64,000 nucleotides of DNA from Streptomyces drozdowiczii (GTDB lineage Bacteria; Actinomycetota; Actinomycetes; Streptomycetales; Streptomycetaceae). The first letter of the stretch is position 1. Each line of letters begins with the position of its first letter. The stretch is from assembly GCF_026167665.1 (NCBI RefSeq), contig NZ_CP098740.1, forward strand, positions 6,696,001-6,760,000. The letters are read 5' to 3'. Below, in pieces: positions 1-64,000 of this stretch. The notes beneath the pieces are model-generated. The model saw nothing but the letters and a program-made list of their open reading frames with translations, was not told the DNA's origin and ran no database searches. The position numbers were made by a program, and so were the translations under genes.

Positions 1-179
1 GTCTCCTTCATGCCTCTCCCTCGCAGATGGGACACACCGCCCACCTCATGATGACCGCGCCGGCTCCGGCTGCCCTGTCGAGCGCGTCCGGACCAGTGAC
101 GGCGGCTGCCCGGGGGGCCGCGTGATCCTCGGTCGTAGGGCCCTCTCCATGATCGTGCCGAAGGCGATAGCGTGCGCCC

Positions 180-1310
180 ATGACATGGCGGGGACCGACG
201 TATCGGATGGTGGATGGGGAACGAATCGACGGGGTCTGGTGCCACATCTGGCGGCGGCACCAGATGGGCGGCGGGTACTACCTCGACGACCTGATCGTCT
301 TCGCGGACGGAAGTATCACCTGCGGGGAGCGCACGGACCTGGCCGGCCTCGCGAAGGAGCTGGCGACGGGGCGTTGGGCGGTGACCGACCCGGAGGCTCC
401 GGCGCCGCCGGACCCGCCGTCGAAGTGGGAGGCCCGCTACAGCGAACCGTTGACAGCGGAGGGCTTCGTCCTGGAAGCCGCCGACCGCGTCGAAGAGCTG
501 AGCGGGCGGCCAACTGCCGGTCAGCGCTGCCGGGATGCGATCCGGCAGTACGAGCAGCAGCCGACCGAGGCGAACCGGGAACTGCTCCGCGCGGCCTACC
601 TGGCCGTTCCCGCGCACCTGCGGGTCTACGTCCTCGGCGACATGGACCTCCAGGACCGCCCCCTGCGGATCCTGCTCACGGAGATCGGTGAGGCCGTCGA
701 CGGCGACGGACCGGTGGTGACCCCGGAGATGCACCAGGGCGCCCTGGACTACTTCGCCCGCACGAGCGACGCCGTCCGGGACGAGCGGGAGCGGCAGGCC
801 GTGCGGTACGCGGACGATCCCGCGGTCGCCGGCCGCCCGGTGCTCGTCTCCCACGAAACCGTCTACCCGCGGGGATGGCCGGACGAGCCGGGGCTGTTCG
901 TGCTCCGCAACGATTACCCCGCACCCGTCGAGTTCGCCGGCGACTCCTACGCCTCCGTACAGCACGGATACTGGGCCCTGTCGGCGGCCGACGCCTCCGG
1001 CCGGAGCAGGATCCGGGACGCGGCCTCCGGCAGGGAGGCGCACGCCCTGGGCGGACGGGCTGCGCGCCGGAGCGACTGGCCCGGCGTCCGGCTCGCGGTC
1101 ATGGCCGGACTCCTGCGCGCGAAGTTCACCCAGCACCCCGAACTCGCCCAGGTCCTCCTCTCCACCGGGGACGCCAGGATCAGCTACACCGGTTTCGAGG
1201 ACTCCCCCTTCTGGCGAGACGTCCCCGACGACCGGGGGCGCAACTGGATGGGCCGACTGCTGGAGCTGACCCGCTCCGAACTCCTCGCCCGGCAGCTGCT
1301 CCGGACCTGA
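180..1310 (+). CDS. NADAR-domain protein
   Basis: 376 residues. The C-terminal ~150 residues match the NADAR family (YbiA-like N-glycosidases acting on riboflavin-pathway intermediates or ADP-ribose-type modifications). Visible blocks are FAGDSYASVQHGYWAL, then RRSDWPGVRLAVM, LRAKFTQHPELAQVLLSTG and FWRDVPDDRGRNWMG, in the family's order. The first ~220 residues do not resemble NADAR. They start with a GERIDGVWCHIWRR/GGYYLDDLIVFADG module typical of small actinobacterial uncharacterised domains, followed by a helical stretch. The ATG at 180 is the first in frame. The gene stands alone. Family assignment is good; the substrate is unknown. Confidence 0.75.
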   Translation: MTWRGPTYRMVDGERIDGVWCHIWRRHQMGGGYYLDDLIVFADGSITCGERTDLAGLAKELATGRWAVTDPEAPAPPDPPSKWEARYSEPLTAEGFVLEAADRVEELSGRPTAGQRCRDAIRQYEQQPTEANRELLRAAYLAVPAHLRVYVLGDMDLQDRPLRILLTEIGEAVDGDGPVVTPEMHQGALDYFARTSDAVRDERERQAVRYADDPAVAGRPVLVSHETVYPRGWPDEPGLFVLRNDYPAPVEFAGDSYASVQHGYWALSAADASGRSRIRDAASGREAHALGGRAARRSDWPGVRLAVMAGLLRAKFTQHPELAQVLLSTGDARISYTGFEDSPFWRDVPDDRGRNWMGRLLELTRSELLARQLLRT

Positions 1311-1333
1311 TCCGCCCTGCGCCGGGCGCCGGC

Positions 1334-1554
1334 TCAGTCCCGTAGCTCCCGAAGGCGCTCCAGGTCGTCGCGCACCGACTCGCGCTCCCGCGCGGTGAGT
1401 CGGAGCGCGGCGGCCCGGGCGAGCGCGGAGGCTGCGGTCGCGTCGTCCCCGAGGCGCCCGGCGGCGTCCGCACGCAGGACCAGGAGGCGCAGCAACTGCA
1501 CGAGGGTGGGCGATTCGCCCGGCAGGGCAGGATCGGGATCGTCTTCTCGCTCAT
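1334..1554 (-). pseudogene. Relic of a VOC-family (bleomycin-resistance-like) gene
   Basis: From the ATG at 1554 the reading is MSEKTIPILPCR, the usual N-terminus of Streptomyces VOC/glyoxalase-fold resistance-like proteins. About 30 bases later the only sensible reading is in another frame: LPGESPTLVQLLRLLVLRAD, then RERESVRDDLERLRELRD and a TGA at 1334-1336. That resembles the C-terminal helical tail I recall on some of these proteins. The central VOC domain is missing. I infer a large internal deletion that left both ends, not a functional short gene. An alternative is an independent ~55-residue protein starting at an in-frame GTG. Confidence 0.5.
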
Positions 1555-1568
1555 GCTTTTCAGTCTAG

Positions 1569-1578
1569 TCAAATTTGA
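1569..1578. promoter_or_regulatory. AT-rich palindrome between divergent genes
   Basis: TCAAATTTGA is a perfect 10-bp palindrome in very GC-rich DNA, lying between the VOC relic (leftward) and the amidase (rightward). On the minus strand it adjoins TAGACT, 7 nt before the relic's ATG, which would suit a leaderless transcript. It may have been an operator; no regulator gene is adjacent. Confidence 0.3.
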
Positions 1579-1650
1579 ATAGAGGGGGCGAGTGGTCCGA
1601 ACGGGCCTGCGGAGAGGGCCTCTTGTGCCGTCCCGGCTCCATGTAGTGGG

Positions 1651-3303
1651 GTGTCCGCCATGAAGACGAGAAGCATGGCGGCCATGACCGCGATCCTGAT
1701 CGTGGCCCCCTTGATCGCGGTGGCGCCCGGTCCGCAGGCAGCCGCCCAGTCCCGCCCCGGCGGCTCGGCGCGATCCGCCGAATCCACGCTGGTCGGCGGC
1801 ATCGACCTCGACACGGTCACCATCCCCGAACTCCAGGCGCGCATGGCCCGCGGATCGCTGTCCTCGGTCCGGCTGACCCTCGCCTACCTGCGGCGGATCA
1901 AGTCCGTCGACCCGAAGATCAACGCGGTCCTGCGCACCAGCCCCACGGCCCTGGGGCAGGCGGCGGCCAGTGACATCAGGCACCGCCTCGGCCGGACGCG
2001 CGGTCCGCTCGACGGCATCCCCGTCCTGCTCAAGGACAACGTGAACACCCGTGACATGGAGACGACCGCCGGGTCGCTCGCCCTCGCGGGGAAGCCGCCG
2101 GCGGCCGACGCGGAGCTGGTCGCGAAGCTGCGCGCGGGCGGCGCGGTGATCCTCGGCAAGGCCAATCTCTCCGAGTGGGCCAACTTCCGTGTAGCCAGGC
2201 CGACATCGGGCTGGTCGGCGGTGGGCGGCCAGACCCACAACCCGTACGTCCTGGACCGCAACCCCTGCGGCTCGTCCGCCGGATCGGCCGCCGCGCTCGC
2301 CGCGTCGCTGGCGCAGGTGGCGATCGGCACCGAGACGGACGGCTCCATCGTCTGCCCCGCCGGGATGAACGCCGTCGTCGGCCTCAAGCCGAGCCTGGGG
2401 GTGGTCAGCCAGTCGGGCGTCGTCCCGATCTCCGCCGAACAGGACACCGCGGGCCCGATGGCCCGGAACGTGATCGATGCCGCGCTCACCCTGTCGGTCC
2501 TCAGCGGCGACCCGGCCCCCGACTTCGCGACAGCGGCGACCCGCCCCGATGCACTGCGCGGCAAGCGGATCGGCCTGTGGCGGCTGCCGGTGCTCGGCGC
2601 CGGGGTCGACGCCCTCATGACGCGCACCGCCGAGCGGCTGCGGGCATCGGGCGCCGAGGTCGTGGAGGTGGACCTTCCATACCAGGAACGCCTGGCCGAA
2701 CTCGAATTCCCGGCCCTGCTCAGCGAGTTCCACCGGGACATCGACGCGTACCTCGCGACGAGAAAGGGGCCGCGCGACCTGGCCGAACTCATCGACTTCA
2801 ACCGGGCCCATCCGCAGGAGCAGACCTGCTTCGCCGGACAGGAACTCTTCGAGCAGGCGCTCGTCGCACCGGCCACCACCGACCCGCGGTACCTGGCGAT
2901 GCGCGCCGAGTTGGCGGACCTGTCCCGCCGCTCCATCGACGAGGTCATGGCCGAACACGGCCTGGACGCGATCGCCTCCCCGGCCAACCCGCCCGCGTGG
3001 ACCACCGACTGCGGCCGGGGCGACAACGACGTGATCCCGTCGTCGACACCCGCCGCCGTCGCCGGCTATCCCTCGCTGTCGGTGCCCGCGGGCTTCGTGG
3101 GTGAACTGCCGGTCGGGCTGCTGCTCATGGCGGGCAAGAACCAGGACGCCGGCCTTCTGTCCCTGGGGGCGGCGGTGGAACACCGGCTGGACGGGCGGCG
3201 TGCGCCCGGTACCTGCCGACGCTGCCGACCGGCTGAACGGGCCCGAGGGGCGGGGCGGGTCTCCAGCGGGGCCCGCCCCGTCGACTCCCGCCGGCCGTCG
3301 TGA
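1651..3303 (+). CDS. Secreted amidase (amidase-signature family)
   Basis: Hydrolyses amide bonds outside the cell; substrate unknown. The N-terminus is a signal peptide (MKTR, then a hydrophobic core ending near AAAQS). The catalytic triad of amidase-signature enzymes is visible: Lys128 in PVLLKDN, cis-Ser208 in CGSSAGSA and nucleophile Ser232 in ETDGSIVCPA, with the family's 24-residue Ser-Ser spacing. Start is GTG 1651 or, better, ATG 1660. The C-terminus is odd: after RLDGRRAP the frame runs into an Arg-rich tail to 3303. One extra C in the CCC at 3205-3207 gives RYLPTLPTG and a stop at 3234-3236, the usual kind of ending. The last 30 or so residues as read are probably an artefact. Confidence 0.85.
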   Translation: MSAMKTRSMAAMTAILIVAPLIAVAPGPQAAAQSRPGGSARSAESTLVGGIDLDTVTIPELQARMARGSLSSVRLTLAYLRRIKSVDPKINAVLRTSPTALGQAAASDIRHRLGRTRGPLDGIPVLLKDNVNTRDMETTAGSLALAGKPPAADAELVAKLRAGGAVILGKANLSEWANFRVARPTSGWSAVGGQTHNPYVLDRNPCGSSAGSAAALAASLAQVAIGTETDGSIVCPAGMNAVVGLKPSLGVVSQSGVVPISAEQDTAGPMARNVIDAALTLSVLSGDPAPDFATAATRPDALRGKRIGLWRLPVLGAGVDALMTRTAERLRASGAEVVEVDLPYQERLAELEFPALLSEFHRDIDAYLATRKGPRDLAELIDFNRAHPQEQTCFAGQELFEQALVAPATTDPRYLAMRAELADLSRRSIDEVMAEHGLDAIASPANPPAWTTDCGRGDNDVIPSSTPAAVAGYPSLSVPAGFVGELPVGLLLMAGKNQDAGLLSLGAAVEHRLDGRRAPGTCRRCRPAERARGAGRVSSGARPVDSRRPS

Positions 3304-3327
3304 CCCGGGTGGGCGTCGGCTGACCGG

Positions 3328-3693
3328 TCAGCCGATGGGGCGGACCCGGTAACTCACCGCCCGGTAAGGGAAGTCCGCCGTGTGCAGGCTGCCCAGGGCG
3401 AAGCCGAGGTCGCCGTCGGTCCCGGGGGCGCCGGTACGGCAGTCGGCGTTGAAGAACACGTCGACGTCCACGGCCGCGTAGTTGAGCGCGGAGGCCGAGG
3501 GCGCGGCCAGGTTGTGGCACTCGGTGCTGGTGAGGTCCACGGACGTGGCCGCGCCCGTTTGGTGCGCGCCGGTGTAGAAGACGACGCCCGGGGACTGCGC
3601 GACGGCGGGCTGAGCGAGGCCCGCGCCGACGGCGAGGGCCGCTCCGCAGACCGCGGCAGCGGCCCCGGTGTACCTGCGATGGTTGAAGCTCAT
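3328..3693 (-). CDS. Small secreted protein
   Basis: 121 residues with a clear signal peptide (MSFNHRRYTGAAAAVCGAAL to about AVAQS), so a mature protein of ~88 residues. The mature part has two cysteines (TECHNL, NADCRTG) and aromatic/Gly patterns such as GVVFYTGAHQTG and LGSLHTADFPYRAVSYRV. These recall small crystallin-like or I36 inhibitor-like secreted proteins of Streptomyces, but the match is weak. It is convergent with the amidase and divergent from the reductase at 3837. No function can be assigned. Confidence 0.65.
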   Translation of the reverse strand: MSFNHRRYTGAAAAVCGAALAVGAGLAQPAVAQSPGVVFYTGAHQTGAATSVDLTSTECHNLAAPSASALNYAAVDVDVFFNADCRTGAPGTDGDLGFALGSLHTADFPYRAVSYRVRPIG

Positions 3694-3836
3694 CGTGATC
3701 GCCGCCTTTGCGTCCGAGAGGGGGAGTCCCGATTATTTGCGCCTTCAACCAGATACGGAAGATCGCTTTCCAGCCACGCGAGTTCCGCCGAGGCGGTGCC
3801 GAACGGCGGCGTCACCGCCCGTAGCGTGGGGCGGCA

Positions 3837-4671
3837 TGACTGTGCTGATCATCGGCGGCAGCGGCCTGCTGGGCACCGAGCTGGTGCGCCAGGCCGCCTC
3901 CTCGGACGGGCCCCCGGCCGCCACCTACCATTCCCCCCCGGCGACCCGGCCCGGGCGGCCTGGCACCACCTCGACCTCCGCGCCCCGGCGCGCCTGGAAC
4001 AGCTCCTCGACACCGTGGCCCCGACCACCTTGATCAACGCGACGAGCGGCGGCGCGGACTGGGCGGTCACCGCCGAGGGCGCCGTCCGGGTCGCTCTGGC
4101 CGCGGCCGAGCGCGGCCTCCGCCTGGTGCATGTCTCCAGCGACGCGGTCTTCTCCGGCGCGGCCCGCGACCCGTACGACGAGTCCTGTCTGCCGGACCCG
4201 CTCACCCCGTACGGGGCCGCCAAGGCCGCCGCCGAGACGGCCGTCCGTATCGTCAGCCCCGACGCGGCCGTCGTCCGCACCTCGCTGATCATCGGCAACG
4301 GCCGCTCCGAACACGAGCAGTTGGTGCACGCCCTGGCCGACGGCACCCGCGAAGGCGCCCTGTTCACCGACGACATCCGCTGTCCCGTACACGTCGGCGA
4401 CCTGGCCGCCGCCCTGTGGGAGATCGCCTGCTCCGACGCCGCCGGGGTCTTCCACCTCGCCGGTCCGGACGCCCTCAGCCGCCACCAGCTGGGCGAGCTC
4501 ATCGCCCGCCGGGACGGCCTCGACCCCGCGCGGCTGCCCGCCGCGCGCCGCGGCGATTCCGGCCTGCCCGGCGGGATCGACGTACGACTGGACTGCCGTG
4601 CCACGCGGCGGAAGCTCGGCACCCGCCTCCGGGGCGCCCGGGAATTCCTGAGCGAAGGGGACCCGGCATGA
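3837..4671 (+). CDS. RmlD-like NAD(P)-dependent sugar-nucleotide reductase, frame broken
   Basis: Rossmann-fold short-chain reductase of the dTDP-4-dehydrorhamnose reductase type. MTVLIIGGSGLLGTELVRQ at the start has the GxxGxxG nucleotide motif; later come VHVSSDAVFSG and the YGAAKAAAE catalytic Tyr/Lys block, then a substrate-loop region to FLSEGDPA. The first ~32 codons are in one frame and the rest in another. The break is in the seven-C run at 3933-3939: eight C would join TYHSPPG to DPARAAWHHLDL cleanly. Probably one intact gene with a missed base. No other deoxysugar genes are nearby, so a rhamnose role is not supported. Its stop overlaps the next ATG (ATGA). Confidence 0.75.
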
Positions 4672-5648
4672 CGAGGACCACACCGGCCCGACCGGTGTCC
4701 GTGGAGGCCGTGTTCCCGGAGCTGGCCCCCTACCGGGCCCGGACGACGCGGCTGCACCCCAGGCCGGGGCGGCCCGGCCGACGCGACAGCCATATCGGCG
4801 GGCCGATGCTGTGGCCGGCGGACGAACCGTGGCCGCTCTGCCACGAGCCGCACCGGCGTGAGACCGAGGGGTACGCACCGGACGAGATCCGCAGCGCCCG
4901 CGCCGCAGGCGTGTGGCCGCCGAGCAGGCAGCCTTCCCGCGACGACGGCCCGGCGCCCTTCACCGGGCTGGCCCAGCTCTTCCGCCGCGACATCCCGGGT
5001 CTCGCCTGCGGGCCCGACGGCGCGGACCTGGTGCAGCTCTTCCGCTGCCCGCTCACCCACGGCCCGCACCTGGAGCGCCGCTACCACCTGCGTTGGAGGC
5101 AGGCCGCGCGGACCGAGCGGGCGGAACACCTTCTCGCCGCGCCGCCCGAGGCGCCCCTGCTGCGGTGGGAGCACGAACTCCCCGAACCGTGCGTGCTGCA
5201 CCCGGAAGAGGTGGACACCTACCCCTGGGCGGAGAACGACACGCTGCCCGCGCCCCTGATCGCGCGCATCGACGCGTGGGACGACGCGCAGGTGGCGGAA
5301 CACGGGCCCGACGCCCCGAGCTACCAGTACGACCTGTCCATACCTCCCGGCTGGCGTGTCGGCGGCTACCCGAGCTGGGCGTCCACGGGCCCGATGGCCA
5401 TCGACTGCGCCTCCTGCGGCGCCCCCATGGAGCTGCTGCTGACGGCGGACGGATACGAGTGGGACGGCGGCTCGCACAGCTGGGCGCCGCGGGAGGACCG
5501 GGACCCGCTGCTGCGGGGGAAGGCGTCGATCCGGGGCGGCTTCTCAGCCGCGCAGCCCGCGCGGCTCCGTTTCGGCCGGGACCGCGACCTGCACGTCTTC
5601 GTCTGCCCGGCGGAGCCCGGCCACCCGCCGCGATGGGTGCTCGCGTAG
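4668..5648 (+). CDS. DUF1963 (YwqG-like) protein
   Basis: 326 residues starting at an ATG that overlaps the stop of the reductase, so the two are translationally coupled. HIGGPMLWPADEPWP near residue 42 is the hallmark GGxPxLP-x-WP motif of the DUF1963/YwqG family, and PAPFTGLAQLFRRDIP and DLVQLFRCP continue the pattern. A CASCGAPM motif near 245 could bind zinc. The role of the family is unknown. Confidence 0.75.
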   Translation: MTRTTPARPVSVEAVFPELAPYRARTTRLHPRPGRPGRRDSHIGGPMLWPADEPWPLCHEPHRRETEGYAPDEIRSARAAGVWPPSRQPSRDDGPAPFTGLAQLFRRDIPGLACGPDGADLVQLFRCPLTHGPHLERRYHLRWRQAARTERAEHLLAAPPEAPLLRWEHELPEPCVLHPEEVDTYPWAENDTLPAPLIARIDAWDDAQVAEHGPDAPSYQYDLSIPPGWRVGGYPSWASTGPMAIDCASCGAPMELLLTADGYEWDGGSHSWAPREDRDPLLRGKASIRGGFSAAQPARLRFGRDRDLHVFVCPAEPGHPPRWVLA

Positions 5649-5771
5649 ACGTACGGCCGTGCTTGACACAGACGCGCGGTGAATCCTTGAGCGTACGAAA
5701 AAAGGCATCTGCACCACTCAACGGTGAACATCGCCGCTATGTCCCTTGAGGCGGCGCTCAGTTGGAAAGGC

Positions 5772-5802
5772 TGGCCGTGCACCTCAAAGAGGCGCACGGC
5801 CA
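5772..5802 (+). promoter_or_regulatory. Leader inverted repeat before secreted-protein gene
   Basis: TGGCCGTGC (5772-5780) and GCACGGCCA (5794-5802) form a perfect 9-bp stem with a 13-nt loop. It ends 4 nt before the GAGGAG ribosome-binding site at 5807-5812. It could restrict ribosome access or be an operator. Confidence 0.35.
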
Positions 5803-5818
5803 ACCCGAGGAGAAGACC

Positions 5819-6373
5819 TTGAAGCGTGTCTCGTTCCGCCGTACCGCCGGACTGATGGCCGCCGCCGCGGCCCTGATCGCCGGTCCCACCCTGTCCGCTC
5901 ACGCCATGGCCCCCGCCGCCCCCGGCGGACAGCGGACCTACGCCGCGCAGGCGCGGGCCGCCGGCCTCACCGAGCAGCAGGCCGGGGAGCTGCAGCGACA
6001 GGTCGACGCGGTACGCGCCCAGGAGCCCCGGGCCCGCCAGACCTCCGCGAACACCCTCGACATCCCCGGCGGCACCGTCACGCTCCCCGCCCCCGGACAA
6101 TCCGAGACCCGGCGCCTGGCCTCGCCCGGCACCGCCCTGGCCTGCGGCAACGGGCACCTGTGCATCACGGACGGGCGCGGCGTCAACTACGACTACTACC
6201 GCTGCGGTTACTACGACTTCAACGGCATCGGCGACGGCACCTTCAACAACAACCAGACCTCCGGCACCCGCGCCCGCTTCTACAACAGCGACGGCAGCGA
6301 GCGCTGGTCCCACGTAGCCAAGGGCACCGGCACCGCCTCCTGGACCCCCGTCTTCCACATCCGCCCCTGCTGA
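5819..6373 (+). CDS. Secreted small protein, I36/peptidase-inhibitor-like C-terminus
   Basis: I chose TTG 5819 because GAGGAG lies 6 nt upstream and MKRVSFRRTAGLMAAAAALI then gives a normal signal peptide; starts further upstream would put ~20 non-signal residues first. The propeptide-like part (TEQQAGELQRQVDAV, then NTLDIPGGTVTLPAPGQ) is common in Streptomyces secreted proteins. The C-terminal ~70 residues have four cysteines (LACGNGHLC, YYRCGYYDF, IRPC) and many Tyr/Asn, as in small peptidase-inhibitor I36-like or crystallin-like domains. Exact activity unknown. Ends at a hairpin shared with the convergent Nudix gene. Confidence 0.65.
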   Translation: MKRVSFRRTAGLMAAAAALIAGPTLSAHAMAPAAPGGQRTYAAQARAAGLTEQQAGELQRQVDAVRAQEPRARQTSANTLDIPGGTVTLPAPGQSETRRLASPGTALACGNGHLCITDGRGVNYDYYRCGYYDFNGIGDGTFNNNQTSGTRARFYNSDGSERWSHVAKGTGTASWTPVFHIRPC

Positions 6374-6384
6374 GCCCGGCATCC

Positions 6385-6415
6385 GCCCCCGCCCGTGCTT
6401 CGGTACGGCAGGGGC
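6385..6415. terminator. Bidirectional hairpin terminator
   Basis: GCCCC...GGGGC outer arms with a CGT/ACG inner stem around TTCG form an imperfect hairpin. It sits between two convergent genes (stops at 6373 and 6417). Confidence 0.5.
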
Positions 6416-6416
6416 G

Positions 6417-7517
6417 TTACCAGGTGGTGGGGCGTACGACTTCGGTGACGGGCTGGGGGTGCACGGCCTCGGGAATGCCGAGCGCGGCGCGGCCCCGGTG
6501 GGCGGCCGCAAGCTGCTCGGCCGCCTCGGACGGCCCCCAGTCGAAGAACTCGAGGGCCTGCTCCGGGGTCGCCAGGATGCGTACGTACGTCTGACCGGTG
6601 GCCGGATCGGCGGCGGCCTCGCCCAGGCTCGCCAGCACGGCGGCGTAACGGACCCTCGCGCACGGGCCGGAGGCGTCGGACAGATACCCGAGGTAGCGGG
6701 TCTTGCCGAGTTCGGCGGCGGCCTCCTCGCGGCATTCCCGGACGGCGGTCGCCAGGGGGTCGCCGCCGTCCTCCGGTTCCGTCGTGCCGCCGGGCAGGCA
6801 GGGCGCGCCGGTGTCCGGTTCGAGGAGCAGGAGGACCCGCCCGTCCGGGGCGAAGGCCCAGACCCAGGACTGCCGGACCGTGAGCCCGGCGGGCACGGGC
6901 CCGGCGTGGAACGGCAGGTGATGACGGGCCCGGGCGGTACGCAGGACGCCGACCCGGTCGAGGACCGTGGGGGCGATCGGGAGGCCGTCCTCCAGGAGCA
7001 CGGGACCGGCGCCGTTGATGCGGGCGCGGAGCGCGGAGAGGACGCGGCGGGCGTCGCCGGGAGACATCAGCGAGGGAAGGGCGGCCGGTTCCGCGAACTC
7101 GATGCCCTCGATCTCGCCCGGGGCGGGCCGGACGGCCGCGATCCGGTCGTCGCCCCAGACGCCCCCGTCGAAGACGTGCAGCAGCTCGCCCGGGAACCGC
7201 AGCGCCGGGGGCGCCGCCCGGCCGACGGGGGAGACCCAGTCGACGGCCAGCCCGCGGGTGACGGTCGCCGCGACGCCCAGCTCCTCCTCCAGCTCGCGGG
7301 CGGCGCCCCGGGCCGGTGACTCGCCCTTGTCGACGGCTCCGCCGGGCAGCAGGCAGGTCGGCCGGTAGGGGACGCGCTGGAGCAGGACCCGACCGCGCCG
7401 GTCGGTGATCAGCACACTGGTCCCGGCCCACAGCGCGGCCGAGGCGCGCAGGGCCCCGTACGCCTCGTCTTTCATCTCCACGCCGGGAATGTCGTCGGGT
7501 GCGGATGCGGTGGTCAT
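6417..7517 (-). CDS. Tandem-Nudix hydrolase; promoter-distal gene of the split Nudix operon
   Basis: 366 residues from ATG 7517, chosen because GGAGAAAG lies just upstream. Two Nudix domains: the first has GGAVDKGESP...RELEEELGV, a textbook box; the second has GGTTEPEDGGD...RECREEAAAEL, with an insertion before the REXXEE core. Each would hydrolyse a nucleoside-diphosphate-linked compound. If the 9.8-kb element is removed, this gene lies 29 bp downstream of the methyltransferase stop, so it was the last gene of that operon. It now lacks an obvious promoter of its own: the element starts 78 bp upstream. Confidence 0.85.
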   Translation of the reverse strand: MTTASAPDDIPGVEMKDEAYGALRASAALWAGTSVLITDRRGRVLLQRVPYRPTCLLPGGAVDKGESPARGAARELEEELGVAATVTRGLAVDWVSPVGRAAPPALRFPGELLHVFDGGVWGDDRIAAVRPAPGEIEGIEFAEPAALPSLMSPGDARRVLSALRARINGAGPVLLEDGLPIAPTVLDRVGVLRTARARHHLPFHAGPVPAGLTVRQSWVWAFAPDGRVLLLLEPDTGAPCLPGGTTEPEDGGDPLATAVRECREEAAAELGKTRYLGYLSDASGPCARVRYAAVLASLGEAAADPATGQTYVRILATPEQALEFFDWGPSEAAEQLAAAHRGRAALGIPEAVHPQPVTEVVRPTTW

Positions 7518-7589
7518 CTTTCTCCGTTCCAGGGGGACTTGGGCGGTCACGATTCTGCCGTGGCCGCCGCAACCGCGTCCGCCGCCCGC

Positions 7590-7594
7590 CGGGC
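7590..7594. repeat. Target-site duplication, left copy
   Basis: CGGGC directly abuts the left TGTGAC end. An identical CGGGC abuts the right end at 17381-17385. Five bp is the duplication length made by Tn7/Tn5053-type transposases. Confidence 0.75.
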
Positions 7595-7638
7595 TGTGAC
7601 GAGGCGTTTTAGTTGGCATAAAAGCGGGATAGTTGGCA
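7595..7638 (+). repeat. Left end of element: inverted repeat and sub-terminal repeats
   Basis: TGTGAC at 7595-7600; TAGTTGGCA at 7610-7618 and again at 7630-7638, 20 bp apart. Repeated short sites inside a TGT end are how TnsB-type transposases recognise their ends. Confidence 0.65.
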
Positions 7639-7668
7639 CTGTCTGCTGTCCAGGCGACGAAGCTTCCG

Positions 7669-8140
7669 TCAGTGGACCGGCAGACCGGTCAAGGCGCGGC
7701 CGATGACCGGACGCCGGATCTCGCCGGCGCTTTCGAAGATGGTGAAGACCTTGGAGTCGCGGTGGATGCGCCTGACGGGGTAGTCGCGCGTGTAGCCATG
7801 GCCTCTGAGGATCTGGATGGCCTCGTCGGTTACACGCACGGCCGTCCGGCTGGCGTGGAGCCCTCGGCCTGAGCAAAGGGCTTGTCCTGGCGCGCCATCC
7901 AGCCCGTTTGCCACGCCAGCATCCGAGACGCGTCGATCCGGGTCTTCATATCGGCGAGCTTGAAGACGATGGCCTGGAAGCCGCCGATCTTCCTGCCGAA
8001 CTGCTCCCGCTCGCGTGCGTAGTCCAGGGCGTGCTCGCAGGCGGCGCGGGCCATGCTGAGCGCCATCACGCCGACGGCCGGCCGCGTGGCCGCGGCCTTC
8101 ATGGGGCCGGGTGACCCGAGCGTCCAGTCGGAGGCGACTC
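7669..8140 (-). pseudogene. Acyl-CoA dehydrogenase, C-terminal fragment
   Basis: Reads TRPAVGVMALSMARAACEHA, EREQFGRKIGGFQAIVFKLA and DMKTRIDASRMLAWQTGW, then in another frame LHASRTAVRVTDEAIQILRG, HGYTRDYPVRRIHRDSKVF and the tail GRALTGLPVH. These are the C-terminal helical domain blocks of FAD-dependent acyl-CoA dehydrogenases. The N-terminal half and the catalytic base region are missing upstream of ~8140. The frame switch is at CCC 7861-7863, where one more C restores AQAEGLHASRT. So it is truly 5'-truncated, and the internal frameshift may be a read error. Lies just inside the left end of the element. Confidence 0.7.
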
Positions 8141-8219
8141 GCTGCGAAGACGCCGTACCGGTAGCGCGTCCCGGCTCAGCCCGACCTCGCTTCGGCCGGG
8201 CTCGGTCGTAAATGAGAGT

Positions 8220-9080
8220 TCACGAGGACATCCGCTGGGTCTCATACCTCGCCGACTGCGCTCTGGTCAGCTGAGCTGTCGAAGTGCCCTGCCCGAAAGA
8301 GCCGGGGGGTGCGGAGTCGCATTGCACGGCGAGGCGGACGGCGTACAGGTCGAGCCGTCTGCGGAGCTCGAGGCGTCCGGCCTTCTGGTGTGCCGGGGTG
8401 AGGAACTGGGCGATCTGGTCGGCCAGCTGCTTCCTGTCCCGTCCGCCAAGAGCCGGGGAGGTAAGAAAGGAGCAGTTGAGGTGCTCGGACTGGGTGACCT
8501 CAGCCCAGACGAGACCCGTGGCGAGGTGAGGCTCTTGCCGTGCCAGGTGCCCGAGCTTGGGGATTCCGTCGCACAGCCCGGGCCAGTCGGGCGCCGGCAT
8601 CCGCCAGGTGGCTATGGATTGACGACGTCGTGCGTAGTTGACTCGGTTGGGGTTGCTGTCGAGTTCGGCAGCGATCCGTTCGACGCCGGCTTCGAACTCC
8701 TTCCACAGCTTGCCGGGCATCGTCCGGCCGAGCACATGGAAGGTACTGACGACGCTGCCGCGTAGCGTGCCCAGTGTCTTGGCGCATTCAGCCCAGGTGC
8801 CGCCGGCGGTCATCTCCATCAACTTCAGGGACGCCGCTCGCCGCAGGTGGCGTACGGTCGAGCTGTTGACCTGCTGCATGTGTTCGATGAGGTGAGCGAG
8901 GTGGTCGTCGAACCAGGCATGCGGCAGCAGTTGAGGGACTTCCTCGGGGCTGAAGCAGCAGTCCCTCGAGGGGACTCGCAGGCGGCCGGGTCCGCGGCTG
9001 CTGCCACCGGCGTGGAAGATCTGGCGCCGCCTGACGAGGGAGCGGGCCAGGGGCGCGGATATCTCCGCGTCTCGGAGCAT
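8220..9080 (-). pseudogene. TniQ-family C-terminal fragment
   Basis: From about 9080 the protein shows the pattern of TniQ transposition target-selection proteins: HAWFDDHLAHLIEHM, RHLRRAASLKLMEMTAGGTW followed by AECAKTLG, then RVNYARRRQSIATW and VWAEVTQSEHLNCSF. These correspond to the repeated helix-turn-helix-like blocks of the C-terminal half. The N-terminal zinc-finger half is absent: upstream the DNA belongs to the oppositely oriented ATPase fragment. TniQ/TnsD proteins direct Tn7-like and Tn5053-like transposons to targets, which fits the element's ends. Assignment is from remembered family pattern. Confidence 0.6.
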
Positions 9081-9089
9081 CGCGTAGGC

Positions 9090-9641
9090 GCGTTTCGGAG
9101 CACGTTCATAGGCCGTCTGTACGTGCTGGGCACCACCGAGGACGTCCAGGCCTTCCGTAACCTCTTCGACAGTGATCTGTCGATGTTCGGGCTGCTCACC
9201 ACCCTGCTCGACGCCGGATACCTGACCGTCGACGTCCGCCTGCACAAGATCGGCGCCGTGATGCTCGGCCTGGACGACCTGAGTTCCGGAGAGCAGCAAC
9301 TCCTGACCATTTTGGGCCTTCTGCGGCTCCAGCGCGCACAGGAGTCGCTCTTCCTCCCGGACGAGCCCGACTCACACTTCCACCCCGAATGGAGCCGGCG
9401 CTGGTACAGCTCTGTGCGCGCCGTACTCGGGGCACATCAGGACTCGCAGTTCATCACGGCCACCCACGAACCCCTGCTGGTATCCAACATGACCCGCCAG
9501 CAGATCCGGATCATCGCCACCGATCAGGAAGGCCAGGCCACAGCAGTAACTCCCGAGGCCACCCCGCGGGGACAGGGCGTCGGCGGTCTGCTGACCACCG
9601 ATCTGTTCGGGCTGCCCGGCCAACCCGACGAACCCACCTAG
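9090..9641 (+). pseudogene. AAA/ABC-type ATPase of a defence pair, C-terminal half
   Basis: Only the distal half is left. LSSGEQQLL is the ABC signature; LFLPDEPDSHFHPEW is Walker B with the D-loop; ITATHEPLLVSNM is the switch region. This is the layout of PtuA/RecF-like ATPases that pair with HNH nucleases in Septu-like and related restriction-associated systems. The Walker A half is missing; upstream lies the opposite-strand TniQ fragment, so the gene was probably cut by rearrangement. Followed 3 bp later by a small gene and then the HNH gene. Not functional as read. Confidence 0.65.
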
Positions 9642-9644
9642 AAG

Positions 9645-9911
9645 TTGATTGACCGCCAGTACACGCTACTGCCGGCAGCGGCCCACGACCCGGTGTGGCA
9701 GACGGAGCTCCGCGAGGTCACCGACGAACTCGACGCACTGGGCTCTTCCACCGCGAACCGTGATCCTCTCGTGATGGCCTTCCTTGCCGAACTCCACCGC
9801 AGACGCCGTGCTCTCGTCGAGGCCGTCACCAGCACGAACCCTCCGCCACCGCAGGTCCTGGAGGCCATGGTCGCCGAACTCTTCAACGAGCACTTCGCGT
9901 CGGTGATCTGA
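9645..9911 (+). CDS. Small protein between ATPase and HNH genes
   Basis: 88 residues from TTG 9645 (no better start in frame; RBS weak). Helical and charged: VWQTELREVTDELDAL, VMAFLAELHRRRRALVEAV, LEAMVAELFNEHF. No recognisable family. It is 3 bp after the ATPase stop and 15-21 bp before the HNH gene, so it looks like the middle gene of a three-gene cassette. It may be a small subunit or antitoxin-like partner; this is inference from position only. Confidence 0.5.
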   Translation: MIDRQYTLLPAAAHDPVWQTELREVTDELDALGSSTANRDPLVMAFLAELHRRRRALVEAVTSTNPPPPQVLEAMVAELFNEHFASVI

Positions 9912-9932
9912 CGCCGATGCGACACAGTGGAT

Positions 9933-11163
9933 ATGAGCGGACTCACCACCCCGCAGGCGTGGGTGGCCAAGACCAAAACCACCTTGGACGCCGTGCGGGC
10001 CGCGATGGCTAGCAACACCAAGCGCGCCTTCACGGAGCACTGGACCGATGACGAGGTACGCGACCCCCTGCTCGCACTCGTCGGACAAAAGTGCTGGTAC
10101 TGCGAGACCACAATCCAGCGCGCTGATATCACCGTCGACCACTTCCGGCCGAAGTCCGAAGTGCTCGGCGAATCAGGCCATGACGGCTACTGGTGGCTCG
10201 CCTACACGAGACAACTACCGCATCGCATGCAAGCACTGCAACAGCGGCGGAGCCCGGTTCAACGGTGCACGAGAAGGCCGTGCCAAGGGCAGCCGGTTCC
10301 CACTGCTGGCCGGGCCGCGCGCCTGGCGCCAGCACGACGACCTGAGCCTGGAACAGCCGATGCTCCTGGACCCGGCCCGAATCGGCGATCCCGACCTGCT
10401 CGGGTTCGACACCGCCGGCTACGCCCGGCGCAGCCACACCCCCTACTCCAAGGACGAGGCACACCGCGGGGTCTGCCGCGCCGACGAGACCATACGGATC
10501 CTGGCGCTTAACGCCACCCAGATCAAAGACCAACGCCTCCTCCTGATGGACGAGATCGCGGTACTCGCCCAGATACCGGGCGACCTGCCCAGCGTCCAGG
10601 CCCTGATTGCCGGGAGAACGGCGACAACAGCGCAGTGGAGCGCAGCCGCCGCCGCTGCCCTGGCTCTGCACCGTGCATGTGCTCTGACGAGGAATGAGCC
10701 CGACCAGTCCTCGGCAGAGCATCCCGGCACCCCGGTCATCGACCCGGGACGTTCGACCGTCGACGTGCGGGACCTGCTCAAGGACCTGGACCCGGCCGAC
10801 CTGACCGCTGGCATCCCACTGATCGGCCGTCACAGCAACAAGCCGCAACCGGGTGTTCTGCAAGCGGACGGCCGCATCAGCGTCTGGAAGCGTCCTTGGG
10901 GTACCCCGAACTCCGCGGCCCGGGCCGCCACTGGCAGCGATGACATCGACGGCTGGGACTTCTGGCGGCTGACCATTGCCGGTGTCGAGCAGTCGCTCGC
11001 CGAGTTCCGCGCCGACACACCCCGCCCGACCCACCCGCCTGAGCGGGTAGCCCCGCTTGATGCTCGCCTGACAGGCCTGGGGGCCGGGACGAACAGGCCA
11101 GACCAAGGACGGAGAGCCCTTCAGTGCTGGCGGCGGTGGCGGCGCGCTGGCCCATCGCGGTGA
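9933..11163 (+). pseudogene. HNH endonuclease with C-terminal RAMA domain, frameshifted
   Basis: The first part reads QKCWYCETTIQRADITVDHF then RPKSEV; after a +1/-2 shift near 10210 it continues DNYRIACKHCNSGGARF. Together these are an HNH/TIGR02646-PtuB-type nuclease core with CxxC, DHFRPKS and the second CxxC. Continuing in the same frame, from about 10760, VDVRDLLKDLDPADL, GVLQADGRISV, NSAARAATG and GWDFWRL match the RAMA domain, which reads modified DNA in restriction and methylase proteins. True domain content probably ends near 11020. Partner of the upstream ATPase. The frameshift is not the simple one-base homopolymer type, so inactivation may be real. Confidence 0.6.
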
Positions 11164-11424
11164 TGCCGCGCCGTCGGGTGACGAGGCACAGGCACGGCTA
11201 GGCGCACCATGACGAGGCTTACCGCCGGTGATTCACTCTCCGCTTTCGGACACTGCTTGTTGCCGGACGTTCCGGACTCCCGGATCTTCAGTCAGGGTTC
11301 GTGGATTGGGTGCGCTCAGAGTGCCGGACGCGGTGGTTGCGGCTGGTGTAGCGGCAGAGATCGCAGATTTGCAGATCAAAGTGGTAACTGCCGCGATAGG
11401 AGGAGGTGGTTGCGCCTGCTGATG
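11164..11424. other. Stretch with no confident gene
   Basis: Between the HNH-RAMA gene and the kinase fragment. One frame contains VVAAGVAAEIADLQIKVVTA, which looks protein-like but has no start context and matches nothing I recognise. Probably gene debris. Confidence 0.3.
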
Positions 11425-11691
11425 GGATGGTCCACCGCTATCTGAAGCCCGCGAACGTGATCCTGGCCCCGGACAGGGCGCGGGGTGCTGGACTTCGGCA
11501 TCGCCCACGTCGCCGACGGCACCGCGGTCATCCGTCCTGGCGCGCCGACCGGGACTCCGGACTGGCTGAGCCCCGAGTACCACCGGGACGCCACAGCGGG
11601 TCGCACCGAGATCTTCGCCTGGGGTGTGCTGTACGCCTTCACGGCAACCGGCTGCCACTCCTTCAGTACAGGCGTTCGTACTGGTCGGTAA
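11425..11691 (+). pseudogene. Ser/Thr protein kinase fragment
   Basis: VHRYLKPANVILAP is the catalytic loop, then in the next frame VLDFGIAHVADGT (the DFG motif), GTPDWLSPEYHRD (activation-segment end) and EIFAWGVLYAFTATG. These are the order and spacing of PknB-type kinases. Both the N-lobe and the tail are missing, the frame shifts after ILAPDRAR, and the catalytic HRD Asp reads as Tyr (HRY). A dead remnant. Confidence 0.65.
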
Positions 11692-11798
11692 GGCGATGAC
11701 TCCTAGCCGACCACCGTGCTTCGGGTTGTGCGTCCGAAAGCCAGTGGTCACCCCTATCGTCGGGAGGAGTAGTTGTCAGAAGGCTTCCGGGGGCAAGA

Positions 11799-14700
11799 GT
11801 GACCGACGGACAGAAGCGAGCAGGGCGGTCCACGGGTCGCGTCGGTTCGGCCAGGCGCAAGCGGGTCGTAGCGACGGCGGTCATGGAGGCCGAGGGGTGT
11901 CTCGCCGACCTGAAGCGCGGGCGTCGTGCCGCTCGCGAACTCAAAGAAGTCACCGAACAGATGCTCTCGCCTGAGTACGAGGGGCGCGTGCTGGTCGAAC
12001 TCCTTCAGAACGCCCACGACGCGCACCGCGCCCGGCACGGCGATGGCCGCGTAGAGATTGTCCTAGACGAGGACGAGGGCGAACACGGCGTCCTCTACGT
12101 GGCGAATGGCGGAAGGCCTCTCGGGTACAAGAACTTCGAGGCGTTGTGCAGCATCGGCCTGTCGAGCAAGCGACCCGACGAAGGTATCGGCCACAAGGGG
12201 GTCGGCTTCAAGAGCGTGCTTCAGCTCACCTCCGCCCCAGAGATGTACAGCGTCACGAGTTCCGCGTCCAAGGCTTTCGACGGGTTCTGCTTCCGCTTCG
12301 CTCAGGACGACGACTTCGGCTGGTTGGCGGACCATGTCGTGCCCGGCCACCCGGAGGCTGCCGACCAACTGCGCGCGAACCTGTCATCGTTGAAGGTTCC
12401 AGTGCCGGTGGACGACGTCCCGGCTGCGGTGGCTCCCTTCCGCCGACGGGGAATGGTGACAGTGGTCCGGCTCCCGCTGCGGTCCGCCGAGGCCAGGCTG
12501 GAAGCGGTACGCCAGCTGCGGGAACTGACCGATGACGGGGCGCCGTTCGAACTCTTCCTGGACCGCCTCGGGAAAGTGACCGTCACGCACCGGGCGGGCG
12601 GCCGGGGGCGCCCCAGCGTCTACACACGCAAGGTGGACACCCTCTTCATCTCTCGTGATCTGAAGATCCAGCAGATCACACTGCGCCGTCGCACCCGCCT
12701 GATCATGGTGACGGCCGCAGTGGACAGCGAGCGCGCACGCGAAGCCATCGCCGCCGGTCTGGGATCCGGACCGCTGAAGGACGGCTGGCAGGCACTGGGA
12801 AACTCGGCTGTGGTCAGCGTGGCGGTACCCGCGGGCGACCCTCTGGAGCGCGGCAGGCTCTACACGTTCCTGCCCATGGGGACAAAACAGATCTGCCCGG
12901 TGCGCGGGTTCGTCAACGCGCCATTCCACACGGACGTGAGCCGACGCACCGTGATGGAGTCCACGCAATGGAATGACCTGCTGCTCGACACCGCGGCCGA
13001 GGCCTGCGCACGGACGACCGCATTGGTCGACGAAGGACGCGTCATGCTGCCCGCAGGCACCCTCATCGACCTGATGTGCTGGGAACACGACCAGGTTCGG
13101 CGCCTGGAGCTGGCCTTCAAAGCACAGGACCGTGAGTTCGACGCCGTTCCGTTCATGCCGGTACTGCACCCTGCGGGCACCCGCACCGCGTACCGCTGCG
13201 GCTACTTGTGGCGCGGCCCCGACCAGGCTCGCGTGTTGACACCGCAGGCCGTGGCTGCCGCTGGGGTCAAGCACGTCATTGACCCACAACTCCATCCCCG
13301 GCGCGCCGAGCGGCTGGCGGCGCTGGGTACGGCCCGTGGACTGGGTCTCAACCCGCCTGTCAGAGTGCTCGCCGACTGGGCGGAGAGCGTAGCCTCGGCC
13401 CTCGCCCAGGGGGAGTTCGACGCCGGAATGTGGGCGGACTACTACCACGACCTCTCGGTCTGCTTCGCTCGCACTGGCGAGGAACTGAAGGGGAGGAAAG
13501 TCGTCCTCACGGTCGACGGGAAGCGGGCGCCGGCCGGCGATCCCGGGTTGTTCTTCCGCCCGGATGGCCCGTCGGCCGCGCTGCCCGCCCTGCCACCTGG
13601 ACTCGCGAAGAGAATCTTTTTCGTCCACACGGAGATCGCTTGGGCGGGACGGAAGACCAGCCGGCGCTCCCGCGGTCGTACCTGGCTGGAGGAACAGGGG
13701 CTGGTACGGGACTACAGCCCGAAAGCCCTGCTGGAAGTGCTGGGCGACGCCATGCGCAAGGTCCGTGAGGACGACGAGGCTCTGCGCGAGCACCTCTTGT
13801 TCGCCTGCGCCCTGTGGGCGTCCTCAGTGGACCGGCACGGCAAGCGGCCTGTGATCAAGGGGCTGTTGGTGCCGGGCCGCAAGACCTGGGTGCCCGTTAC
13901 GGAGGCCATGTTTGGAGATGGTTGGACAGGCGGGCACGGCGGGATCGACCGGGCACTGGTCCGCTTTTTCGACCGTACCGAAGCTGTCTCCCGTGACCTT
14001 GTCGCCGCCGCCGATCGGCTTGTCCGCCCCGCCCACGACATCTGCGCCGGCACCCGCACCGACGCGCAGACTCTGCGGCGCTTCCTCGAACACCAGGGTG
14101 TCCGGCACGGCCTGCTACCGACCTACGTGGCAACGTCCCAGGCGGTGAAGGGGCAGCATCTCAACCGTCCGTCCAGCTTTCCCGGACTGTGGGCCCTGAA
14201 CCTGGACCCGGATGAGCGGACCCAATGGCAGTCGACGGCCCAGCGCTGGCCCAAGCGCCGCGACGATCTCTACCTGACCGTCGAGTACCGCCCGACCCGC
14301 AAGAGGGTGGCCGTTCTTCCCGGCCAGCGGGAATACGCCGCGTTCGACGAGGAGAGTCGTCGGCTCTACGCCGAACTGATTGTCCACGGCCTGGACATCT
14401 GGGACGCCGAGGCACTCGAGTTCCGCTTCGCGGGCGGCTCGGATCAGAAGGGCACACTGTGGCCCACCCCGCTGGCGGCCTTCCTGTTCCGAGTCCCGTG
14501 GATTCCCCAGACGGGTGACGACGAAGACACTCCCGCTTTCACCACGGCCAGCCAGGCGTGGTGGTGGGCCTCGGGGGAGGCGCCACCCGCCTTCCTCACC
14601 GTCGCCTCCGCCGCGCTGCGCAGACGGCAGTCGGACCGCGTGCTCAAACGCCTGGAGCTGCTCGGCGTACGCCGCTGGGACGATCCCGAGACCGCCGCGG

Positions 14701-17098
14701 ACCGGCTCCGCCACCTGCCCGCCCTACTCCGCCGTGTGCCCCAGCTACGGCAGGGACGCCTTGGGCATCTGCTGCGGCGGGCCTACGAACAGGCCTGGGC
14801 GGACCTCCTTCCTCCGGACGGGTTCGGCGGCGGGTGGCGGTCCGGGGTCCTCCCTGAACTCCTTGTGAGCAGGGCCGGGACACTGGGAGTGCTGGCAGCT
14901 GATTCTGAGCCGGAGCCGGTCTACGTGGCCGACATCCGCGGCACCCAGCAGCGGAGGCTGCTCGACGAGGCACCCCTGCTGCTCCTGCCGGTCGACGACA
15001 GAGCTCTGGGCCAGCGCATTCACGCGCACTTGGAGGCACAGGGCCGTTTCGTGATCCGGCCGACGAGCGAGGCGGAACTCGACGTGTGGGTCGACCAGCT
15101 GCCGATCGCCGACGCACCCCGAGTACCGCTGTTTGCCCTGGCCGGGCCCTGGCTGGAGGCCCTCATGGTCGCGCTGGTCGAGTTCGACGAGGAGCGGTCC
15201 TCCCGCGCCACGGTCCCCGTGGCGCGCCGCGTCAGGCAACGGCTTCAATCCTGTGGCGTCGTCATGGCGCGGACCGCGGTCACCCATATCGCCGGGCACG
15301 CCCTCGACGCCTCCGGCGATGACCGCTCCCTCCTCCACGACGATCCGGACGAACCCCGGCTCGTCGTGGTGTGCGCAGGGCAGCGCTCCGGCTGGCATGT
15401 GCTGGAGGTAGCCGCGACCGCCCTGAGTACCCTGATCGGCGCCCCCTATCTGAGCACGGCGGTACAGCTGGCGTTCATCGCACTGAACCGGCTGGACCGG
15501 ACCGTCGCGGACGTCACCGAGGCGGACATTGCCTCCGTGCTCGCCATCCCGCAACAGCGCCTGGAGGCGGTGCTCGCCGACCGTGCCTCGATCCGCTCCG
15601 GCAGCGCCCGACTCGTCCCCCTTCTCGCCTGCGTTGACCTCGCCCTCGCCGAGGAACTACAACGCGGACAGGAGACCTTGCACGATCGCGGCGAACTCCA
15701 CGACTGGCTGGTCGCCCGGCTCGATGCCGACCGCACCGACCAGTTGCTGGGACTCGTGGAGGAGGCCGACTGGCAGCGGATGCTGTCCGCACTGGGAGTG
15801 CCCCTGGCCGAGGCTAACCAGGCTTGGCAGACACTGGGTCTGCTGACCGTCGACAACGCGGAGACCCACCAACGCCAGTTCCAGGCCTGGTTGCAGCTGA
15901 ACCGGGCCCGAATGGCCGACCGCGTTCGTGACGCCTACGTGGCCACGCACAAGGCGGGCGCCCCCCTCACGGAGTACGTTCGGCTGCGCTCGCTCCCCGG
16001 ACTGGAGCCGGACCCCCGGTGGGGACTCGAACACTGGGACCTTCCTGCTGACCTCCTCGACGTCCACGCCGAGGAATGGACGGTCACGCACCTGCCCCCG
16101 ACACCGGCCCGGCAGCACCGCCCGCGCACGGTGGCCGAGATCCACGAGGACTGCGTCGACACCATCCACGCGCGCCTTCCCCGCCTGCGTGTCCGCATCG
16201 AAGCCTGGCTGAACCGCCAGGGCCGTGAGATCCCCTCCCTGCCGTCGGCCACCGAGGTCGCGTCGGCGATGGACGCCGAGGGCCTGCTCGACTTCGAGCC
16301 GATCGGTACCCGCACGCTCATCGCCTGGCTCCAGACCCGCAGTCACTGGCCCGCGGACATGCCCGCCACGGACCGGGCGGCCGACCTCGGTCTGCGCGAA
16401 CCCGCGCCCCTACCGCCGAGCCCGCCCGTCGGTAGTGCCTCGCTCCCTGCCGCGCCGTCGGGCCCGTCACTTCTCCTGAACGGCCGTGCCCTTCCGATCA
16501 GCCCCGACCACCTGCGCGACCTTGCCCGACAGGTCGCCGCCGACCTCACCCCCGACCAACTCGCTGCCTCCCCACAGCCCGGGACACCGTCGGCGCCCGC
16601 CCTCCCGAGACAACGAACCACCTCCGCGGTCGCCGGTCGTGGCGGGGGATACCAGGCCGTCCCCGGGACCCCCAGAGGGACAGGGCCGTCGGACTCGCCG
16701 GAGAGGTGGCCGTGGCCGCCTGGCTGGAGCGGCAGTACGGCGTCCCCCGCGAAGAATCCTGGAAGTCCGGGCTACGCCAGCATGTCCTCGCCGACGGCTC
16801 GGGCGACGACAGCCTCGGCTACGACTTCCTGATCCACGACGGCGATCGCACCCTCCTGTACGAGGTGAAGGCCTCGACCGGGGACCGGGGCGAGTTCGAA
16901 CTCGGCGAGTCCGAAGTCGAACGAGCCAGTCACCTACGCCCGGACGAGACCTACACCATCGTCTACGTCACCCACGTCCTGGACAACGCCCACCGACGCA
17001 TAACGCCCCTCCCTAACCCGTTCAGCGCTCCCGGCCTCGCCGGCTACCGCCTCGTCGGCACGGCCATGCGTCTGAGGTTCGAACTACCGCCGGGGTGA
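11799..17098 (+). CDS. Giant sacsin-type GHKL ATPase with NO VEIN C-terminal (DUF3883) domain
   Basis: About 1,765 residues once one frame break is bridged. The N-terminus is a GHKL/HSP90-like ATPase: VLVELLQNAHDAH supplies the N-box Glu/Asn/Asp, YVANGGRPLGYKNFEALCSI the next box and GIGHKGVGFKSVLQL the glycine lid. The long middle has no recognisable domain. The C-terminus (LGYDFLIHDGDRTLLYEVKA, then EFELGESEVERASH) is DUF3883/NOV_C, with a PD-(D/E)xK-like D...E-K arrangement. The frame breaks at CCCC 16661-16664; one more C joins QAVP to RDPQRDRAVGLAGE. This domain pair is seen in bacterial defence-island proteins; the mechanism is unproven. GTG start 11799, RBS CCGGGGGC. Confidence 0.75.
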
Positions 17099-17281
17099 CC
17101 GGAACCTTCCCCGTAGCAAACGAGGTCGAACTGTGCCCATGCCAGCACATGCCTGTCGACAACGGGTAGGGACCGCGAGCCTTGAGAGCTGCCAGCCCGC
17201 TCGCGATTCCAGACCCTGTCTGGAGAAGGCTTTTGGCCTCGCTATGGCGACAAGCGCCTCATAACCTGTGCTGTACCAAAG

Positions 17282-17380
17282 TGTCAACTATTTCGCTGAT
17301 TCTGCGACTCCGACTGAAGCTACTTGGCATCAGTGCAGGTCGTGAACGTGGCCTGGTGTCAACTAGCGAGCCCGGTCACA
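17282..17380 (-). repeat. Right end of element: inverted repeat and sub-terminal repeats
   Basis: Inverted TGTGAC at 17375-17380 and inverted TAGTTGACA at 17357-17365, at the same nine-base spacing as the left end; another inverted TAGTTGACA at 17282-17290. The 260 bp from 17099 to here have no gene. The outer repeat now encodes the last residues (VTGLAS) and stop of the host methyltransferase. Confidence 0.65.
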
Positions 17381-19713
17381 CGGGCCGGGCCCGGCAGGTG
17401 TCCGTTCCGGCCCGGCCACCGGAACACCAGCCGGGAGGACGCCTTGTCCAGGACGTCCCCGGCCGGCAGCAGATGGTCCGGGGTGCCCGCCGGGTGGACG
17501 GTCAGGACGAGATCGGCGTGCCGGTCGTCGTCGGCGGTGCGGATGTGGCGGTCCCACGCCCGTACCGTCGCCGCGACCAGCTCGGCCAGCCGCGCGCCCT
17601 CCGGGCCGAAGGCGTGGACCACCCACTCCCTGTCCTCGGAACGCCCACCGTGCCGGGCCGGCAGGTGGACCAGATAGGCCAGCGAGGCATCACCGAGGAC
17701 GGCCGGCGCGTCACGGCCCTCCGCCACGGCGACGACCTCCGTGTCCTCGTCGGCGCGCAGGCGGCAGAAGCCCGGCAGGGTGGTGGCCGCGTACAGCTGG
17801 AGGGAGCCGAAGTAGACGCCGGTCCCGGCCCCCATCGTGATGCCGGTGGCTACCTCGTGACGCGGCCCGCGCAGCGCCTCCTCCACCCCCTCCGCGCCGG
17901 CCGCCGCGCCCTCGTCGAAGCGCAGCGTCAGCGCGCCGCCGAGCAGCGGCACGACCGGGGTGGAGCGGGCCTGCCGGCCCTGGTCGCGGACGAAGCCGCA
18001 GTACGTGAAACGGCGGGCGTGCAGCACCTCGCCGCGCCGCTCGAACGCGACCGCCCGGCTGTAGCCGCCCATCTCCAACGGCAGGACGAGGAGCCCGCCT
18101 TCGGCCAGTTGCTCGCGCCAGGCGGGCGCGATGTCCCAGCAGCTGTACGTGATCATGCTGCCGTCGAAGCCGCCGCGCGGGACGAGGTGGGCCGGGGCGC
18201 CGAGCGCGGCGTCGGCCTCGACCGCGGTGACCCGTCCGCTGCCGGCCTCCGCGATGAAGGCGCGGGTGCGGCGTACGACCCAGGGGTCGATGTCGACGGT
18301 CACCACCCGCCCCCCGGGGCCTGCGACATGCGCGATCAGCTCGGCGTTGTAGCCACCGGACCCCGCCTCGTACACGCGCGCACCCGGCCGAAGACGCAGG
18401 CTCTCGATCATGTCGGCCTGGAGCCAGGCCGCGGACACCGAGCTGATCGCTACCCCGGTCTCGTCGCGCCGGGTGACGACGGCCCGGTCACCGCCGTCGT
18501 ACGCGGTCGCCAGATCCGCTTCCGGGGCGAACCGATGGCGCGGCACGTTCCGCAGCGCCTCGCGCACCGGTTCGGACGGGGCCCAACCGCCGGCGGTCAC
18601 CAGATCGGCCATCGCACGGCGCAGCCGGACGGCCTCGGCCGGCTCACCCGGCACGGCCGGACGATCGGCGGCGAGCGGGTAGGAGGCCACGGGCGGCAGG
18701 CCCGGAACGACCCCGGGCCACACGGCGTCCAACGCCCGGGCGGCCGGCAGGAACACTTCCCCGATACGGGACAGCGCGTGCAGGTCGGCGAACTCCCACC
18801 GGACGAACTTGTCCCGCTCCGGGTTGGCCGGTGTCCCGGACCAGGCGGTGACGCGGACGACCGCCGTGAGCCGGGGAATGCCGTGGCTGTCGTCCACCAG
18901 CATCGTGACCACGTACGCGTCCGCCGGATCGGCCACCAGGCCGGTTTCTTCGAGGAGTTCGCGGGCCGCGGCCTCGGCGAAGCCTTCCGGGCCCTGGGTC
19001 TTGCCACCGGGAAGCTCGAGCACGCCGCGGTGCGACCGGCCGAGCAGGACCCTGCCGGCGTCGTCGGTGACGACGGCGAGCGCGCCGGTCAGGGCGTGGG
19101 TCGTGGGACGGCTCTTCTCGACGGCCCGGGTGCCGACAGGGGAGGGGCCGCGCAGGATCAGGAAGGCCATCCCGTCCGCGTCCAGCCGCCGCACCGACTT
19201 CCAGCCGGCGCCGAGGAGCGCGATCTCGTCCTCGTCCAGGGCGATGCCGCGCCGCTCCTCGGGCGTGGTCCGCGCCACCGGGGTGATGACGACGAGAGCG
19301 CCGCCGTCCCGGAGCCGCCCGCCGAGAGAACGCAGGACGCGGCCCCTGTCCCTGAGGAAGGGGTACACCAGGCGCAACACGACCAGGTCGTAGCCGTCCG
19401 CGTGCAGCGGGGCCGGGTCGTCGCGCTCGATGTCCAGGCACAGCCACCGCACGCCCTCGACATCGGCGTGCTCGTCCCGCGCACGGGCGACAGCGGTGTC
19501 GGCGAAGTCGACGGCGTCCACGGTGTGGCCGAGCGACGCGAGATACGCCGCCAACTCGCCGGTGCCACAGCCCACATCGAGCGCCCGCCCGCCGCCGGTG
19601 TGTTCGGCGAGCAGTTCCCGCTCGCGCTCGCCCAGCTGCCGGAAACCCCGGCCCTCAGCGAAGTGCGCTTCCCACTGATCGCGTGTGGTGTACGTCAACG
19701 TGTCGCTCCTCAT
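17359..19713 (-). CDS. Methyltransferase-Nudix-FxLD-type methyltransferase fusion
   Basis: 784 residues, three parts. Residues ~1-210 are a class I SAM methyltransferase (ALDVGCGTGELAAYL). Residues ~225-370 are a Nudix domain (GGKTQGPEGF, RELLEETGL). From ~400 on is a PCMT-like O-methyltransferase with YEAGSGGYNAELIAH and RAVVTRRDETGVAISSVSA; its tail LTVHPAGTPDHLLPAGDVLD resembles the 'methyltransferase, FxLD system' family (TIGR04364 by memory), linked to RiPP maturation. ATG 19713 overlaps the upstream stop. The final residues (VTGLAS) come from the inserted element; the uninterrupted gene would end RRAADAVAAATAES. No FxLD precursor peptide was seen nearby. Confidence 0.8.
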   Translation of the reverse strand: MRSDTLTYTTRDQWEAHFAEGRGFRQLGERERELLAEHTGGGRALDVGCGTGELAAYLASLGHTVDAVDFADTAVARARDEHADVEGVRWLCLDIERDDPAPLHADGYDLVVLRLVYPFLRDRGRVLRSLGGRLRDGGALVVITPVARTTPEERRGIALDEDEIALLGAGWKSVRRLDADGMAFLILRGPSPVGTRAVEKSRPTTHALTGALAVVTDDAGRVLLGRSHRGVLELPGGKTQGPEGFAEAAARELLEETGLVADPADAYVVTMLVDDSHGIPRLTAVVRVTAWSGTPANPERDKFVRWEFADLHALSRIGEVFLPAARALDAVWPGVVPGLPPVASYPLAADRPAVPGEPAEAVRLRRAMADLVTAGGWAPSEPVREALRNVPRHRFAPEADLATAYDGGDRAVVTRRDETGVAISSVSAAWLQADMIESLRLRPGARVYEAGSGGYNAELIAHVAGPGGRVVTVDIDPWVVRRTRAFIAEAGSGRVTAVEADAALGAPAHLVPRGGFDGSMITYSCWDIAPAWREQLAEGGLLVLPLEMGGYSRAVAFERRGEVLHARRFTYCGFVRDQGRQARSTPVVPLLGGALTLRFDEGAAAGAEGVEEALRGPRHEVATGITMGAGTGVYFGSLQLYAATTLPGFCRLRADEDTEVVAVAEGRDAPAVLGDASLAYLVHLPARHGGRSEDREWVVHAFGPEGARLAELVAATVRAWDRHIRTADDDRHADLVLTVHPAGTPDHLLPAGDVLDKASSRLVFRWPGRNGHLPGPARVTGLAS
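17381..17385. repeat. Target-site duplication, right copy
   Basis: CGGGC directly after the right TGTGAC end, identical to 7590-7594. Confidence 0.75.
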
Positions 19714-21071
19714 GGGGTGGTGTGGTGTTCGGCGCGGAGCCGGGCCAGGGTGCGTCGGCCGCGTTCCACCAGTTCGGGGTCGCCGTGCGCGGCGCCGTAG
19801 GAGATGGCGGAGACGGAGTCCAGGGCTGCCAGGACCGCGAGTTGGATCTCCTCCTCGCGGGTGAAGGCGCGCCCATAGCCGTTCATCACGGCTGCCAGGA
19901 GGTCGGGGCGGCCGTGCCAACTGTCCGAGAGCCGGACGAAGTCCCTTATGGCCGGGCCGTCCTCGGAGCGCTCGAAGTCGATGACGTACAGCGTGCCGGC
20001 CTCCTCGTCCCAGCGCAGATTGCGCAGCTGGAAGTCGCCGTGCGTGGGGACGGTGGGCAGTGCGGCGGCGCTTTTGACCGTGGTGCGCACGAACTCCTCG
20101 TCGCCGTCCGCCAGATGGGGCCGGGCCCCGTCCAGGTGCCGCTCCAGTTTGCCCACGGGCAGGACCTTGCCACCCGGTCGGCGCGGCGCGGCGCTGTTGT
20201 GGATGGCGGCCGCGAGCCGGCCGATGCGGTGGAAGGCCTTGCGCTCCTGCTCGGGCGCCAGGGCGGCACCGTGCAGGGACCGGCCTCCCACCGCCGTGAG
20301 CACGACGGCCCGCAAGGTGTCGTCGGCGGCCACCAGCCGGGGCGCGGCCGCACCGAGGCCGGTGGCCCAGCCCCGTAACGCCGTGACCTCGCGCCGGTGG
20401 AAACGCCCGTTCTGGTGGATCTTGACGTACCAGGTGCCGCCCTCGGCGCCGTACGCCCGCCAGACGCGGCTCTCCTCCCTCGCCCAGGAGACATCGGCCC
20501 AACGGGCGATCCGCCCCACCGCCCGCTCGGCGAAGGCCCGCACCGCACCCTCCGGGGCGGCGCCGGGAATCAGCAGCAACCGGTCCGCGGACGGGTCGTA
20601 CGCGATGGGGTCACCCGGCTCCTGGAAATGCACGGCCAGGTGGGCACCCGCACGGTACGCGTCCAGGCCCGCCCGGCAGTACGCGACCATCGGCTCGGGC
20701 AGCTCGTCCAGCGCGAACCACCCCATCGCGTCGCACTTGTCCGGCTCCATGACGCACGGCGTGCCGTCCCACCGGCGCACCTCGAAGAACACCCCGATCC
20801 GCGCCCGGCCGACCGGCGGCCGGTGGTGCACCGTGACCGCCGCGCGCACGTCCGCCGGATCCACGACGAGACCGGTCTCCTCCCGCGTCTCGCGTACGAC
20901 GGCGTCGACCACGCTCTCGGTCTCCACATGGCCCGAGGGCGCGTGCCACAGGCCGCTCGCGTACCCGCCACCGGCCCGACGGGAGAGCAGCACCTCCGGC
21001 CCCCGCACTCCGTCGCGCACGGCCAGCAGGTGTGCGTCCACCGGCGCGTCGGCGCGGGTCAACGTGCCCAC
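19710..21071 (-). CDS. Nudix domain fused to aminoglycoside-phosphotransferase-like kinase
   Basis: 453 residues from GTG 21071, preceded by GGAGCTGG and lying inside the end of the upstream gene. The first ~150 residues are Nudix (APSGHVETES, RETREETGLVV). The rest is a choline/aminoglycoside kinase fold: GGTWYVKIHQ (ATP-binding Lys), PTHGDFQLRNLRW (Brenner catalytic loop HGDxxxxN) and LYVIDFERSEDGP (metal Asp). Small-molecule phosphorylation linked to a pyrophosphohydrolase is plausible; the substrate is unknown. Stop overlaps the ATG of the methyltransferase gene (ATGA). Confidence 0.8.
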   Translation of the reverse strand: MGTLTRADAPVDAHLLAVRDGVRGPEVLLSRRAGGGYASGLWHAPSGHVETESVVDAVVRETREETGLVVDPADVRAAVTVHHRPPVGRARIGVFFEVRRWDGTPCVMEPDKCDAMGWFALDELPEPMVAYCRAGLDAYRAGAHLAVHFQEPGDPIAYDPSADRLLLIPGAAPEGAVRAFAERAVGRIARWADVSWAREESRVWRAYGAEGGTWYVKIHQNGRFHRREVTALRGWATGLGAAAPRLVAADDTLRAVVLTAVGGRSLHGAALAPEQERKAFHRIGRLAAAIHNSAAPRRPGGKVLPVGKLERHLDGARPHLADGDEEFVRTTVKSAAALPTVPTHGDFQLRNLRWDEEAGTLYVIDFERSEDGPAIRDFVRLSDSWHGRPDLLAAVMNGYGRAFTREEEIQLAVLAALDSVSAISYGAAHGDPELVERGRRTLARLRAEHHTTP

Positions 21072-22501
21072 CCCAGCTCCGTGTAGACGCGTCCGGCCCG
21101 GATGCCCTCGATCGCGGCGCGCGTGTAGGGAACGAGCGGCTCGGGCAGATCCTTCGCGTTCCACCACTGCCAGGCCACGCACTTGTCCGGCTCCCTCAGT
21201 TCGGGCGTGCCCTCCCAGCGGCGTGCGCGGAAGAACAGGTTGACCCGGGGGCTGCCGCCCGGCCGGTCGACCATGTGCACCGTGTGGACGAGCTCGACAT
21301 CCGCCGGGTCGATCACCAGCCCCGCCTCCTCGTCCGCCTCCCTGACCAGGCATGCGGTCGCGGACTCCGCCTCGCAGTGGCCCGCCAGCACATGCCAGGT
21401 GTTGCCCGCGTACGCCGAGTCCGGGTGTCGCAGCCCCAGCAGGACCTGCCCGTCCCGCTCCAGGTAGAGGTGGACGCCGACGACGTTCAGGACTGTCCCC
21501 GCCGCCGGGCCCGCGGGCGCATCGTGCTCGGCCGCGTGCCGCTCCAGGAGCGCCCGGGTCGACGGCAGCATCGTCATGTACGGGAACTTCTCCGGCCGCA
21601 CCCAGGCGACCATCACGCCCTCGGTGAGCGGCAGCCGGGCCGGGTCGCCGTTCCAGCGGCCGGTGAACACCTGGACCGGAACCCGGGTCCCGTCGGTGCC
21701 GGTGACGTGCTCGACCGCGTACGGCGCCAGGCCGGCGACCGTCAGCTCGGCCTCCTCGCGCAGCTCCCGGACGACCGTGTCGAGCAGCGTGCGGTCCTGC
21801 GGCTCCCGGCCACCGCCGAGCAGGGACCAGCACCCCGACTCCCAGATCCACGGCTTGTTGGCGTCCCGGAGGTGCAGCAGGTACCGGCCGTTGCCGTCGT
21901 GGATGAGCGCGGAGGCGTTCACGGGCTCGGGCCGCCCGTCGCATTGCGCCTGAAGGAGCTTCGTACGGAGGGTCGACGACCTGACGTCCGCCAGGGGGAG
22001 CCACTGGGCGCCGGACACCTCCTCGTCCTGGAGAGCGAGCGCGGGCGGCTCCTCGTCGGCGAGGTGGAACACAAAGCGGAAGTCGTAGTGCCGGTGCGCC
22101 TGTTCGCCCTTCGCGGGGCGCGCGTCGATGTCGTGCACGTCGATGTCGATGGGGGTGCCGAGCACCTGCCGGGTCAGGCATACGGCGCCCGGAGGGATGC
22201 CGGTCTCCTCCTGGAGCTCGCGCAGTGCGGCGGTGAGCAGGCTGCGGTCGCCGGACTCGGTGTGGCCGCCCGGCGTGAGCACGAGGCCGTCGGAGGCCCG
22301 GTGCCGGATGTGCAGGACCCGGCACCGGCGGTCGATGACGACGGCGCTGCATGTGACGTGGGCGGGCAGCGTCGCACGGTCGGCCGGATCGTCGGCGCCG
22401 TCCAGGAGGGACAGCAGCCCGGCGAGGGATTCTCGCTCGTGCGGGTGGCGTGCCAGGTACTCCTCGGTGGTGGCGCGGATGTGGGAGCGGGTCAGCGACA
22501 T
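21059..22501 (-). CDS. Triple-Nudix protein
   Basis: 480 residues holding three Nudix domains: LTPGGHTESGD...RELQEETGI near 80-105, LLGGGREPQDR...RELREEAEL near 230, and LAGHCEAES...READEEAGLV near 370. The third box lacks the first Gly of the usual GG but keeps the metal-binding REXXEE core. Single proteins with three Nudix units are unusual. Lies 37 bp downstream of the ABC exporter and overlaps the Nudix-kinase gene by 13 bp, so it is part of one transcript. Could process several diphosphate metabolites or sanitise products. Confidence 0.8.
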   Translation of the reverse strand: MSLTRSHIRATTEEYLARHPHERESLAGLLSLLDGADDPADRATLPAHVTCSAVVIDRRCRVLHIRHRASDGLVLTPGGHTESGDRSLLTAALRELQEETGIPPGAVCLTRQVLGTPIDIDVHDIDARPAKGEQAHRHYDFRFVFHLADEEPPALALQDEEVSGAQWLPLADVRSSTLRTKLLQAQCDGRPEPVNASALIHDGNGRYLLHLRDANKPWIWESGCWSLLGGGREPQDRTLLDTVVRELREEAELTVAGLAPYAVEHVTGTDGTRVPVQVFTGRWNGDPARLPLTEGVMVAWVRPEKFPYMTMLPSTRALLERHAAEHDAPAGPAAGTVLNVVGVHLYLERDGQVLLGLRHPDSAYAGNTWHVLAGHCEAESATACLVREADEEAGLVIDPADVELVHTVHMVDRPGGSPRVNLFFRARRWEGTPELREPDKCVAWQWWNAKDLPEPLVPYTRAAIEGIRAGRVYTELGWAR

Positions 22502-22538
22502 GTCGATACCTCGGGACGGCGGCAGGGGTACGGGGAGG

Positions 22539-24497
22539 CTACGCGGGGGTCTCGTGCTCGTCGTCCGGTTCGGATGTGATCTGGTAGGACAGCAACTGCC
22601 GGAAGAGTCCGGGCTGTTCGGCCAGTTCGGCGTAGGTGCCCTCCTGGACGACGCGCCCCGCGTCGAGCACGACGACGCGGTCGGCGACGGCGACGTTCGC
22701 GATGCGGTGGGTCACGAGCAGCACCGCCCGGTCCCGGGCGAGGGCCCGCAGCCGCTGGAAGATGCGGAACTCGGCTCGCGGGTCGAGGTTGGCCGTCGGC
22801 TCGTCCAGGACCAGCAGCCCCGCCCGGCGGAAGAACGCCCTGGCCAGGGCGATGCGCTGCCACTGGCCGCCGCTCAGCTCCTGGCCGTTCAGCCATTCGC
22901 GGGCCAGAAGGGTGTCCAGGCCGGAGCCCAGCTTGTCGACCACCTCGTCGGCGTCGGCCGCCTCGCACGCCTCACGGACCGCCGCGTCACCACCCGCGCT
23001 GGGCTGCCCCTGGGTCACGTTCTCGCGGACGGTCAGCGGCCAGTGCGCGTAATCCTGCGGTACGAGGGCGACGTGCCGCCACAGCGCCTGCGGGTCGGCC
23101 TCGGTGGTGGGGACGCCGTCCCACAGCACCTGCCCTTCGGTGGGCAGGTAGAGGCCGCTGACCAGCTTCGACAGCGTCGACTTGCCCGAGCCGTTGAAGC
23201 CCACCAGCGCGGTGACCTCGCCCCGGCGCAGGGTGAGGGACACCTCGGACAGCGCGTCGTGTTCCTTGCCCGCGTAACGGTGGGTTACCGACCTGACCTC
23301 GATCGTCTCCGGCGGCGCGGGGCGGTGGGGTCCCCGGCGCATGCGGAAGCCGCCCGCCTTGTCGAGGAAGCCGGTCCAGTCGTCCATGTACAGCCCCGTC
23401 CGCACGGCGCGTGCGCCCACGGCCACCAGGCCGCGCACCGACATGCCGACGGTCTGCAGGGCGAAGACGGCCGTACCGGCATGGCCGACGCTGATCCGGC
23501 CGGTCGCGAGCAGCCAGACGACCGCCGCCCACACGACCGCCGAACCCAGACCCCCGCACACCGCGCCGACCAGGGACATCCGCGCGCCCTGGTCCGCCGC
23601 GGCCCGGTCCTCGTCGTTGATACGGGCGACGGTGTGCCGGTACCGGCCGGACAGGAAGTCGGCCATGGTGCCGGCGCGGATCTGGTCGGCGGCGTCCTTG
23701 GTGTAGATGTGCCAGCGCAGCACGGACAGCATCCGGTTGTCGCCGTTGCTGCGGAGGTTGGCCAGGTAGCGCACGCGGGCGGCGCTGACCTGGGCCACGG
23801 CCTGCGGCAGGCTCGCGGCGACGAGGAGGGGGAGCAGCACCCAGTGCACCCCGGCGAGCACGACGGCCCCGGCGAGGAAGGCGGCGGCCGAGGCGATCAG
23901 GTCCTGACCCTGGTTGATGAGGTCGCCGGTGACCTGGGCGCCGCGGTCGGCGGCCTCGCGGTCGCGGTTGAAGTCGGGGTCGTCGTACGCGCACAACTCG
24001 ACCTCGGCGCAGCCGGTGAGCAGCATCTGCTCGGCCTCGCGGGACATCAGCGGACCCAGCCTGGAGGAGAGCCAGTTGACCGTGATGCCGAGGAGGGCGC
24101 GCACCCCGGCGGCCCCGGCGAGCAGGGCGACGGACGGCCATGCCTCCAGGAGGCGGTGGTAGACGTCCCCGTCGCGCAGCAGGGCCGTCAGGGTGCCCGC
24201 GACGGCGACCAGGCCCAGGGCCTGCATCACCCCCGTGACCAGCTGGCACAGCAGCAGGCCGACGGTCGCCCGGCGGTCGACCCGCCAGGCCAGGGCCAGC
24301 GAGCGGCGCACCAGCTGCGGCAGGCGGCGGGCCATGTCGCGCATCCGGATCGACCGGCCGGCCGCCTCGTGGCTGCCGGTGAGGTCGACGTAGCGCATCT
24401 GCGGCTCGGGGTCGGGTGCCAAGGGGACGGTGCGCGGTCCCGGAACGCCGCTGTTCGATTTTGGGGGGCTGCTGCGAGGGGGAGGGGTGGGCTGCAT
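22539..24497 (-). CDS. ABC exporter (fused membrane and ATPase domains)
   Basis: 652 residues. About six membrane helices (for example ATVGLLLCQLVTGVMQALGL, ASAAAFLAGAVVLAGV, AVVWAAVVWLLATG) precede an ATPase domain with Walker A GFNGSGKST, Q-loop VALVPQDYAHWP, signature LSGGQWQR, Walker B LLVLDEPTANLD and H-loop VTHR. ATG 24497 has GGAGG 5 nt upstream. This is the first gene of the Nudix operon and probably exports its product or a peptide. The cytosolic N-terminal ~60 residues are Pro-rich and have no peptidase motif. Confidence 0.85.
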   Translation of the reverse strand: MQPTPPPRSSPPKSNSGVPGPRTVPLAPDPEPQMRYVDLTGSHEAAGRSIRMRDMARRLPQLVRRSLALAWRVDRRATVGLLLCQLVTGVMQALGLVAVAGTLTALLRDGDVYHRLLEAWPSVALLAGAAGVRALLGITVNWLSSRLGPLMSREAEQMLLTGCAEVELCAYDDPDFNRDREAADRGAQVTGDLINQGQDLIASAAAFLAGAVVLAGVHWVLLPLLVAASLPQAVAQVSAARVRYLANLRSNGDNRMLSVLRWHIYTKDAADQIRAGTMADFLSGRYRHTVARINDEDRAAADQGARMSLVGAVCGGLGSAVVWAAVVWLLATGRISVGHAGTAVFALQTVGMSVRGLVAVGARAVRTGLYMDDWTGFLDKAGGFRMRRGPHRPAPPETIEVRSVTHRYAGKEHDALSEVSLTLRRGEVTALVGFNGSGKSTLSKLVSGLYLPTEGQVLWDGVPTTEADPQALWRHVALVPQDYAHWPLTVRENVTQGQPSAGGDAAVREACEAADADEVVDKLGSGLDTLLAREWLNGQELSGGQWQRIALARAFFRRAGLLVLDEPTANLDPRAEFRIFQRLRALARDRAVLLVTHRIANVAVADRVVVLDAGRVVQEGTYAELAEQPGLFRQLLSYQITSEPDDEHETPA

Positions 24498-24550
24498 GGC
24501 GTTCCTCCGTCTGGGCGTCGATGTGGCACTGATGCTCTAAAAACGCGGCG

Positions 24551-24575
24551 GATCCGGTCCCGTAACGGCCGGATC
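24551..24575. promoter_or_regulatory. Inverted repeat in leader of the ABC-Nudix operon
   Basis: GATCCGG (24551-24557) and CCGGATC (24569-24575) form a perfect 7-bp stem in the 5' leader of the exporter gene. Confidence 0.3.
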
Positions 24576-24583
24576 GGAGGGCA

Positions 24584-24597
24584 TTGTGTGAACACAA
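24584..24597. promoter_or_regulatory. Candidate operator of the ABC-Nudix operon
   Basis: TTGTGT-GA-ACACAA is a perfect inverted repeat of 6+6 with a 2-bp centre, 87 bp upstream of the exporter start and between it and the divergent gene at 24731. Size and symmetry suit a GntR- or TetR-type repressor. No regulator gene is adjacent. Confidence 0.4.
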
Positions 24598-24730
24598 GTT
24601 CTCATCGTGCGGTCAGGCCATGGGGCCTCTGGGATGGCGCCGCTGAAACTCGTTCGATGAGGTCGGCTCACCCCTGCGGGGGATTGCGGGCCCTGTGCGG
24701 CCGTCCGGGCCCCACCCGTAAGGTCGCCGT

Positions 24731-25390
24731 ATGACGACACTCCTCACCGGCAGCGCGTACGACGCGCTACGCGCCGACGCCGTACGCGATCACGAGGCGC
24801 TGCGCCAGGCGTACGAACTCCCGAAGGAAACGGCGCTGCGCAAGCAGACGGACGAACTGACCGAGCAGACACGGCGGATGATCGCCTGCTCGTCACTGGT
24901 CCTGGTCGCCAGCGCGGACGCGGAAGGGCGCTGCGACGTCTCCCCGCGCGGCGGGCCCGCCGGGTTCGTGGCCGTCCTGGACCCGCGCACGGTGGCGATA
25001 CCGGACGCGACCGGAAACAAGCGGCTGGACACCCTGCAGAACGTCATCGCCACCGGCCGGGCCGGGCTGCTGTTCCTCGTCCCGGGGCGCACCACGACGC
25101 TCCGCGTGAACGGGCGGGCGTGCGTCTCCACCCGCCCGGAGCTGCTGGAGCAGCTGACCGCCGTGGGCAAGCCGCCGGCCAGCGCGCTGGTGGTGGGCAT
25201 CGAGGAGGTCTACCCGCACTGCCCCAAGTCCCTTCTGCGCGGCGGGGCCTGGAAGCCGGAGCAGTGGCTGTCGCCGGACGACCAGCCGACCTCCGCCGAG
25301 GTGACGCTCGCTCAGCTACGGATGCCCGAGCTGACGATCGCCGACATCGAGCAGGCGGAGGCGGACTCGCTGAAGTACCGGTACGAGTAG
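24731..25390 (+). CDS. Pyridoxamine-phosphate-oxidase-family FMN protein
   Basis: 219 residues in the split-barrel PPOX fold. SSLVLVASADAEGRCDVSPR, GGPAGFVAV, TGNKRLDTLQNVIATGRAG then LLFLVPG, and YPHCPKSLLRGGAW match the MSMEG_1061/DR_2398-type subgroup, usually annotated as FMN- or F420-dependent. Substrate unknown. It stands alone, divergent from the exporter operon. ATG 24731 follows a purine-rich leader. Confidence 0.8.
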   Translation: MTTLLTGSAYDALRADAVRDHEALRQAYELPKETALRKQTDELTEQTRRMIACSSLVLVASADAEGRCDVSPRGGPAGFVAVLDPRTVAIPDATGNKRLDTLQNVIATGRAGLLFLVPGRTTTLRVNGRACVSTRPELLEQLTAVGKPPASALVVGIEEVYPHCPKSLLRGGAWKPEQWLSPDDQPTSAEVTLAQLRMPELTIADIEQAEADSLKYRYE

Positions 25391-25421
25391 CGGGCCGAGG
25401 GCTGCCGAACCCTGCGCGGCC

Positions 25422-26975
25422 CTAGGACATGTCCCCCCGGCACACCGTCCCCGGGGCCGGCGTGCGCCCCGTGTGGAGGTATCGGTCCACCGCCTTCACG
25501 ACGCAGCGGTTCTGCGGGTACGTCCCGTGGCCCTCCTCCTCGGCCGTCAGGAGCACGCCCACACCGTCACCCAGAGCGCGGGCCATGTGCTGGGAACCGC
25601 CGTACGGGGTGACCGGGTCACCGACGCCGCCGACCACCAGGATGGGATCCGCGCCCTCGGCGTTCACCTGCGGGGTGACCCGCTCGCCGTCGAACGGCCA
25701 GTCGTAGCAGAGGTAGACGCCGCTGGACCAGGCCGCGCCGAACACCGGCGACGCGGCTTCGACGCGTTTCGATTCCCTGTCCAGGCGTTCGAGGCCGTTG
25801 CGCAGGCTGGAGTCCGCGCAGGTGATCGCGATCAGGGCGGCGCGGCTGCTGTCCTGCGGGGACGCCGACCGGTCGGCGGAACCGGTGCGGTCCGATCCCT
25901 TGGCCAGCGCGCGGCCGTCGTTGTGGTCGATCAGCGCCGTGAGCGCCTTGGCCAGGGGCGGCCAGCCGTCCGTACCCCGGGTGAGATGGTCGCTGACGGC
26001 GTACGCGAGGTCGTCGGCGTCGTAGGTTCTGCCACCGCCGGCCGGGGCGGGCTTCTTCTCCAGGCGGTCGGCCAGCCGCGCCATGCGGCGGGCGGCCTCC
26101 TCCGGCCCGTCGCCGGTCGGGCAGTCGCGGATACGGGCCGCGCAGTGCACGGCGAACCGGTCGAACGCCGCCTGGACCGCCTTGGCCTGCGCCACCTGCT
26201 CCTCGTCGAGGTCCACGGTCGGATCGACCGACGCCTCGAGGACGAGCCGTCCGACGTGCGCCGGGTACAGATGGGCGTACGCCGCGCCGAGCGCCGTGCC
26301 GTACGAGACGCCGAAGTAGTGCATCCGCTGGTCGCCGAGGAGGTAGCGCATCAGGTCGAGGTCGCGCGCCGTGCGCGAGGTGCCGATGTACGGGAGGATC
26401 GCCCCTGAGTGCTTCGCGCAGGCGTCGTCCCCCTCGAATGCGGTGTCGTCCGCTGTCTTCCCGCAGCGCACGGGCATGGTCGCGCCCACGCCGCGCGGGT
26501 CGAAGGAGACCAGGTCGTAGCGGTCGAGCAGATGCCCGAACTGGCGGATGCGCGCGGGCAGTCCGTTCACGCCGGACACGCCGGGCCCGCCGAAGTTGAG
26601 GACGAGGGAACCGATGCGCCGGCTGTTCGGCCCGGTGGCCTTGAGGCGTATCAGGGCGACGTCGATCGTCCGGCCGTCCGGCTTCCGGTAGTCCAGTGGG
26701 GCCTTCATGACAGCGCATTCGTACCCCTCGCGCGCGGTCGGCGGCGAGGTGCAGCGGGACCAGCGGAGGTGCTGACCGGTGGTGAGCGCGGCGGGCAGAC
26801 CGGCGGGCGGGTTGGTCGCGGTGAACTCCGTGCGCGGCTCCGGGGCCGGGTGCCGTGCGTCGTACCGGAGCCAGGAGACGGTCGTCCCGAGCGCGATGAG
26901 CACCAGGACCAGGACGATGCGCGCACCGGTCGGGACGCCCGGTCCGCGGCTTCCTCTTGGCTGTGCGTCGCTCAT
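25422..26975 (-). CDS. Membrane-anchored alpha/beta-hydrolase (TAP-like peptidase, S33)
   Basis: 517 residues. One N-terminal membrane segment (ARIVLVLVLIALGTTVSWL) would anchor or export it. LNFGGPGVSGVNG is the oxyanion region, HYFGVSYGTALGAAYA carries the nucleophile Ser, GVGDPVTPYG the Asp and EEGHGTYPQN the His, as in Streptomyces tripeptidyl aminopeptidases with a TAP-like C-terminal domain. Likely cleaves N-terminal peptides outside the membrane. Single gene; 272 bp to the next gene hold its promoter region. Confidence 0.8.
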   Translation of the reverse strand: MSDAQPRGSRGPGVPTGARIVLVLVLIALGTTVSWLRYDARHPAPEPRTEFTATNPPAGLPAALTTGQHLRWSRCTSPPTAREGYECAVMKAPLDYRKPDGRTIDVALIRLKATGPNSRRIGSLVLNFGGPGVSGVNGLPARIRQFGHLLDRYDLVSFDPRGVGATMPVRCGKTADDTAFEGDDACAKHSGAILPYIGTSRTARDLDLMRYLLGDQRMHYFGVSYGTALGAAYAHLYPAHVGRLVLEASVDPTVDLDEEQVAQAKAVQAAFDRFAVHCAARIRDCPTGDGPEEAARRMARLADRLEKKPAPAGGGRTYDADDLAYAVSDHLTRGTDGWPPLAKALTALIDHNDGRALAKGSDRTGSADRSASPQDSSRAALIAITCADSSLRNGLERLDRESKRVEAASPVFGAAWSSGVYLCYDWPFDGERVTPQVNAEGADPILVVGGVGDPVTPYGGSQHMARALGDGVGVLLTAEEEGHGTYPQNRCVVKAVDRYLHTGRTPAPGTVCRGDMS

Positions 26976-27247
26976 GGAAGACCCCGTGTTCCCGCCCCTG
27001 GACGCGCCCCGTGACCGCGCGCCCGAACTGATGCCCGTCGAACAAGTGCAGCGTACAGCCGCTTCCGAGAGGTGGGCGTCGTCGCCGTCGCGGGGCTGTG
27101 CCGTCGCTGGGACGAGCCTGTGTCATTCCTGGACCAGGGTGAGTGGGGCGTCGCGGCGCGCCCCATTGACGCACTGCCGTCGCCGTGTCGCCCGCATGTC
27201 CGTTCCGGCTGTCGAACAGCGCAGCCCTTATCGCGAGTTAGGTCAAA

Positions 27248-27892
27248 ATGATACGCAAGGGACGCATCGTCTTCGCAGTTGCCCTCACCACCCTGGGCCT
27301 CGGGCTCACGGCCTGCAACGACGGCGAGGACGGGGCGGTGGGGCAGGAATCGCCTTCGGCCTCCGCCTCGGCCTCGCCCGCCCCGAGCAGCGAAAGCCCC
27401 TCCGCGAAGCCCAGCGACGACGCTTCCACCGCGCCCAGCGGTGACGTCGCCGCACCGGGCACGAAGCTCAAGGTCGGTGACCGCGCGGTCGTGCCGTTCA
27501 AGTACGGGACGTCGAAGGAGGGCACGGTCGCCATCACGGTCACCGCGATCGAGAAGGGCACCGAGGCCGACATGGCCCCCTTCGGTGACAAGGCGAAGGG
27601 TATGACGCCCTATTACATCCGGATGAAGGTCGAGAACGTCGGCGGCACCGACCTCTCGTACTCGTCGCTGCGGCTGCGCGGCAACCTGGCCGGCGGCGCG
27701 CCCACGGGCGTCATCCTGATCGGCGACCTCCCGGGCAAGTGCGACAGTGAGACGGCCCCGCGCGACTTCACCACCAAGGGCGCCTCGTACGAGACGTGCT
27801 CGCTCAGCGCCACGAAGACCGACCCCATCACCGTCGCCTCGTTCGAGGAGGGCGACGCGTACCGCGACAGCCCGGTCCTCTGGACGAACTGA
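27248..27892 (+). CDS. Lipoprotein, DUF4352-like
   Basis: 214 residues. LGLGLTACNDGED is a lipobox with Cys23, followed by a Ser/Pro/Ala-rich linker to about residue 65 and a compact domain (GTVAITVTAIEKG, YYIRMKVENVGG, DLSYSSLRLRG). That pattern is the immunoglobulin-like DUF4352 type found in Gram-positive lipoproteins. Role unknown. Followed by a strong terminator. Confidence 0.7.
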   Translation: MIRKGRIVFAVALTTLGLGLTACNDGEDGAVGQESPSASASASPAPSSESPSAKPSDDASTAPSGDVAAPGTKLKVGDRAVVPFKYGTSKEGTVAITVTAIEKGTEADMAPFGDKAKGMTPYYIRMKVENVGGTDLSYSSLRLRGNLAGGAPTGVILIGDLPGKCDSETAPRDFTTKGASYETCSLSATKTDPITVASFEEGDAYRDSPVLWTN

Positions 27893-27912
27893 CCACCCGC
27901 TCCGGCGACCCC

Positions 27913-27949
27913 GGGCCGGGCGCCCCGTCGTTGACGGGACGCCCGGCCC
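27913..27949 (+). terminator. Strong hairpin terminator
   Basis: GGGCCGGGCG-c-CCCGTC, loop GTT, GACGGG-a-CGCCCGGCCC: a 16-bp stem with one mismatch, 20 bp after the lipoprotein stop. Confidence 0.75.
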
Positions 27950-28087
27950 GAACGGCGTCCGCACCTCGCGCGCTCGTGATGCCGAACGCCGTCGGCGTAC
28001 GCACAATCTCCTAGTTCTGTTCACCGTATGGTCACATTATCGGTAGGCTCTGGGGCGCTCCATCCGCACCAACAAGGGGGAATCGCC

Positions 28088-28591
28088 ATGCGCACCCGCC
28101 ACGCCCTGACCGCCGCCGCGACCATGGCCTCGGTCGTCTCGCTCGGCCTCGTCGCCGGCACTCCTGCCCAGGCGGCCGAGTACTCCTCGGTCCTGAAGAT
28201 CAAGGGCGTCCAGTACGACGCACCGGGTCGTGACTCCAACAAGTGCTCCGGCGGCAACGCGGCGAGCGAGTACCTGACGATCAAGAACTACTCGCGGAGC
28301 ACGACGGTCAACCTCAAGGGCTACGTCGTCAAGGACGCCACCGGGAACAAGTTCACCTTCACCAAGTCCCACACGTTGCAGCCCGGCGACTACGTGAAGC
28401 TCCGCGGCAACCGGGGCACCGACTCCGATGCCAAGAACGTCGTCTACCGCCAGAACTGCAACTTCATCTGGAACAACGACAAGGACACGATCTACCTCTA
28501 CAAGCCCTCCGGCGCCCGCGCGGACGTCCACGCCTACACCAAGAAGGCCAACGACCGCGACGGCAACGGCTACATCACCTATCACGGGTAA
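28088..28591 (+). CDS. Secreted lamin-tail-domain protein
   Basis: 167 residues from ATG 28088, which has AAGGGGGAA upstream and begins a signal peptide (MRTRHALTAAATMASVVSLG to PAQAA). The mature part (YLTIKNYSRSTTVNLKGYVV, HTLQPGDYVKLRGNRGTD, FIWNNDKDTIYLY) is the immunoglobulin-like LTD fold common in Streptomyces exoproteins. Likely a small extracellular binding domain. Followed closely by the cleavage-enzyme gene, but probably a separate unit. Confidence 0.75.
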   Translation: MRTRHALTAAATMASVVSLGLVAGTPAQAAEYSSVLKIKGVQYDAPGRDSNKCSGGNAASEYLTIKNYSRSTTVNLKGYVVKDATGNKFTFTKSHTLQPGDYVKLRGNRGTDSDAKNVVYRQNCNFIWNNDKDTIYLYKPSGARADVHAYTKKANDRDGNGYITYHG

Positions 28592-28629
28592 CGCGGGCGG
28601 GAACCGACGCGGGCTGCGACCATGGCAGC

Positions 28630-29361
28630 ATGCTGCAGGTCTGCATCAACGGAGCGCGAAGTCGCGCTGAGAGCCCCCGTCTTCCGGTCACGGCCGCCGA
28701 GTTGGCGGTGGCGGCCCATGAGGCCGTCGCCGCCGGCGCCGAGGACATCCATCTGCACCCGAAGGACCGCGACGGGCAGGACACGCTGGAGGCGGCCGCC
28801 GTCGCCGCCGCGGTGAGCGCGGTGCGGGCCGCTGCGCCCGGCGTTCCGGTCGGGGTCACCACCGGCGCCTGGGCGGTGCCGGATCCGCACCTGCGTGCCG
28901 CGCATGTGCGGTCCTGGACCGTGCTCCCCGACCACGCCTCCGTGAACTGGCACGAGGACGGTGCCGCCGAGGTCGCCGCCGCGTTGCTGGAGCGGGGGGT
29001 CGGCGTCGAGGCGGGCATCTACTCCGGAACCCCCGCGGCGCAGCGGTTCCTCGACTGGCCCGGATCCGCCCGGGTCCTGCGCGTCCTGGCCGAGGTCATC
29101 GCAACCGGCACGCCGGACGCGGTCCACGCGGCGGAGGGGCTGCTGGCGGAACTCTCCTCGGCGGCCGCCCCGATCCTGCTGCACGGCGAAGACGCCTCCG
29201 CCTGGCCCGTCCTGCGACTCGCGGCCGCGCAACGCCTGGACACTCGTATCGGCATGGAAGACGTGCTGAACCTCCCCGACGGCCAGCCCGCCGCCGGCAA
29301 CGCGGCCCTCGTCCGCGCGGCACGGGGCATCATCCAGCACGAACGGCTTCGCACATGCTGA
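28630..29361 (+). CDS. Beta-keto acid cleavage enzyme family (BKACE, DUF849)
   Basis: 243 residues; the TIM-barrel family cleaves beta-keto acids with an acyl-CoA, using zinc. CINGARSR at the start, EDIHLHPKDRDG (His-x-His metal ligands), VGVTTGAWAVPD and the late Glu region RIGMEDVLNLPDG fit the family. It is at the short end of the usual 240-300 residues. Its stop overlaps the start of a 61-residue gene. Substrate cannot be told. Confidence 0.75.
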   Translation: MLQVCINGARSRAESPRLPVTAAELAVAAHEAVAAGAEDIHLHPKDRDGQDTLEAAAVAAAVSAVRAAAPGVPVGVTTGAWAVPDPHLRAAHVRSWTVLPDHASVNWHEDGAAEVAAALLERGVGVEAGIYSGTPAAQRFLDWPGSARVLRVLAEVIATGTPDAVHAAEGLLAELSSAAAPILLHGEDASAWPVLRLAAAQRLDTRIGMEDVLNLPDGQPAAGNAALVRAARGIIQHERLRTC

Positions 29362-29540
29362 TCCCCGTCGAGGCCGTCGACGGCACCGCGCTGATCGAGG
29401 TCGTCCGGCTCACCGGCCTGCCTGCCGGGCGCGACCAGCCGTACCCCGGCGCGGTGGTCGCCCACTGGACCGGAAGCGATGTCGCCGCGGCCCTGACCCT
29501 TCTGTCGCTCTTCCGTCGGGCGGGCGTAAGTTCTACGTAA
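29355..29540 (+). CDS. 61-residue protein coupled to the BKACE gene
   Basis: ATG 29355 lies inside the end of the cleavage-enzyme gene (7-bp overlap), so the two are probably coupled. Sequence ALIEVVRLTGLPAGRDQPY and VVAHWTGSDVAAALTLLSLF suggests a small folded protein, but I recognise no family. Could be a continuation of the same metabolic unit or a chance frame. Confidence 0.4.
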   Translation: MLIPVEAVDGTALIEVVRLTGLPAGRDQPYPGAVVAHWTGSDVAAALTLLSLFRRAGVSST

Positions 29541-29597
29541 AGTCAGGTGAGTGAAGCCGTTTCTCCGGGGCACAGGACGTCTCGGAGGTCGATAATC

Positions 29598-29765
29598 ATG
29601 GTTCCTGTCATTCTTGTTCTTCTGCTTGCTCTGCTTCTCTTCGGTGCCGGATTCGCACTGAAGGCGCTGTGGTGGATCGCCGTCATCGTGCTGGTGGTCT
29701 GGCTGCTCGGATTCGTGATCCGGCCGACGGCGAACGGGAAGCGGGGCCGCTGGTACCGGTGGTGA
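29598..29765 (+). CDS. Hydrophobic 55-residue membrane protein
   Basis: ATG 29598 with CGGAGG upstream. Two adjoining hydrophobic segments (VPVILVLLLALLLFGAGFAL and LWWIAVIVLVVWLLGFVI) end in the basic tail RGRWYRW. This short 'hydrophobic protein' is widespread in Streptomyces, often stress-associated; its molecular role is unknown. Confidence 0.75.
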   Translation: MVPVILVLLLALLLFGAGFALKALWWIAVIVLVVWLLGFVIRPTANGKRGRWYRW

Positions 29766-29832
29766 ATTCCTCGCTGCCCGGGTCTGTTCTGACGGATTAC
29801 AAGGAATTTCACTTCTACGAAAGGGGCTTGCC

Positions 29833-30000
29833 ATGCTCGGCATAGTCGCTGCGGTGTTGTTCTTCGTGTCGTTCCTGATCAACGCGGCGGATATCAGCAC
29901 CAACGACACCTTCTCCTCGACCAACGTGATGCTGCTGGGGCTCACCGCACTGGCCCTCCATGTGGCGGGGATCGGCAGCGGCTGGGCCCGCAGGCGGTGA
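29833..30000 (+). CDS. Short membrane protein
   Basis: 55 residues, ATG 29833 after AAGGGGCTTGCC. MLGIVAAVLFFVSFLINAAD and NVMLLGLTALALHVAGIG are two membrane helices, with a basic C-terminal RRR. Follows the other 55-residue membrane protein by 67 bp and ends just before a strong terminator, so the two probably share a transcript. Confidence 0.65.
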   Translation: MLGIVAAVLFFVSFLINAADISTNDTFSSTNVMLLGLTALALHVAGIGSGWARRR

Positions 30001-30024
30001 CCTGCCGCCTCGCAGCCCTGCCGC

Positions 30025-30062
30025 GGAAGGAGCCCTCGACTTCGCAGTCGAGGGCTCCTTCC
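30025..30062. terminator. Strong bidirectional terminator
   Basis: GGAAGGAGCCCTCGACT, loop TCGC, then the exact complement: a perfect 17-bp stem between convergent genes (stops at 30000 and 30079). Confidence 0.85.
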
Positions 30063-30078
30063 GTGTCCGGCGGCTCCC

Positions 30079-31353
30079 CTAGGACAGGGACAGAAGGCGG
30101 TCCAGGACCCCCGGGTCGGCCTTCACCCCGTCGTGCAGATGGGTCTCGGAGACCCAGGTGCGCAGGCCGCGCACCCGGGACGCCGTGGTCAGGGCGTGGT
30201 CGTGGTCGACGTACATGTCCTGGCGGTACACCGCCGCGGCGACCGGCACCGTGTTGGCCGCGAGGCGGTCGAGGTCGTACAGGGCGGGCCAGTCGGTGCG
30301 GTGGGCGAGCGCGTCCGCGGTCGCCTTCAGCGGGACGAGGGCCGGATCCTCCTCGAACATCCAGGGGTACATCATCTCGCCCGTGAAACGCAGCGGCCCG
30401 CCCGCGGCGGCGTCGAACTCGGGGAACTCCGCCCGGACCCGCTCGGCGGACCACGCCGTGGGACGGCCGCCCTGCGCGTAGATCGCCTCGTGCAGCACCG
30501 CGTACAGCGGACGCGGCGCGAGGGAGACGACGGAGTCGACGCCCCGCAGGAACGTGTCGGAGAGGACCGGCCCGCCCCGCCCGGGGACGAAGGCGCACTC
30601 CAGCAGGTAGTGCAGGGAGTCGAAGGCCGACGCCGTGCCGAACGTGATCCCGAGCGTCTGGAACCGCCGCACCGACAGGCGCTCGCCCGACGGCATCCGG
30701 ACATCGTGGTCCGCCAGGTGCGCCGCGACGCGCTCGGCCAGGACGCGGTCGAGCGGGTAGCGCTCGAAGTACCGGTCGTTGGCGGCGACCGTACGCCGGT
30801 ACGCCGCGCGGTACACGTCATCGGCGTGACCGGTGAGCGTGGGCAGGCCACCGGTGATCAGGGCCCGGTCCAGACCCTCGGGGGCGAGGCCGAGATAGGT
30901 GAGCGTGGCGAAGCCGCCGAAGCTCTGGCCGAGGACCGTCCAGGGCCGGTCGCCCTGCAACCGGCGACGCAGCAGCTCCGCGTCGCGGACGATCGAATCG
31001 GCCCGGAAGTAAGTGAGGTACTGCGCCGCGTCGGCCCGGCCGGCCAGAGTGGTGCGGTCCGCCGGGGTGGACCGGCCGGTGCCGCGCTGGTCGAGGAGGA
31101 CGACGCGGAACTCCTTCAGGGCGCGGCGCAGCCAGGCGCCCGCCGCGTTGGGACGTTCCGCCCGCCCGCCCGGCCCGCCCTGGAGCCAGAGCAGCCGCGG
31201 CAGCTCACGTCCCTCCATGCCCTCGGCGACGACCTCCCGTGCGAAGACGGAGATGCCGGGCCCGTCGGGCCGGGCGTGGTCGAGCGGTACGTCGAGGGTG
31301 TGATCGGTGCAGACGAGGCCGCTGTGGCGGTACGTGATCTGGTCGTCGGTCAA
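30079..31353 (-). CDS. Alpha/beta-hydrolase, prolyl-aminopeptidase-like (S33)
   Basis: 424 residues. LLWLQGGPGGRAERP is the HGGPG-like oxyanion motif, VLLDQRGTGRS the next block, WTVLGQSFGGFATLTY carries Ser and the late MYVDHDHA and ETHLHDGVKA supply candidate Asp and His, as in proline iminopeptidases. I chose TTG 31353 because AGGAG lies 7 nt upstream. It is the last gene of the IclR-OPT-peptidase series, 49 bp after the M29-type gene, so it likely releases N-terminal residues from imported peptides in the cytosol. Confidence 0.8.
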   Translation of the reverse strand: MTDDQITYRHSGLVCTDHTLDVPLDHARPDGPGISVFAREVVAEGMEGRELPRLLWLQGGPGGRAERPNAAGAWLRRALKEFRVVLLDQRGTGRSTPADRTTLAGRADAAQYLTYFRADSIVRDAELLRRRLQGDRPWTVLGQSFGGFATLTYLGLAPEGLDRALITGGLPTLTGHADDVYRAAYRRTVAANDRYFERYPLDRVLAERVAAHLADHDVRMPSGERLSVRRFQTLGITFGTASAFDSLHYLLECAFVPGRGGPVLSDTFLRGVDSVVSLAPRPLYAVLHEAIYAQGGRPTAWSAERVRAEFPEFDAAAGGPLRFTGEMMYPWMFEEDPALVPLKATADALAHRTDWPALYDLDRLAANTVPVAAAVYRQDMYVDHDHALTTASRVRGLRTWVSETHLHDGVKADPGVLDRLLSLS

Positions 31354-31402
31354 GTCCGGCTCCTGGGGCGGGGTGTACGGGGGCGGGGCGGGGGAGCGGC
31401 GG

Positions 31403-32470
31403 TCAGTAGCCGGCGACACCCAGCTCGCGGCAGATCTCGACCAGCTCGGGGTGCACGTACACGCCGTCCTTCTCGACGCACTCGCCGTCGAGGAAGATGG
31501 ACGGGCCGAGGATCGAGCCGTCGGTGTGGGCGGCGGACACCCACGGCTCGCCGCCGATCCAGGCGCCCTTGGTGCCGATGCCCAGCTCCACGCAGCCGAA
31601 GACGCGCTCGTCCTCGACGATGCGGCCGGTCGGCGCCGGCACACCCGGGTTGAAGCCCAGGGACCAGTGGGCGACGCGGAACATGTTCGGGTCGTCCCAG
31701 GACTCCATCCAGCGGCGGAAGATCTCCGCGTCCTGACCCTCGCCGTCGATCTTCGTGACGACGCCCTTCTCGACGGTGCAGCGGACCGGGGTGCGCAGCA
31801 GACCGAGCTGGTCCGGCGGCCACAGGGCGCCGTCGAAGACGAGCACGCCGTCCTGGGTCTCCTCCAGCGGGTTCCAGGAGATCTGGCCGGAGAGCATGAC
31901 GGTCTCGCCGGGATTCTCGGCGGGCTTGCCCCGCAGGTTGATGGGGCGGTCGCCGTTGCGGCCGGTGATGTCGGTGCCGTTGGCGGAGGTGATGCGCACC
32001 TCGTCCGCCTGCTCCAGGAGGCGGACCAGCGCCTTGCCGAGCTTGATGACGCCCTCGAAGTCGGGGCGGCCGACCGTCGCGACGAGCATGTGCACGTCCA
32101 TCGCGGTCAGGTTGGTGTAGCGGCAGCCGTTCGCCATCGCACGGCGGAACGCGTCGGAGTGCATCACGTACGAGACGGCGAACTCGATCCACACGTCGGC
32201 GTCGGCTATGGCCCCGGCGACGGGGCGCGGCGGCTCCATGGAGGAGCTGGGCATCGTCTCGTACCAGACGACGACGGGGTGCGCCCCGGCCGCCGCGACG
32301 GCCTGGGCGGTGGCGTCCACGACACGGCGGTCGCTGCTGGTGTCGCCGGTGAGGACGACGTGCTCGCCGGGCTTGACGAGCATGACCTGCTCGACGAGCT
32401 TGCGCGCGGCGAGGGCGAGTTCGTAGCTCAGGTACTCGGACCGGGGTTCGAGCCGGCTGAACATCTCCAT
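31403..32470 (-). CDS. M29-type aminopeptidase-family protein
   Basis: 355 residues from ATG 32470 (GGAGAAGATCC upstream). ALAARKLVEQVMLVKPGEHV then VLTGDT, TNLTAMDVHML, RITSANGTDITG and late ELGIGTKGAWIG, SAAHTDGS match the thermophilic-aminopeptidase (M29) and NicX-like dioxygenase superfamily, whose metal ligands are Glu/His/Asp in these C-terminal blocks. Beside an oligopeptide transporter and an S33 peptidase the peptidase reading is favoured, but a NicX-like ring-cleaving dioxygenase cannot be excluded. Confidence 0.7.
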   Translation of the reverse strand: MEMFSRLEPRSEYLSYELALAARKLVEQVMLVKPGEHVVLTGDTSSDRRVVDATAQAVAAAGAHPVVVWYETMPSSSMEPPRPVAGAIADADVWIEFAVSYVMHSDAFRRAMANGCRYTNLTAMDVHMLVATVGRPDFEGVIKLGKALVRLLEQADEVRITSANGTDITGRNGDRPINLRGKPAENPGETVMLSGQISWNPLEETQDGVLVFDGALWPPDQLGLLRTPVRCTVEKGVVTKIDGEGQDAEIFRRWMESWDDPNMFRVAHWSLGFNPGVPAPTGRIVEDERVFGCVELGIGTKGAWIGGEPWVSAAHTDGSILGPSIFLDGECVEKDGVYVHPELVEICRELGVAGY

Positions 32471-32523
32471 GGATCTTCTCCTTGCGGTGGTGCGGGTGAG
32501 CGAAGGTGGTTTTGGGGGAGGGG

Positions 32524-34191
32524 TCAGCTCGCCTTGATGATCTGGGCGGAGTCGCCCAGGGAGCTGCCCGCGATGAGGCCGGCGCCGACCAGGTTCAGTT
32601 CCTCGTCGGCGGCGGGCCCGCGCCACCTGCGGTAGCCGACGCGCACGGCGAGTGCGGCGAGGACCATCCAGCAGGCGTTCGGGGTGAGGATCAGCAGGCC
32701 GGTCGCGAGCATGACGCCCATCTGCCGCCTGGTGCCGCCGATCAGCTGGATGGCGGCGCCGGGGATGGCCCACAGCAGCAGGGTGCGCAGCACACCCGGC
32801 TCGCCCAGGCCGTTCTTGACGGTGTCGGCGTAGACCTTGGCCACGGGCGGGATCAGCCCCTGCCTGAAGTACGACTGCCACAGGACGGCCACCACGACGA
32901 GCGCCGCGGCGAAGCCGATGAGGGCCGCGCGGAACTGCTCGCGGCGCCCCTCCCGCTCGTACGGGTCCCAGGGCCGGTGCTCGCGGCGCAGCAGCCACCC
33001 GGCCTTCAGGTCGTAGCCCATGTCGGCGAAGGCGGGGCCGGTGGCCGACACGTAACCGACCAGGAGCGCGAGCGGCACCGACGGGATGCCGATGAGCAGC
33101 CCCAGGACCAGGAAGATCAGGGTGACGGCGAACGACGGGAACCAGCCGGACTGCATCGCGGCGAGCCCGACGATCAGCTCGTGCACGAGTGCGGCGAACG
33201 CGGCGAACAGCACCCAGCCGAGCAGCCCCAGCGGGCTCATGTCACCGATCAGCCCACCGAGGACGGCGAGCAGCACGGCCCCGGCGACGAACAGGGCGTA
33301 GCCACGTACGAGCGCCCGGCGCAGTGCCTTCTCGTCAACGGTGTACGCGGTCGTCTCGTCGTGTCCCGCGACGGTCGCCGCGGCAGCGGGCCGCTGCTCC
33401 GAGCGGCGGCGGACCAGCAGCACGACCGCCTGGCCGAGCGCGACGACGCCCGCGCCGACCATCACGCCGTGCGGCACGTACCCGGCCCCGAGGTCGGTGT
33501 GGAACAGGTCGGGGCTGAACTCGCGCAGACCGAGCCCCACACCGAACATGAGCAGCGCCCAGACGTTGCCGAGGAAGGCGACACCGGCGGCGGACAGCGG
33601 CAGGCTGAACAGCGTTCCGCCGAGCCCCACGAGCGTGCCCGCGCCGAGCACCAGGGCCCGCTTCCCGCCCTTGTCACCGGCCTTGATCGTCTCGGCGGCG
33701 GCCTGCCCGGGCGGCCAGGCCGCGTCGGCGGGCAGCAGCCGGGAGCCGAAGGAGCGGTAGAGCACCCAGGTGTCGATGAGCAGGCCCACGAAGGAGCCGG
33801 CCAGCATCGGCCACACCAGGTCCTCGCGCCCGAAGACGTACGGCACCGCGATCGAGGTGAGCAGCGCGTTGGCGGAGGCGAAGGTGGCGGCGGAGATGGC
33901 GCTCTGGGCGAGGTTCTGCCGGTGCACGGAGCGCATCGAGCGCAGCCCGGCGAGCGGGATGCGGCCGATGAGCATGGCGATCAGGGCGCCGACGACCGAG
34001 GTGTTGGCGGAGATCCCCAGCTTGGCGACGAGGTCCGCGCCGATGACGGCGCCGACGACGGACAGCACGGCGAGGACGACGAACACGACGGGTTCGCGCA
34101 CGCGGGGGTGGCCGGCGCCGGAGGATGCGGCGGCGGGGCCGGAGTCGGAGGGCGGCGGCGCGGTGGCCGACGGCGAGGTGTGATGCGACAC
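32524..34191 (-). CDS. OPT-family oligopeptide transporter
   Basis: 555 residues from GTG 34191, with AAGGGG upstream; starts further back would cross the leader. At least a dozen membrane helices (FVVLAVLSVVGAVIGADLVA, ALVLGAGTLVGLGGTLFSL, VTLIFLVLGLLIGIPSVPLA, AALIGFAAALVVVAVLW). SANTSVVGALIAMLIGR and the late NACWMVLAALAVRVG fit OPT/YSL-type carriers for small peptides or metal chelates. Cytoplasmic loop RREHRPWDPYERE. Next to two peptidases, so uptake of small peptides is the likely job. Confidence 0.75.
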   Translation of the reverse strand: MSHHTSPSATAPPPSDSGPAAASSGAGHPRVREPVVFVVLAVLSVVGAVIGADLVAKLGISANTSVVGALIAMLIGRIPLAGLRSMRSVHRQNLAQSAISAATFASANALLTSIAVPYVFGREDLVWPMLAGSFVGLLIDTWVLYRSFGSRLLPADAAWPPGQAAAETIKAGDKGGKRALVLGAGTLVGLGGTLFSLPLSAAGVAFLGNVWALLMFGVGLGLREFSPDLFHTDLGAGYVPHGVMVGAGVVALGQAVVLLVRRRSEQRPAAAATVAGHDETTAYTVDEKALRRALVRGYALFVAGAVLLAVLGGLIGDMSPLGLLGWVLFAAFAALVHELIVGLAAMQSGWFPSFAVTLIFLVLGLLIGIPSVPLALLVGYVSATGPAFADMGYDLKAGWLLRREHRPWDPYEREGRREQFRAALIGFAAALVVVAVLWQSYFRQGLIPPVAKVYADTVKNGLGEPGVLRTLLLWAIPGAAIQLIGGTRRQMGVMLATGLLILTPNACWMVLAALAVRVGYRRWRGPAADEELNLVGAGLIAGSSLGDSAQIIKAS

Positions 34192-34330
34192 GGAACACCC
34201 CTTGGTGGGTGGGCCCTGCCCCGGGACGGGGAGGGGCTTTTCGGGCAGGCTGCGGTGATCCGCGCGTACTCCGGCACGACGCACGTCGTACGGATGCGGC
34301 CCGTCGGACAGCGCCGCCGGGCCGGGCGGG

Positions 34331-35164
34331 TCAGGAGCCGAAGGCGGCCGTGGCCTCCTCGGCCCCGGCCAGAACGAGTTCGGTGATGCGGTCGACGGCC
34401 CGGGTGACGCGGTGGGCGGGCCCGATGACGGTGAGCGAGGCGGCGATGCTGCCGGCCTGGAACACGGGGGCGGCCACGGCGGCGACGGCCTCGTCGTACT
34501 CGCCGTGGCTGACGCTGTACCCCCGGGAGCGCACGTCCGCGTACCGGGCCAGAAGGGTGTCGAGGCCGGTGACGGTGTGGTCGTTGAAGCGTTGGAGCGG
34601 GGTGGCTCCGAACAGGCGGCGGATCTCCGCCTCGGAGTAGTGGGCGAAGATGGCGTGGCCGGAAGCGCCGGCGTGGCCGGGCATCACGGCACCGAGGATC
34701 GCCGTGTAGCGGACCGGTCCGGTGCCGTCGACGGCGGCCGCGCACCGGTATCCCGCGCCCTGCGGCACGTTCAGTACGACGCTCTCGCCGGTCTCCCGCA
34801 GCAGCCCGGCGAGGATCGGCCGGACCAGCGACGGCAGCACACCGCTGTGCTCCCCGGCGCGCGCCAGCCGGGACACGGCGGGCCCGAGCCGGTAGCGGCG
34901 GGTGGTGGTGTCGCAGGTCAGGAAGGAGCGGGAGGCGAGCGTGGTGAGGATGCGCTGCGCGACCGCCTTGTCCCAGCCGTGCCTGCGCGCCATCTCGCTC
35001 ACTCCCCACTCGGGGCGCCGCTCGGTGAACGACAGCAGGGCGAGCAGGGCGCGGTCCGCTCCCTGAAGCACGCCGGGCTGGGGCGGGGCCAGGAAGTCCG
35101 CGTCGTCGTGCCGGCCGGCCTCGTGTGCGGTGCCGCCGGCGGACGCGCCGTTCACCTCGTTCAT
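34331..35164 (-). CDS. IclR-family regulator of the OPT-peptidase genes
   Basis: 277 residues from ATG 35164 (AGGGACGAGG upstream). Winged helix: GADRALLALLSFTERRPEWG then VSEMARRHGWDKAVAQRILT. The effector domain has RYTAILGAVMPGHAGASGHA and SVSHGEYDEAVAAVAAPVF, the usual IclR blocks. First gene of a same-strand series (IclR, OPT, M29, S33), with a 27-bp palindrome just upstream of it, so it probably autoregulates and controls peptide uptake and breakdown. Confidence 0.85.
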   Translation of the reverse strand: MNEVNGASAGGTAHEAGRHDDADFLAPPQPGVLQGADRALLALLSFTERRPEWGVSEMARRHGWDKAVAQRILTTLASRSFLTCDTTTRRYRLGPAVSRLARAGEHSGVLPSLVRPILAGLLRETGESVVLNVPQGAGYRCAAAVDGTGPVRYTAILGAVMPGHAGASGHAIFAHYSEAEIRRLFGATPLQRFNDHTVTGLDTLLARYADVRSRGYSVSHGEYDEAVAAVAAPVFQAGSIAASLTVIGPAHRVTRAVDRITELVLAGAEEATAAFGS

Positions 35165-35195
35165 GGCCTCGTCCCTTTCCTCGCTGATCCGGTGC

Positions 35196-35222
35196 GCTGA
35201 GCGCAACGCCGTTGCGCTCAGC
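35196..35222. promoter_or_regulatory. Perfect 12-bp inverted repeat, likely IclR operator
   Basis: GCTGAGCGCAAC, centre GCC, GTTGCGCTCAGC. Lies 32 bp upstream of the IclR start, between it and the divergent gene at 35282. A long perfect palindrome in front of a regulator is the usual autoregulatory site. Confidence 0.65.
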
Positions 35223-35281
35223 GGGGAGAACTATGTGATCAGGGGGACGTGGTGTCAAGGGTGTTTCGTTAGGATCCCCCG

Positions 35282-36520
35282 ATGGAAATCGAACCCGGGA
35301 TCGAAGAACTCATCGAGGACCTGGCCGCGGGCGACCCGGCACGCGTGACCGCGGCGGCGGAGCGGCTGGCGGCCCACGGCGAGGACGCGCTCCCGGGACT
35401 GCTGGGAGCGGTGTACGCGAACCAATCGCCCCAGCGCCTCAAGGTCTACGGGGACGTGCTGGGCCGCATCGGACCGCCGGCCTTCGACGCCGTCCTCGTG
35501 GCGGCGCGCGGCGGGGAAGTGGACGACTGGCTCCGGTCCCGGCTGCTGCGCGTCTTCGACGAGCGCTGCGCCGAGCGGTACGCGGCACTGGCTCTCGAAC
35601 CCGACCGGCTGTCCGGCAGCGGCTTCGAGGGGTTGCTCAGGCTGCGCGTGGACTCCGACACCGGGCTGCGGGCACTGGTGGAGAAGGCCGGCCGGGGCGA
35701 CGATTTCTACGGCGACCCCGGTAAGTACCTAAGCGCCATGTGGGACTCGTACGCCCCGCGCCTCCGGGAACTGCGCCGGGATCCGGCTTCGCCCCGCCCG
35801 GTACGGCGCGGCGCGCTCGGCGTCCTGATCGAGGGCGGCGGGCTGGACGCGCTCGACGGACGCGACCGGATGCTGGTGGAGCGGCTGGTGCGGGTGAAGC
35901 TCCCGGGCGGCGTGCGCGCGGTGCCGGACACCCAGCTCAGCGCCTGGTGGCTGGCCGTGCCCGGGTCGACGTACGAGGGCGTCTTCGAGGCGTTGGGCCT
36001 GCACGATCCCCGCCCGGTGACGGTCCGGGCGGGGGTGGCGGCCGCGATGTGCGAGGAGATACGGAGTCCGAGCCCGGAGGACCCGTCCCGCGGCATCAGC
36101 CGGGCCTTCGTGACCCCGGAACTCGACGGCTGGCGCCTGGTGTTCGGCCAGTTCCGCCAGCTTGTCGGCTACGACGACTGGAATGACATGGTCGAGACGG
36201 TGGAGCGGGTCAGCGCCGCGTGCGGCAGGGCCCAGCTCTTCTACGTGGACGACGCCGGCGGCGCGGACATCTGGTTCGCCGCCGAGGAGGGCCGGGTGAT
36301 CCGGCAGTACGCGGCCGAGGGCGGCTGGGACGACGAGGACGACGAGGACGACGAGGACCCCGACGACATCACGGGCGGCGTCCGTGACGTGTGCGGAGCC
36401 CTGTCGGTCGACCCGGACCTGGTGGGCGTCCTCGACACGGTCGTACGCGGCCACGGCTGGCTGGCGGTCACCGCACCGGACGCGGGCCACGGCCGGTTCC
36501 CGGGCCTGCTGCCGGTCTGA
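35282..36520 (+). CDS. HEAT-repeat-like hypothetical protein
   Basis: 412 residues. The first ~110 residues look like helical HEAT repeats (IEELIEDLAAGDPARVTAAA, LGAVYANQSPQRLKVYGDVL). The rest is unassigned; an acidic run (WDDEDDEDDEDPDD) near 345-358 precedes a short C-terminal domain ending GRFPGLLPV. ATG 35282 is 9 bp after AGGAT. Divergent from IclR with the palindrome between them. No function assigned. Confidence 0.6.
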   Translation: MEIEPGIEELIEDLAAGDPARVTAAAERLAAHGEDALPGLLGAVYANQSPQRLKVYGDVLGRIGPPAFDAVLVAARGGEVDDWLRSRLLRVFDERCAERYAALALEPDRLSGSGFEGLLRLRVDSDTGLRALVEKAGRGDDFYGDPGKYLSAMWDSYAPRLRELRRDPASPRPVRRGALGVLIEGGGLDALDGRDRMLVERLVRVKLPGGVRAVPDTQLSAWWLAVPGSTYEGVFEALGLHDPRPVTVRAGVAAAMCEEIRSPSPEDPSRGISRAFVTPELDGWRLVFGQFRQLVGYDDWNDMVETVERVSAACGRAQLFYVDDAGGADIWFAAEEGRVIRQYAAEGGWDDEDDEDDEDPDDITGGVRDVCGALSVDPDLVGVLDTVVRGHGWLAVTAPDAGHGRFPGLLPV

Positions 36521-36528
36521 GCCGCGCC

Positions 36529-36551
36529 CGCCGGTGCCGGCAGCACCGGCG
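36529..36551. terminator. Hairpin between convergent genes
   Basis: CGCCGGTGC, loop CGGCA, GCACCGGCG; perfect 9-bp stem between the stops at 36520 and 36562. Confidence 0.6.
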
Positions 36552-36561
36552 CCTGACCCGC

Positions 36562-37344
36562 CTACGGAAGGACGATGTCGCGGCCGTCCCCGCCGTCGAG
36601 GGTGTCCTTCCCGGTACCTCCGCAGACGAAGTCGTCGCCGCCCTCGCCGTGCACCACATCGTCGCCGGAGCCGCCGAGGAGTATGTCCCGGCCGTCCCCG
36701 CCCATGACGTGGTCGTCGCCGGGGCCCGCGTACACGATGTCGTCGCCCTCGTAGCCCTCGATCATGTCGTCGCCGCGGCCGCCCCACATCCGCTGGTTCC
36801 CGCCGTCGCCCATCAGGTGGTCCATGCCGTCGCCGCCGTACAGGGTGGCGGGCCCCATGACCATGTCGTCCCCGGCGTCACCCAGCACCGTGCGGGCGGT
36901 GTGGGCGTGCAATACGTCGTCGCCCGGGCCGCCGCTGACGGTGTTCATACCGGGATCGAAGGCGGCGATCGTGTCGTCGCCGTCGCCGAGGAATGCGTCG
37001 ATCCTGTCGGGCCGGGCGCTCTCGGCGGGCAGTTCGCAGACGACGACGGTGAAGTCCTCGGGACCGGAGTACGCACAGTGCTCGCCCGGTTCCAGCGGGA
37101 CCGCGTCCCTGAAGCCGATCCGGCGGATCCCGTCGCTCGTGTACATCGAATAGATGTGGAGGTCGTTGGTCTGCCCCGCGGCGGCGGTGAAGACGATCGA
37201 CTGCGTTCCCCAGTCGGCCCCGACGCGTGCCTTCGCCTCGCTGACCGGGGCGGCGACGGCACCGGTGGCCGCGGGGCCGACGGCGAAGCCGACGGATAAC
37301 AGGGTCACGGCGACGGCGCTGACGGCGGCTCGGTTCCGGTTCAT
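36562..37344 (-). CDS. Secreted RTX-repeat calcium-binding protein
   Basis: 260 residues with a signal peptide (RAAVSAVAVTLLSVGFAVG to AVAAP). The C-terminal ~120 residues are RTX-type nonapeptide repeats: GGPGDDVL, GDAGDDMV, GGRGDDMIEG, GGDGRDILLG, GGSGDDVVHG, GGDGRDIVLP. These bind calcium and form a beta-roll. The N-terminal domain (QSIVFTAAAGQTNDLHIYSM) is of unknown fold and has no hydrolase motif, so this is a binding or structural exoprotein. Confidence 0.8.
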   Translation of the reverse strand: MNRNRAAVSAVAVTLLSVGFAVGPAATGAVAAPVSEAKARVGADWGTQSIVFTAAAGQTNDLHIYSMYTSDGIRRIGFRDAVPLEPGEHCAYSGPEDFTVVVCELPAESARPDRIDAFLGDGDDTIAAFDPGMNTVSGGPGDDVLHAHTARTVLGDAGDDMVMGPATLYGGDGMDHLMGDGGNQRMWGGRGDDMIEGYEGDDIVYAGPGDDHVMGGDGRDILLGGSGDDVVHGEGGDDFVCGGTGKDTLDGGDGRDIVLP

Positions 37345-37470
37345 GGGACCTCATCTCGGGGTGGCGGTGGACCGGGTGGTCAAGGCAGTCTCCCGTGCCG
37401 GCCCGAATCCGCAAGAGCGCCTACCGGCTCGGTGCCATGGCCCGGCTCGTGATCGACTTGGTTTGTTTCA

Positions 37471-37493
37471 TTGACATGTCACGCGAATCTCGT
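37471..37493 (+). promoter_or_regulatory. Promoter of the LPMO gene
   Basis: TTGACA at 37471-37476, then 16 nt and TACCGT at 37493-37498 as -10. The CebR-type box starts immediately after, so a bound repressor would cover the transcription start. Confidence 0.5.
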
Positions 37494-37498
37494 ACCGT

Positions 37499-37512
37499 TG
37501 GGAGCGCTCCCA
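37499..37512. promoter_or_regulatory. CebR box (cello-oligosaccharide repressor site)
   Basis: TGGGAGCGCTCCCA, the exact 14-bp palindrome recognised by CebR, the LacI-family repressor of cellulose use in Streptomyces, released by cellobiose. It is 34 bp upstream of the LPMO start and just past the -10 element. Confidence 0.85.
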
Positions 37513-37546
37513 CGTCAGCTTTGCCACTGGAAGGAGTTCCCCCCAC

Positions 37547-38221
37547 ATGCGCAACAAGAGTCCGTTAACCGGGTGTTCGAGGTCGTACCTCCGTCGGCCC
37601 CTCCAGTCACTCGTCATGCTGTTCGCCGTCGTCGTCGGCGCCTTGGCCTGGTCGGCACCGGCCCAGGCCCACGGCACGATCGTCGACCCCGCGAGCCGCG
37701 CGTACAAGTGCTGGGAGACATGGGGCAGCAACCACATGGACCCGGCCATGCAGACGCAGGACCCCATGTGCTGGCAGGCATGGCAGGCCAACAGCGACAC
37801 CATGTGGAACTGGATGAGCGCTCTACGGGATGGTCTCGGCGGCCAGTTCCAGGCGAAGACCCCCGACGGGACCCTGTGCAGCAACAACCTGTCCCGGAAC
37901 GCCAGCCTGGACAAGCCCGGAGCCTGGAAGACGACCACGGTCGGCAACAACTTCTCGGTGCACCTGCGCGACCAGGCGTCCCACGGTGCCGACTACTTCA
38001 AGGTCTACGTGAGCAAGCAGGGCTTCGACCCCAAGACCCAGACCCTGGGCTGGGGGAACCTCGACTTCATCACGCAGACCGGCCGCTATGCGCCGGCGAC
38101 GGACATCACGTTCCCCGTCCAGACCTCCGGCTACAGCGGACACCACGTCATGTTCGTGATCTGGCAGGCATCGCACCTCGACCAGGCATACATGTGGTGC
38201 AGCGACTTGAACTTCGGCTGA
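37547..38221 (+). CDS. AA10 lytic polysaccharide monooxygenase, CebR-controlled
   Basis: 224 residues. The signal peptide ends AQA, exposing His42 (HGTIVDPASR) as the N-terminal half of the copper histidine brace; the second His is in RDQASHGADYFKVYV. MCWQAWQANS and IWQASHLDQAYMWCSDLNF are typical of Streptomyces cellulose-active AA10 enzymes of the ScLPMO10B type. No carbohydrate-binding module. Oxidatively cuts crystalline polysaccharide outside the cell. RBS GGAAGGAG. Codon 7 (37565-37567) is TTA, the rare leucine codon read by the bldA tRNA, so expression may also depend on development. The CebR box points to cellulose as substrate. Confidence 0.9.
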   Translation: MRNKSPLTGCSRSYLRRPLQSLVMLFAVVVGALAWSAPAQAHGTIVDPASRAYKCWETWGSNHMDPAMQTQDPMCWQAWQANSDTMWNWMSALRDGLGGQFQAKTPDGTLCSNNLSRNASLDKPGAWKTTTVGNNFSVHLRDQASHGADYFKVYVSKQGFDPKTQTLGWGNLDFITQTGRYAPATDITFPVQTSGYSGHHVMFVIWQASHLDQAYMWCSDLNFG

Positions 38222-38227
38222 GCCACG

Positions 38228-38268
38228 AGCCCCGTCGGCGCAGGGTGTCCCCCTGCGCCGACGGGGCT
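38228..38268 (+). terminator. Strong terminator after the LPMO
   Basis: AGCCCCGTCGGCGCAGGG, loop TGTCC, then the exact complement: a perfect 18-bp stem, 6 bp after the LPMO stop. Also serves the convergent HAD gene. Confidence 0.85.
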
Positions 38269-38287
38269 TCCCGCATCCCCCTGCCCG

Positions 38288-39580
38288 TCAGTACGCCGTG
38301 TCCTGCTGATCCGGTACGACGCTGCCGTCGCCACGCCGCACGGGCGCGAGGGTGCCGTCCGGTTCGGTGTACGCGGCGGTCGAGCACGGGTAGGCCGTGG
38401 TCCTGCGGGGCAGCGGCTCGATGAACATGGGGTTCACGACCCAGCGCCCGTCGGCGTTGTCGTAGGCGCGGCACATCACCTCGTTCTTGTTGCGGTTGAG
38501 CACCAGGTGCGCGCCCGTGGCATCGCCGACGAACGTCACATCGGTGTCGGCGTCACCGCCGCCGAGCGCGATCCGCCGGTGGGAAGCCTGCTGGTGCCAG
38601 GCGGCCCGGCCCTTGATCCCGAAGATCTCCTGGTTGATCCAGCAGCGCTTGCCGTCGATGTACGGGATGGCCTCGCCCTTGGTGACGCCCACGCCGCCGC
38701 AGCCCTCGTTGCTGGTCGTGATGCGGCCCTTGCGGTCGAGCACGGACCGGATGGCGACGGTGTGCGCGCGGTCGATCCCGATGCCGCGCGACCACACCTC
38801 GGTGACCGGCTCGGAACCCGCCGAGACGATCCAGACGTCGAAGCCGGCCTTCTGGAGCGTCCGGACGAGGTCGCGTTGCTGTTCGTAGTAGCGCACATAG
38901 GCGGGAAGGACGTGGGTGCCGACCGTACGCGTCGCCCCGACCGGCGCGGCAAGGGCCTCCGCGCGCGCTGCCTCGGTGTACGCGCGCAGCTCGGGGACGG
39001 TGTGTCCGGCGAACAGCTGCGGCACCCACGCGTACTGCGGCACCGTGCGCCGGTGGTTCCACGTCCCGGCGAAGGCGGCCTCGCCGCTCATCGTGTGGCC
39101 GTCCTCGCGGATCTGCAGGATCTCGTCGGCGCAGCGGGCGTTGGTGGAGGTGGGCAGGGGCGCCCCCACCTTCACCTCGGTTCCGCAGGCGTCGGTGAGG
39201 GCCTTGTCCGCGGTGCCGGTCAGCCACTTGCTGGTGTCCTTCCAGCTGGCGGGCCGGAGGATCTTGTCGTGCCGCAGGGACCAGCTGATGGTGGCGTCGG
39301 TGACGTCGTTCTTGGTGATGGTGTTGTCCCAGTCGAACGCCGCGACCGGTCGCGGTCCACCTCTGCCGTGGCAGGTGCCGCGCTCGTCGATCACGCGTTG
39401 CAGCCGGGCGCGGTTGTCGCCGTACCAGGGGAGGTCGTCGGAGAGCTGAGGGCAGCGGGCCGTCGTCGGCGTCACGGCCGTGCGACCGGCTGGTGCGGCC
39501 GACACGGGGCCGGCGGTGGTTGCGACCGCGAGTGCGGCCGTCAGGGCCGAGGTCCATGCGAGAACAAGTCGGGTACGCAT
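38288..39580 (-). CDS. Secreted HAD-superfamily phosphatase-like protein
   Basis: 430 residues from ATG 39580, which begins a signal peptide (MRTRLVLAWTSALTAALAVA to SAAPA). VAAFDWDNTITKNDVTD is HAD motif I with both catalytic Asp; VWIVSAGSEPVTEVW is motif II; LGGGDADTDVTFVGDA is motif III/IV. Likely a phosphohydrolase acting outside the membrane, similar to phosphorylcholine/phosphoserine-type HAD enzymes. Substrate unknown. Cysteines in CPQLSDD, GTCHG, EGCGG, KRCW suggest disulphides. Confidence 0.75.
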   Translation of the reverse strand: MRTRLVLAWTSALTAALAVATTAGPVSAAPAGRTAVTPTTARCPQLSDDLPWYGDNRARLQRVIDERGTCHGRGGPRPVAAFDWDNTITKNDVTDATISWSLRHDKILRPASWKDTSKWLTGTADKALTDACGTEVKVGAPLPTSTNARCADEILQIREDGHTMSGEAAFAGTWNHRRTVPQYAWVPQLFAGHTVPELRAYTEAARAEALAAPVGATRTVGTHVLPAYVRYYEQQRDLVRTLQKAGFDVWIVSAGSEPVTEVWSRGIGIDRAHTVAIRSVLDRKGRITTSNEGCGGVGVTKGEAIPYIDGKRCWINQEIFGIKGRAAWHQQASHRRIALGGGDADTDVTFVGDATGAHLVLNRNKNEVMCRAYDNADGRWVVNPMFIEPLPRRTTAYPCSTAAYTEPDGTLAPVRRGDGSVVPDQQDTAY

Positions 39581-39632
39581 GCGAGTGGACCGTACATCAA
39601 TGTTTCGGCGATGTAGAGGGGGCACGCGGCGC

Positions 39633-39660
39633 CGCCCGCGTCCCCGAGGAGACGCGGGCG
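39633..39660 (-). terminator. Terminator of the GH87-like gene
   Basis: CGCCCGCGTC, loop CCCGAGGA, GACGCGGGCG; perfect 10-bp stem, 23 bp past the stop at 39683. Confidence 0.6.
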
Positions 39661-39682
39661 GGGCCGACGCGCGGGTGGCGGG

Positions 39683-42600
39683 TCAGCGCTTGGCGGCTCC
39701 CTTCGTGGGGCTGCCCGTGAAGGTGAACTGCGAGCCCGGCTCGACGAGCAGGTCGCCGTCGCGCGAGTTCGTGATCGTCACGTTGGAGAGGGTCGCGTCA
39801 CCACGGGCACCGCTCATCGCGAGGATGCCCGAGCCGTTGTTCGACTTGTCGATGCGTACGTCGGAGATCTTCGTCCCGGTGTACTGGCCGCCGCCCGTCT
39901 TGAACTGGATGCCGTCGTACGTCGAGTCGAGGATGTCGGTGTCGCGGATGGTGACGCCGGGGATGCTGGTCGCCTGCGCGAAGAGCGTGATGGCGCCGAA
40001 CTCCTGGTCCTCGTTCCAGAACGCACCGCCGGTGCGGTTCAGCGTGTTGCCCGCGATGAGCGTCTGGCCGCTGAAGGGGATCGGGTCGTGGTCGGTGGCG
40101 AGCATGATGCCCGGGTAGTTCATCGTGTCGGAGACGACGTTGTTCTCGATGGTGTTCCCGAAGCCGCCGTAGACCGCGATTCCGTTGGCCCGCCAGGGCA
40201 GTTGAATCGTGTTGTTGCGGAAGTGGTTGTTGGAGCCGACGTCGACGGAGGTGTCCTTGACGTACTTGCTCGACCAGACGGCGAGCGAGTCGTCGCCGGT
40301 GTTGCGGAAGGACGAGTTGTAGACGGTCGAGTTGCGGGTGCCGTTGGTGAAGTTGATGCCGTCCGCGTACGTGTCGCGGATGCGCATCCCGCTGAACTCC
40401 AGGCCGTCGCCCGGCCCCCACAGCTCGGGGATGTTGGAGTAGTCGCGGCCGACCCAGACACCGACGTTGGCGTGCTCGATCCACACGTTGGAGATCTTGG
40501 TGTTCTTGCCCAGGCGCCCGTTGATGCCGACGCCGCCCTCCGCGTTGCCGTCGCCGCCGCGGATCCGCCCGGAGCCGAAGATGGCGAGGTCGGAGATCTG
40601 CGTGTTGTCGTCGATGTCGAAGCCGAAGTTGCCCTCGTGCGGGTGGTTGATGCCACCGGCGTCCTGCGGCTGGGTGAGGGTGTAGAGCTGCGAGTACCAC
40701 ATGCCGGCGCCCACGATCCTCACGTTCTTGATGCCGACCTGGTTGTACTGGCCGCGGTGCTGCGGGTCGGGGGTGAGGATCTTCTGCTCCTGGCGCCACT
40801 GCCCGGCCGGGATCCAGACGCAGGAGATCTGCCCGGCCTGGTCCGCCATGACGGCGCGCTGGAGGGCGTCGGTGTCGTCGATGCCGTCGTTGGGGACGGC
40901 GCCGTACTCGGTGATCGAGGTGCACTCGGCGGGCTTCGTCTTCGCCGGGGCGACCTGCTCCAGGTCGACCAGGTCCACGATGTAGAAGGCCGCGGAGTCC
41001 CCGGCGTCACGCTGCAACCGGAACTTGGTGCCCACCGGGTAGGTCTGGGCGAGCAGCGCGTTCGACTCGTCGAAGAGGCGTCGCGCGTCCCCGCCGGGGG
41101 TGTTCGTCAGGCCCTCGGGGTCGTCGGTCGAGCCGTAGAGCCATGAGTGCTTCGAGGAGAGGTCGAGCTTGCGGACGAACTTCCCGTCCGCGTAGAGGCT
41201 GAGCGTCGCGGACTGCCCGCCGCCCCGGCGGCGTCCGGGATGGAGTTGCGCACCACGATCGAGTTGGTCGGGTTGGTAGAGGTGAACTCGACGTACTCAC
41301 CGGTGTTGTCGAGCCGCACCGACTTGCGCCCGCTGGACTCGGTGGCGAAGTTGGTGTGGCCGAAGGTGCGCTTGGCGTCGCTGGTGAGCAGCTTGCCGGT
41401 GTACGTGCCGTTCTCGGCCTCGTACTCGGTGTACGGCACGGCGGCGCCCCGGCCCACGACGATGGAGCGGGCGAAGGTGTTGTTGTTCTCGTCGGTCTCG
41501 GCGACGGTGTTCGTCGCGTCGGCGCTCGCGCTGAGCGTCGCGCCGCCGTTGGTCGCCGTCCAGGTGCCGGAGATCGGCACCTGGACGGAGGCGCCCGCCG
41601 CGACGGCGGGGGTGGTGCCGTTGAGTGTGGTCGTCCCGGCCGTCAGCCGGGTGACGGTACCCGCCGCGACGGCGCTCGTGCCGCGGTTCTTCACGGTGAC
41701 GGTGAAGCTGACACTCGCTCCGCTCGCCGGGCTCTCCGGGTTGGTGGCGATGCCGGTGACCTGGAGGTCGGGTCCGGGGCTCTGTGCGACGACGAGCGGT
41801 GTGGCGCCCGCCCGGCTGTTGTTGCTGTCGTCCTGCTCGACGACGGTGTTGTTCGGGTCCACGGCGGCGGAGACCGCGTAGGAGCCCTGCGGGTGCTTGC
41901 CGGTGTCCACGGTGACGGTCGCCGAGGCGCCGGCGGCGAGCGCGCCGACGGCGGCGGTGCCCGCGACCGTACCGTCCAGGCTGACGGCGACGGTGGTCGC
42001 CGGGGAGGCGGCCGTACCGGCGTTGCGGACGGTGGCCTTGACGCTCACCGCGTCCTTCTCGGACGGGGAGGCGGGCGTCCAGCTCAGGTCGGTGAGGGTG
42101 AGGTCCGGGTTGGGCGCGGCGGTGCCGACGACCTCGACCTCGGCGATCTGGCCGCCGGGCGCACCGGAGTTGGCGCTGAGCGCGAGCCGGAGGTCGGCGG
42201 CGCGGCCGGAGACCGGGATGGTCACGGTGTTCTTGTTGCCCGCCGGGCTGAAGTCGTAGTTCGCGCGCGCCTTGAGCGTGGTGAAGGCGGAGGCGCTCTG
42301 GCCGCGGCCGCTCACCTCGATCGCCTGCGTCCGTGCGCCCCACGCGGTGCCGGGGTTGAGCTTGACGACGACGGCGGACAGCTCCGCGTCGGCGCCGAGC
42401 TTCACGGTGAGCTGCCCCGGCAGTCCGGCGGACTCCCAGTACGTGTTCACGTCCCCGTCGTTGGCGTTGGCCGGGACGAAGGTGTGGACGTAGCCGTTGG
42501 CCTCGACGGGCTTGCCCTTGGCGAGGTTGGTGCCGGTGGGCGGGGTGCCGGGGTCACCCGGGTCGGTTCCGCCGCCCGCACCGCGGACCTCCAGCTCCGA

Positions 42601-43104
42601 GAGCTGCGCGGCCTGCCAGCCGGTGTTGGCGGTGACCTGCACCCGGACGTACCGGACGTCGGTGGCGCCGAAGCCGATGGTCACGGCGCCGGCGGCGGCG
42701 GGAGTGAAGGTGCGCTTGGCGGAGCCGGAGAGGGTGCTCCAGGTGTCACCATCGGTGCTGCCCTGCACGGTGAGCGTCTCGTCGCGCGCCTCCCACGTCG
42801 TGGGGAGCTTGAGGGTCACCTCGTCGACGGACGTCCTGGCGCCGAGGTCGACCCGCACCCACTGCGGGAAGGCGCCTGCGGGCCCCTCCCAGTAGCTGCC
42901 CTGGTTGCCGTCGGTGACGTTGCCCGCGCCGTACTCGCCGTTGGCACCGCTGGCGGTGGCCGGGCGGCCCAGCGCGAGGTTGGGCCCGGCGGCAGCGGCC
43001 TGGGGCGCGGCGGCGTGGGCTGTCGCGGGGAGGAGCCCGAGGGGGATCAGACAGGCCGCGAGCAGCCCGGTGACCAGCCGTCGGACGGATGACTTCCGTC
43101 TCAT
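39683..43104 (-). CDS. Multimodular alpha-1,3-glucanase-like enzyme (GH87), one frame break
   Basis: About 1,140 residues when joined. Signal peptide to ~32; two discoidin-type carbohydrate domains (NLALGRPATASGANG; NLAKGKPVEANGYVH); two CARDB adhesion-like domains (LTDLSWTPASPSEKDAV; LQVTGIATNPESPASG); a CBM35-like module (YEAENGTYTG); then a right-handed beta-helix (ITEYGAVPNDGIDDTDALQR onward). YADGINF and NTGDDSLAVW hold Asp residues 23 and 24 apart, the spacing I recall for the GH87 catalytic triad. Likely attacks fungal alpha-1,3-glucan. The frame breaks at CCC 41216-41218; one more base joins SIPDAAG to GQSATLSLYADG. Confidence 0.75.
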
Positions 43105-43355
43105 GCTGTCCTCTGTTCGGAAGGGGTGGGGAGAGGGCTGAGCTGGGGTGAAGTCCCGTGTTCAGAAGAGGGTTTGATTGATTTTTGAGTGAACTAGTCA
43201 AGGTTTTGCGGTTGCTTGGAGATAGATTTCTGACAGGTTAAAGATTTGTCAACGGTTCTGACCGTGCTGTGACACTCAGTGGTCGGGAATGAGGCAGTAC
43301 GCGGCAAACGGAACGGGGGCCCGAAGGCGTCACCCGTCATACGGGAGGCGCGGCT

Positions 43356-43949
43356 CTACAGGGCCGCGAAAAGGCTGTCGAGCGGGGGCGGTGTCCGGCC
43401 CGGCGGCAGCGCTTCGACGAGGAGACGGCCGTAGCGGATCTTGCGGCCCTTCTTGGTGCCGAGGAAGCGCCGCGTCTGTTGGTGGCGGGGCCGCCCCCGC
43501 TGCGCGGGCTGCTGCTGGAAGGACTCCCAGGCACGAAGGTCGCCTTCGGCCCGGAAGACCTCCTCGATCCCCTCCGTGCCGAGCGCACGGATGAGCTCGT
43601 CCTCCAGGTCTACGCTGCACACGTAGATGTCCCCAAGGGGTGCCTGCGCCCGCGCGAAGGCACGCTCGTAGAAGCCCTTCTCACCCTCGTCGCACAGGCC
43701 CGTGAGGCGCAGGCCGAGGCCGGGCGGGCCGAGGAGCTCGGCGTAACGTCCGACGCTCATCGCGCCACCCATGGCCACGCAGAGCACCCCCTCGGCGCCC
43801 AGGTTCCGCCCTCGCCGGGCGGCCAGTGCCTCAACGGCCGCGAGATCGCTCCGCCCTTCAAGGAGCACCGCCGTCCGTGCTCCCGGGCTTGCGGGGTGGG
43901 CGGCTCCTTCATCCGTCACGGGGCGAGTCTGCCCGTCGACCGACGGCAC
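43356..43949 (-). CDS. OLD-family TOPRIM-domain protein, stand-alone
   Basis: 197 residues. ARTAVLLEGRSDLAAVEALA is the TOPRIM start with its Glu, LCVAMGGAMSVGRY and LTGLCDEGEKGFYERAF continue with the metal-binding acidic positions, and DLEDELIRALG is the OLD C-terminal motif. In OLD nucleases this domain follows an ABC ATPase; here there is none next door. Such solo TOPRIM proteins are common in actinobacteria and their role is unclear. Start taken at 43949. Confidence 0.7.
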   Translation of the reverse strand: MPSVDGQTRPVTDEGAAHPASPGARTAVLLEGRSDLAAVEALAARRGRNLGAEGVLCVAMGGAMSVGRYAELLGPPGLGLRLTGLCDEGEKGFYERAFARAQAPLGDIYVCSVDLEDELIRALGTEGIEEVFRAEGDLRAWESFQQQPAQRGRPRHQQTRRFLGTKKGRKIRYGRLLVEALPPGRTPPPLDSLFAAL

Positions 43950-44145
43950 CGCACGGGATTAAGGCTCCTGGAGGAGCGCTTCGCAACCGCCCGGCCGTCG
44001 CATCCCGAGGGGCGCCTCTTCCTCAGCCGATGGCGCTTCCGGAACCGGACACGATTCACCGCGACGGCCCTTCCACGGCGAAGACGTCGCTGTAACGTCA
44101 ACTTCGAGCCCTCGCAGGCAGGGCCATCGAAGTAGGGGGAGGACT

Positions 44146-44523
44146 GTGCCAGACATTTCCCGGCGGACACTCTTGGGCGGCACCGGGGCAGCCGCCGCAA
44201 CAACGCTTCTCACCACGACCGGAACAGCCCAGGCCGCCGACACCGCTGCCGGCGGGGGCGAGCGCACACCGCAAGGCACCTCGAAGGAGGCCGAGACACT
44301 CATGGCCAGTGGCAGTCAGACGCTCAAGTACGTTGCATACATTGCGAGTCCCGACATGGAGGTGCTGAACGACGCGACGTTCGGCGTCGGCGCGGAGCCC
44401 GCCGACATGTGGGCGTATCTCGACGACGCCACGGCACGCCTTCAGCAGAGACACCCCTCGTACTCCTTCACCCCCCGTCTCGTCCGGTACGACCAGGTCA
44501 CCACCGAGATACCGCGCCCGTAA
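44146..44523 (+). CDS. Small secreted protein, Tat-type signal
   Basis: 125 residues. SRRTLLGGTGAAAATTLLTT is a twin-arginine signal ending near AQAAD. The mature part (LMASGSQTLKYVAYIASPDM, DMWAYLDDATARLQQRHPSY) is ~90 residues of unknown fold without cysteines. GTG 44146 follows GGGGGAGGAC. Tat export suggests it folds before secretion. Confidence 0.6.
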   Translation: MPDISRRTLLGGTGAAAATTLLTTTGTAQAADTAAGGGERTPQGTSKEAETLMASGSQTLKYVAYIASPDMEVLNDATFGVGAEPADMWAYLDDATARLQQRHPSYSFTPRLVRYDQVTTEIPRP

Positions 44524-44527
44524 CGCG

Positions 44528-44551
44528 CACTGCGCCGGCCCCCTCGCAGTG
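44528..44551 (+). terminator. Hairpin after the Tat-protein gene
   Basis: CACTGCG and CGCAGTG with a 10-nt loop, 5 bp after the stop. Confidence 0.4.
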
Positions 44552-44673
44552 GGTCGGCGCAATCGGTGCCGCACGCTGCCCGGCGCCGCACACCCTCACC
44601 GGGGCGAGGACCGGGGTTGCCGGGAGGCCGCCGACCTGCCTCCCGGCCACCGTCCGGAGCACTCGGCGGACCG

Positions 44674-45414
44674 TCACCGCTGGGGCGGTCGACCGTCGGC
44701 CGGGACCGGCTCGCCGGACCATGTGAGGTCTTCCGTCAGAGGGCTCGGGAGGGGAGTGCGCCCGAGCAGCCCCGTGGTGGCCTCGGCCGCGAGCCGCTGC
44801 CATTGGCGGGCGCGACGGAGCATGGTGTGTCCTCCGTACGGCATGCGAAGGCCGTAGGCGTCGGCTCCGGCGGCCTGCGCGCGGGTGAGGTATGCCCAGG
44901 TGTCCCCGGCCCGGGTGATGCGGTCGCTCTCGTCGTGGAGGGCGATCACCGTGCGACCTCCGAGATGGGAGGCGGATTCGCCCGGCGGGCACCAGGGCGC
45001 CAGCGCGACCACGCCCCTCACCTGCGGATCGTCGGCCGCGCGGAGAGCTGCCCGCGCGCCCATGGAGTGACCGACGAGCACCACGGGGACGGGGCCCGCG
45101 ACCTCGTACAGCTCGCTCAGCGCGCGGCGGGCGTCGGCGACGGGGTGGGCGTGATGGCCGTTCCAGCCGCGGTGGCGGTAGCGGACATGGCCCACGAGCA
45201 CGTCCTCGTGGGCCACCGCTCGCCGGATGCTCGTGGCGAAGGGCTTCACGCGGAGCGCGGGGAGGTTGAGCGCCGCAGGGGGTTCCAGTGCGTCGGCGCG
45301 CCCGCCGTGGAGCAGGAGAACCGCGGCCCGGGCACGCCGCACGGAGCGGTGACCGCCGACGAGCGCGAGAGACGCGACGTCGGCGGTGTCGTTCGGGTGA
45401 TCGGGCAAAGCCAT
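44674..45414 (-). CDS. Alpha/beta-hydrolase (dienelactone-hydrolase-like)
   Basis: 246 residues. AAVLLLHGGRADALEPP is the oxyanion loop, VVLVGHSMGARAALRAA holds the nucleophile Ser, HDESDRITRAGDTWAYL the Asp and MPYGGHTMLRRAR the His, a complete triad. A cytosolic esterase/lipase-like enzyme of unknown substrate. Single gene. Confidence 0.8.
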   Translation of the reverse strand: MALPDHPNDTADVASLALVGGHRSVRRARAAVLLLHGGRADALEPPAALNLPALRVKPFATSIRRAVAHEDVLVGHVRYRHRGWNGHHAHPVADARRALSELYEVAGPVPVVLVGHSMGARAALRAADDPQVRGVVALAPWCPPGESASHLGGRTVIALHDESDRITRAGDTWAYLTRAQAAGADAYGLRMPYGGHTMLRRARQWQRLAAEATTGLLGRTPLPSPLTEDLTWSGEPVPADGRPPQR

Positions 45415-45463
45415 CTCCTGACGTCCTGCTGCTCCGCATGCGGGCCGCCGTCAGGCTCCGCGT

Positions 45464-46681
45464 TCAGAGTGTATGGAACTCCCGCCGCAGCTCGGTGAAT
45501 CCGCGTTCCACGCGGCTGGGATGGACGCGGTTGGTGAGCAGGATCGCGTAGCGGCCGGCCGCCGGGTCGAGCCACAGGCTCGTCCCGGTGAACCCCGTGT
45601 GACCGTACGAAGCCGGGCCGAAGGTGTCGCCCACCGGGGAGCCGGTCGGGTCCTGCCCCTGCCAGGCCAGGGCGCGCCGCAGGTTGAGGTGGTCGGTGCG
45701 CGGAGCGGTCATCAGCGTGAGGGTGTCCGGCTCCAGCAGCGGGGGACCGCCGCCCAGCAGACCGAGCGCGATGCGTTCCAGGTCCGCGAGCGTGGAGAAG
45801 AGGCCCGCGTGTCCCGCGACGCCGCCGAGTACCACCGCGTTCTCGTCGTGCACCTCACCGACGACGGTCCGCCCGCGCCAGGGGCAGGCTTCCGTGGCCA
45901 CCGCGCGCCCCCGTTGGGCGGGAGCCGGACGGAAGCAGGTGTCGGTGAGGCCGAGAGGCGCGCACACCAGCTCGCCCACCAACTCGTCCAGGCCCCGGCC
46001 CGACGCCTGTTCGGCGATGAGGCCGAGCAGCATGAACCCCTGGGACGAGTACGTGACCCGGGTCCCGGGCGCGGCGGTGCGCGGCAGGGTGCCGAGCGCC
46101 GTCAGCAGGGACTCACGGGTCGGGTGCTCGCGGTAGAGCGGCACCCCGCCCGGCAGCCCCGAGGTGTGGTCGAGGAGTTGGGCGATCGTACGGGGAGCGT
46201 GCGGGCTGTCCGCGTAGCGGGCCAGATGCTGTCCGACGGTGTCGCCGAGGCGGAGGTCACCCCGGTCGACAAGAGCCATCACGACCAGGCCCACCAGCGG
46301 TTTGGTCACGGACGCGAGGTCCCACAGGTCGTTGCCGTCCAGAGGGGGCCCGCTGTCCGCGCGGGTGCCCGTCCAGCCCCGGTCCCACGGCCCCTCCGCG
46401 TCGCCGAGCGACCAGGCGGCACCGGAGTAGAGCCCGCGCTCCCGCCCCTCCTCCAGCAGCCGGCGGCGGGCGGAGGCCCGCGCATCGGAGGGTGTTGGGC
46501 CGCTCGGGCCGGGGGTGGTCCCGCGCGCCTCGGAGGCCGCCGGGCCGCTCGGGCCGGACGCGGTCCCGCGCGCGCCGGCAGGCATCGGGCCGGAAGCGGC
46601 CCCACCCGCCCCGCACGCCCCCGGGCCGACGGCAGCCCCTCCCGCCTCGACGGGCGTCCCCGTGTTCCGGTCCGCGCTCAC
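45464..46681 (-). CDS. Serine hydrolase, beta-lactamase/esterase family (S12)
   Basis: 405 residues. DLASVTKPLVGLV holds the SxxK nucleophile (S-V-T-K), RVTYSSQGFMLLG the YxS-like second motif and YGHTGFTGTSLWLD the third HTG block. The first ~70 residues are low-complexity Gly/Pro/Ala with repeated SGP units and no signal peptide; the true start may be further in. Its ATG overlaps the IclR stop, so regulator and hydrolase are coupled. Might trim cell-wall or peptide amides feeding the adjacent importer. Confidence 0.75.
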   Translation of the reverse strand: MSADRNTGTPVEAGGAAVGPGACGAGGAASGPMPAGARGTASGPSGPAASEARGTTPGPSGPTPSDARASARRRLLEEGRERGLYSGAAWSLGDAEGPWDRGWTGTRADSGPPLDGNDLWDLASVTKPLVGLVVMALVDRGDLRLGDTVGQHLARYADSPHAPRTIAQLLDHTSGLPGGVPLYREHPTRESLLTALGTLPRTAAPGTRVTYSSQGFMLLGLIAEQASGRGLDELVGELVCAPLGLTDTCFRPAPAQRGRAVATEACPWRGRTVVGEVHDENAVVLGGVAGHAGLFSTLADLERIALGLLGGGPPLLEPDTLTLMTAPRTDHLNLRRALAWQGQDPTGSPVGDTFGPASYGHTGFTGTSLWLDPAAGRYAILLTNRVHPSRVERGFTELRREFHTL

Positions 46682-47553
46682 CGTGTCTCCTCCGCCCTGC
46701 CGCTGCCACCGGTCGTCCCCGCGTCGGGGCCCGGCACCAGTCCGAGCCGTGCGCCGGGCTGCGCGGCCAGGCCGGCCGAGACCGCGGCGGCGGCCGACCG
46801 CACCATCGGCCCGTACAGCCGCGCCGCCGCCTCGTCGAGCGTGAAGGCGAGGCCGGAGAGCACGAGGGCCCCCACCGCGCGGCCGCCCGCATCGCGCACC
46901 GGAGATGCGAGCGCGCGGCGGTCGAGCCAGGCGTCGGTGCCGTCGAAGGCGTAGCCGTCACGGGCCGCGGCGGACAGGACCGCGCGGGTGGCCTCATCGG
47001 CGCCGGCGGACAGCGGTTCGCTCTCCGCGTCCGGCAGGGCGGCCAGCAGGGCGAGCCCCGCCGCTCCCGCGGTCAGCGGTTCACGGAAGCCGGGGCTCAG
47101 GTCGAGGCCGAAGTCCTGCGCCGGAGCGCGGACGTCGAGATGGATGACCGTGCGGTCGTCGCGGACCACGTACGAAGCGAACAGCCCCGTGCGTGTGCGG
47201 AGTTCGTCCAGGACCGGCCCGGCCCGGCGCAGAGCGGCGTCGTCGGCCAGCGCGCCGGCGGCCAGGCCGAGGAGGCGGGGCCCGGGGCGGTAGCTGCCGC
47301 CCGGGCCCGCCTCGGCGTAACCGGACGCGGCGAGCGCGCGCAGCAGCCGGTGCACGGTCGGCTTGGCCAGTCCCGTGCTCCGGGCGAGGTCCGCGAGGCG
47401 GTGCGGGGCGCCCGCCCCGGCGAGGGCCGTCAGGACTTCCATCGCCTTGTCCACCGGGCCGGGCGCGGGCGGTGCGCTGTCCGCTCCGGCGGCGCCGACG
47501 GGCACCGCGGCGGAGGTCTGCTTCTGCGAACGACTGTTGACCGGTTTCCCCAT
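46678..47553 (-). CDS. IclR-family regulator of the peptide importer
   Basis: 291 residues from ATG 47553. PGPVDKAMEVLTALAGAG, then LADLARSTGLAKPTVHRLLR (winged helix) and SYVVRDDRTVIHLDVRAP, FREPLTAGAAGLALLAALPD (effector domain). Divergent from the Opp/Dpp operon with only 54 bp between, so it very probably controls it. Coupled to the serine-hydrolase gene downstream. Confidence 0.85.
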   Translation of the reverse strand: MGKPVNSRSQKQTSAAVPVGAAGADSAPPAPGPVDKAMEVLTALAGAGAPHRLADLARSTGLAKPTVHRLLRALAASGYAEAGPGGSYRPGPRLLGLAAGALADDAALRRAGPVLDELRTRTGLFASYVVRDDRTVIHLDVRAPAQDFGLDLSPGFREPLTAGAAGLALLAALPDAESEPLSAGADEATRAVLSAAARDGYAFDGTDAWLDRRALASPVRDAGGRAVGALVLSGLAFTLDEAAARLYGPMVRSAAAAVSAGLAAQPGARLGLVPGPDAGTTGGSGRAEETR

Positions 47554-47577
47554 GTGGCCTACCTTACCCGAACTGCA

Positions 47578-47592
47578 TTCCATTCACCGGAA
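47578..47592. promoter_or_regulatory. Candidate IclR operator in the divergent promoter
   Basis: TTCC-ATTCACC-GGAA in the 54-bp gap between IclR and the importer, with AATGGAA further on at the start of the importer gene. IclR-type sites are often TTCC/GGAA dyads; match is modest. Confidence 0.3.
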
Positions 47593-47607
47593 CGAGTGTG
47601 TTGCCCA

Positions 47608-49182
47608 ATGGAACGAATACGTGAAGGGGGAGGCGGCCCGGGACTCGGGTACTCCCGCCGTTCGGTGCTGCGTCTGAGCGGCCTCGCGGTGCCCGCCCTC
47701 GCGGCCCCCGCCCTGCTGACCGGGTGCGGAGCCCCGTCGGCGGCCTCGGCCGGCAATGTGCTGCGGGTCTCCCAGACCGGGGACCCGAAGACGATGGACC
47801 CGCACAAGCAGGGCGACATGACGTCGATGAACGCCCTGATCAACATGTTCGACACGCTCACCACGCGGGGCCGCGACAACACGCTCCGGCCGCGGATCGC
47901 CCTGTCCTGGAAGGCGGTTGAGCCCAAGGTGTGGCGGTTCGAGCTGCGCCGGGGCGTCACTTTCCACAACGGGGAGCCGTGCGACGCCGAAGCGGTCCGC
48001 TTCAGCATCGAGCGACTGCTCGACCCCGCGACGAAGTCGCCCATCGTGGAGCTGCGTTACGTCGAGGGCGTCAAGGTGGTCGACCCGTACACGGTCGACG
48101 TGCGCACCTCGGTGCACGACCCGATCCTCCCCGCGAAGCTGTCCCTGTTCGGCGGCGTCGTGGTACCTCCGCGCTACCTCGCGAAGGTCGGCGACGAGGG
48201 CTTCGCCGCCCACCCGGTGGGCACCGGCCCGTTCACGTTCCGGCACTGGCAGCGCGACCACGAACTCCGCCTCGCCGCCTTCGAGCACCACTGGCAGGGC
48301 CGCCCGCACGTCGACGAGCTGGTCTTCGTACCCGCCCCCAACTCCTCATCCGCACTGGCCGCGTTGCAGAGCGGCGGCGTCGACATCGTGGCGGGCATGA
48401 CCCCCGACGCGGCGCAGCAGCTGGCCGGCTACCCGGGCGTGGAGATCGGCCACCACACCGGCATCCGCACCTCCTACCTGTCGCTCGACACCCTCACCGA
48501 GGGACCGCTGCGCGACCGGCGCGTACGGCAGGCGCTCAACCACGCCATCGACGTACCCCTGCTCATCAAGGCCGTGCTCGGCGGGAAGGCCACCGAGGTG
48601 CCGGCGATGATCCCGCGCGGCGCCTTCGGTTTCGACGCCTCCGTGAAGCCCTTCGAGCGTTCGCTCACCAAGGCCCGCGCGCTGCTGGCCGAGGCCGGGC
48701 ACCCCGACGGCATCAGCACCTCGATCACCGCCTCCAACCTGGACGCCAACGTGGCCGAGGCCATCGCCGGCCTGCTGGCCCGCGCCGGTGTCCGGGCCAG
48801 GGTGAACCTGCTCGACCCGGGCACGTACTCCCAGCGCCTGACCTCCTCCAACCACGGCGCGCTCGGCCCCGTCTATCTCGCCGCGTCCACCGTCTGGACC
48901 ATGGACGGCGAGAGCATGCTCCAGTCGAACGTGCGCAGCGACCGGCGGCAGAGCCGCTGGCACCACAAGCGCGCCGACCAGCTCGTGGACCGCGAGGAAC
49001 TGTCCGTGGACCCGTCCGTGCGCCGCCGCGCCTTCTCCGAACTCCAGCAACTGATCAAGGACGAGGCGCCGTTCGTGCCCCTCTACCAGATCGACAACAT
49101 CTACGTGCACAACACCCGGCCGAGCTGGACGCCCGGCGCCGCAGGGGTGCTGGACATGGCGAGCGCGAAGGTGGCCGTGTGA
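47608..49182 (+). CDS. Peptide ABC importer, substrate-binding lipoprotein
   Basis: 524 residues from ATG 47608. The twin-Arg signal SRRSVLRLSGLAVPALAAPA ends in a lipobox LLTGCGAP. LRVSQTGDPKTMDPHKQGDM, FELRRGVTFHNGEPCDAEAV and RRVRQALNHAIDVPLL are SBP_bac_5 blocks (DppA/OppA type). The last stretch FVPLYQIDNIYVHN is the family's usual ending. First gene of a five-gene importer operon; its stop overlaps the first permease start. Confidence 0.9.
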   Translation: MERIREGGGGPGLGYSRRSVLRLSGLAVPALAAPALLTGCGAPSAASAGNVLRVSQTGDPKTMDPHKQGDMTSMNALINMFDTLTTRGRDNTLRPRIALSWKAVEPKVWRFELRRGVTFHNGEPCDAEAVRFSIERLLDPATKSPIVELRYVEGVKVVDPYTVDVRTSVHDPILPAKLSLFGGVVVPPRYLAKVGDEGFAAHPVGTGPFTFRHWQRDHELRLAAFEHHWQGRPHVDELVFVPAPNSSSALAALQSGGVDIVAGMTPDAAQQLAGYPGVEIGHHTGIRTSYLSLDTLTEGPLRDRRVRQALNHAIDVPLLIKAVLGGKATEVPAMIPRGAFGFDASVKPFERSLTKARALLAEAGHPDGISTSITASNLDANVAEAIAGLLARAGVRARVNLLDPGTYSQRLTSSNHGALGPVYLAASTVWTMDGESMLQSNVRSDRRQSRWHHKRADQLVDREELSVDPSVRRRAFSELQQLIKDEAPFVPLYQIDNIYVHNTRPSWTPGAAGVLDMASAKVAV

Positions 49183-50162
49183 TGAGCCGGACCCTGACCG
49201 CACCCGGCGTACGGCTCTCCGGGCCCAGCCGCGCCTGGACCGTGCTGCGGCCCGCCGCCTCCCGGCTCGGCACCGCACTCCTGGTCCTGCTGTGCACCGC
49301 CACCGTCGTGTTCTTCCTGGTGCGCCTGTCCGGCGACCCGGTGAAGGTGATGCTGCCCCCCGACGCCACCGCCCAGCAGGAGGCCGTGCTGCGGCACAGC
49401 CTGGGCCTGGACCGGCCGCTGCTCACGCAGTACCTGGACTACCTGTGGGGCCTGCCGCGCTTCGACTTCGGCAACTCCCTCTTCTACAACCAGCCGGTCC
49501 GCGCCGTCCTGGCCGACCGCATCCCCGCGACGCTGCTGCTCGCGGCCGGCGCCCTCGTGGTGACGCTGGTGATCGCCCTGCCCGCCGGCACGATCGCGGC
49601 CATGCGGCGCGGCAAGGCCGCCGACCGCGGTGTCATCACGGCCGTCCTGATCGGCCAGTCGACCCCCGCCTTCTGGGTGGGCATCCTGCTCATCCTCGTG
49701 TTCGCCGTCGGCCTGCACGCACTGCCCGCCTCCGGATACGGCACCTTCGCCCACCTCGTACTGCCGTCCGTCACCCTGGCCGTCTACTCCGTCGCCGTCG
49801 TCGCACGACTGCTGCGCTCCTCACTGATCGACGTGCTCGGCTCCGACCACATCCGCACGGCACGCGCCCGCGGTCTCGGACCGGTACGCACCGTGCTCCG
49901 GCACGGCCTGCGCAACGCCTCGCTGCCCGTGGTGACGGTCGTCGGGCTGGAGATCGGCAGCCTGCTCGGCGGCGCGATTCTCACCGAACAGGTCTTCTCC
50001 TGGCCCGGCGTCGGCCAGCTGACCGTACAAGCCATCGCCAACCGCGACTTCCCCCTGGTCCAGGGCACCGTGCTGCTGTTCGCCGCCACCTTCGTCGTGG
50101 TGAACCTGCTCGTGGACCTGTCCTACGGCCTCCTCGACCCGAGGGTGAGGAACTCCCGATGA
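49182..50162 (+). CDS. Peptide ABC importer permease (DppB/OppB type)
   Basis: 326 residues. N-terminal helix LGTALLVLLCTATVVFFLVR, then the OppB-type N-terminal region (RLSGDPVKVMLPPDATAQQE, LGLDRPLLTQYLDYLWGL). The EAA loop (DHIRTARARGLGPVRTVLRH, GLRNASLP) contacts the ATPases. TGATG overlap with the previous gene. Confidence 0.9.
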   Translation: MSRTLTAPGVRLSGPSRAWTVLRPAASRLGTALLVLLCTATVVFFLVRLSGDPVKVMLPPDATAQQEAVLRHSLGLDRPLLTQYLDYLWGLPRFDFGNSLFYNQPVRAVLADRIPATLLLAAGALVVTLVIALPAGTIAAMRRGKAADRGVITAVLIGQSTPAFWVGILLILVFAVGLHALPASGYGTFAHLVLPSVTLAVYSVAVVARLLRSSLIDVLGSDHIRTARARGLGPVRTVLRHGLRNASLPVVTVVGLEIGSLLGGAILTEQVFSWPGVGQLTVQAIANRDFPLVQGTVLLFAATFVVVNLLVDLSYGLLDPRVRNSR

Positions 50163-51064
50163 CCACCACCGCCCCCACGGCCCTTCCCACCGCCCCCGCC
50201 CCCGTCACGGCCCAGCCCTCCGTGCTGCGCTCACTGCTCCGCAACCGGCTCGCCGCCGTCGCGCTCGTCTTCCTCCTCCTGATCGTCGTGTGCGCGCTCT
50301 TCGCACCGCTGATCGCCCCCGCCGACCCGGCCGCCCAGAACCTCCTCGGCAGGCTCCAGCCCCCCGCCTGGCAGTCCGGCGGCGACAGCGCCCACCTGCT
50401 CGGCACCGACCAGCTCGGCCGCGACCTGCTCTCCCGCGTCGTCTACGGCACCCGGGTCTCCCTGCTCGTCGGTGCGGGCGCGGCCCTGCTGGCCGGTGTC
50501 ATCGGCACCGTCGCCGGCCTCGCCTCCGGATACCTCGGCGGCTGGACCGACCGGGTCGTCATGCGGTTCGCCGACGTCCAGCTCGCCTTCCCCGCGATCC
50601 TGCTGGCGCTCGCCGTCGTCGGATTCGTCGGCTCGGGCCTCGGCTACGTGATCCTCGTGATCGGCGTCACCGGTTGGGTGTCGTACGCCCGGGTGGTGCG
50701 CTCCGAAGTCCTGTCGCTGCGCACCCGCGACTTCGTCACCGAGGCCCGCGCGATCGGCGTCGGAGACCTCGCCATCATGCGGCGCCACCTGCTGCCCAAC
50801 GTCATGGCGCCGCTGGCCACCATCGGCACGCTGCACATCGCGTCCGCCATCGTCGCCGAGGCGTCGCTCAGCTATCTGGGCCTCGGCGTCCCCAAGGAGA
50901 CGGTGACCTGGGGCGGCATGCTCGCCGACGGACAGCTCTACCTCGGCACCTCCTGGTGGATCGCCGTCTTCCCCGGCATCGCCCTGATGCTCACCTCGCT
51001 CTCCATCAACATCCTGGGCGACGCGCTGCGCGACGTCGCGGACCCGAAGGCGTACCGCCGATGA
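50159..51064 (+). CDS. Peptide ABC importer permease (DppC/OppC type)
   Basis: 301 residues. Helix AAVALVFLLLIVVCALFAPL then LLGTDQLGRDLLSRVVYGTR, the hallmark OppC block, and EAA loop EARAIGVGDLAIMRRHLLPN. Starts by ATGA overlap with the previous gene and ends the same way. Confidence 0.9.
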   Translation: MTTTAPTALPTAPAPVTAQPSVLRSLLRNRLAAVALVFLLLIVVCALFAPLIAPADPAAQNLLGRLQPPAWQSGGDSAHLLGTDQLGRDLLSRVVYGTRVSLLVGAGAALLAGVIGTVAGLASGYLGGWTDRVVMRFADVQLAFPAILLALAVVGFVGSGLGYVILVIGVTGWVSYARVVRSEVLSLRTRDFVTEARAIGVGDLAIMRRHLLPNVMAPLATIGTLHIASAIVAEASLSYLGLGVPKETVTWGGMLADGQLYLGTSWWIAVFPGIALMLTSLSINILGDALRDVADPKAYRR

Positions 51065-51887
51065 CCGACTCCGCACAGACCCCGCCCGCCGAGCCCGTCC
51101 TCGAATTCCGGGACCTCCGCGTCGACTTCGCGCTCGCCACCTCCACCGTGCACGCCGTACGCGGAGTGAACCTCTCGGTCGCCGCCGGCGAGACGCTGGC
51201 CGTCGTCGGAGAGTCCGGCAGCGGCAAGTCCGCCACCGCCCTGTCCGCGATGCGCCTGAACCCGGAGCCCCCGTGCGTGTACGCGGGCGGCCAGGTGCTG
51301 CTCGACGGCCGGGACGTACTCGCCCTGCGCGAGAAGGAACTCCGCAAGATCCGCGGCGCCCGGATCTCCATGGTCTTCCAGGACCCCATGACCAGCCTCG
51401 ACCCCCTCCAGCGAGTGGGGGACCAGGTGGCCGAGGTGCTGCGGCTGCACGGCGACCACACCCGGGCCGAGGCCCGCCGGGCCGCGCTGACCGCGCTGGA
51501 CGAGGTCGGCATCCCCGACCCGGAGCGGCGCTACCGCCAGTACCCGCACGAGCTCTCCGGCGGTCTGCGCCAACGCGTCATGATCGCCTCCGCACTCGTG
51601 GCCCGCCCCCGCGTCCTCATCGCGGACGAGCCCACCACGGCGCTCGACGTGACGGTGCAGCGCCAGATCCTGGAACTGCTCGTACGGCTCCAGCGGCGCC
51701 ACGGCATGGCCGTCCTGCTCATCACCCACGACCTGGGCGTCGTCGCGGAGACGGCCGACCGCGTCGTCGTCATGCGGCACGGCGAGGTCGTCGAGACCGG
51801 CGACGTCGAACAGGTCTTCACGCGCCCCGCCGCCCCGTACACCCGCGAGCTGCTGGCCGCCACCCCCGACTGGAGCCCGTCGCATGA
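51061..51887 (+). CDS. Peptide ABC importer ATPase (DppD/OppD type)
   Basis: Walker [13 protein letters not shown]-loop [10 protein letters not shown], signature [10 protein letters not shown], Walker [14 protein letters not shown]-loop ITHD. As read, the frame overruns the start of the next gene by 128 bp to 52011 with an Arg-rich tail. One more C at CCC 51876-51878 would give DWSPVA and a TGA at 51885-51887, an ATGA overlap like every other junction here. I report the end on that basis. The iron-sulphur-type C-terminal tail of OppD is short. Confidence 0.8.
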
Positions 51888-52701
51888 CCACGACCCCGCT
51901 GCTGGAGATCGAAGGACTGCGCAAGGAGTTCCCCGGCCGCCCGCCGAGCGTCGCCGTGGACGACGTCTCCCTCACCGTCCGGGAGGGCGAGACGTTCGCC
52001 CTGGTCGGTGAGTCCGGCTGCGGCAAGACGACGCTCACTCGGCTGCTGCTGCGCCTGCTCGAACCCACCGCCGGCAGCGTACGGTTCGACGGCACGGACC
52101 TCCTCGCCCTCAAGGGGGCGGCGCTGAGGCCGCTGCGCCGACAGATGCAGGTCGTCCTCCAGGACCCGTACTCCAGCATGAACCCGCGCCTGCGGATCGC
52201 CGACATCATCGGGGAGCCGCTCGTCACCCACGAGGAATGGGCCCGCGGGCGGCGCGGCCGGGCGAAGGTACGCGACCGGGCCGGGGACCTCCTCGACGCC
52301 GTCGGCCTGGACGCGGGCATCCTCGACCGCTATCCGCACGAGTTCTCCGGCGGGCAGCGCCAGCGCATCTCGATCGCCCGGGCCCTGGCGCTCGAACCGC
52401 GCCTGGTCGTGCTGGACGAACCGACGAGCGCCCTCGACGTCTCCGTGCAGGCCCGTGTCCTCGACCTGCTCGCCGGCCTCCAGGAACGCCTCGGCCTGAC
52501 CTACTTCTTCATCTCGCACAACCTGGCCGTGGTGCGGCAGATCGCGGACCGGGTGGCCGTGATGCGACAGGGCCGCATTGTCGAGTCCGGCACCGCGGAC
52601 CAGGTGTTCACCGCGCCCGAGGACGCGTACACCCGGCGCCTCCTGGACGCCGTGCCCGTTCCCGAACCCGGCCGCCGAATCCTCGGGGAGTCGGCGCGTG
52701 A
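51884..52701 (+). CDS. Peptide ABC importer ATPase (DppF/OppF type)
   Basis: Walker [13 protein letters not shown]-loop [10 protein letters not shown], signature [10 protein letters not shown], Walker [12 protein letters not shown]-loop ISHN. As read the frame continues to 53116 through the antisense of the ROK gene, as a Pro/Arg-rich tail. One more G in GGGG 52685-52688 gives RRILGGVGA and a TGA at 52699-52701, 8 bp before the convergent ROK stop. I report that end. Confidence 0.8.
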
Positions 52702-52709
52702 CGTCCGTC

Positions 52710-53666
52710 CTAGGCCCCCGACAGGACCAGCCCCGCCGCCCCCAGCAGCGTGCCCGTGTCCGCGGCCTCGCCCAGGACCACCGTGGGCAGCTCGCCGCCG
52801 CCGAGCGCGTCGGCCCGCAGCCGCGACTCGACCAGGGCCCGGAACCGCTCGCCGCCGTCCAGGGCCTCGCCGTGCAGCACGAACAGGCCGCACGCGAACA
52901 ACTGCTGGACGGTGGCGAGGCCCAGCACCAAGTTCTCCGCGTACCGGTCGACAAGACGGGAGGCGGCCGGCGCGTCGGACGCCACCAGGGCCGCCAGGGT
53001 GGCCTCGCCCCCGGAGAAGCCGTGCTCGGCGGCCCGCTCACGCAGCCAGCGGGTCGTCGCCACGGTCTTCCAGCAGCCGCGCCGTCCGCAGGTGCAGAAC
53101 TCACCGCTCGCGGTGACCGTCATATGGGCGCCGCTGCGACCGCCGGGCGGAGCGAGCACCTCGCCTTCGTAGAGGATGCCGACGCCGAGGACGTCGCCGG
53201 TCGCGACGGAGGCGAACGAGCGCCGACCGCGCCCCGCGCCGAACCAGCGGTCACCGAGCACCTGCACCCGCGCCCGGTGCTCGACCCGCACCGGCGCGCC
53301 CGACAGCTCCGCGAGCCGGTCGGCCACCGGGTGGCCGCGCAGCGCCGGGGCGTCGTTCACCTCGATGATCCGGCCCGCCACGGGGTCCACCACACCGGCC
53401 GCCGCCACGCCGACCCCGAGCAGCGACTGCCCGTCGAAGACCGCAGCGGCCTCGCGCAGCGCCGCGTCCACGAGGGACGGGTCCGAGCCGGCCGGGTCGA
53501 AGCGGGCCTCCGCCCGCGCGCGCACGGCCCCGGCGCGGGTGAGCAGCGCGGCACGCACCAGACCGGGCAGCACCTCGACGGCGCCCAGCACACCGCCGTC
53601 CCGACCGGCCGGCTCGTCCGGCCGCAGGTCGGGAACCAACCGCAAAGGAATACGTTCATGCGCCAT
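52710..53666 (-). CDS. ROK-family sugar-kinase-like protein
   Basis: 318 residues. GVGVAAAGVVDPVAGRII, SVATGDVLGVGILYEGEV and the zinc motif CTCGRRGCW are ROK blocks. The N-terminal phosphate loop is poorly conserved (AVEVLPGLVRAALLT) and there is no winged helix, so it is a kinase or kinase-derived sensor, not a typical ROK repressor. Convergent with the importer, divergent from the creatininase gene. Confidence 0.75.
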   Translation of the reverse strand: MAHERIPLRLVPDLRPDEPAGRDGGVLGAVEVLPGLVRAALLTRAGAVRARAEARFDPAGSDPSLVDAALREAAAVFDGQSLLGVGVAAAGVVDPVAGRIIEVNDAPALRGHPVADRLAELSGAPVRVEHRARVQVLGDRWFGAGRGRRSFASVATGDVLGVGILYEGEVLAPPGGRSGAHMTVTASGEFCTCGRRGCWKTVATTRWLRERAAEHGFSGGEATLAALVASDAPAASRLVDRYAENLVLGLATVQQLFACGLFVLHGEALDGGERFRALVESRLRADALGGGELPTVVLGEAADTGTLLGAAGLVLSGA

Positions 53667-53707
53667 GCGCCGACTCTGTCATGCCCCCGGACCGGGGAGA
53701 CAGCGGC

Positions 53708-54502
53708 ATGACCCACCGCAATCTCACCGAGACCACCTGGCGCGAGACGCGGGCGGCGGCGCCCGGGGCCATCGCCGTCCTGCCGATCGGCTCGCAGGAG
53801 CAGCACGCCGAGCACCTGCCGATGGGCACCGACACCATGCTCGCCGACGCCGTGGTCTCCCGGGCCCTGGCCCTGCTCGACGAGCGGGCCGCCGCCGGGG
53901 AGGCCGTGCCCTCCCTCGTACGCCTGCCGACCCTGCCGTACGGACACAGCCCGCACCACCTGTTCGCGGCGGCGCTCACGCTGTCCGCGCCGGTGCTCGG
54001 CATGGTGCTGGACGAACTCCTCGACTCGCTGGCCGCCTGCGGCTACCGCCGGGTCCTCGTCGTCAACGGCCACGGCGGCAACGACGAGATCATGCGGCTC
54101 GCGGTCAAGCGCTTCGCGCTGCGCGCCGACGTGACGGCCGCCGCGTGCTCGTACTGGACGCTCACCGACACCGGTGAGCCCGCCGACACGGCGGAACCGG
54201 ACGGTCTGGTGCCCGGCCACGCCGGCTGGTTCGAGACGTCGCTGATGCTGGCCGCGCGGCCGGAGCTGGTACGCCCCGAGCGGGCCGGGAACGCACCGGT
54301 CGACCCCCCGCCCCTCTTCGACAAGCCGCCCTACCCCGGACTGACCGTGGAGCGGCACGGCGAATGGGAGCGGGTGGGCGGCGCCACCGACGACGCGGCC
54401 GGTGCCGACGCCGAGCACGGCGAGCGGCTGCTCGACCGGCGCGCCCGCGGCCTGGCCCGCGCCGTACTCGCCTTCGACGCCGCGTCGCGCCCCCTCGCGT
54501 GA
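53708..54502 (+). CDS. Creatininase-family amidohydrolase
   Basis: 264 residues from ATG 53708, which has GGGGAG upstream; an earlier ATG at 53681 has none. VLPIGSQEQHAEHLPMGTDT (metal Glu/His/Asp), LPYGHSPHHLF, VVNGHGGNDEI and GHAGWFETSLML are the metal-binding blocks of the creatininase/MftE family. Opens cyclic or linear amides. First of three coupled catabolic genes with the enolase-type and RidA genes. Confidence 0.85.
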   Translation: MTHRNLTETTWRETRAAAPGAIAVLPIGSQEQHAEHLPMGTDTMLADAVVSRALALLDERAAAGEAVPSLVRLPTLPYGHSPHHLFAAALTLSAPVLGMVLDELLDSLAACGYRRVLVVNGHGGNDEIMRLAVKRFALRADVTAAACSYWTLTDTGEPADTAEPDGLVPGHAGWFETSLMLAARPELVRPERAGNAPVDPPPLFDKPPYPGLTVERHGEWERVGGATDDAAGADAEHGERLLDRRARGLARAVLAFDAASRPLA

Positions 54503-54531
54503 CCCCCACCACCCCACACAAGGAAGTGCAC

Positions 54532-55659
54532 ATGAAGATCACCGAGGTCGACGTCCACGTCGTCAACCTGCCCCTGGTCAACCCGTTCACCAGCTCCTTC
54601 GAGACGAAGACCGGGGAGACGCGCACCGTGGTGCGCATCCGGACCGACTCCGGCGTGGAGGGCTGGGGCGAGACGATGTGGGGCCGCCCGGTCGCCGCGA
54701 TCGTCCGCGACCTCGCCGAGGAGCTGATCGGCACCAGCCCGTTCGCCCTGGAGGCGTTCCACCGCCGCCACCACATGGTGCCTTTCTTCTACGGCTACCT
54801 GGGGTACGCGGCCCTCGCCGCGATCGACGTCGCCTGCTGGGACGCCATGGGCAAGATCACCGGGCAGTCGGTCACCGACCTGCTGGGCGGTCCGGTCCGC
54901 GACGAGGTGCCGCTGACCGCCCTGATCACCCGCGCCGACGCCCCCGGAACCGGCGCGAAGGACCTGCCGCGCGCGCTGGCCGAGCACACCGAGCGCGTGG
55001 TCGCCGAGGGCGGCTTCACGGCCGTGAAGCTCAAGGGCACCAAGGACGTCCAGGGCGATGTCGCCATCCTGAGGGCCGTGCGCGCCGCGCTGCCCGAGGT
55101 GAACCTGCGCGTCGACCCGAACGCCGCCTGGTCGGTGCCCGACTCGATCCGGGCCGGGATCGCGCTGGAGGAACTGGACCTGGAGTACCTGGAGGACCCC
55201 TGCGTCGGGATCGAGGGGATGAGCCAGGTCCGCCAGAAGGTACGCATCCCGCTGTGCACCAACATGTGCGTGGTCCGGTTCGAGGACTTCGCGCCCGCGA
55301 TGCGGCTGAACGCCGTCGACGTGATCCACGGCGACGTCTACAAGTGGGGCGGCATCTCCGCCACGAAGGCGCTGGCCGCGCACTGCGAGACGTTCGGCCT
55401 GGGCATGAACCTGCACAGCGGCGGCGAACTGGGCATCGCCACGGCGGCGCACCTCGCGGTCGTCGCTAGCACCCCGGTGCTGTCGCGCGCCATCGACTCC
55501 ATGTACTACCTGCACGCGGACGACATCATCGAGCCGCTCACGCTGACCGACGGCAGCCTGCGGGTCCCGGACGGACCGGGCCTCGGGGTCACCGTCGACG
55601 AGGACAAGCTCCGCCACTACGCCGGGGTCAACGCCGCGGAAGGAGACCTCACCAAATGA
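54532..55659 (+). CDS. Enolase-superfamily dehydratase/racemase (MLE-type)
   Basis: 375 residues. AVKLKG carries the KxK catalytic lysines, LRVDPNAAW, EYLEDPC and the late NAVDVIHGDVYKWGGI give metal ligands and the second catalytic base. FETKTGETRTVVRIRTDSG is the N-terminal capping domain. Such enzymes epimerise dipeptides or amino-acid derivatives or dehydrate sugar acids. Between a creatininase and RidA, downstream of a peptide importer, a dipeptide or N-acyl amino acid substrate is the better guess. Confidence 0.8.
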   Translation: MKITEVDVHVVNLPLVNPFTSSFETKTGETRTVVRIRTDSGVEGWGETMWGRPVAAIVRDLAEELIGTSPFALEAFHRRHHMVPFFYGYLGYAALAAIDVACWDAMGKITGQSVTDLLGGPVRDEVPLTALITRADAPGTGAKDLPRALAEHTERVVAEGGFTAVKLKGTKDVQGDVAILRAVRAALPEVNLRVDPNAAWSVPDSIRAGIALEELDLEYLEDPCVGIEGMSQVRQKVRIPLCTNMCVVRFEDFAPAMRLNAVDVIHGDVYKWGGISATKALAAHCETFGLGMNLHSGGELGIATAAHLAVVASTPVLSRAIDSMYYLHADDIIEPLTLTDGSLRVPDGPGLGVTVDEDKLRHYAGVNAAEGDLTK

Positions 55660-56059
55660 CCGCCGACAGCCCCCTCACCCCGCGCCGCGCCGTCACCACG
55701 GCCGGAGCCCCGGCCCCGATCGGCGGCTACAGCCAGGGCATCGCCGCCGGCCCGTACCTCTTCACCTCCGGCTTCGGCCCCAGGACCCGGCCACCGGCGA
55801 ACTGGCCGACACCATCGAGGAGCAGACCCGCCAGGTCCTGGCCAACGTGAGCGCCCTCCTCGCCGCCGACGGGCTCACACTCGACGACGTGGTCAAGGCG
55901 ACGGTCCACCTCCAGGACGTGCACCGCGACTTCGCCGGCTTCGACCGCGTGTACCGGGAGCACTTCAACGACCCGCGGCCGGTGCGCACCACCGTCGGCT
56001 CCCAGCTGATGGGCATCCTCGTGGAGATCGACGTGGTGGCGCTGCGCCGCGCTTCCTGA
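55656..56059 (+). CDS. RidA-family enamine/imine deaminase, frame broken
   Basis: Reads AVTTAGAPAPIGGYSQGIAA then LFTSGFG, and after a shift ALLAADGLTLDDVVKATVHL, DRVYREHFNDPRPVRTTVGS, IDVVALRRAS: a full ~134-residue RidA protein with the usual Arg in NDPRPVRTTV. One extra C in CCCC 55778-55781 joins GFGPQDPATGELAD. Removes reactive enamines from PLP or amidohydrolase chemistry. ATGA overlap with the enolase-type gene. Confidence 0.75.
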
Positions 56060-56169
56060 CCGGCGGTACGCACCCGGGCCGGCCCGTCCGACGACGAGCC
56101 GGCCCGGGCCCACACCGAGGGCCGCCCCCGCCCGGCCGAGGTCCGCGCCACGCCTCGTAGGATCGGCGC

Positions 56170-57174
56170 ATGGTGGCCTTTGTACCGTCGTTCGTCTGCT
56201 TCTTCCTGTTCTGTATCGGTGTGGTGCGAGACCGCCGCCGACTGAGCAACGCGGTCCTGCTGGGCCTGTCCACCGTCTTCGCGGTGATCGGGCTCCTCCT
56301 TCATGTGGCTTCCGAGCGGGCCCAGTTGGGCCGCGACCTGGTCGTCGTGCTGCTGACCCTCGCGGGCGTGGGTGTCGTCACGCTTGCGTGGTTCCTCATC
56401 GCCAACGGCATCACCATGGTCCGCAAGGAGGGCAGGAGCCCGGCGAACCTGCTGTCCCTGGGAGCCGGCATCGCCCTGGTCGCCCTTCTCGTGCTGCTGA
56501 TCACCTCGCTGGTGCTGCACACCCACACGCTTCTGGTGGTGGCGGCGACGGCGGTGGCGCTCGCCGGATACGTCGCCTTCCTGTTCCTCTGCTTCCTCGT
56601 CTACGGCGGTCTGTACGGGCGTCTGCGCATCCGGCGCCGGGCGGACTACGTGGTGGTACTCGGCTCGGGTCTGATCGGCGGCACCACCGTGCCCCCGCTG
56701 CTGGCCGGCCGTCTCGACCGGGCTCGGAAGGAGCACTCCAGGCTGTCCCGCAAGGGCCGGCGCCCGGTCCTGCTCGCCTCGGGAGGGCAGGGACCCGACG
56801 AGAAGCTGCCGGAGTCCCACGCGATGGCCGACTACCTGGTCACCCAGGGCTTCCCCGCCGACCTGATCGAACGCGAGGACCGCTCGACGACCACGGACGA
56901 GAACCTGACGTTCAGCAAAGCCCTGATGGAACAGGCGAATCCGGACTACCGGTGCGTGATCGTCACGAGCAACTACCACGTCTTCCGCGCAGCGATCACC
57001 GCCCGCCGCACCGGCGTGCGGGGCCAGGTGATCGGCGCCCCGACGGCCGCGTACTTCTGGCCGAGCGCCATGATCCGCGAGTTCGTGGCCCTGTTGGTCG
57101 CCTACCGCCGCACCAACGCCGTCCTCTTCCTGCTCGTCCTGCTGAGCGGCGTCTTCATCTGGTGGCTGGGGTGA
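56170..57174 (+). CDS. YdcF/SanA-like (DUF218) membrane protein
   Basis: 334 residues. Four or five N-terminal helices (FVPSFVCFFLFCIGVV, NAVLLGLSTVFAVIGLLLHV, LVVVAATAVALAGYVAFLF) then the DUF218 domain: DYVVVLGSGLIGG, GRRPVLLASGGQGPDE, STTTDENLTFS, VIVTSNYHVFRA. Ends in another helix. Implicated in envelope or nucleotide-sugar processes; function undefined. GTGA overlap with the next gene. Confidence 0.8.
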   Translation: MVAFVPSFVCFFLFCIGVVRDRRRLSNAVLLGLSTVFAVIGLLLHVASERAQLGRDLVVVLLTLAGVGVVTLAWFLIANGITMVRKEGRSPANLLSLGAGIALVALLVLLITSLVLHTHTLLVVAATAVALAGYVAFLFLCFLVYGGLYGRLRIRRRADYVVVLGSGLIGGTTVPPLLAGRLDRARKEHSRLSRKGRRPVLLASGGQGPDEKLPESHAMADYLVTQGFPADLIEREDRSTTTDENLTFSKALMEQANPDYRCVIVTSNYHVFRAAITARRTGVRGQVIGAPTAAYFWPSAMIREFVALLVAYRRTNAVLFLLVLLSGVFIWWLG

Positions 57175-58012
57175 CCGGAAGAGGCGCGCGGTGGCTTGCG
57201 GGCGCGCTGGTCATGGCCTGTCTGCTGTTCGTCGGCCCCAGCGCGTCGAACAGCGCCTACACGGCCAAGCCGCTGCCGGCCGATGCCCCTGAGAAGGTCG
57301 TCCCGAACCGTGTCATGACCTGGAACATCTGCAACCCCTGCAGGGGCGGCGGGCAGAACGGCGGCAGAGCGGCGGAGATCGCCACGTACGCGCCGCAGGT
57401 CATCGGCCTGCAAGAGGCGTGCGTGGGTGACGTCGAGAGGATCCGGGACTATCTGCGGTACCGGTACGGGCTGGCCTACCACGTCGAGTACGGGTCCGTC
57501 CTGCCGAGTTGGAGCCGATGCGGGGGAGTGCCATGGAGCCCGGGGGCTTCGGCCAGGCGATCCTCTCCGCCGCCCCGATGACGGACCGTGTGAACGTGGA
57601 GTACCCCGAAGGCGGTTCCGAGGACCGCGGTTACCTGGCCGTCACGACCCTCGTGGACGGCCTCCCCGTCCGGGTCTTCAACACGCACTTGGCCGAGCGG
57701 CGGCAGGAACCCGTCCGCGTGAAGCAGACCCGCGTGCTGGCGAGGGCGGTCGCCGAGTACGACCGCACGATCGTTCTCGGCGACTTCAACGCGGTGCCGG
57801 AAGCCCCCGAACTCACCGTCATGTGGGCCATGGCCCGGGACGCGGACCCCGCGTGCGGCCCCTCCGGGACGGGCATGTGCGAGCCGACCACCGATTGGCG
57901 CAGCAAGTTCGACTACATCTTCCTCCGTGGCTTCGATGCGCCGGAGCAACGGGTGCACCTGACGCCGTGGTCGGACCACGATCTGGTGCAGGCCGATCTG
58001 AGTCGGACGTAA
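57171..58012 (+). CDS. Secreted endonuclease/exonuclease/phosphatase-family protein, frame broken
   Basis: Starts with a signal-like helix (ARWLAGALVMACLLFVGPSA), then VMTWNICNPC, VIGLQEACVGD (metal Glu), and after a shift VRVFNTHLAERRQ, RTIVLGDFNAVPEAPE and the late SDHDLVQADL: the EEP fold catalytic Glu, His, Asp, Asn and His. The break is near GGGGG 57542-57546; one more G joins PWSPG to GFGQAILSAAPM. Likely intact. Substrate may be DNA, RNA or a phospholipid; not resolvable. Confidence 0.7.
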
Positions 58013-58047
58013 CGAGGTATGCCGCTCGGCCCTCCGCCGGACAGCCC

Positions 58048-59289
58048 TTAGGCCGCCCGTCGCCCCGTCCGCAGCTCCCGGCCGTTGGCCAGGGCCTCCG
58101 GGTCCAGCGACAGGGCTACGGCGGCCGTCGCGCCGACATCCGCGAGGCTTTCCGCGTCGGGCAGCAGCTCGACGCCGTCCTCGCCGGGCCGGTGGATGAG
58201 CACGGGGACGTACTCGCGGGTGTGGAAGGCGTGCCCGGCCGTCGGGTCGTTGCCGTGGTCGCCGGTCACGATGAGGCGGTCGCCCGGCGCGTCGAGCAGG
58301 GCGACGAGCGCGGCGAGGCCCGCGTCGGCCTGTTCCAGGAGGCGTCCGTAGCGCTCGGTGTCCTGCTGGTGCCCGGCCAGGTCCGTCTCCTGGATGTTGG
58401 CGACCACCAGGCCGTCGCCGCGGGCGCGTACCGCTTCGAGGGTGTGCGTGAGGACGTCGGCGGTGTCCACGGCCGGAAACCGGTTCGCGGTCTCGCAGGC
58501 CAGGATGTCGGCGGCCTTCCCCACCAGGGTGACCGGGATGCCCGCGCGGGCGGCCAGGTCGGGAAGCTGGCGGGTGTGGTCGATCCGGGCGCCCAGGTGC
58601 TGCACTTCGAGGCCGCCGTTGCGGTAGAAGCCGGTGGCCGGGGTGTCGAGGCCGACCGTGCCCTCCTCGCCGGCCCGGACGAACCGCTCCAGCGGTCCGT
58701 CCGCGTGCCCGCCCACCGCGATGACCCGCGCCACGGGCGCGACGGCGCGCACCGTGCGGGCCACGGCGAGGATGCCGCCCGGCCCGTCGAACGGCAGGTC
58801 CTCCAGCCGCCCGGAGGCGTTCCAGTTGATGCCTGGGTCGGCCTCCAGGTTGTCGTGGACCAGCACCGAGCCGTCCACGACGAGGAGCGGCCTGCCGTCC
58901 AGCCGGCCGACCCGGTGACCGGCCGCTTCGAGCGCGGCGGTCACCTCCTCGATGTGGTCGCCGAGCCGCGCCACGGTCACCCGGCTGAAGTCCGCCCCCA
59001 TCATGGTCTGGTGGCCGGCGAAGGTGTCGGCGCCCGGATAGCCGAGCGCCGCCCGGCCCGCGGCGACGGGCAGATGGGTGCGCCGGGCGAGATCGGGGTG
59101 CGGGTGGACCAGCCCGAGGCCGAGCGAACCCAGCACGGGCAGCCGCAGCGGGCGGCCGAACGCCTCCCGGCAGTGGTCCAGCACATGCCCGCAGGTGTCG
59201 GCGGTCAGATCGCCGGGGCGCGTGGTGCCCGCGTCGGGCATGGCGCCGATGCCGAATCCGTCGATCACGACGATGACGGTCTTGGCCAT
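58048..59289 (-). CDS. yhfW: YhfW-like phosphopentomutase-family enzyme
   Basis: 413 residues of the DeoB/alkaline-phosphatase superfamily. VIVVIDGFGIGAMPDAG is the metal-binding start; TFAGHQTMMGADF carries the phospho-Thr/metal region (the family's TxxGHWEMMG); VANIQETDLAGHQQD and IVTGDHGNDPTAGHAFHTRE close the two-metal site. GHQTMMG in place of GHWEMMG marks the YhfW subfamily. Last gene of the yhf operon here. Isomerises a phosphorylated sugar, identity unknown. Confidence 0.8.
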   Translation of the reverse strand: MAKTVIVVIDGFGIGAMPDAGTTRPGDLTADTCGHVLDHCREAFGRPLRLPVLGSLGLGLVHPHPDLARRTHLPVAAGRAALGYPGADTFAGHQTMMGADFSRVTVARLGDHIEEVTAALEAAGHRVGRLDGRPLLVVDGSVLVHDNLEADPGINWNASGRLEDLPFDGPGGILAVARTVRAVAPVARVIAVGGHADGPLERFVRAGEEGTVGLDTPATGFYRNGGLEVQHLGARIDHTRQLPDLAARAGIPVTLVGKAADILACETANRFPAVDTADVLTHTLEAVRARGDGLVVANIQETDLAGHQQDTERYGRLLEQADAGLAALVALLDAPGDRLIVTGDHGNDPTAGHAFHTREYVPVLIHRPGEDGVELLPDAESLADVGATAAVALSLDPEALANGRELRTGRRAA

Positions 59290-59300
59290 GGGGTGCCTCC

Positions 59301-60467
59301 TCAGCTCAGGGACCGGCCCTGGGCGTCGTACAGACCGTTGAGACGGGGTGCACCGGACGACAGTCCGGAGACGACGGCGACGGTCGAGCGGGTGACGAAG
59401 ATCTGGGTGCGGAAGGCGAGCAGCGCGGTGTCGCCGACGCGGACGTCCTGTCCGGGCGCGGGCGCGTCGAGCAGCCGGTAGTAGTCGATGTTCTCGGCGG
59501 GTGCGTCCAGCACGTCCAGCCGTGCCCCGGTGCGCGGCAGCAGGGCGCTCCTGATGTGGGAGCGGGCGTAGAACCCGCCGCCGAAGAGCGCGGGGCGGCC
59601 GTCGTCCAGGGTGTGGGCGACCTCGGTGACGTACACGTAGGCGGGGGTCTCGGGCTGTGCCGGGTCGAGCGCGTGCAGCGGGGTCGTGCCGGTCAGGGCG
59701 TGGCCCGGCTCGCCGTGGGTGGCTCCGAGTTCGGCGAGCAGCGGCAGGGAGGCCATCGACGTGGCGCTGGGGGCGCTCAGCAGGAGGTTCGTGTGGCCGC
59801 GGGCGGCCAGCGCCTCGCGGGCCTTCAGGGCGAGGGCGAAGTTGGGTGTGGCGGACGGGGCACCCGTCGCCGGGTCGCACAGCACGCACGGAAAGGCGGT
59901 GACCCCCGCGATCCGGATGCCGGGAAGCCGCTCGGCGGCCTCCGCGAAGGCGTCCAGCCGACTGAGCGGGACGCCGCCCTCCTGGCCGGGGTAGATGCTT
60001 CCCTCGGCGCCTTCGAGACGGATCAGGACGTCCTGCACGAACCCCAGCCGCCGCGCGGTGTCGGAGACCGCGCGGGCGTTGTCCAGGTCGTAGACGGTGA
60101 CGGTCTCGGGACGCCACGCCAGCATCTCGGGCAGGGCGCGGCGCGGGATCTGGACCAGATGGCCGAGATTGCCGGCCCGGGCGCCGGAGGCGTGCAGGGT
60201 GCGCGCCTCCGGCGGGTCGATGGCGGCGTACCGGGGGATGTGCCGGGCGACGGCCCGGATCAGTTCCGGATTGCGGCCGAACTGCTTGACGACGAACCAG
60301 AGGGAGACGCCCAGCCGTTCGGCCTCGGCGGCCAGCAGAGCGGCGTTGGCCTCGACGGCGTCCAGGTCCATCACATAGGTGTCCGGCGGGATCGCGCCCT
60401 GGTCGTGGAGTGCGGCCGCGGCGTCGACGAGCCCGGGATTACGGGTCAGTACGGTGTCGAGAAACAC
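59301..60467 (-). CDS. yhfX: YhfX-like PLP-dependent alanine-racemase-fold enzyme
   Basis: 388 residues from GTG 60467, 2 bp after the YhfS stop. TYVMDLDAVEANAALLAAEA then LWFVVKQFGRNPELIRAV holds the PLP Lys (VVKQFGRN). HLVQIPRRALPEM, SAPSATSMASLPLLAELGAT and THGEPGHALTG match the YhfX group, which lacks the C-terminal racemase Tyr of true Alr. Fold is clear, reaction unknown. Confidence 0.8.
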   Translation of the reverse strand: MFLDTVLTRNPGLVDAAAALHDQGAIPPDTYVMDLDAVEANAALLAAEAERLGVSLWFVVKQFGRNPELIRAVARHIPRYAAIDPPEARTLHASGARAGNLGHLVQIPRRALPEMLAWRPETVTVYDLDNARAVSDTARRLGFVQDVLIRLEGAEGSIYPGQEGGVPLSRLDAFAEAAERLPGIRIAGVTAFPCVLCDPATGAPSATPNFALALKAREALAARGHTNLLLSAPSATSMASLPLLAELGATHGEPGHALTGTTPLHALDPAQPETPAYVYVTEVAHTLDDGRPALFGGGFYARSHIRSALLPRTGARLDVLDAPAENIDYYRLLDAPAPGQDVRVGDTALLAFRTQIFVTRSTVAVVSGLSSGAPRLNGLYDAQGRSLS

Positions 60468-60469
60468 GG

Positions 60470-61585
60470 TCAGCGGCCCTTCGGGTCGTTCAGCGCGGCC
60501 AGCGAGCGGCGCAGGATCTCGATGACGAGGTCCGCGCCCGCCCGCATCGGGTTGATGCGCACGGTCCAGTCGGCCAGTTCCGGGGAGTCGTCCAGGGCGG
60601 AGCTGGACATCCGGTAGAAGAGCGGCGTGATCTCGTAACGGGAGTTGGAACCGACGGGGTACGGGGCCGCGCCGAAGCGGGCGGCGACGGCGGGCAGCTC
60701 CCTGGCGACGGGCCGGTCGAGCCGGACGAGCAGGCACCGGTCCTGCGCGTTGGCGAGCCGGACCTCGGCGACCCCGGGCACCTCGCCCGCGGCCAGCCGC
60801 TCGGCGACCTCGGCGCCCACCTGGGACTGCACGGACCACATGAGCGGTACGTGGGTGAGCGCGCGCAGTGCGTCGAGCGCCTGGTGCCCCTGGACCTGGC
60901 CGCCGCCGGAGTAGTTGTCGCGGCGGATGTGCTCGATCAGGTCACCGGCGCCGACGACGATGCCGACGCCCTCCGGGCCGTGCAGCTTGAACAGCGAGAA
61001 GCAGGAGGCGTCGGCGCCCAGCTCCACCCCGGCGGCCGGGGTGCGCATCACGGCGTAGTTGTCGTCGACGACGGTGCGGACGCCGGCCGCCCGGCAGGCG
61101 GCGAGGACCGCGCCCGGGTCGTACGAGTCGGCGAGCCGCTGCCTGGTGTGCTGGACGTACGCCCAGCGGAACCGCCCGGACTCCAGCGCCTCGCGCAGCT
61201 CGTCGGGGTCGTTGAAGTCGGCCTCGACGGTCCGGACCCCGAGGCCGCGCAGCGTGACCTCGGTGGTGCGGTAGACGGGCGCCCGGTGGATGAGGAGCGG
61301 GTCGCCCGGCCGGACGGCGGCGGTGAGGGCGGCCCGGATCGCGCCGGTGCCCGCGCCCTGGACGAAGGCGGCGCCCTCGGCACCGAAGTAGTCGGCGAGG
61401 ACGGACTCGACGCGGGCGGTGGTGGCGGGGCGCCCGAGGCCGGGCACGACCCCGGCGTCGGAGGCGAACAGCTGCGGGCCCTCGAAGTGGCGGGCGGTGG
61501 CCTCGATGAGCCGGAACTGCCGGGCGACGGCGTCGGCCGGGGCCACGGTCGCCAGCGGGAACGTCTGGGGGAGTACGGGGTGCAT
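60470..61585 (-). CDS. yhfS: YhfS-like PLP-dependent aminotransferase-fold enzyme
   Basis: 371 residues, fold-type I. VQGAGTGAIRAALTAAVRPG (phosphate-binding region), VRTVVDDNYAVMRTP (Asp for the PLP pyridine N) and CFSLFKLHGPEGVGIVVG with the Schiff-base Lys. Similar to cystathionine-lyase and selenocysteine-synthase type enzymes. Starts 2 bp after the phosphotriesterase stop. Confidence 0.8.
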   Translation of the reverse strand: MHPVLPQTFPLATVAPADAVARQFRLIEATARHFEGPQLFASDAGVVPGLGRPATTARVESVLADYFGAEGAAFVQGAGTGAIRAALTAAVRPGDPLLIHRAPVYRTTEVTLRGLGVRTVEADFNDPDELREALESGRFRWAYVQHTRQRLADSYDPGAVLAACRAAGVRTVVDDNYAVMRTPAAGVELGADASCFSLFKLHGPEGVGIVVGAGDLIEHIRRDNYSGGGQVQGHQALDALRALTHVPLMWSVQSQVGAEVAERLAAGEVPGVAEVRLANAQDRCLLVRLDRPVARELPAVAARFGAAPYPVGSNSRYEITPLFYRMSSSALDDSPELADWTVRINPMRAGADLVIEILRRSLAALNDPKGR

Positions 61586-61587
61586 GG

Positions 61588-62541
61588 TCAGCTCTCTTCC
61601 ACGTCCGCGCCGCTGAGGAAGCGCAGCGGATTGCGGCGGGTCAACAGGTCGGTCAGGTCGTCGCCCACGCCCGCCGCACGGAGCTTGGGCAGGAAGCTCC
61701 CGAAGAGGTGGCCGTAGCCCTGGCCCCCCTCGGAGGCGAGGTAGCCGTGGCGGGAGATGTCGCAGCTGAGCAGGGCCCGGTCGGCGTGCCCTGCCTCCAG
61801 GAGCGCGAGCAGGAGCCTCAGCCGGGTTTCGTCGCTCTGGTAGCCGTCCTTGCCGACGGTGTCGAAGGCGACGTACGCGCCGCTCGCGGCCAGCTCCCGG
61901 TGCACCGCCGGGTCGTCCAGCAGGTCCTGGTGGCCGACCGAGATCCGGTGCGGCGGCAGCCCCTCGCCGGTGAGCAGTTCCAGCTGGGCGAGGCCGCCGC
62001 GGCCGAGCTGGGCGTGGGTGGCGACGGAGAGCCCGGTGGCGAGGGCGGCCCGCGCCGAGGCGCGGAGCACCTTGCTCTCGGGCGGCGTCGGGACGTCCCC
62101 GTGGCTGCCGATCTCGCCGAGGACACCGGGGCGGATGCCGGTGGTGTCGATGCCGTCCTCGATCTCGCGGACGAGGGTGGCGGTCAGGTCCCCGACGCTG
62201 CCGCTGTCGATCTCGGGGGTGTGGAACGGCTCGTAGTACCAGCCGGTCGCGGCGACGACGGCGACCTGGGCGTCCCGGGAGATCCGGGCCAGGGCGCGTA
62301 TGTCCCGGCCCATGCCGCGGCAGGTCAGCTCGACGACCAGGGCGAGCCCGTACTCCTCGCGGAGTGCGGCCAGTTCGGCGGTGACGGCGGCGGTGTGCCG
62401 GCCGGCGGCGAGCACGGCGCCGCCGTCACCCCGGTGGTCGAGGTCGAGGACGAGGTGTTCATGGGCCAGGGCGGGGCCGCGTACCGCGTCGGGGGCGATG
62501 TCTCCGAGGACGGTACGCAGCACGGGGGCGGGGCTGTTCAT
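61588..62541 (-). CDS. php: Phosphotriesterase-homology protein (Php/YhfV)
   Basis: 317 residues of the amidohydrolase superfamily. GPALAHEHLVLDLD supplies the HxH metal ligands, VLGEIGSHG the bridging Glu (in place of the carbamylated Lys of true phosphotriesterases), ATHAQLG and ISVGHQDLLD two His, LLSCDISRHG the Asp. In E. coli the Php protein belongs to the yhf operon; its substrate is not established. Between YhfT and YhfS. Confidence 0.85.
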   Translation of the reverse strand: MNSPAPVLRTVLGDIAPDAVRGPALAHEHLVLDLDHRGDGGAVLAAGRHTAAVTAELAALREEYGLALVVELTCRGMGRDIRALARISRDAQVAVVAATGWYYEPFHTPEIDSGSVGDLTATLVREIEDGIDTTGIRPGVLGEIGSHGDVPTPPESKVLRASARAALATGLSVATHAQLGRGGLAQLELLTGEGLPPHRISVGHQDLLDDPAVHRELAASGAYVAFDTVGKDGYQSDETRLRLLLALLEAGHADRALLSCDISRHGYLASEGGQGYGHLFGSFLPKLRAAGVGDDLTDLLTRRNPLRFLSGADVEES

Positions 62542-62589
62542 CGTGGGGGGTCCTTCTGGGGTCGGCCTGCGTGATCCGGGGGAGTGGGG

Positions 62590-63927
62590 CTATCCCTTGA
62601 TCGGTGTGAACAGGTCCATCCAGTAGAGGAGGTTGAGGAGGATGCCGCCGACGATCACCGCGGCCGGTGCCGCGGCCATCCGGACGACCGGCCGGCCCAT
62701 CGCCTCGTTCAGCAGGTAGAGCCCGCCGACGGTGAGGATGCCGAGGCCGCCGCCCATGGCGTTGGCCGCCATCAGCGAGCCGAAGAGGATCGCCAGCTGG
62801 AGCGTCTCGCTGATCGCGCTGCGCAGGTGCTCGGACGAGTCGCGGACGCTGGGCAGCCGCCCGAGGAGCTTGCCGATGTAGGACAGGGCCAGCACCTCGG
62901 CCGCGAAGACCAGGGCGCCGACGATCGCGGCGAGGAACGGGTTCGGCATCAGATAGCCGATGGGGTACACGAGGGTGAAGCCCGCGATGCCGTACGCGCC
63001 GGAGGCCAGCGCGGTGGTCGCGATCAGCGGGATGAAGCCGAAGACGCGGTAGAAGTCGACCTGCGCCGCCTCGGAGTACTGCCCCTTGGCGATCAGGAAG
63101 CTGGTCGCCTCGCCGCCGCCGAATATGTGCATCTGGGCGAGCACACAGACTCCGGCGCCCAGCACCATGAACAGGGGCAGGTACCTGCGCAGCCGGGCCG
63201 CACTGGCGCTGAAGAGGGAAGCCATCGGGTCGTCGCCCTCCACGACGGGTTCGCTCACGCCCGCGGCCCGGTCCGCCTTGCGCTGGGCGACGTCCTTGGC
63301 GACGGCGAGACCGATGAGCATCAGCACACCGACGGCCATCGCCAGCGCCCCGGCGAACATGTTGGGCCACAGCTTCATGGTCATGACGACCAGGGCGAAC
63401 TCCAGCAGCCCCGCGATGCCGCCCCACTTGCGCCCGAACTGCTTGGTGATGGCCAGCACCGGGAACAGCGTGAAGAGGAAGAGGATCGGGGTCGACATCT
63501 GCTGCATGGCGGTGATGAAGTCGACCGGCAGGTCATGGGCCACGTTGTTGGCACCGTTGAGCCCGAAGACGACGACCGCGCCCCAGGCCCCGCCGAGGAT
63601 CGGCGCGAGCCACTTCTTCGGCGACAGCATGCCGAGGATGTCGGTGGGCAGGAAGAGGAGCCACGGGTTCAGCACACCGGTGGACAGCGCCATCGGGGCG
63701 CCGAGCCCGAAGATGAACCCGGCCGAGAGGCCGAACGAGACCGCCGTCGTCGCGCTGCGCGTGGTGCGCCCCTGGATGAAGTCCAGGAGGAACGGTCGTA
63801 CACCGTCGTTGAAGACGGCCAGCGCCATGTGGGAGATGTACGCGGTCAGCGCACAGAGGGCTATGACGGTCAGTTGCTGGGCCAGCGAGAAGTCGAGGCT
63901 CGTACCGGCTGCGAGTGTCGTACTCAC
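62590..63927 (-). CDS. yhfT: YhfT-family membrane transporter
   Basis: 445 residues with ~12 membrane helices (LTVIALCALTAYISHMALAV, AALPVF-like gating near FTLFPVLAITKQFG, VYPIGYLMPNPFLAAIVGAL, GILTVGGLYLLNEAMG). FGLSAGFIFGLGAPMALSTG, PAAVIVGGILLNLLYWM and its place next to php identify YhfT. Probably imports the substrate processed by the pathway. ATG 63927 reads MSTTLAAGTSLDFSLAQQL. Confidence 0.8.
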   Translation of the reverse strand: MSTTLAAGTSLDFSLAQQLTVIALCALTAYISHMALAVFNDGVRPFLLDFIQGRTTRSATTAVSFGLSAGFIFGLGAPMALSTGVLNPWLLFLPTDILGMLSPKKWLAPILGGAWGAVVVFGLNGANNVAHDLPVDFITAMQQMSTPILFLFTLFPVLAITKQFGRKWGGIAGLLEFALVVMTMKLWPNMFAGALAMAVGVLMLIGLAVAKDVAQRKADRAAGVSEPVVEGDDPMASLFSASAARLRRYLPLFMVLGAGVCVLAQMHIFGGGEATSFLIAKGQYSEAAQVDFYRVFGFIPLIATTALASGAYGIAGFTLVYPIGYLMPNPFLAAIVGALVFAAEVLALSYIGKLLGRLPSVRDSSEHLRSAISETLQLAILFGSLMAANAMGGGLGILTVGGLYLLNEAMGRPVVRMAAAPAAVIVGGILLNLLYWMDLFTPIKG

Positions 63928-63975
63928 GGGGTCACTCCTTCGTGCCCGGGGTGATTCAGAGTGGGGTGGCTGGGG

Positions 63976-64000
63976 TCAGCCGCGGGCGGCGATGGCGCGC
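63976..64000 (-). CDS. C-terminal end of upstream gene, presumably YhfU (DUF2620)
   Basis: Only the last codons are in the window: RAIAARG then TGA (63976-63978), running off the edge. In E. coli yhfU adjoins yhfT, so a DUF2620 protein is expected; identity is by position only. Confidence 0.4.

Follow-up and report, generated by a model that had tools for sequence, protein, structure and literature searches.

Among the known systems closest to the element described here is Tn7 of E. coli, which has terminal TGTG with TAGTTG from base 16, encodes TnsA, TnsB and TnsC with a TniQ/TnsD-type selector, inserts just past a conserved gene and makes a 5-bp target duplication. Tn5053/Tn402 transposons also have TGT ends, TniQ and a 5-bp duplication. 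The home gene of Tn7 is glmS, and TnsD is described as binding where the glmS coding sequence ends (PMC2918618). Dual TniQ-TnsD Tn7-like elements carry paired tniQ genes beside tnsABC, one protein usually being longer than 400 aa and its partner considerably shorter (PMC10293859). Actinobacterial clade 2 Tn7-like elements combine, as the present family does, an actinobacterial host, a Tn7 core and defence cargo, and are described as not experimentally characterised; in the main text of that source the word Streptomyces is absent, and dehydrogenases appear only as acyl-CoA dehydrogenases among listed cargo (PMC8649781). Open-access literature listings gave no report of the attachment sites discussed below or of this Streptomyces family.

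We analysed a 64,000-nucleotide stretch of Streptomyces drozdowiczii DNA (the window) and find that positions 7595-17380 are a Tn7-like, non-autonomous transposon with no transposase genes. The element and its kin share with Tn7 the gene set (present in the kin), the end structure, the 5-bp duplication and insertion just past a conserved gene. They differ from Tn7 in their home genes, which are an acyl-CoA dehydrogenase gene, a PotD-like gene and a methyltransferase gene instead of glmS, in the presence of two long TniQs (598-712 aa) in 9/10 core loci, and in the absence of a core from the window copy. The paired TniQs recall the dual TniQ-TnsD elements (PMC10293859), from whose described pattern the Streptomyces family departs in that both TniQs are long and both are predicted to be direct selectors.

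Boundaries, ends and cargo of the window element

The element is 9,786 bp long and retains both ends. Its features and flanks are as follows.

6417-7517, minus strand: NUDIX-domain gene, flank outside the left end (Pfam PF00293, E 2.4e-24)
7590-7594: target-site duplication, left copy, CGGGC; single copy at empty site L082
7595-7638, plus strand: left end (LE), terminal TGTGAC and two TAGTTGGCA sites (7610-7618 and 7630-7638)
7669-8102, minus strand: acyl-CoA dehydrogenase fragment, passenger pseudogene (PF00441, E 2.5e-19 on ORF 7830-8102)
8247-9113, minus strand: TniQ fragment, from a 650-aa TniQ of which the C-terminal ~270 codons remain
9120-9641, plus strand: PtuA (Septu ATPase) fragment (PADLOC PDLC00294, E 4.9e-98, profile 286-458 of 548)
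9927-11163, plus strand: PtuB (Septu HNH protein) in two frames (PADLOC PDLC00327): 9927-10511 (E 5e-46, profile 4-97) and 10048-11163 (E 1.3e-103, profile 99-384)
11485-11691, plus strand: small protein-kinase-like fragment (Pfam Pkinase E 0.0034, below cut-off; PADLOC PD-T4-6 E 9.5e-9)
11799-17098, plus strand: TmtA (Tiamat, sacsin-type ATPase, NOV_C domain) in two frames (PADLOC PDLC03971): 11799-16832 (1502.9 bits, profile 12-1628) and 16706-17098 (E 4.5e-53, profile 1652-1779)
17282-17380, minus strand: right end (RE), TAGTTGACA at 17357-17365(-) and 17282-17290(-)
17381-17385: target-site duplication, right copy, CGGGC; perfect 5-bp match to the left copy
17386-19130, minus strand: 3' part of an FxLD-system methyltransferase gene, the target (TIGR04364, 356 bits, cut-off 320)

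At the left, CGGGC (7590-7594) is followed by TGTGACGAGGCGTTTTAGTTGGCA starting at 7595. Read from 17380 on the minus strand, the right end is TGTGACCGGGCTCGCTAGTTGACA, with CGGGC (17381-17385) directly outside it and a near-copy of TAGTTGACA in the inverted direction, TACTTGGCA, at 17321-17329(+). LE and RE are mutually inverted, each reading TGTGAC-N9-TAGTTGRCA, and the symmetric ends, extra inner TAGTTGRCA copies and flanking CGGGC repeat reported in the first-pass annotation are all confirmed in the sequence. Inverted TGT ends with repeated predicted transposase sites inside each are a Tn7-like trait, and the TAGTTGRCA sites are predicted to bind TnsB. Comparison with a known Tn7 end (from E. 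coli record NZ_CP033762.1), which that annotation had proposed as a check, shows the same spacing, with TAGTTG beginning at base 16 in the Tn7 end and likewise in each end of the window element.

Exact matches to TAGTTGRCA number 12 in the 7.4-Mb host genome (G000), 4 of them at the element's ends, and the composite pattern TGTGAC-N9-TAGTTGRCA matches only the two ends themselves. Across 392 genomes of the genus, the composite pattern is present in 53 and occurs in 82 places, versus 6 for a reversed control pattern; three genomes matching a looser end pattern but not the stricter one (G069, G075 and G110) were excluded from these counts. The rarity of TAGTTGRCA in the genome, together with the excess over the control, indicates that the ends are not chance. 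The LE consensus was built from 42 distinct sequences and the RE consensus from 28.

An empty site, for which the first-pass annotation had proposed a search, is found in a relative (G116, locus L082), where the two flanks join directly and the target is present once; the left flank of the window element is 89% identical in DNA to this locus. The window element thus combines a 5-bp target duplication with an empty site, as a Tn7-like insertion does. Among 19 paired copies across the genus, 10 have a target duplication that agrees in at least 4/5 bases (7 of them perfect) and 9 lack a convincing one. When 21 pairings were tested, duplications of this quality numbered 11, where 1.1 were expected, and none of 5000 shuffles reached 11.

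The cargo, called defence-type genes in the first-pass annotation, consists of the remains of Septu and Tiamat. It resembles those systems in its PtuA/PtuB and TmtA profile matches and differs from them in that half of PtuA is missing and PtuB and TmtA are frame-split. Septu is incomplete, since PtuA covers only profile positions 286-458 and PtuB lies in two frames. The PtuA fragment lacks its N-terminal half, and an ORF at 9645-9911 continues it in frame past a stop codon. For Tiamat, the TmtA profile is matched nearly end to end, but across two reading frames. Among the window ORFs scanned, no cas effector gene was found.

Transposition genes in the kin

Complete copies, for which the first-pass annotation had suggested a search, do exist: other Streptomyces carry core-bearing kin with matching ends that encode TnsA, TnsB, TnsC and TniQ, all four of which were located in each of the 10 core loci examined. 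The TnsA-like endonuclease matches NF033179 above cut-off and its gene directly precedes that of TnsB; TnsB matches PDB TnsB 8rdu (E 4e-11), TnsC matches AAA_22 with a weak TniB match, and TniQ matches PF06527. PDB sequence searches with kin TnsC and with TniQ gave no match. The Tn7-like gene set is present in the kin only, and the window element retains just a TniQ fragment.

This fragment is real, being 93.0% identical by tblastn (8307-9122) to residues 363-634 of a full-length TniQ, the TniQ2 of Streptomyces sp. CC53 (G289a), over 272 aa. Its identification in the first-pass annotation holds with the qualification that, being C-terminal, the piece gives no match to the Pfam TniQ model. Using kin proteins in tblastn at E<=1e-5, we found no TnsA, TnsB or TnsC in the window element, and TnsB had no match at the same threshold in the whole host genome (35/35 candidates scored). 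Together with the empty site, these results support the earlier reading of the locus as a transposon whose transposase genes are lost.

Two other readings of the ends and gene content were weighed against these data. For an ordinary defence island framed by end repeats that pair by chance, we found nothing in favour beyond the shortness of the motif; we give this reading practically no weight and reject it, given the empty site and the fact that both end types come back, with matching duplications, in dozens of genomes. A Tn5053/Tn402-type element (TniA, TniB, TniQ, TniR) would share the TGT ends, the 5-bp duplication and TniQ, and is also highly improbable: the kin have a TnsA-like gene directly before TnsB in all 10 core loci, and the end spacing equals that of Tn7. 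We reject Tn5053-type membership, given the TnsA of the kin. Of the "Tn7/Tn5053-like" label in the first-pass annotation, the Tn7 part stands on kin TnsA and end spacing, and the Tn5053 part falls with TnsA in the kin.

Home genes and TniQ variants

The window element interrupts the last codons of the FxLD-system methyltransferase gene. Its nearest kin is in Streptomyces sp. CC53, where an element interrupts the 3' end of the same gene (81.5% DNA identity to window 17426-19130). The window insertion point lies 45 bp further on than that in CC53 and the orientations are opposite, with LE facing the gene in CC53 and RE facing it in the window. Insertions at this gene comprise two clear cases (the window element and the first CC53 element) and one inferred case, in which a second CC53 element, on contig C165, has a neighbour gene in its flank. 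The first CC53 element also carries TniQ1, and its TnsC is split over two frames; mismatch-tolerant patterns found no RE for it on contig C36 from 83,000 to the end. Window positions 7586-9123 are 94.3% identical in DNA to CC53 (L167), and the passenger acyl-CoA dehydrogenase fragment also lies inside LE of the CC53 element. We considered this fragment as a captured home gene and dropped the idea, as it is common to the CC53 element and comes from a different paralogue (28-30% identity to the family's home gene, over short stretches only).

Across the family, a target-site pattern emerges that the first-pass annotation had not noticed. In a tally of 27 named loci that sees left ends only, 18 are found 5-9 bp past one acyl-CoA dehydrogenase gene and 5 are found 15-18 bp past a PotD-like gene, so that the left end faces one of these two genes at 23/27 loci. 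Landing at a conserved gene's 3' end is again a Tn7-like trait. None of the 28 distinct REs faces either of them, and fixed orientation at the home site does not extend to the window element, where RE and not LE faces the methyltransferase gene. This mismatch concerns the homing pathway and not membership among Tn7-like elements. A dehydrogenase match at E<=1e-40 was found in neither the window's genome nor CC53; of 9 genomes tested, 5 have copies at 87-100%.

In a TniQ tree, the window fragment, both CC53 elements and a further genome (G146) form one group (SH-aLRT 99). The TniQ1 clade is separate from it and takes in one TniQ from every one of the 6 copies that have a core and sit at the dehydrogenase site. 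The G146 TniQ (65%) belongs to the same clade as that of the window element, and the 37 kb read in G146 contains no methyltransferase match; this locus looks broken. These patterns lead us to infer that the home site is chosen by the TniQ variant, the link being correlative: within this Streptomyces family, TniQ1 would direct insertion to the acyl-CoA dehydrogenase gene, and a TniQ of the window type would direct it to the methyltransferase gene. Judging from its kin, the window element was likely steered to the neighbouring gene by a swappable guide protein. A fuller version, to which we give an even chance, is a family with interchangeable guides, in which a conserved TniQ1 reads the dehydrogenase gene, a swappable second TniQ reads a fallback gene, and the window copy, in a genome without the primary site, used the methyltransferase fallback.

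Probable route of insertion and stranding of the element

We consider it probable that the window holds a stranded Tn7-like element, inserted by TnsA, TnsB and TnsC with a TniQ selector that read the methyltransferase 3' end. The window-type TniQ, now a C-terminal fragment, is predicted to have recognised that end; TnsB would bind the TAGTTGRCA sites, and TnsA and TnsB would cut the ends as in Tn7. A single deletion after insertion may then have joined TniQ codon ~363 to mid-ptuA, taking out the transposase genes and leaving the element stranded with decaying Septu and Tiamat genes. Our confidence was lowered slightly because 0/28 REs face the main home genes, making the reversal in the window unusual for the family.

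That same reversal, with the 45-bp offset from CC53, is what an off-target or near-random landing would explain, the gene shared with CC53 then being a coincidence or local hot spot; a core-less copy with a perfect duplication that lies between NUDIX-type genes, at neither main site (L039), points the same way. We think such a landing unlikely, since elements with 93%-identical TniQ struck the same ~50 bp in two ~7-Mb genomes and the family homes to gene 3' ends (18/27 and 5/27 named left ends). More plausible, though still the less favoured account, is that the element moved already core-less, mobilised in trans by the TnsABC and TniQ of a relative. A TnsB match is absent from 13/19 paired copies, although genus-wide scoring took at most 19 first-look candidates per genome, which weakens those absences; full-length tblastn of 12 of the 13, the window's included, detected none of the three core proteins TnsA, TnsB and TnsC at E<=1e-5, and for the remaining copy, G285 of 65 kb, the sequence covered its ends. 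The TnsB-less copies include L039 (6.3 kb), with its perfect duplication, and another of 212 bp. Against movement in trans, the TniQ fragment keeps an open frame of ~270 codons within DNA that matches CC53 at 94% identity, so the truncation looks recent, and a single deletion accounts for the missing TniQ N-half, TnsABC and ptuA N-half. Loss of the core in place is the account we favour.

In this family, whose TnsB and TnsC are closely related, different TniQs pair with different home genes, and target reading by TniQ/TnsD thus becomes testable by a one-gene swap. The family would also provide several natural sites at which genes could be integrated in Streptomyces. The window element itself shows one route by which defence genes spread and get stranded in Streptomyces genomes.

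The element and its insertion site

The element spans 9,786 bp (7595-17380) and carries TGTGAC-N9-TAGTTGRCA at both termini, mutually inverted. A second TAGTTGGCA lies 20 bp inward of the left end, two more related sites lie internal to the right end, and CGGGC is found immediately outside the element on both flanks. TAGTTGRCA, the predicted TnsB-binding site, has 12 exact matches in the 7.4-Mb genome, four of which belong to the element, while the strict composite end pattern matches only the element's two ends. As in the Tn7 end (E. coli record, between pstS and intI2), TAGTTG begins at base 16 in both window ends.

The first-pass annotation had read this DNA as an inserted transposon, and an empty site was sought in relatives. 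The left flank is matched (E≤1e-30) in 49 of 392 genus genomes, the window's own counted, and both flanks were compared at 29 loci, all from other genomes. At the closest of these (G116, 89% identity), the left flank passes straight into the right flank in an unbroken alignment with one target copy and no element, which bears out the earlier reading. Homology on the right side of this junction extends for 96 bp, with a different gene thereafter. Two of the other 28 loci (L102 and L103) also have right-flank homology, with ~0.9 kb of other sequence in between, and the remaining 26 match the left flank only. Given the empty site in G116, the window element therefore broke into the final codons of a methyltransferase gene. 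The family domain of that gene (TIGR04364) stops short of the insertion point; the other neighbour is a NUDIX-domain gene, on its start side.

The target gene (window 17359-20502, minus strand) scores 356 bits against TIGR04364, the FxLD-system methyltransferase family, so the locus may be a RiPP-type gene cluster. In a second copy lacking the core genes (L039:489-1085), the right end overlaps the end of a NUDIX-domain gene, paralleling the overlap of the window's right end with the methyltransferase ORF.

A family of elements in Streptomyces

A looser form of the end pattern occurs in 25 of 150 genus genomes and a stricter form in 53 of 392, the latter at 82 places compared with 6 for a reversed control pattern. 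Searched against 84,980 species genomes, a stricter left-end pattern returned 27 loci, every one titled Streptomyces. Left and right ends are two separate types, each conserved past the terminal motif (42 left, 28 right and 13 other distinct sequences). Nineteen paired elements span 0.2 to 168 kb, and two of them have two candidate ends each, giving 21 pairings. Target duplications agree at four or more of five bases in 11 of the 21 and are perfect in 8; shuffling the flanks yielded 1.1 such pairings on average, and none of 5000 shuffles reached 11. Counted per element, 10 of 19 have the duplication (7 perfect), and a convincing one is missing in the other 9.

The 168-kb element (G108:C1:10305139-10473096) has a perfect CTGTG duplication and TnsB within, and paired copies in G068, G125, G271, G276 and G315 measure 66-126 kb. 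A 212-bp miniature (L043:894-1105; G125:C29:9393-9604) has both ends with hardly anything inside, and no target duplication was seen in its flanks. In L155 (G287), a 7-bp repeat, AAAGGTC, rather than a 5-bp one adjoins both ends. At L042:11097-11104, L203:1023-1029 and L208:2750-2757, the right end of one copy is only 5-6 bp from the left end of its neighbour, so elements accumulate in tandem.

Among 27 named left ends surveyed for nearby gene ends, 18 lie behind the same acyl-CoA dehydrogenase gene (near-invariant in its final residues), 5-9 bp past the stop codon, and 5 lie 15-18 bp past a PotD-like gene. The other four have no gene end inside 60 bp; one, L133, has only 90 bp of flank, and another, L119, belongs to Streptomyces sp. 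CC53 (G289:C36), the window's closest kin. As an orientation control, none of the 28 distinct right ends faces the dehydrogenase or PotD-like gene. Of two further dehydrogenase sites (L212 and L213), the one in G022 carries a diverged end, TGTGACCACCGACGCTAGTTGTCA, 5 bp past the stop, and the one in G068 is followed by sequence like the left-end interior, perhaps a decayed copy.

Earlier papers describe TnsD homing to gene ends (PMC2918618; PMC11406308), tandem tniQ/tnsD genes in Tn7-like elements (PMC10293859) and, in Actinobacteria, uncharacterised Tn7-like elements that carry defence genes (PMC8649781). The Streptomycetaceae tnsB/tnsC genes next to CRISPR loci, mentioned in PMC12231136 without transposon ends, are distinct from this family. 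The listings of an open-access library showed no account of attachment sites at the dehydrogenase, PotD-like or methyltransferase genes.

Transposition genes, cargo and decay

All ten core loci examined encode TnsA, TnsB, TnsC and one or two TniQ proteins. TnsA (TnsA_like_Actin), TniQ (PF06527) and TnsC (AAA_22) of the kin score above their cut-offs; TnsB is weak by Pfam, with rve and Mu-transpos_C below cut-off, and matches solved TnsB chains at E 4e-11. A TnsB relative lies inside 6 of the 19 paired elements and was not found in 13, the window's included, with at most 19 candidates scored per genome. Twelve of these 13, checked at full length, contain no TnsA, TnsB or TnsC at E≤1e-5, and a TnsB search of the window's genome likewise gave nothing at that threshold. 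Two TnsB-less elements, those of G202 and the window, retain TniQ pieces.

The window's remnant is the C-terminal part of one TniQ only. The element's interior otherwise holds remnants of Septu (a PtuA that lacks the N-terminal half and a PtuB across two frames), Tiamat TmtA (1,503 bits, final domain in another frame) and a small kinase-like piece. TniQ and ptuA are divergent, and the N-terminal half of each is missing from about 9115-9123; most simply, one deletion would have taken these halves together with TnsABC.

TniQ type and home gene

In CC53, the left end, an acyl-CoA dehydrogenase fragment and TniQ2 share 94.3% DNA identity with window 7586-9123. The CC53 element also lies within the 3' end of this methyltransferase gene; its insertion point is 45 bp upstream of the window's, and its orientation is opposite. 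Since point and orientation differ and the window duplication is perfect, we read the two as independent insertions. TnsC of the CC53 element is spread over two frames (L167:6456-7705), which may point to an inactive copy or to an assembly error. On a separate contig, a second element of CC53 is flanked by a perfect GCACC duplication, as its flank sequences show, and has a single TniQ 81% identical to that of the first; its right flank holds a gene that adjoins the methyltransferase in G025, and we infer that it occupies the same site.

A TniQ tree of 26 rows, built by a quick method, groups the window fragment with both CC53 proteins and the G146 protein in a single clade (support 99). A distinct TniQ1 clade includes a TniQ from each of the six core-bearing copies at the dehydrogenase site (G115, G108, G125, G271, G276 and G315), and G068, the sole core copy at the PotD-like site, is without TniQ1. 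At E≤1e-40, neither the window's genome nor CC53 has a match to the dehydrogenase gene, and G116 has only a 33% match; the gene is present at 87-100% in G125, G146, G115, G022 and G068, and its best match in G085 is 57%. All this is compatible with a model in which the home gene depends on the type of TniQ, but falls short of proof: the first CC53 element carries both TniQ types, the window copy is reversed, and in G146, which has a window-type TniQ, no methyltransferase match was found over the 37 kb read, at a locus that appears broken.
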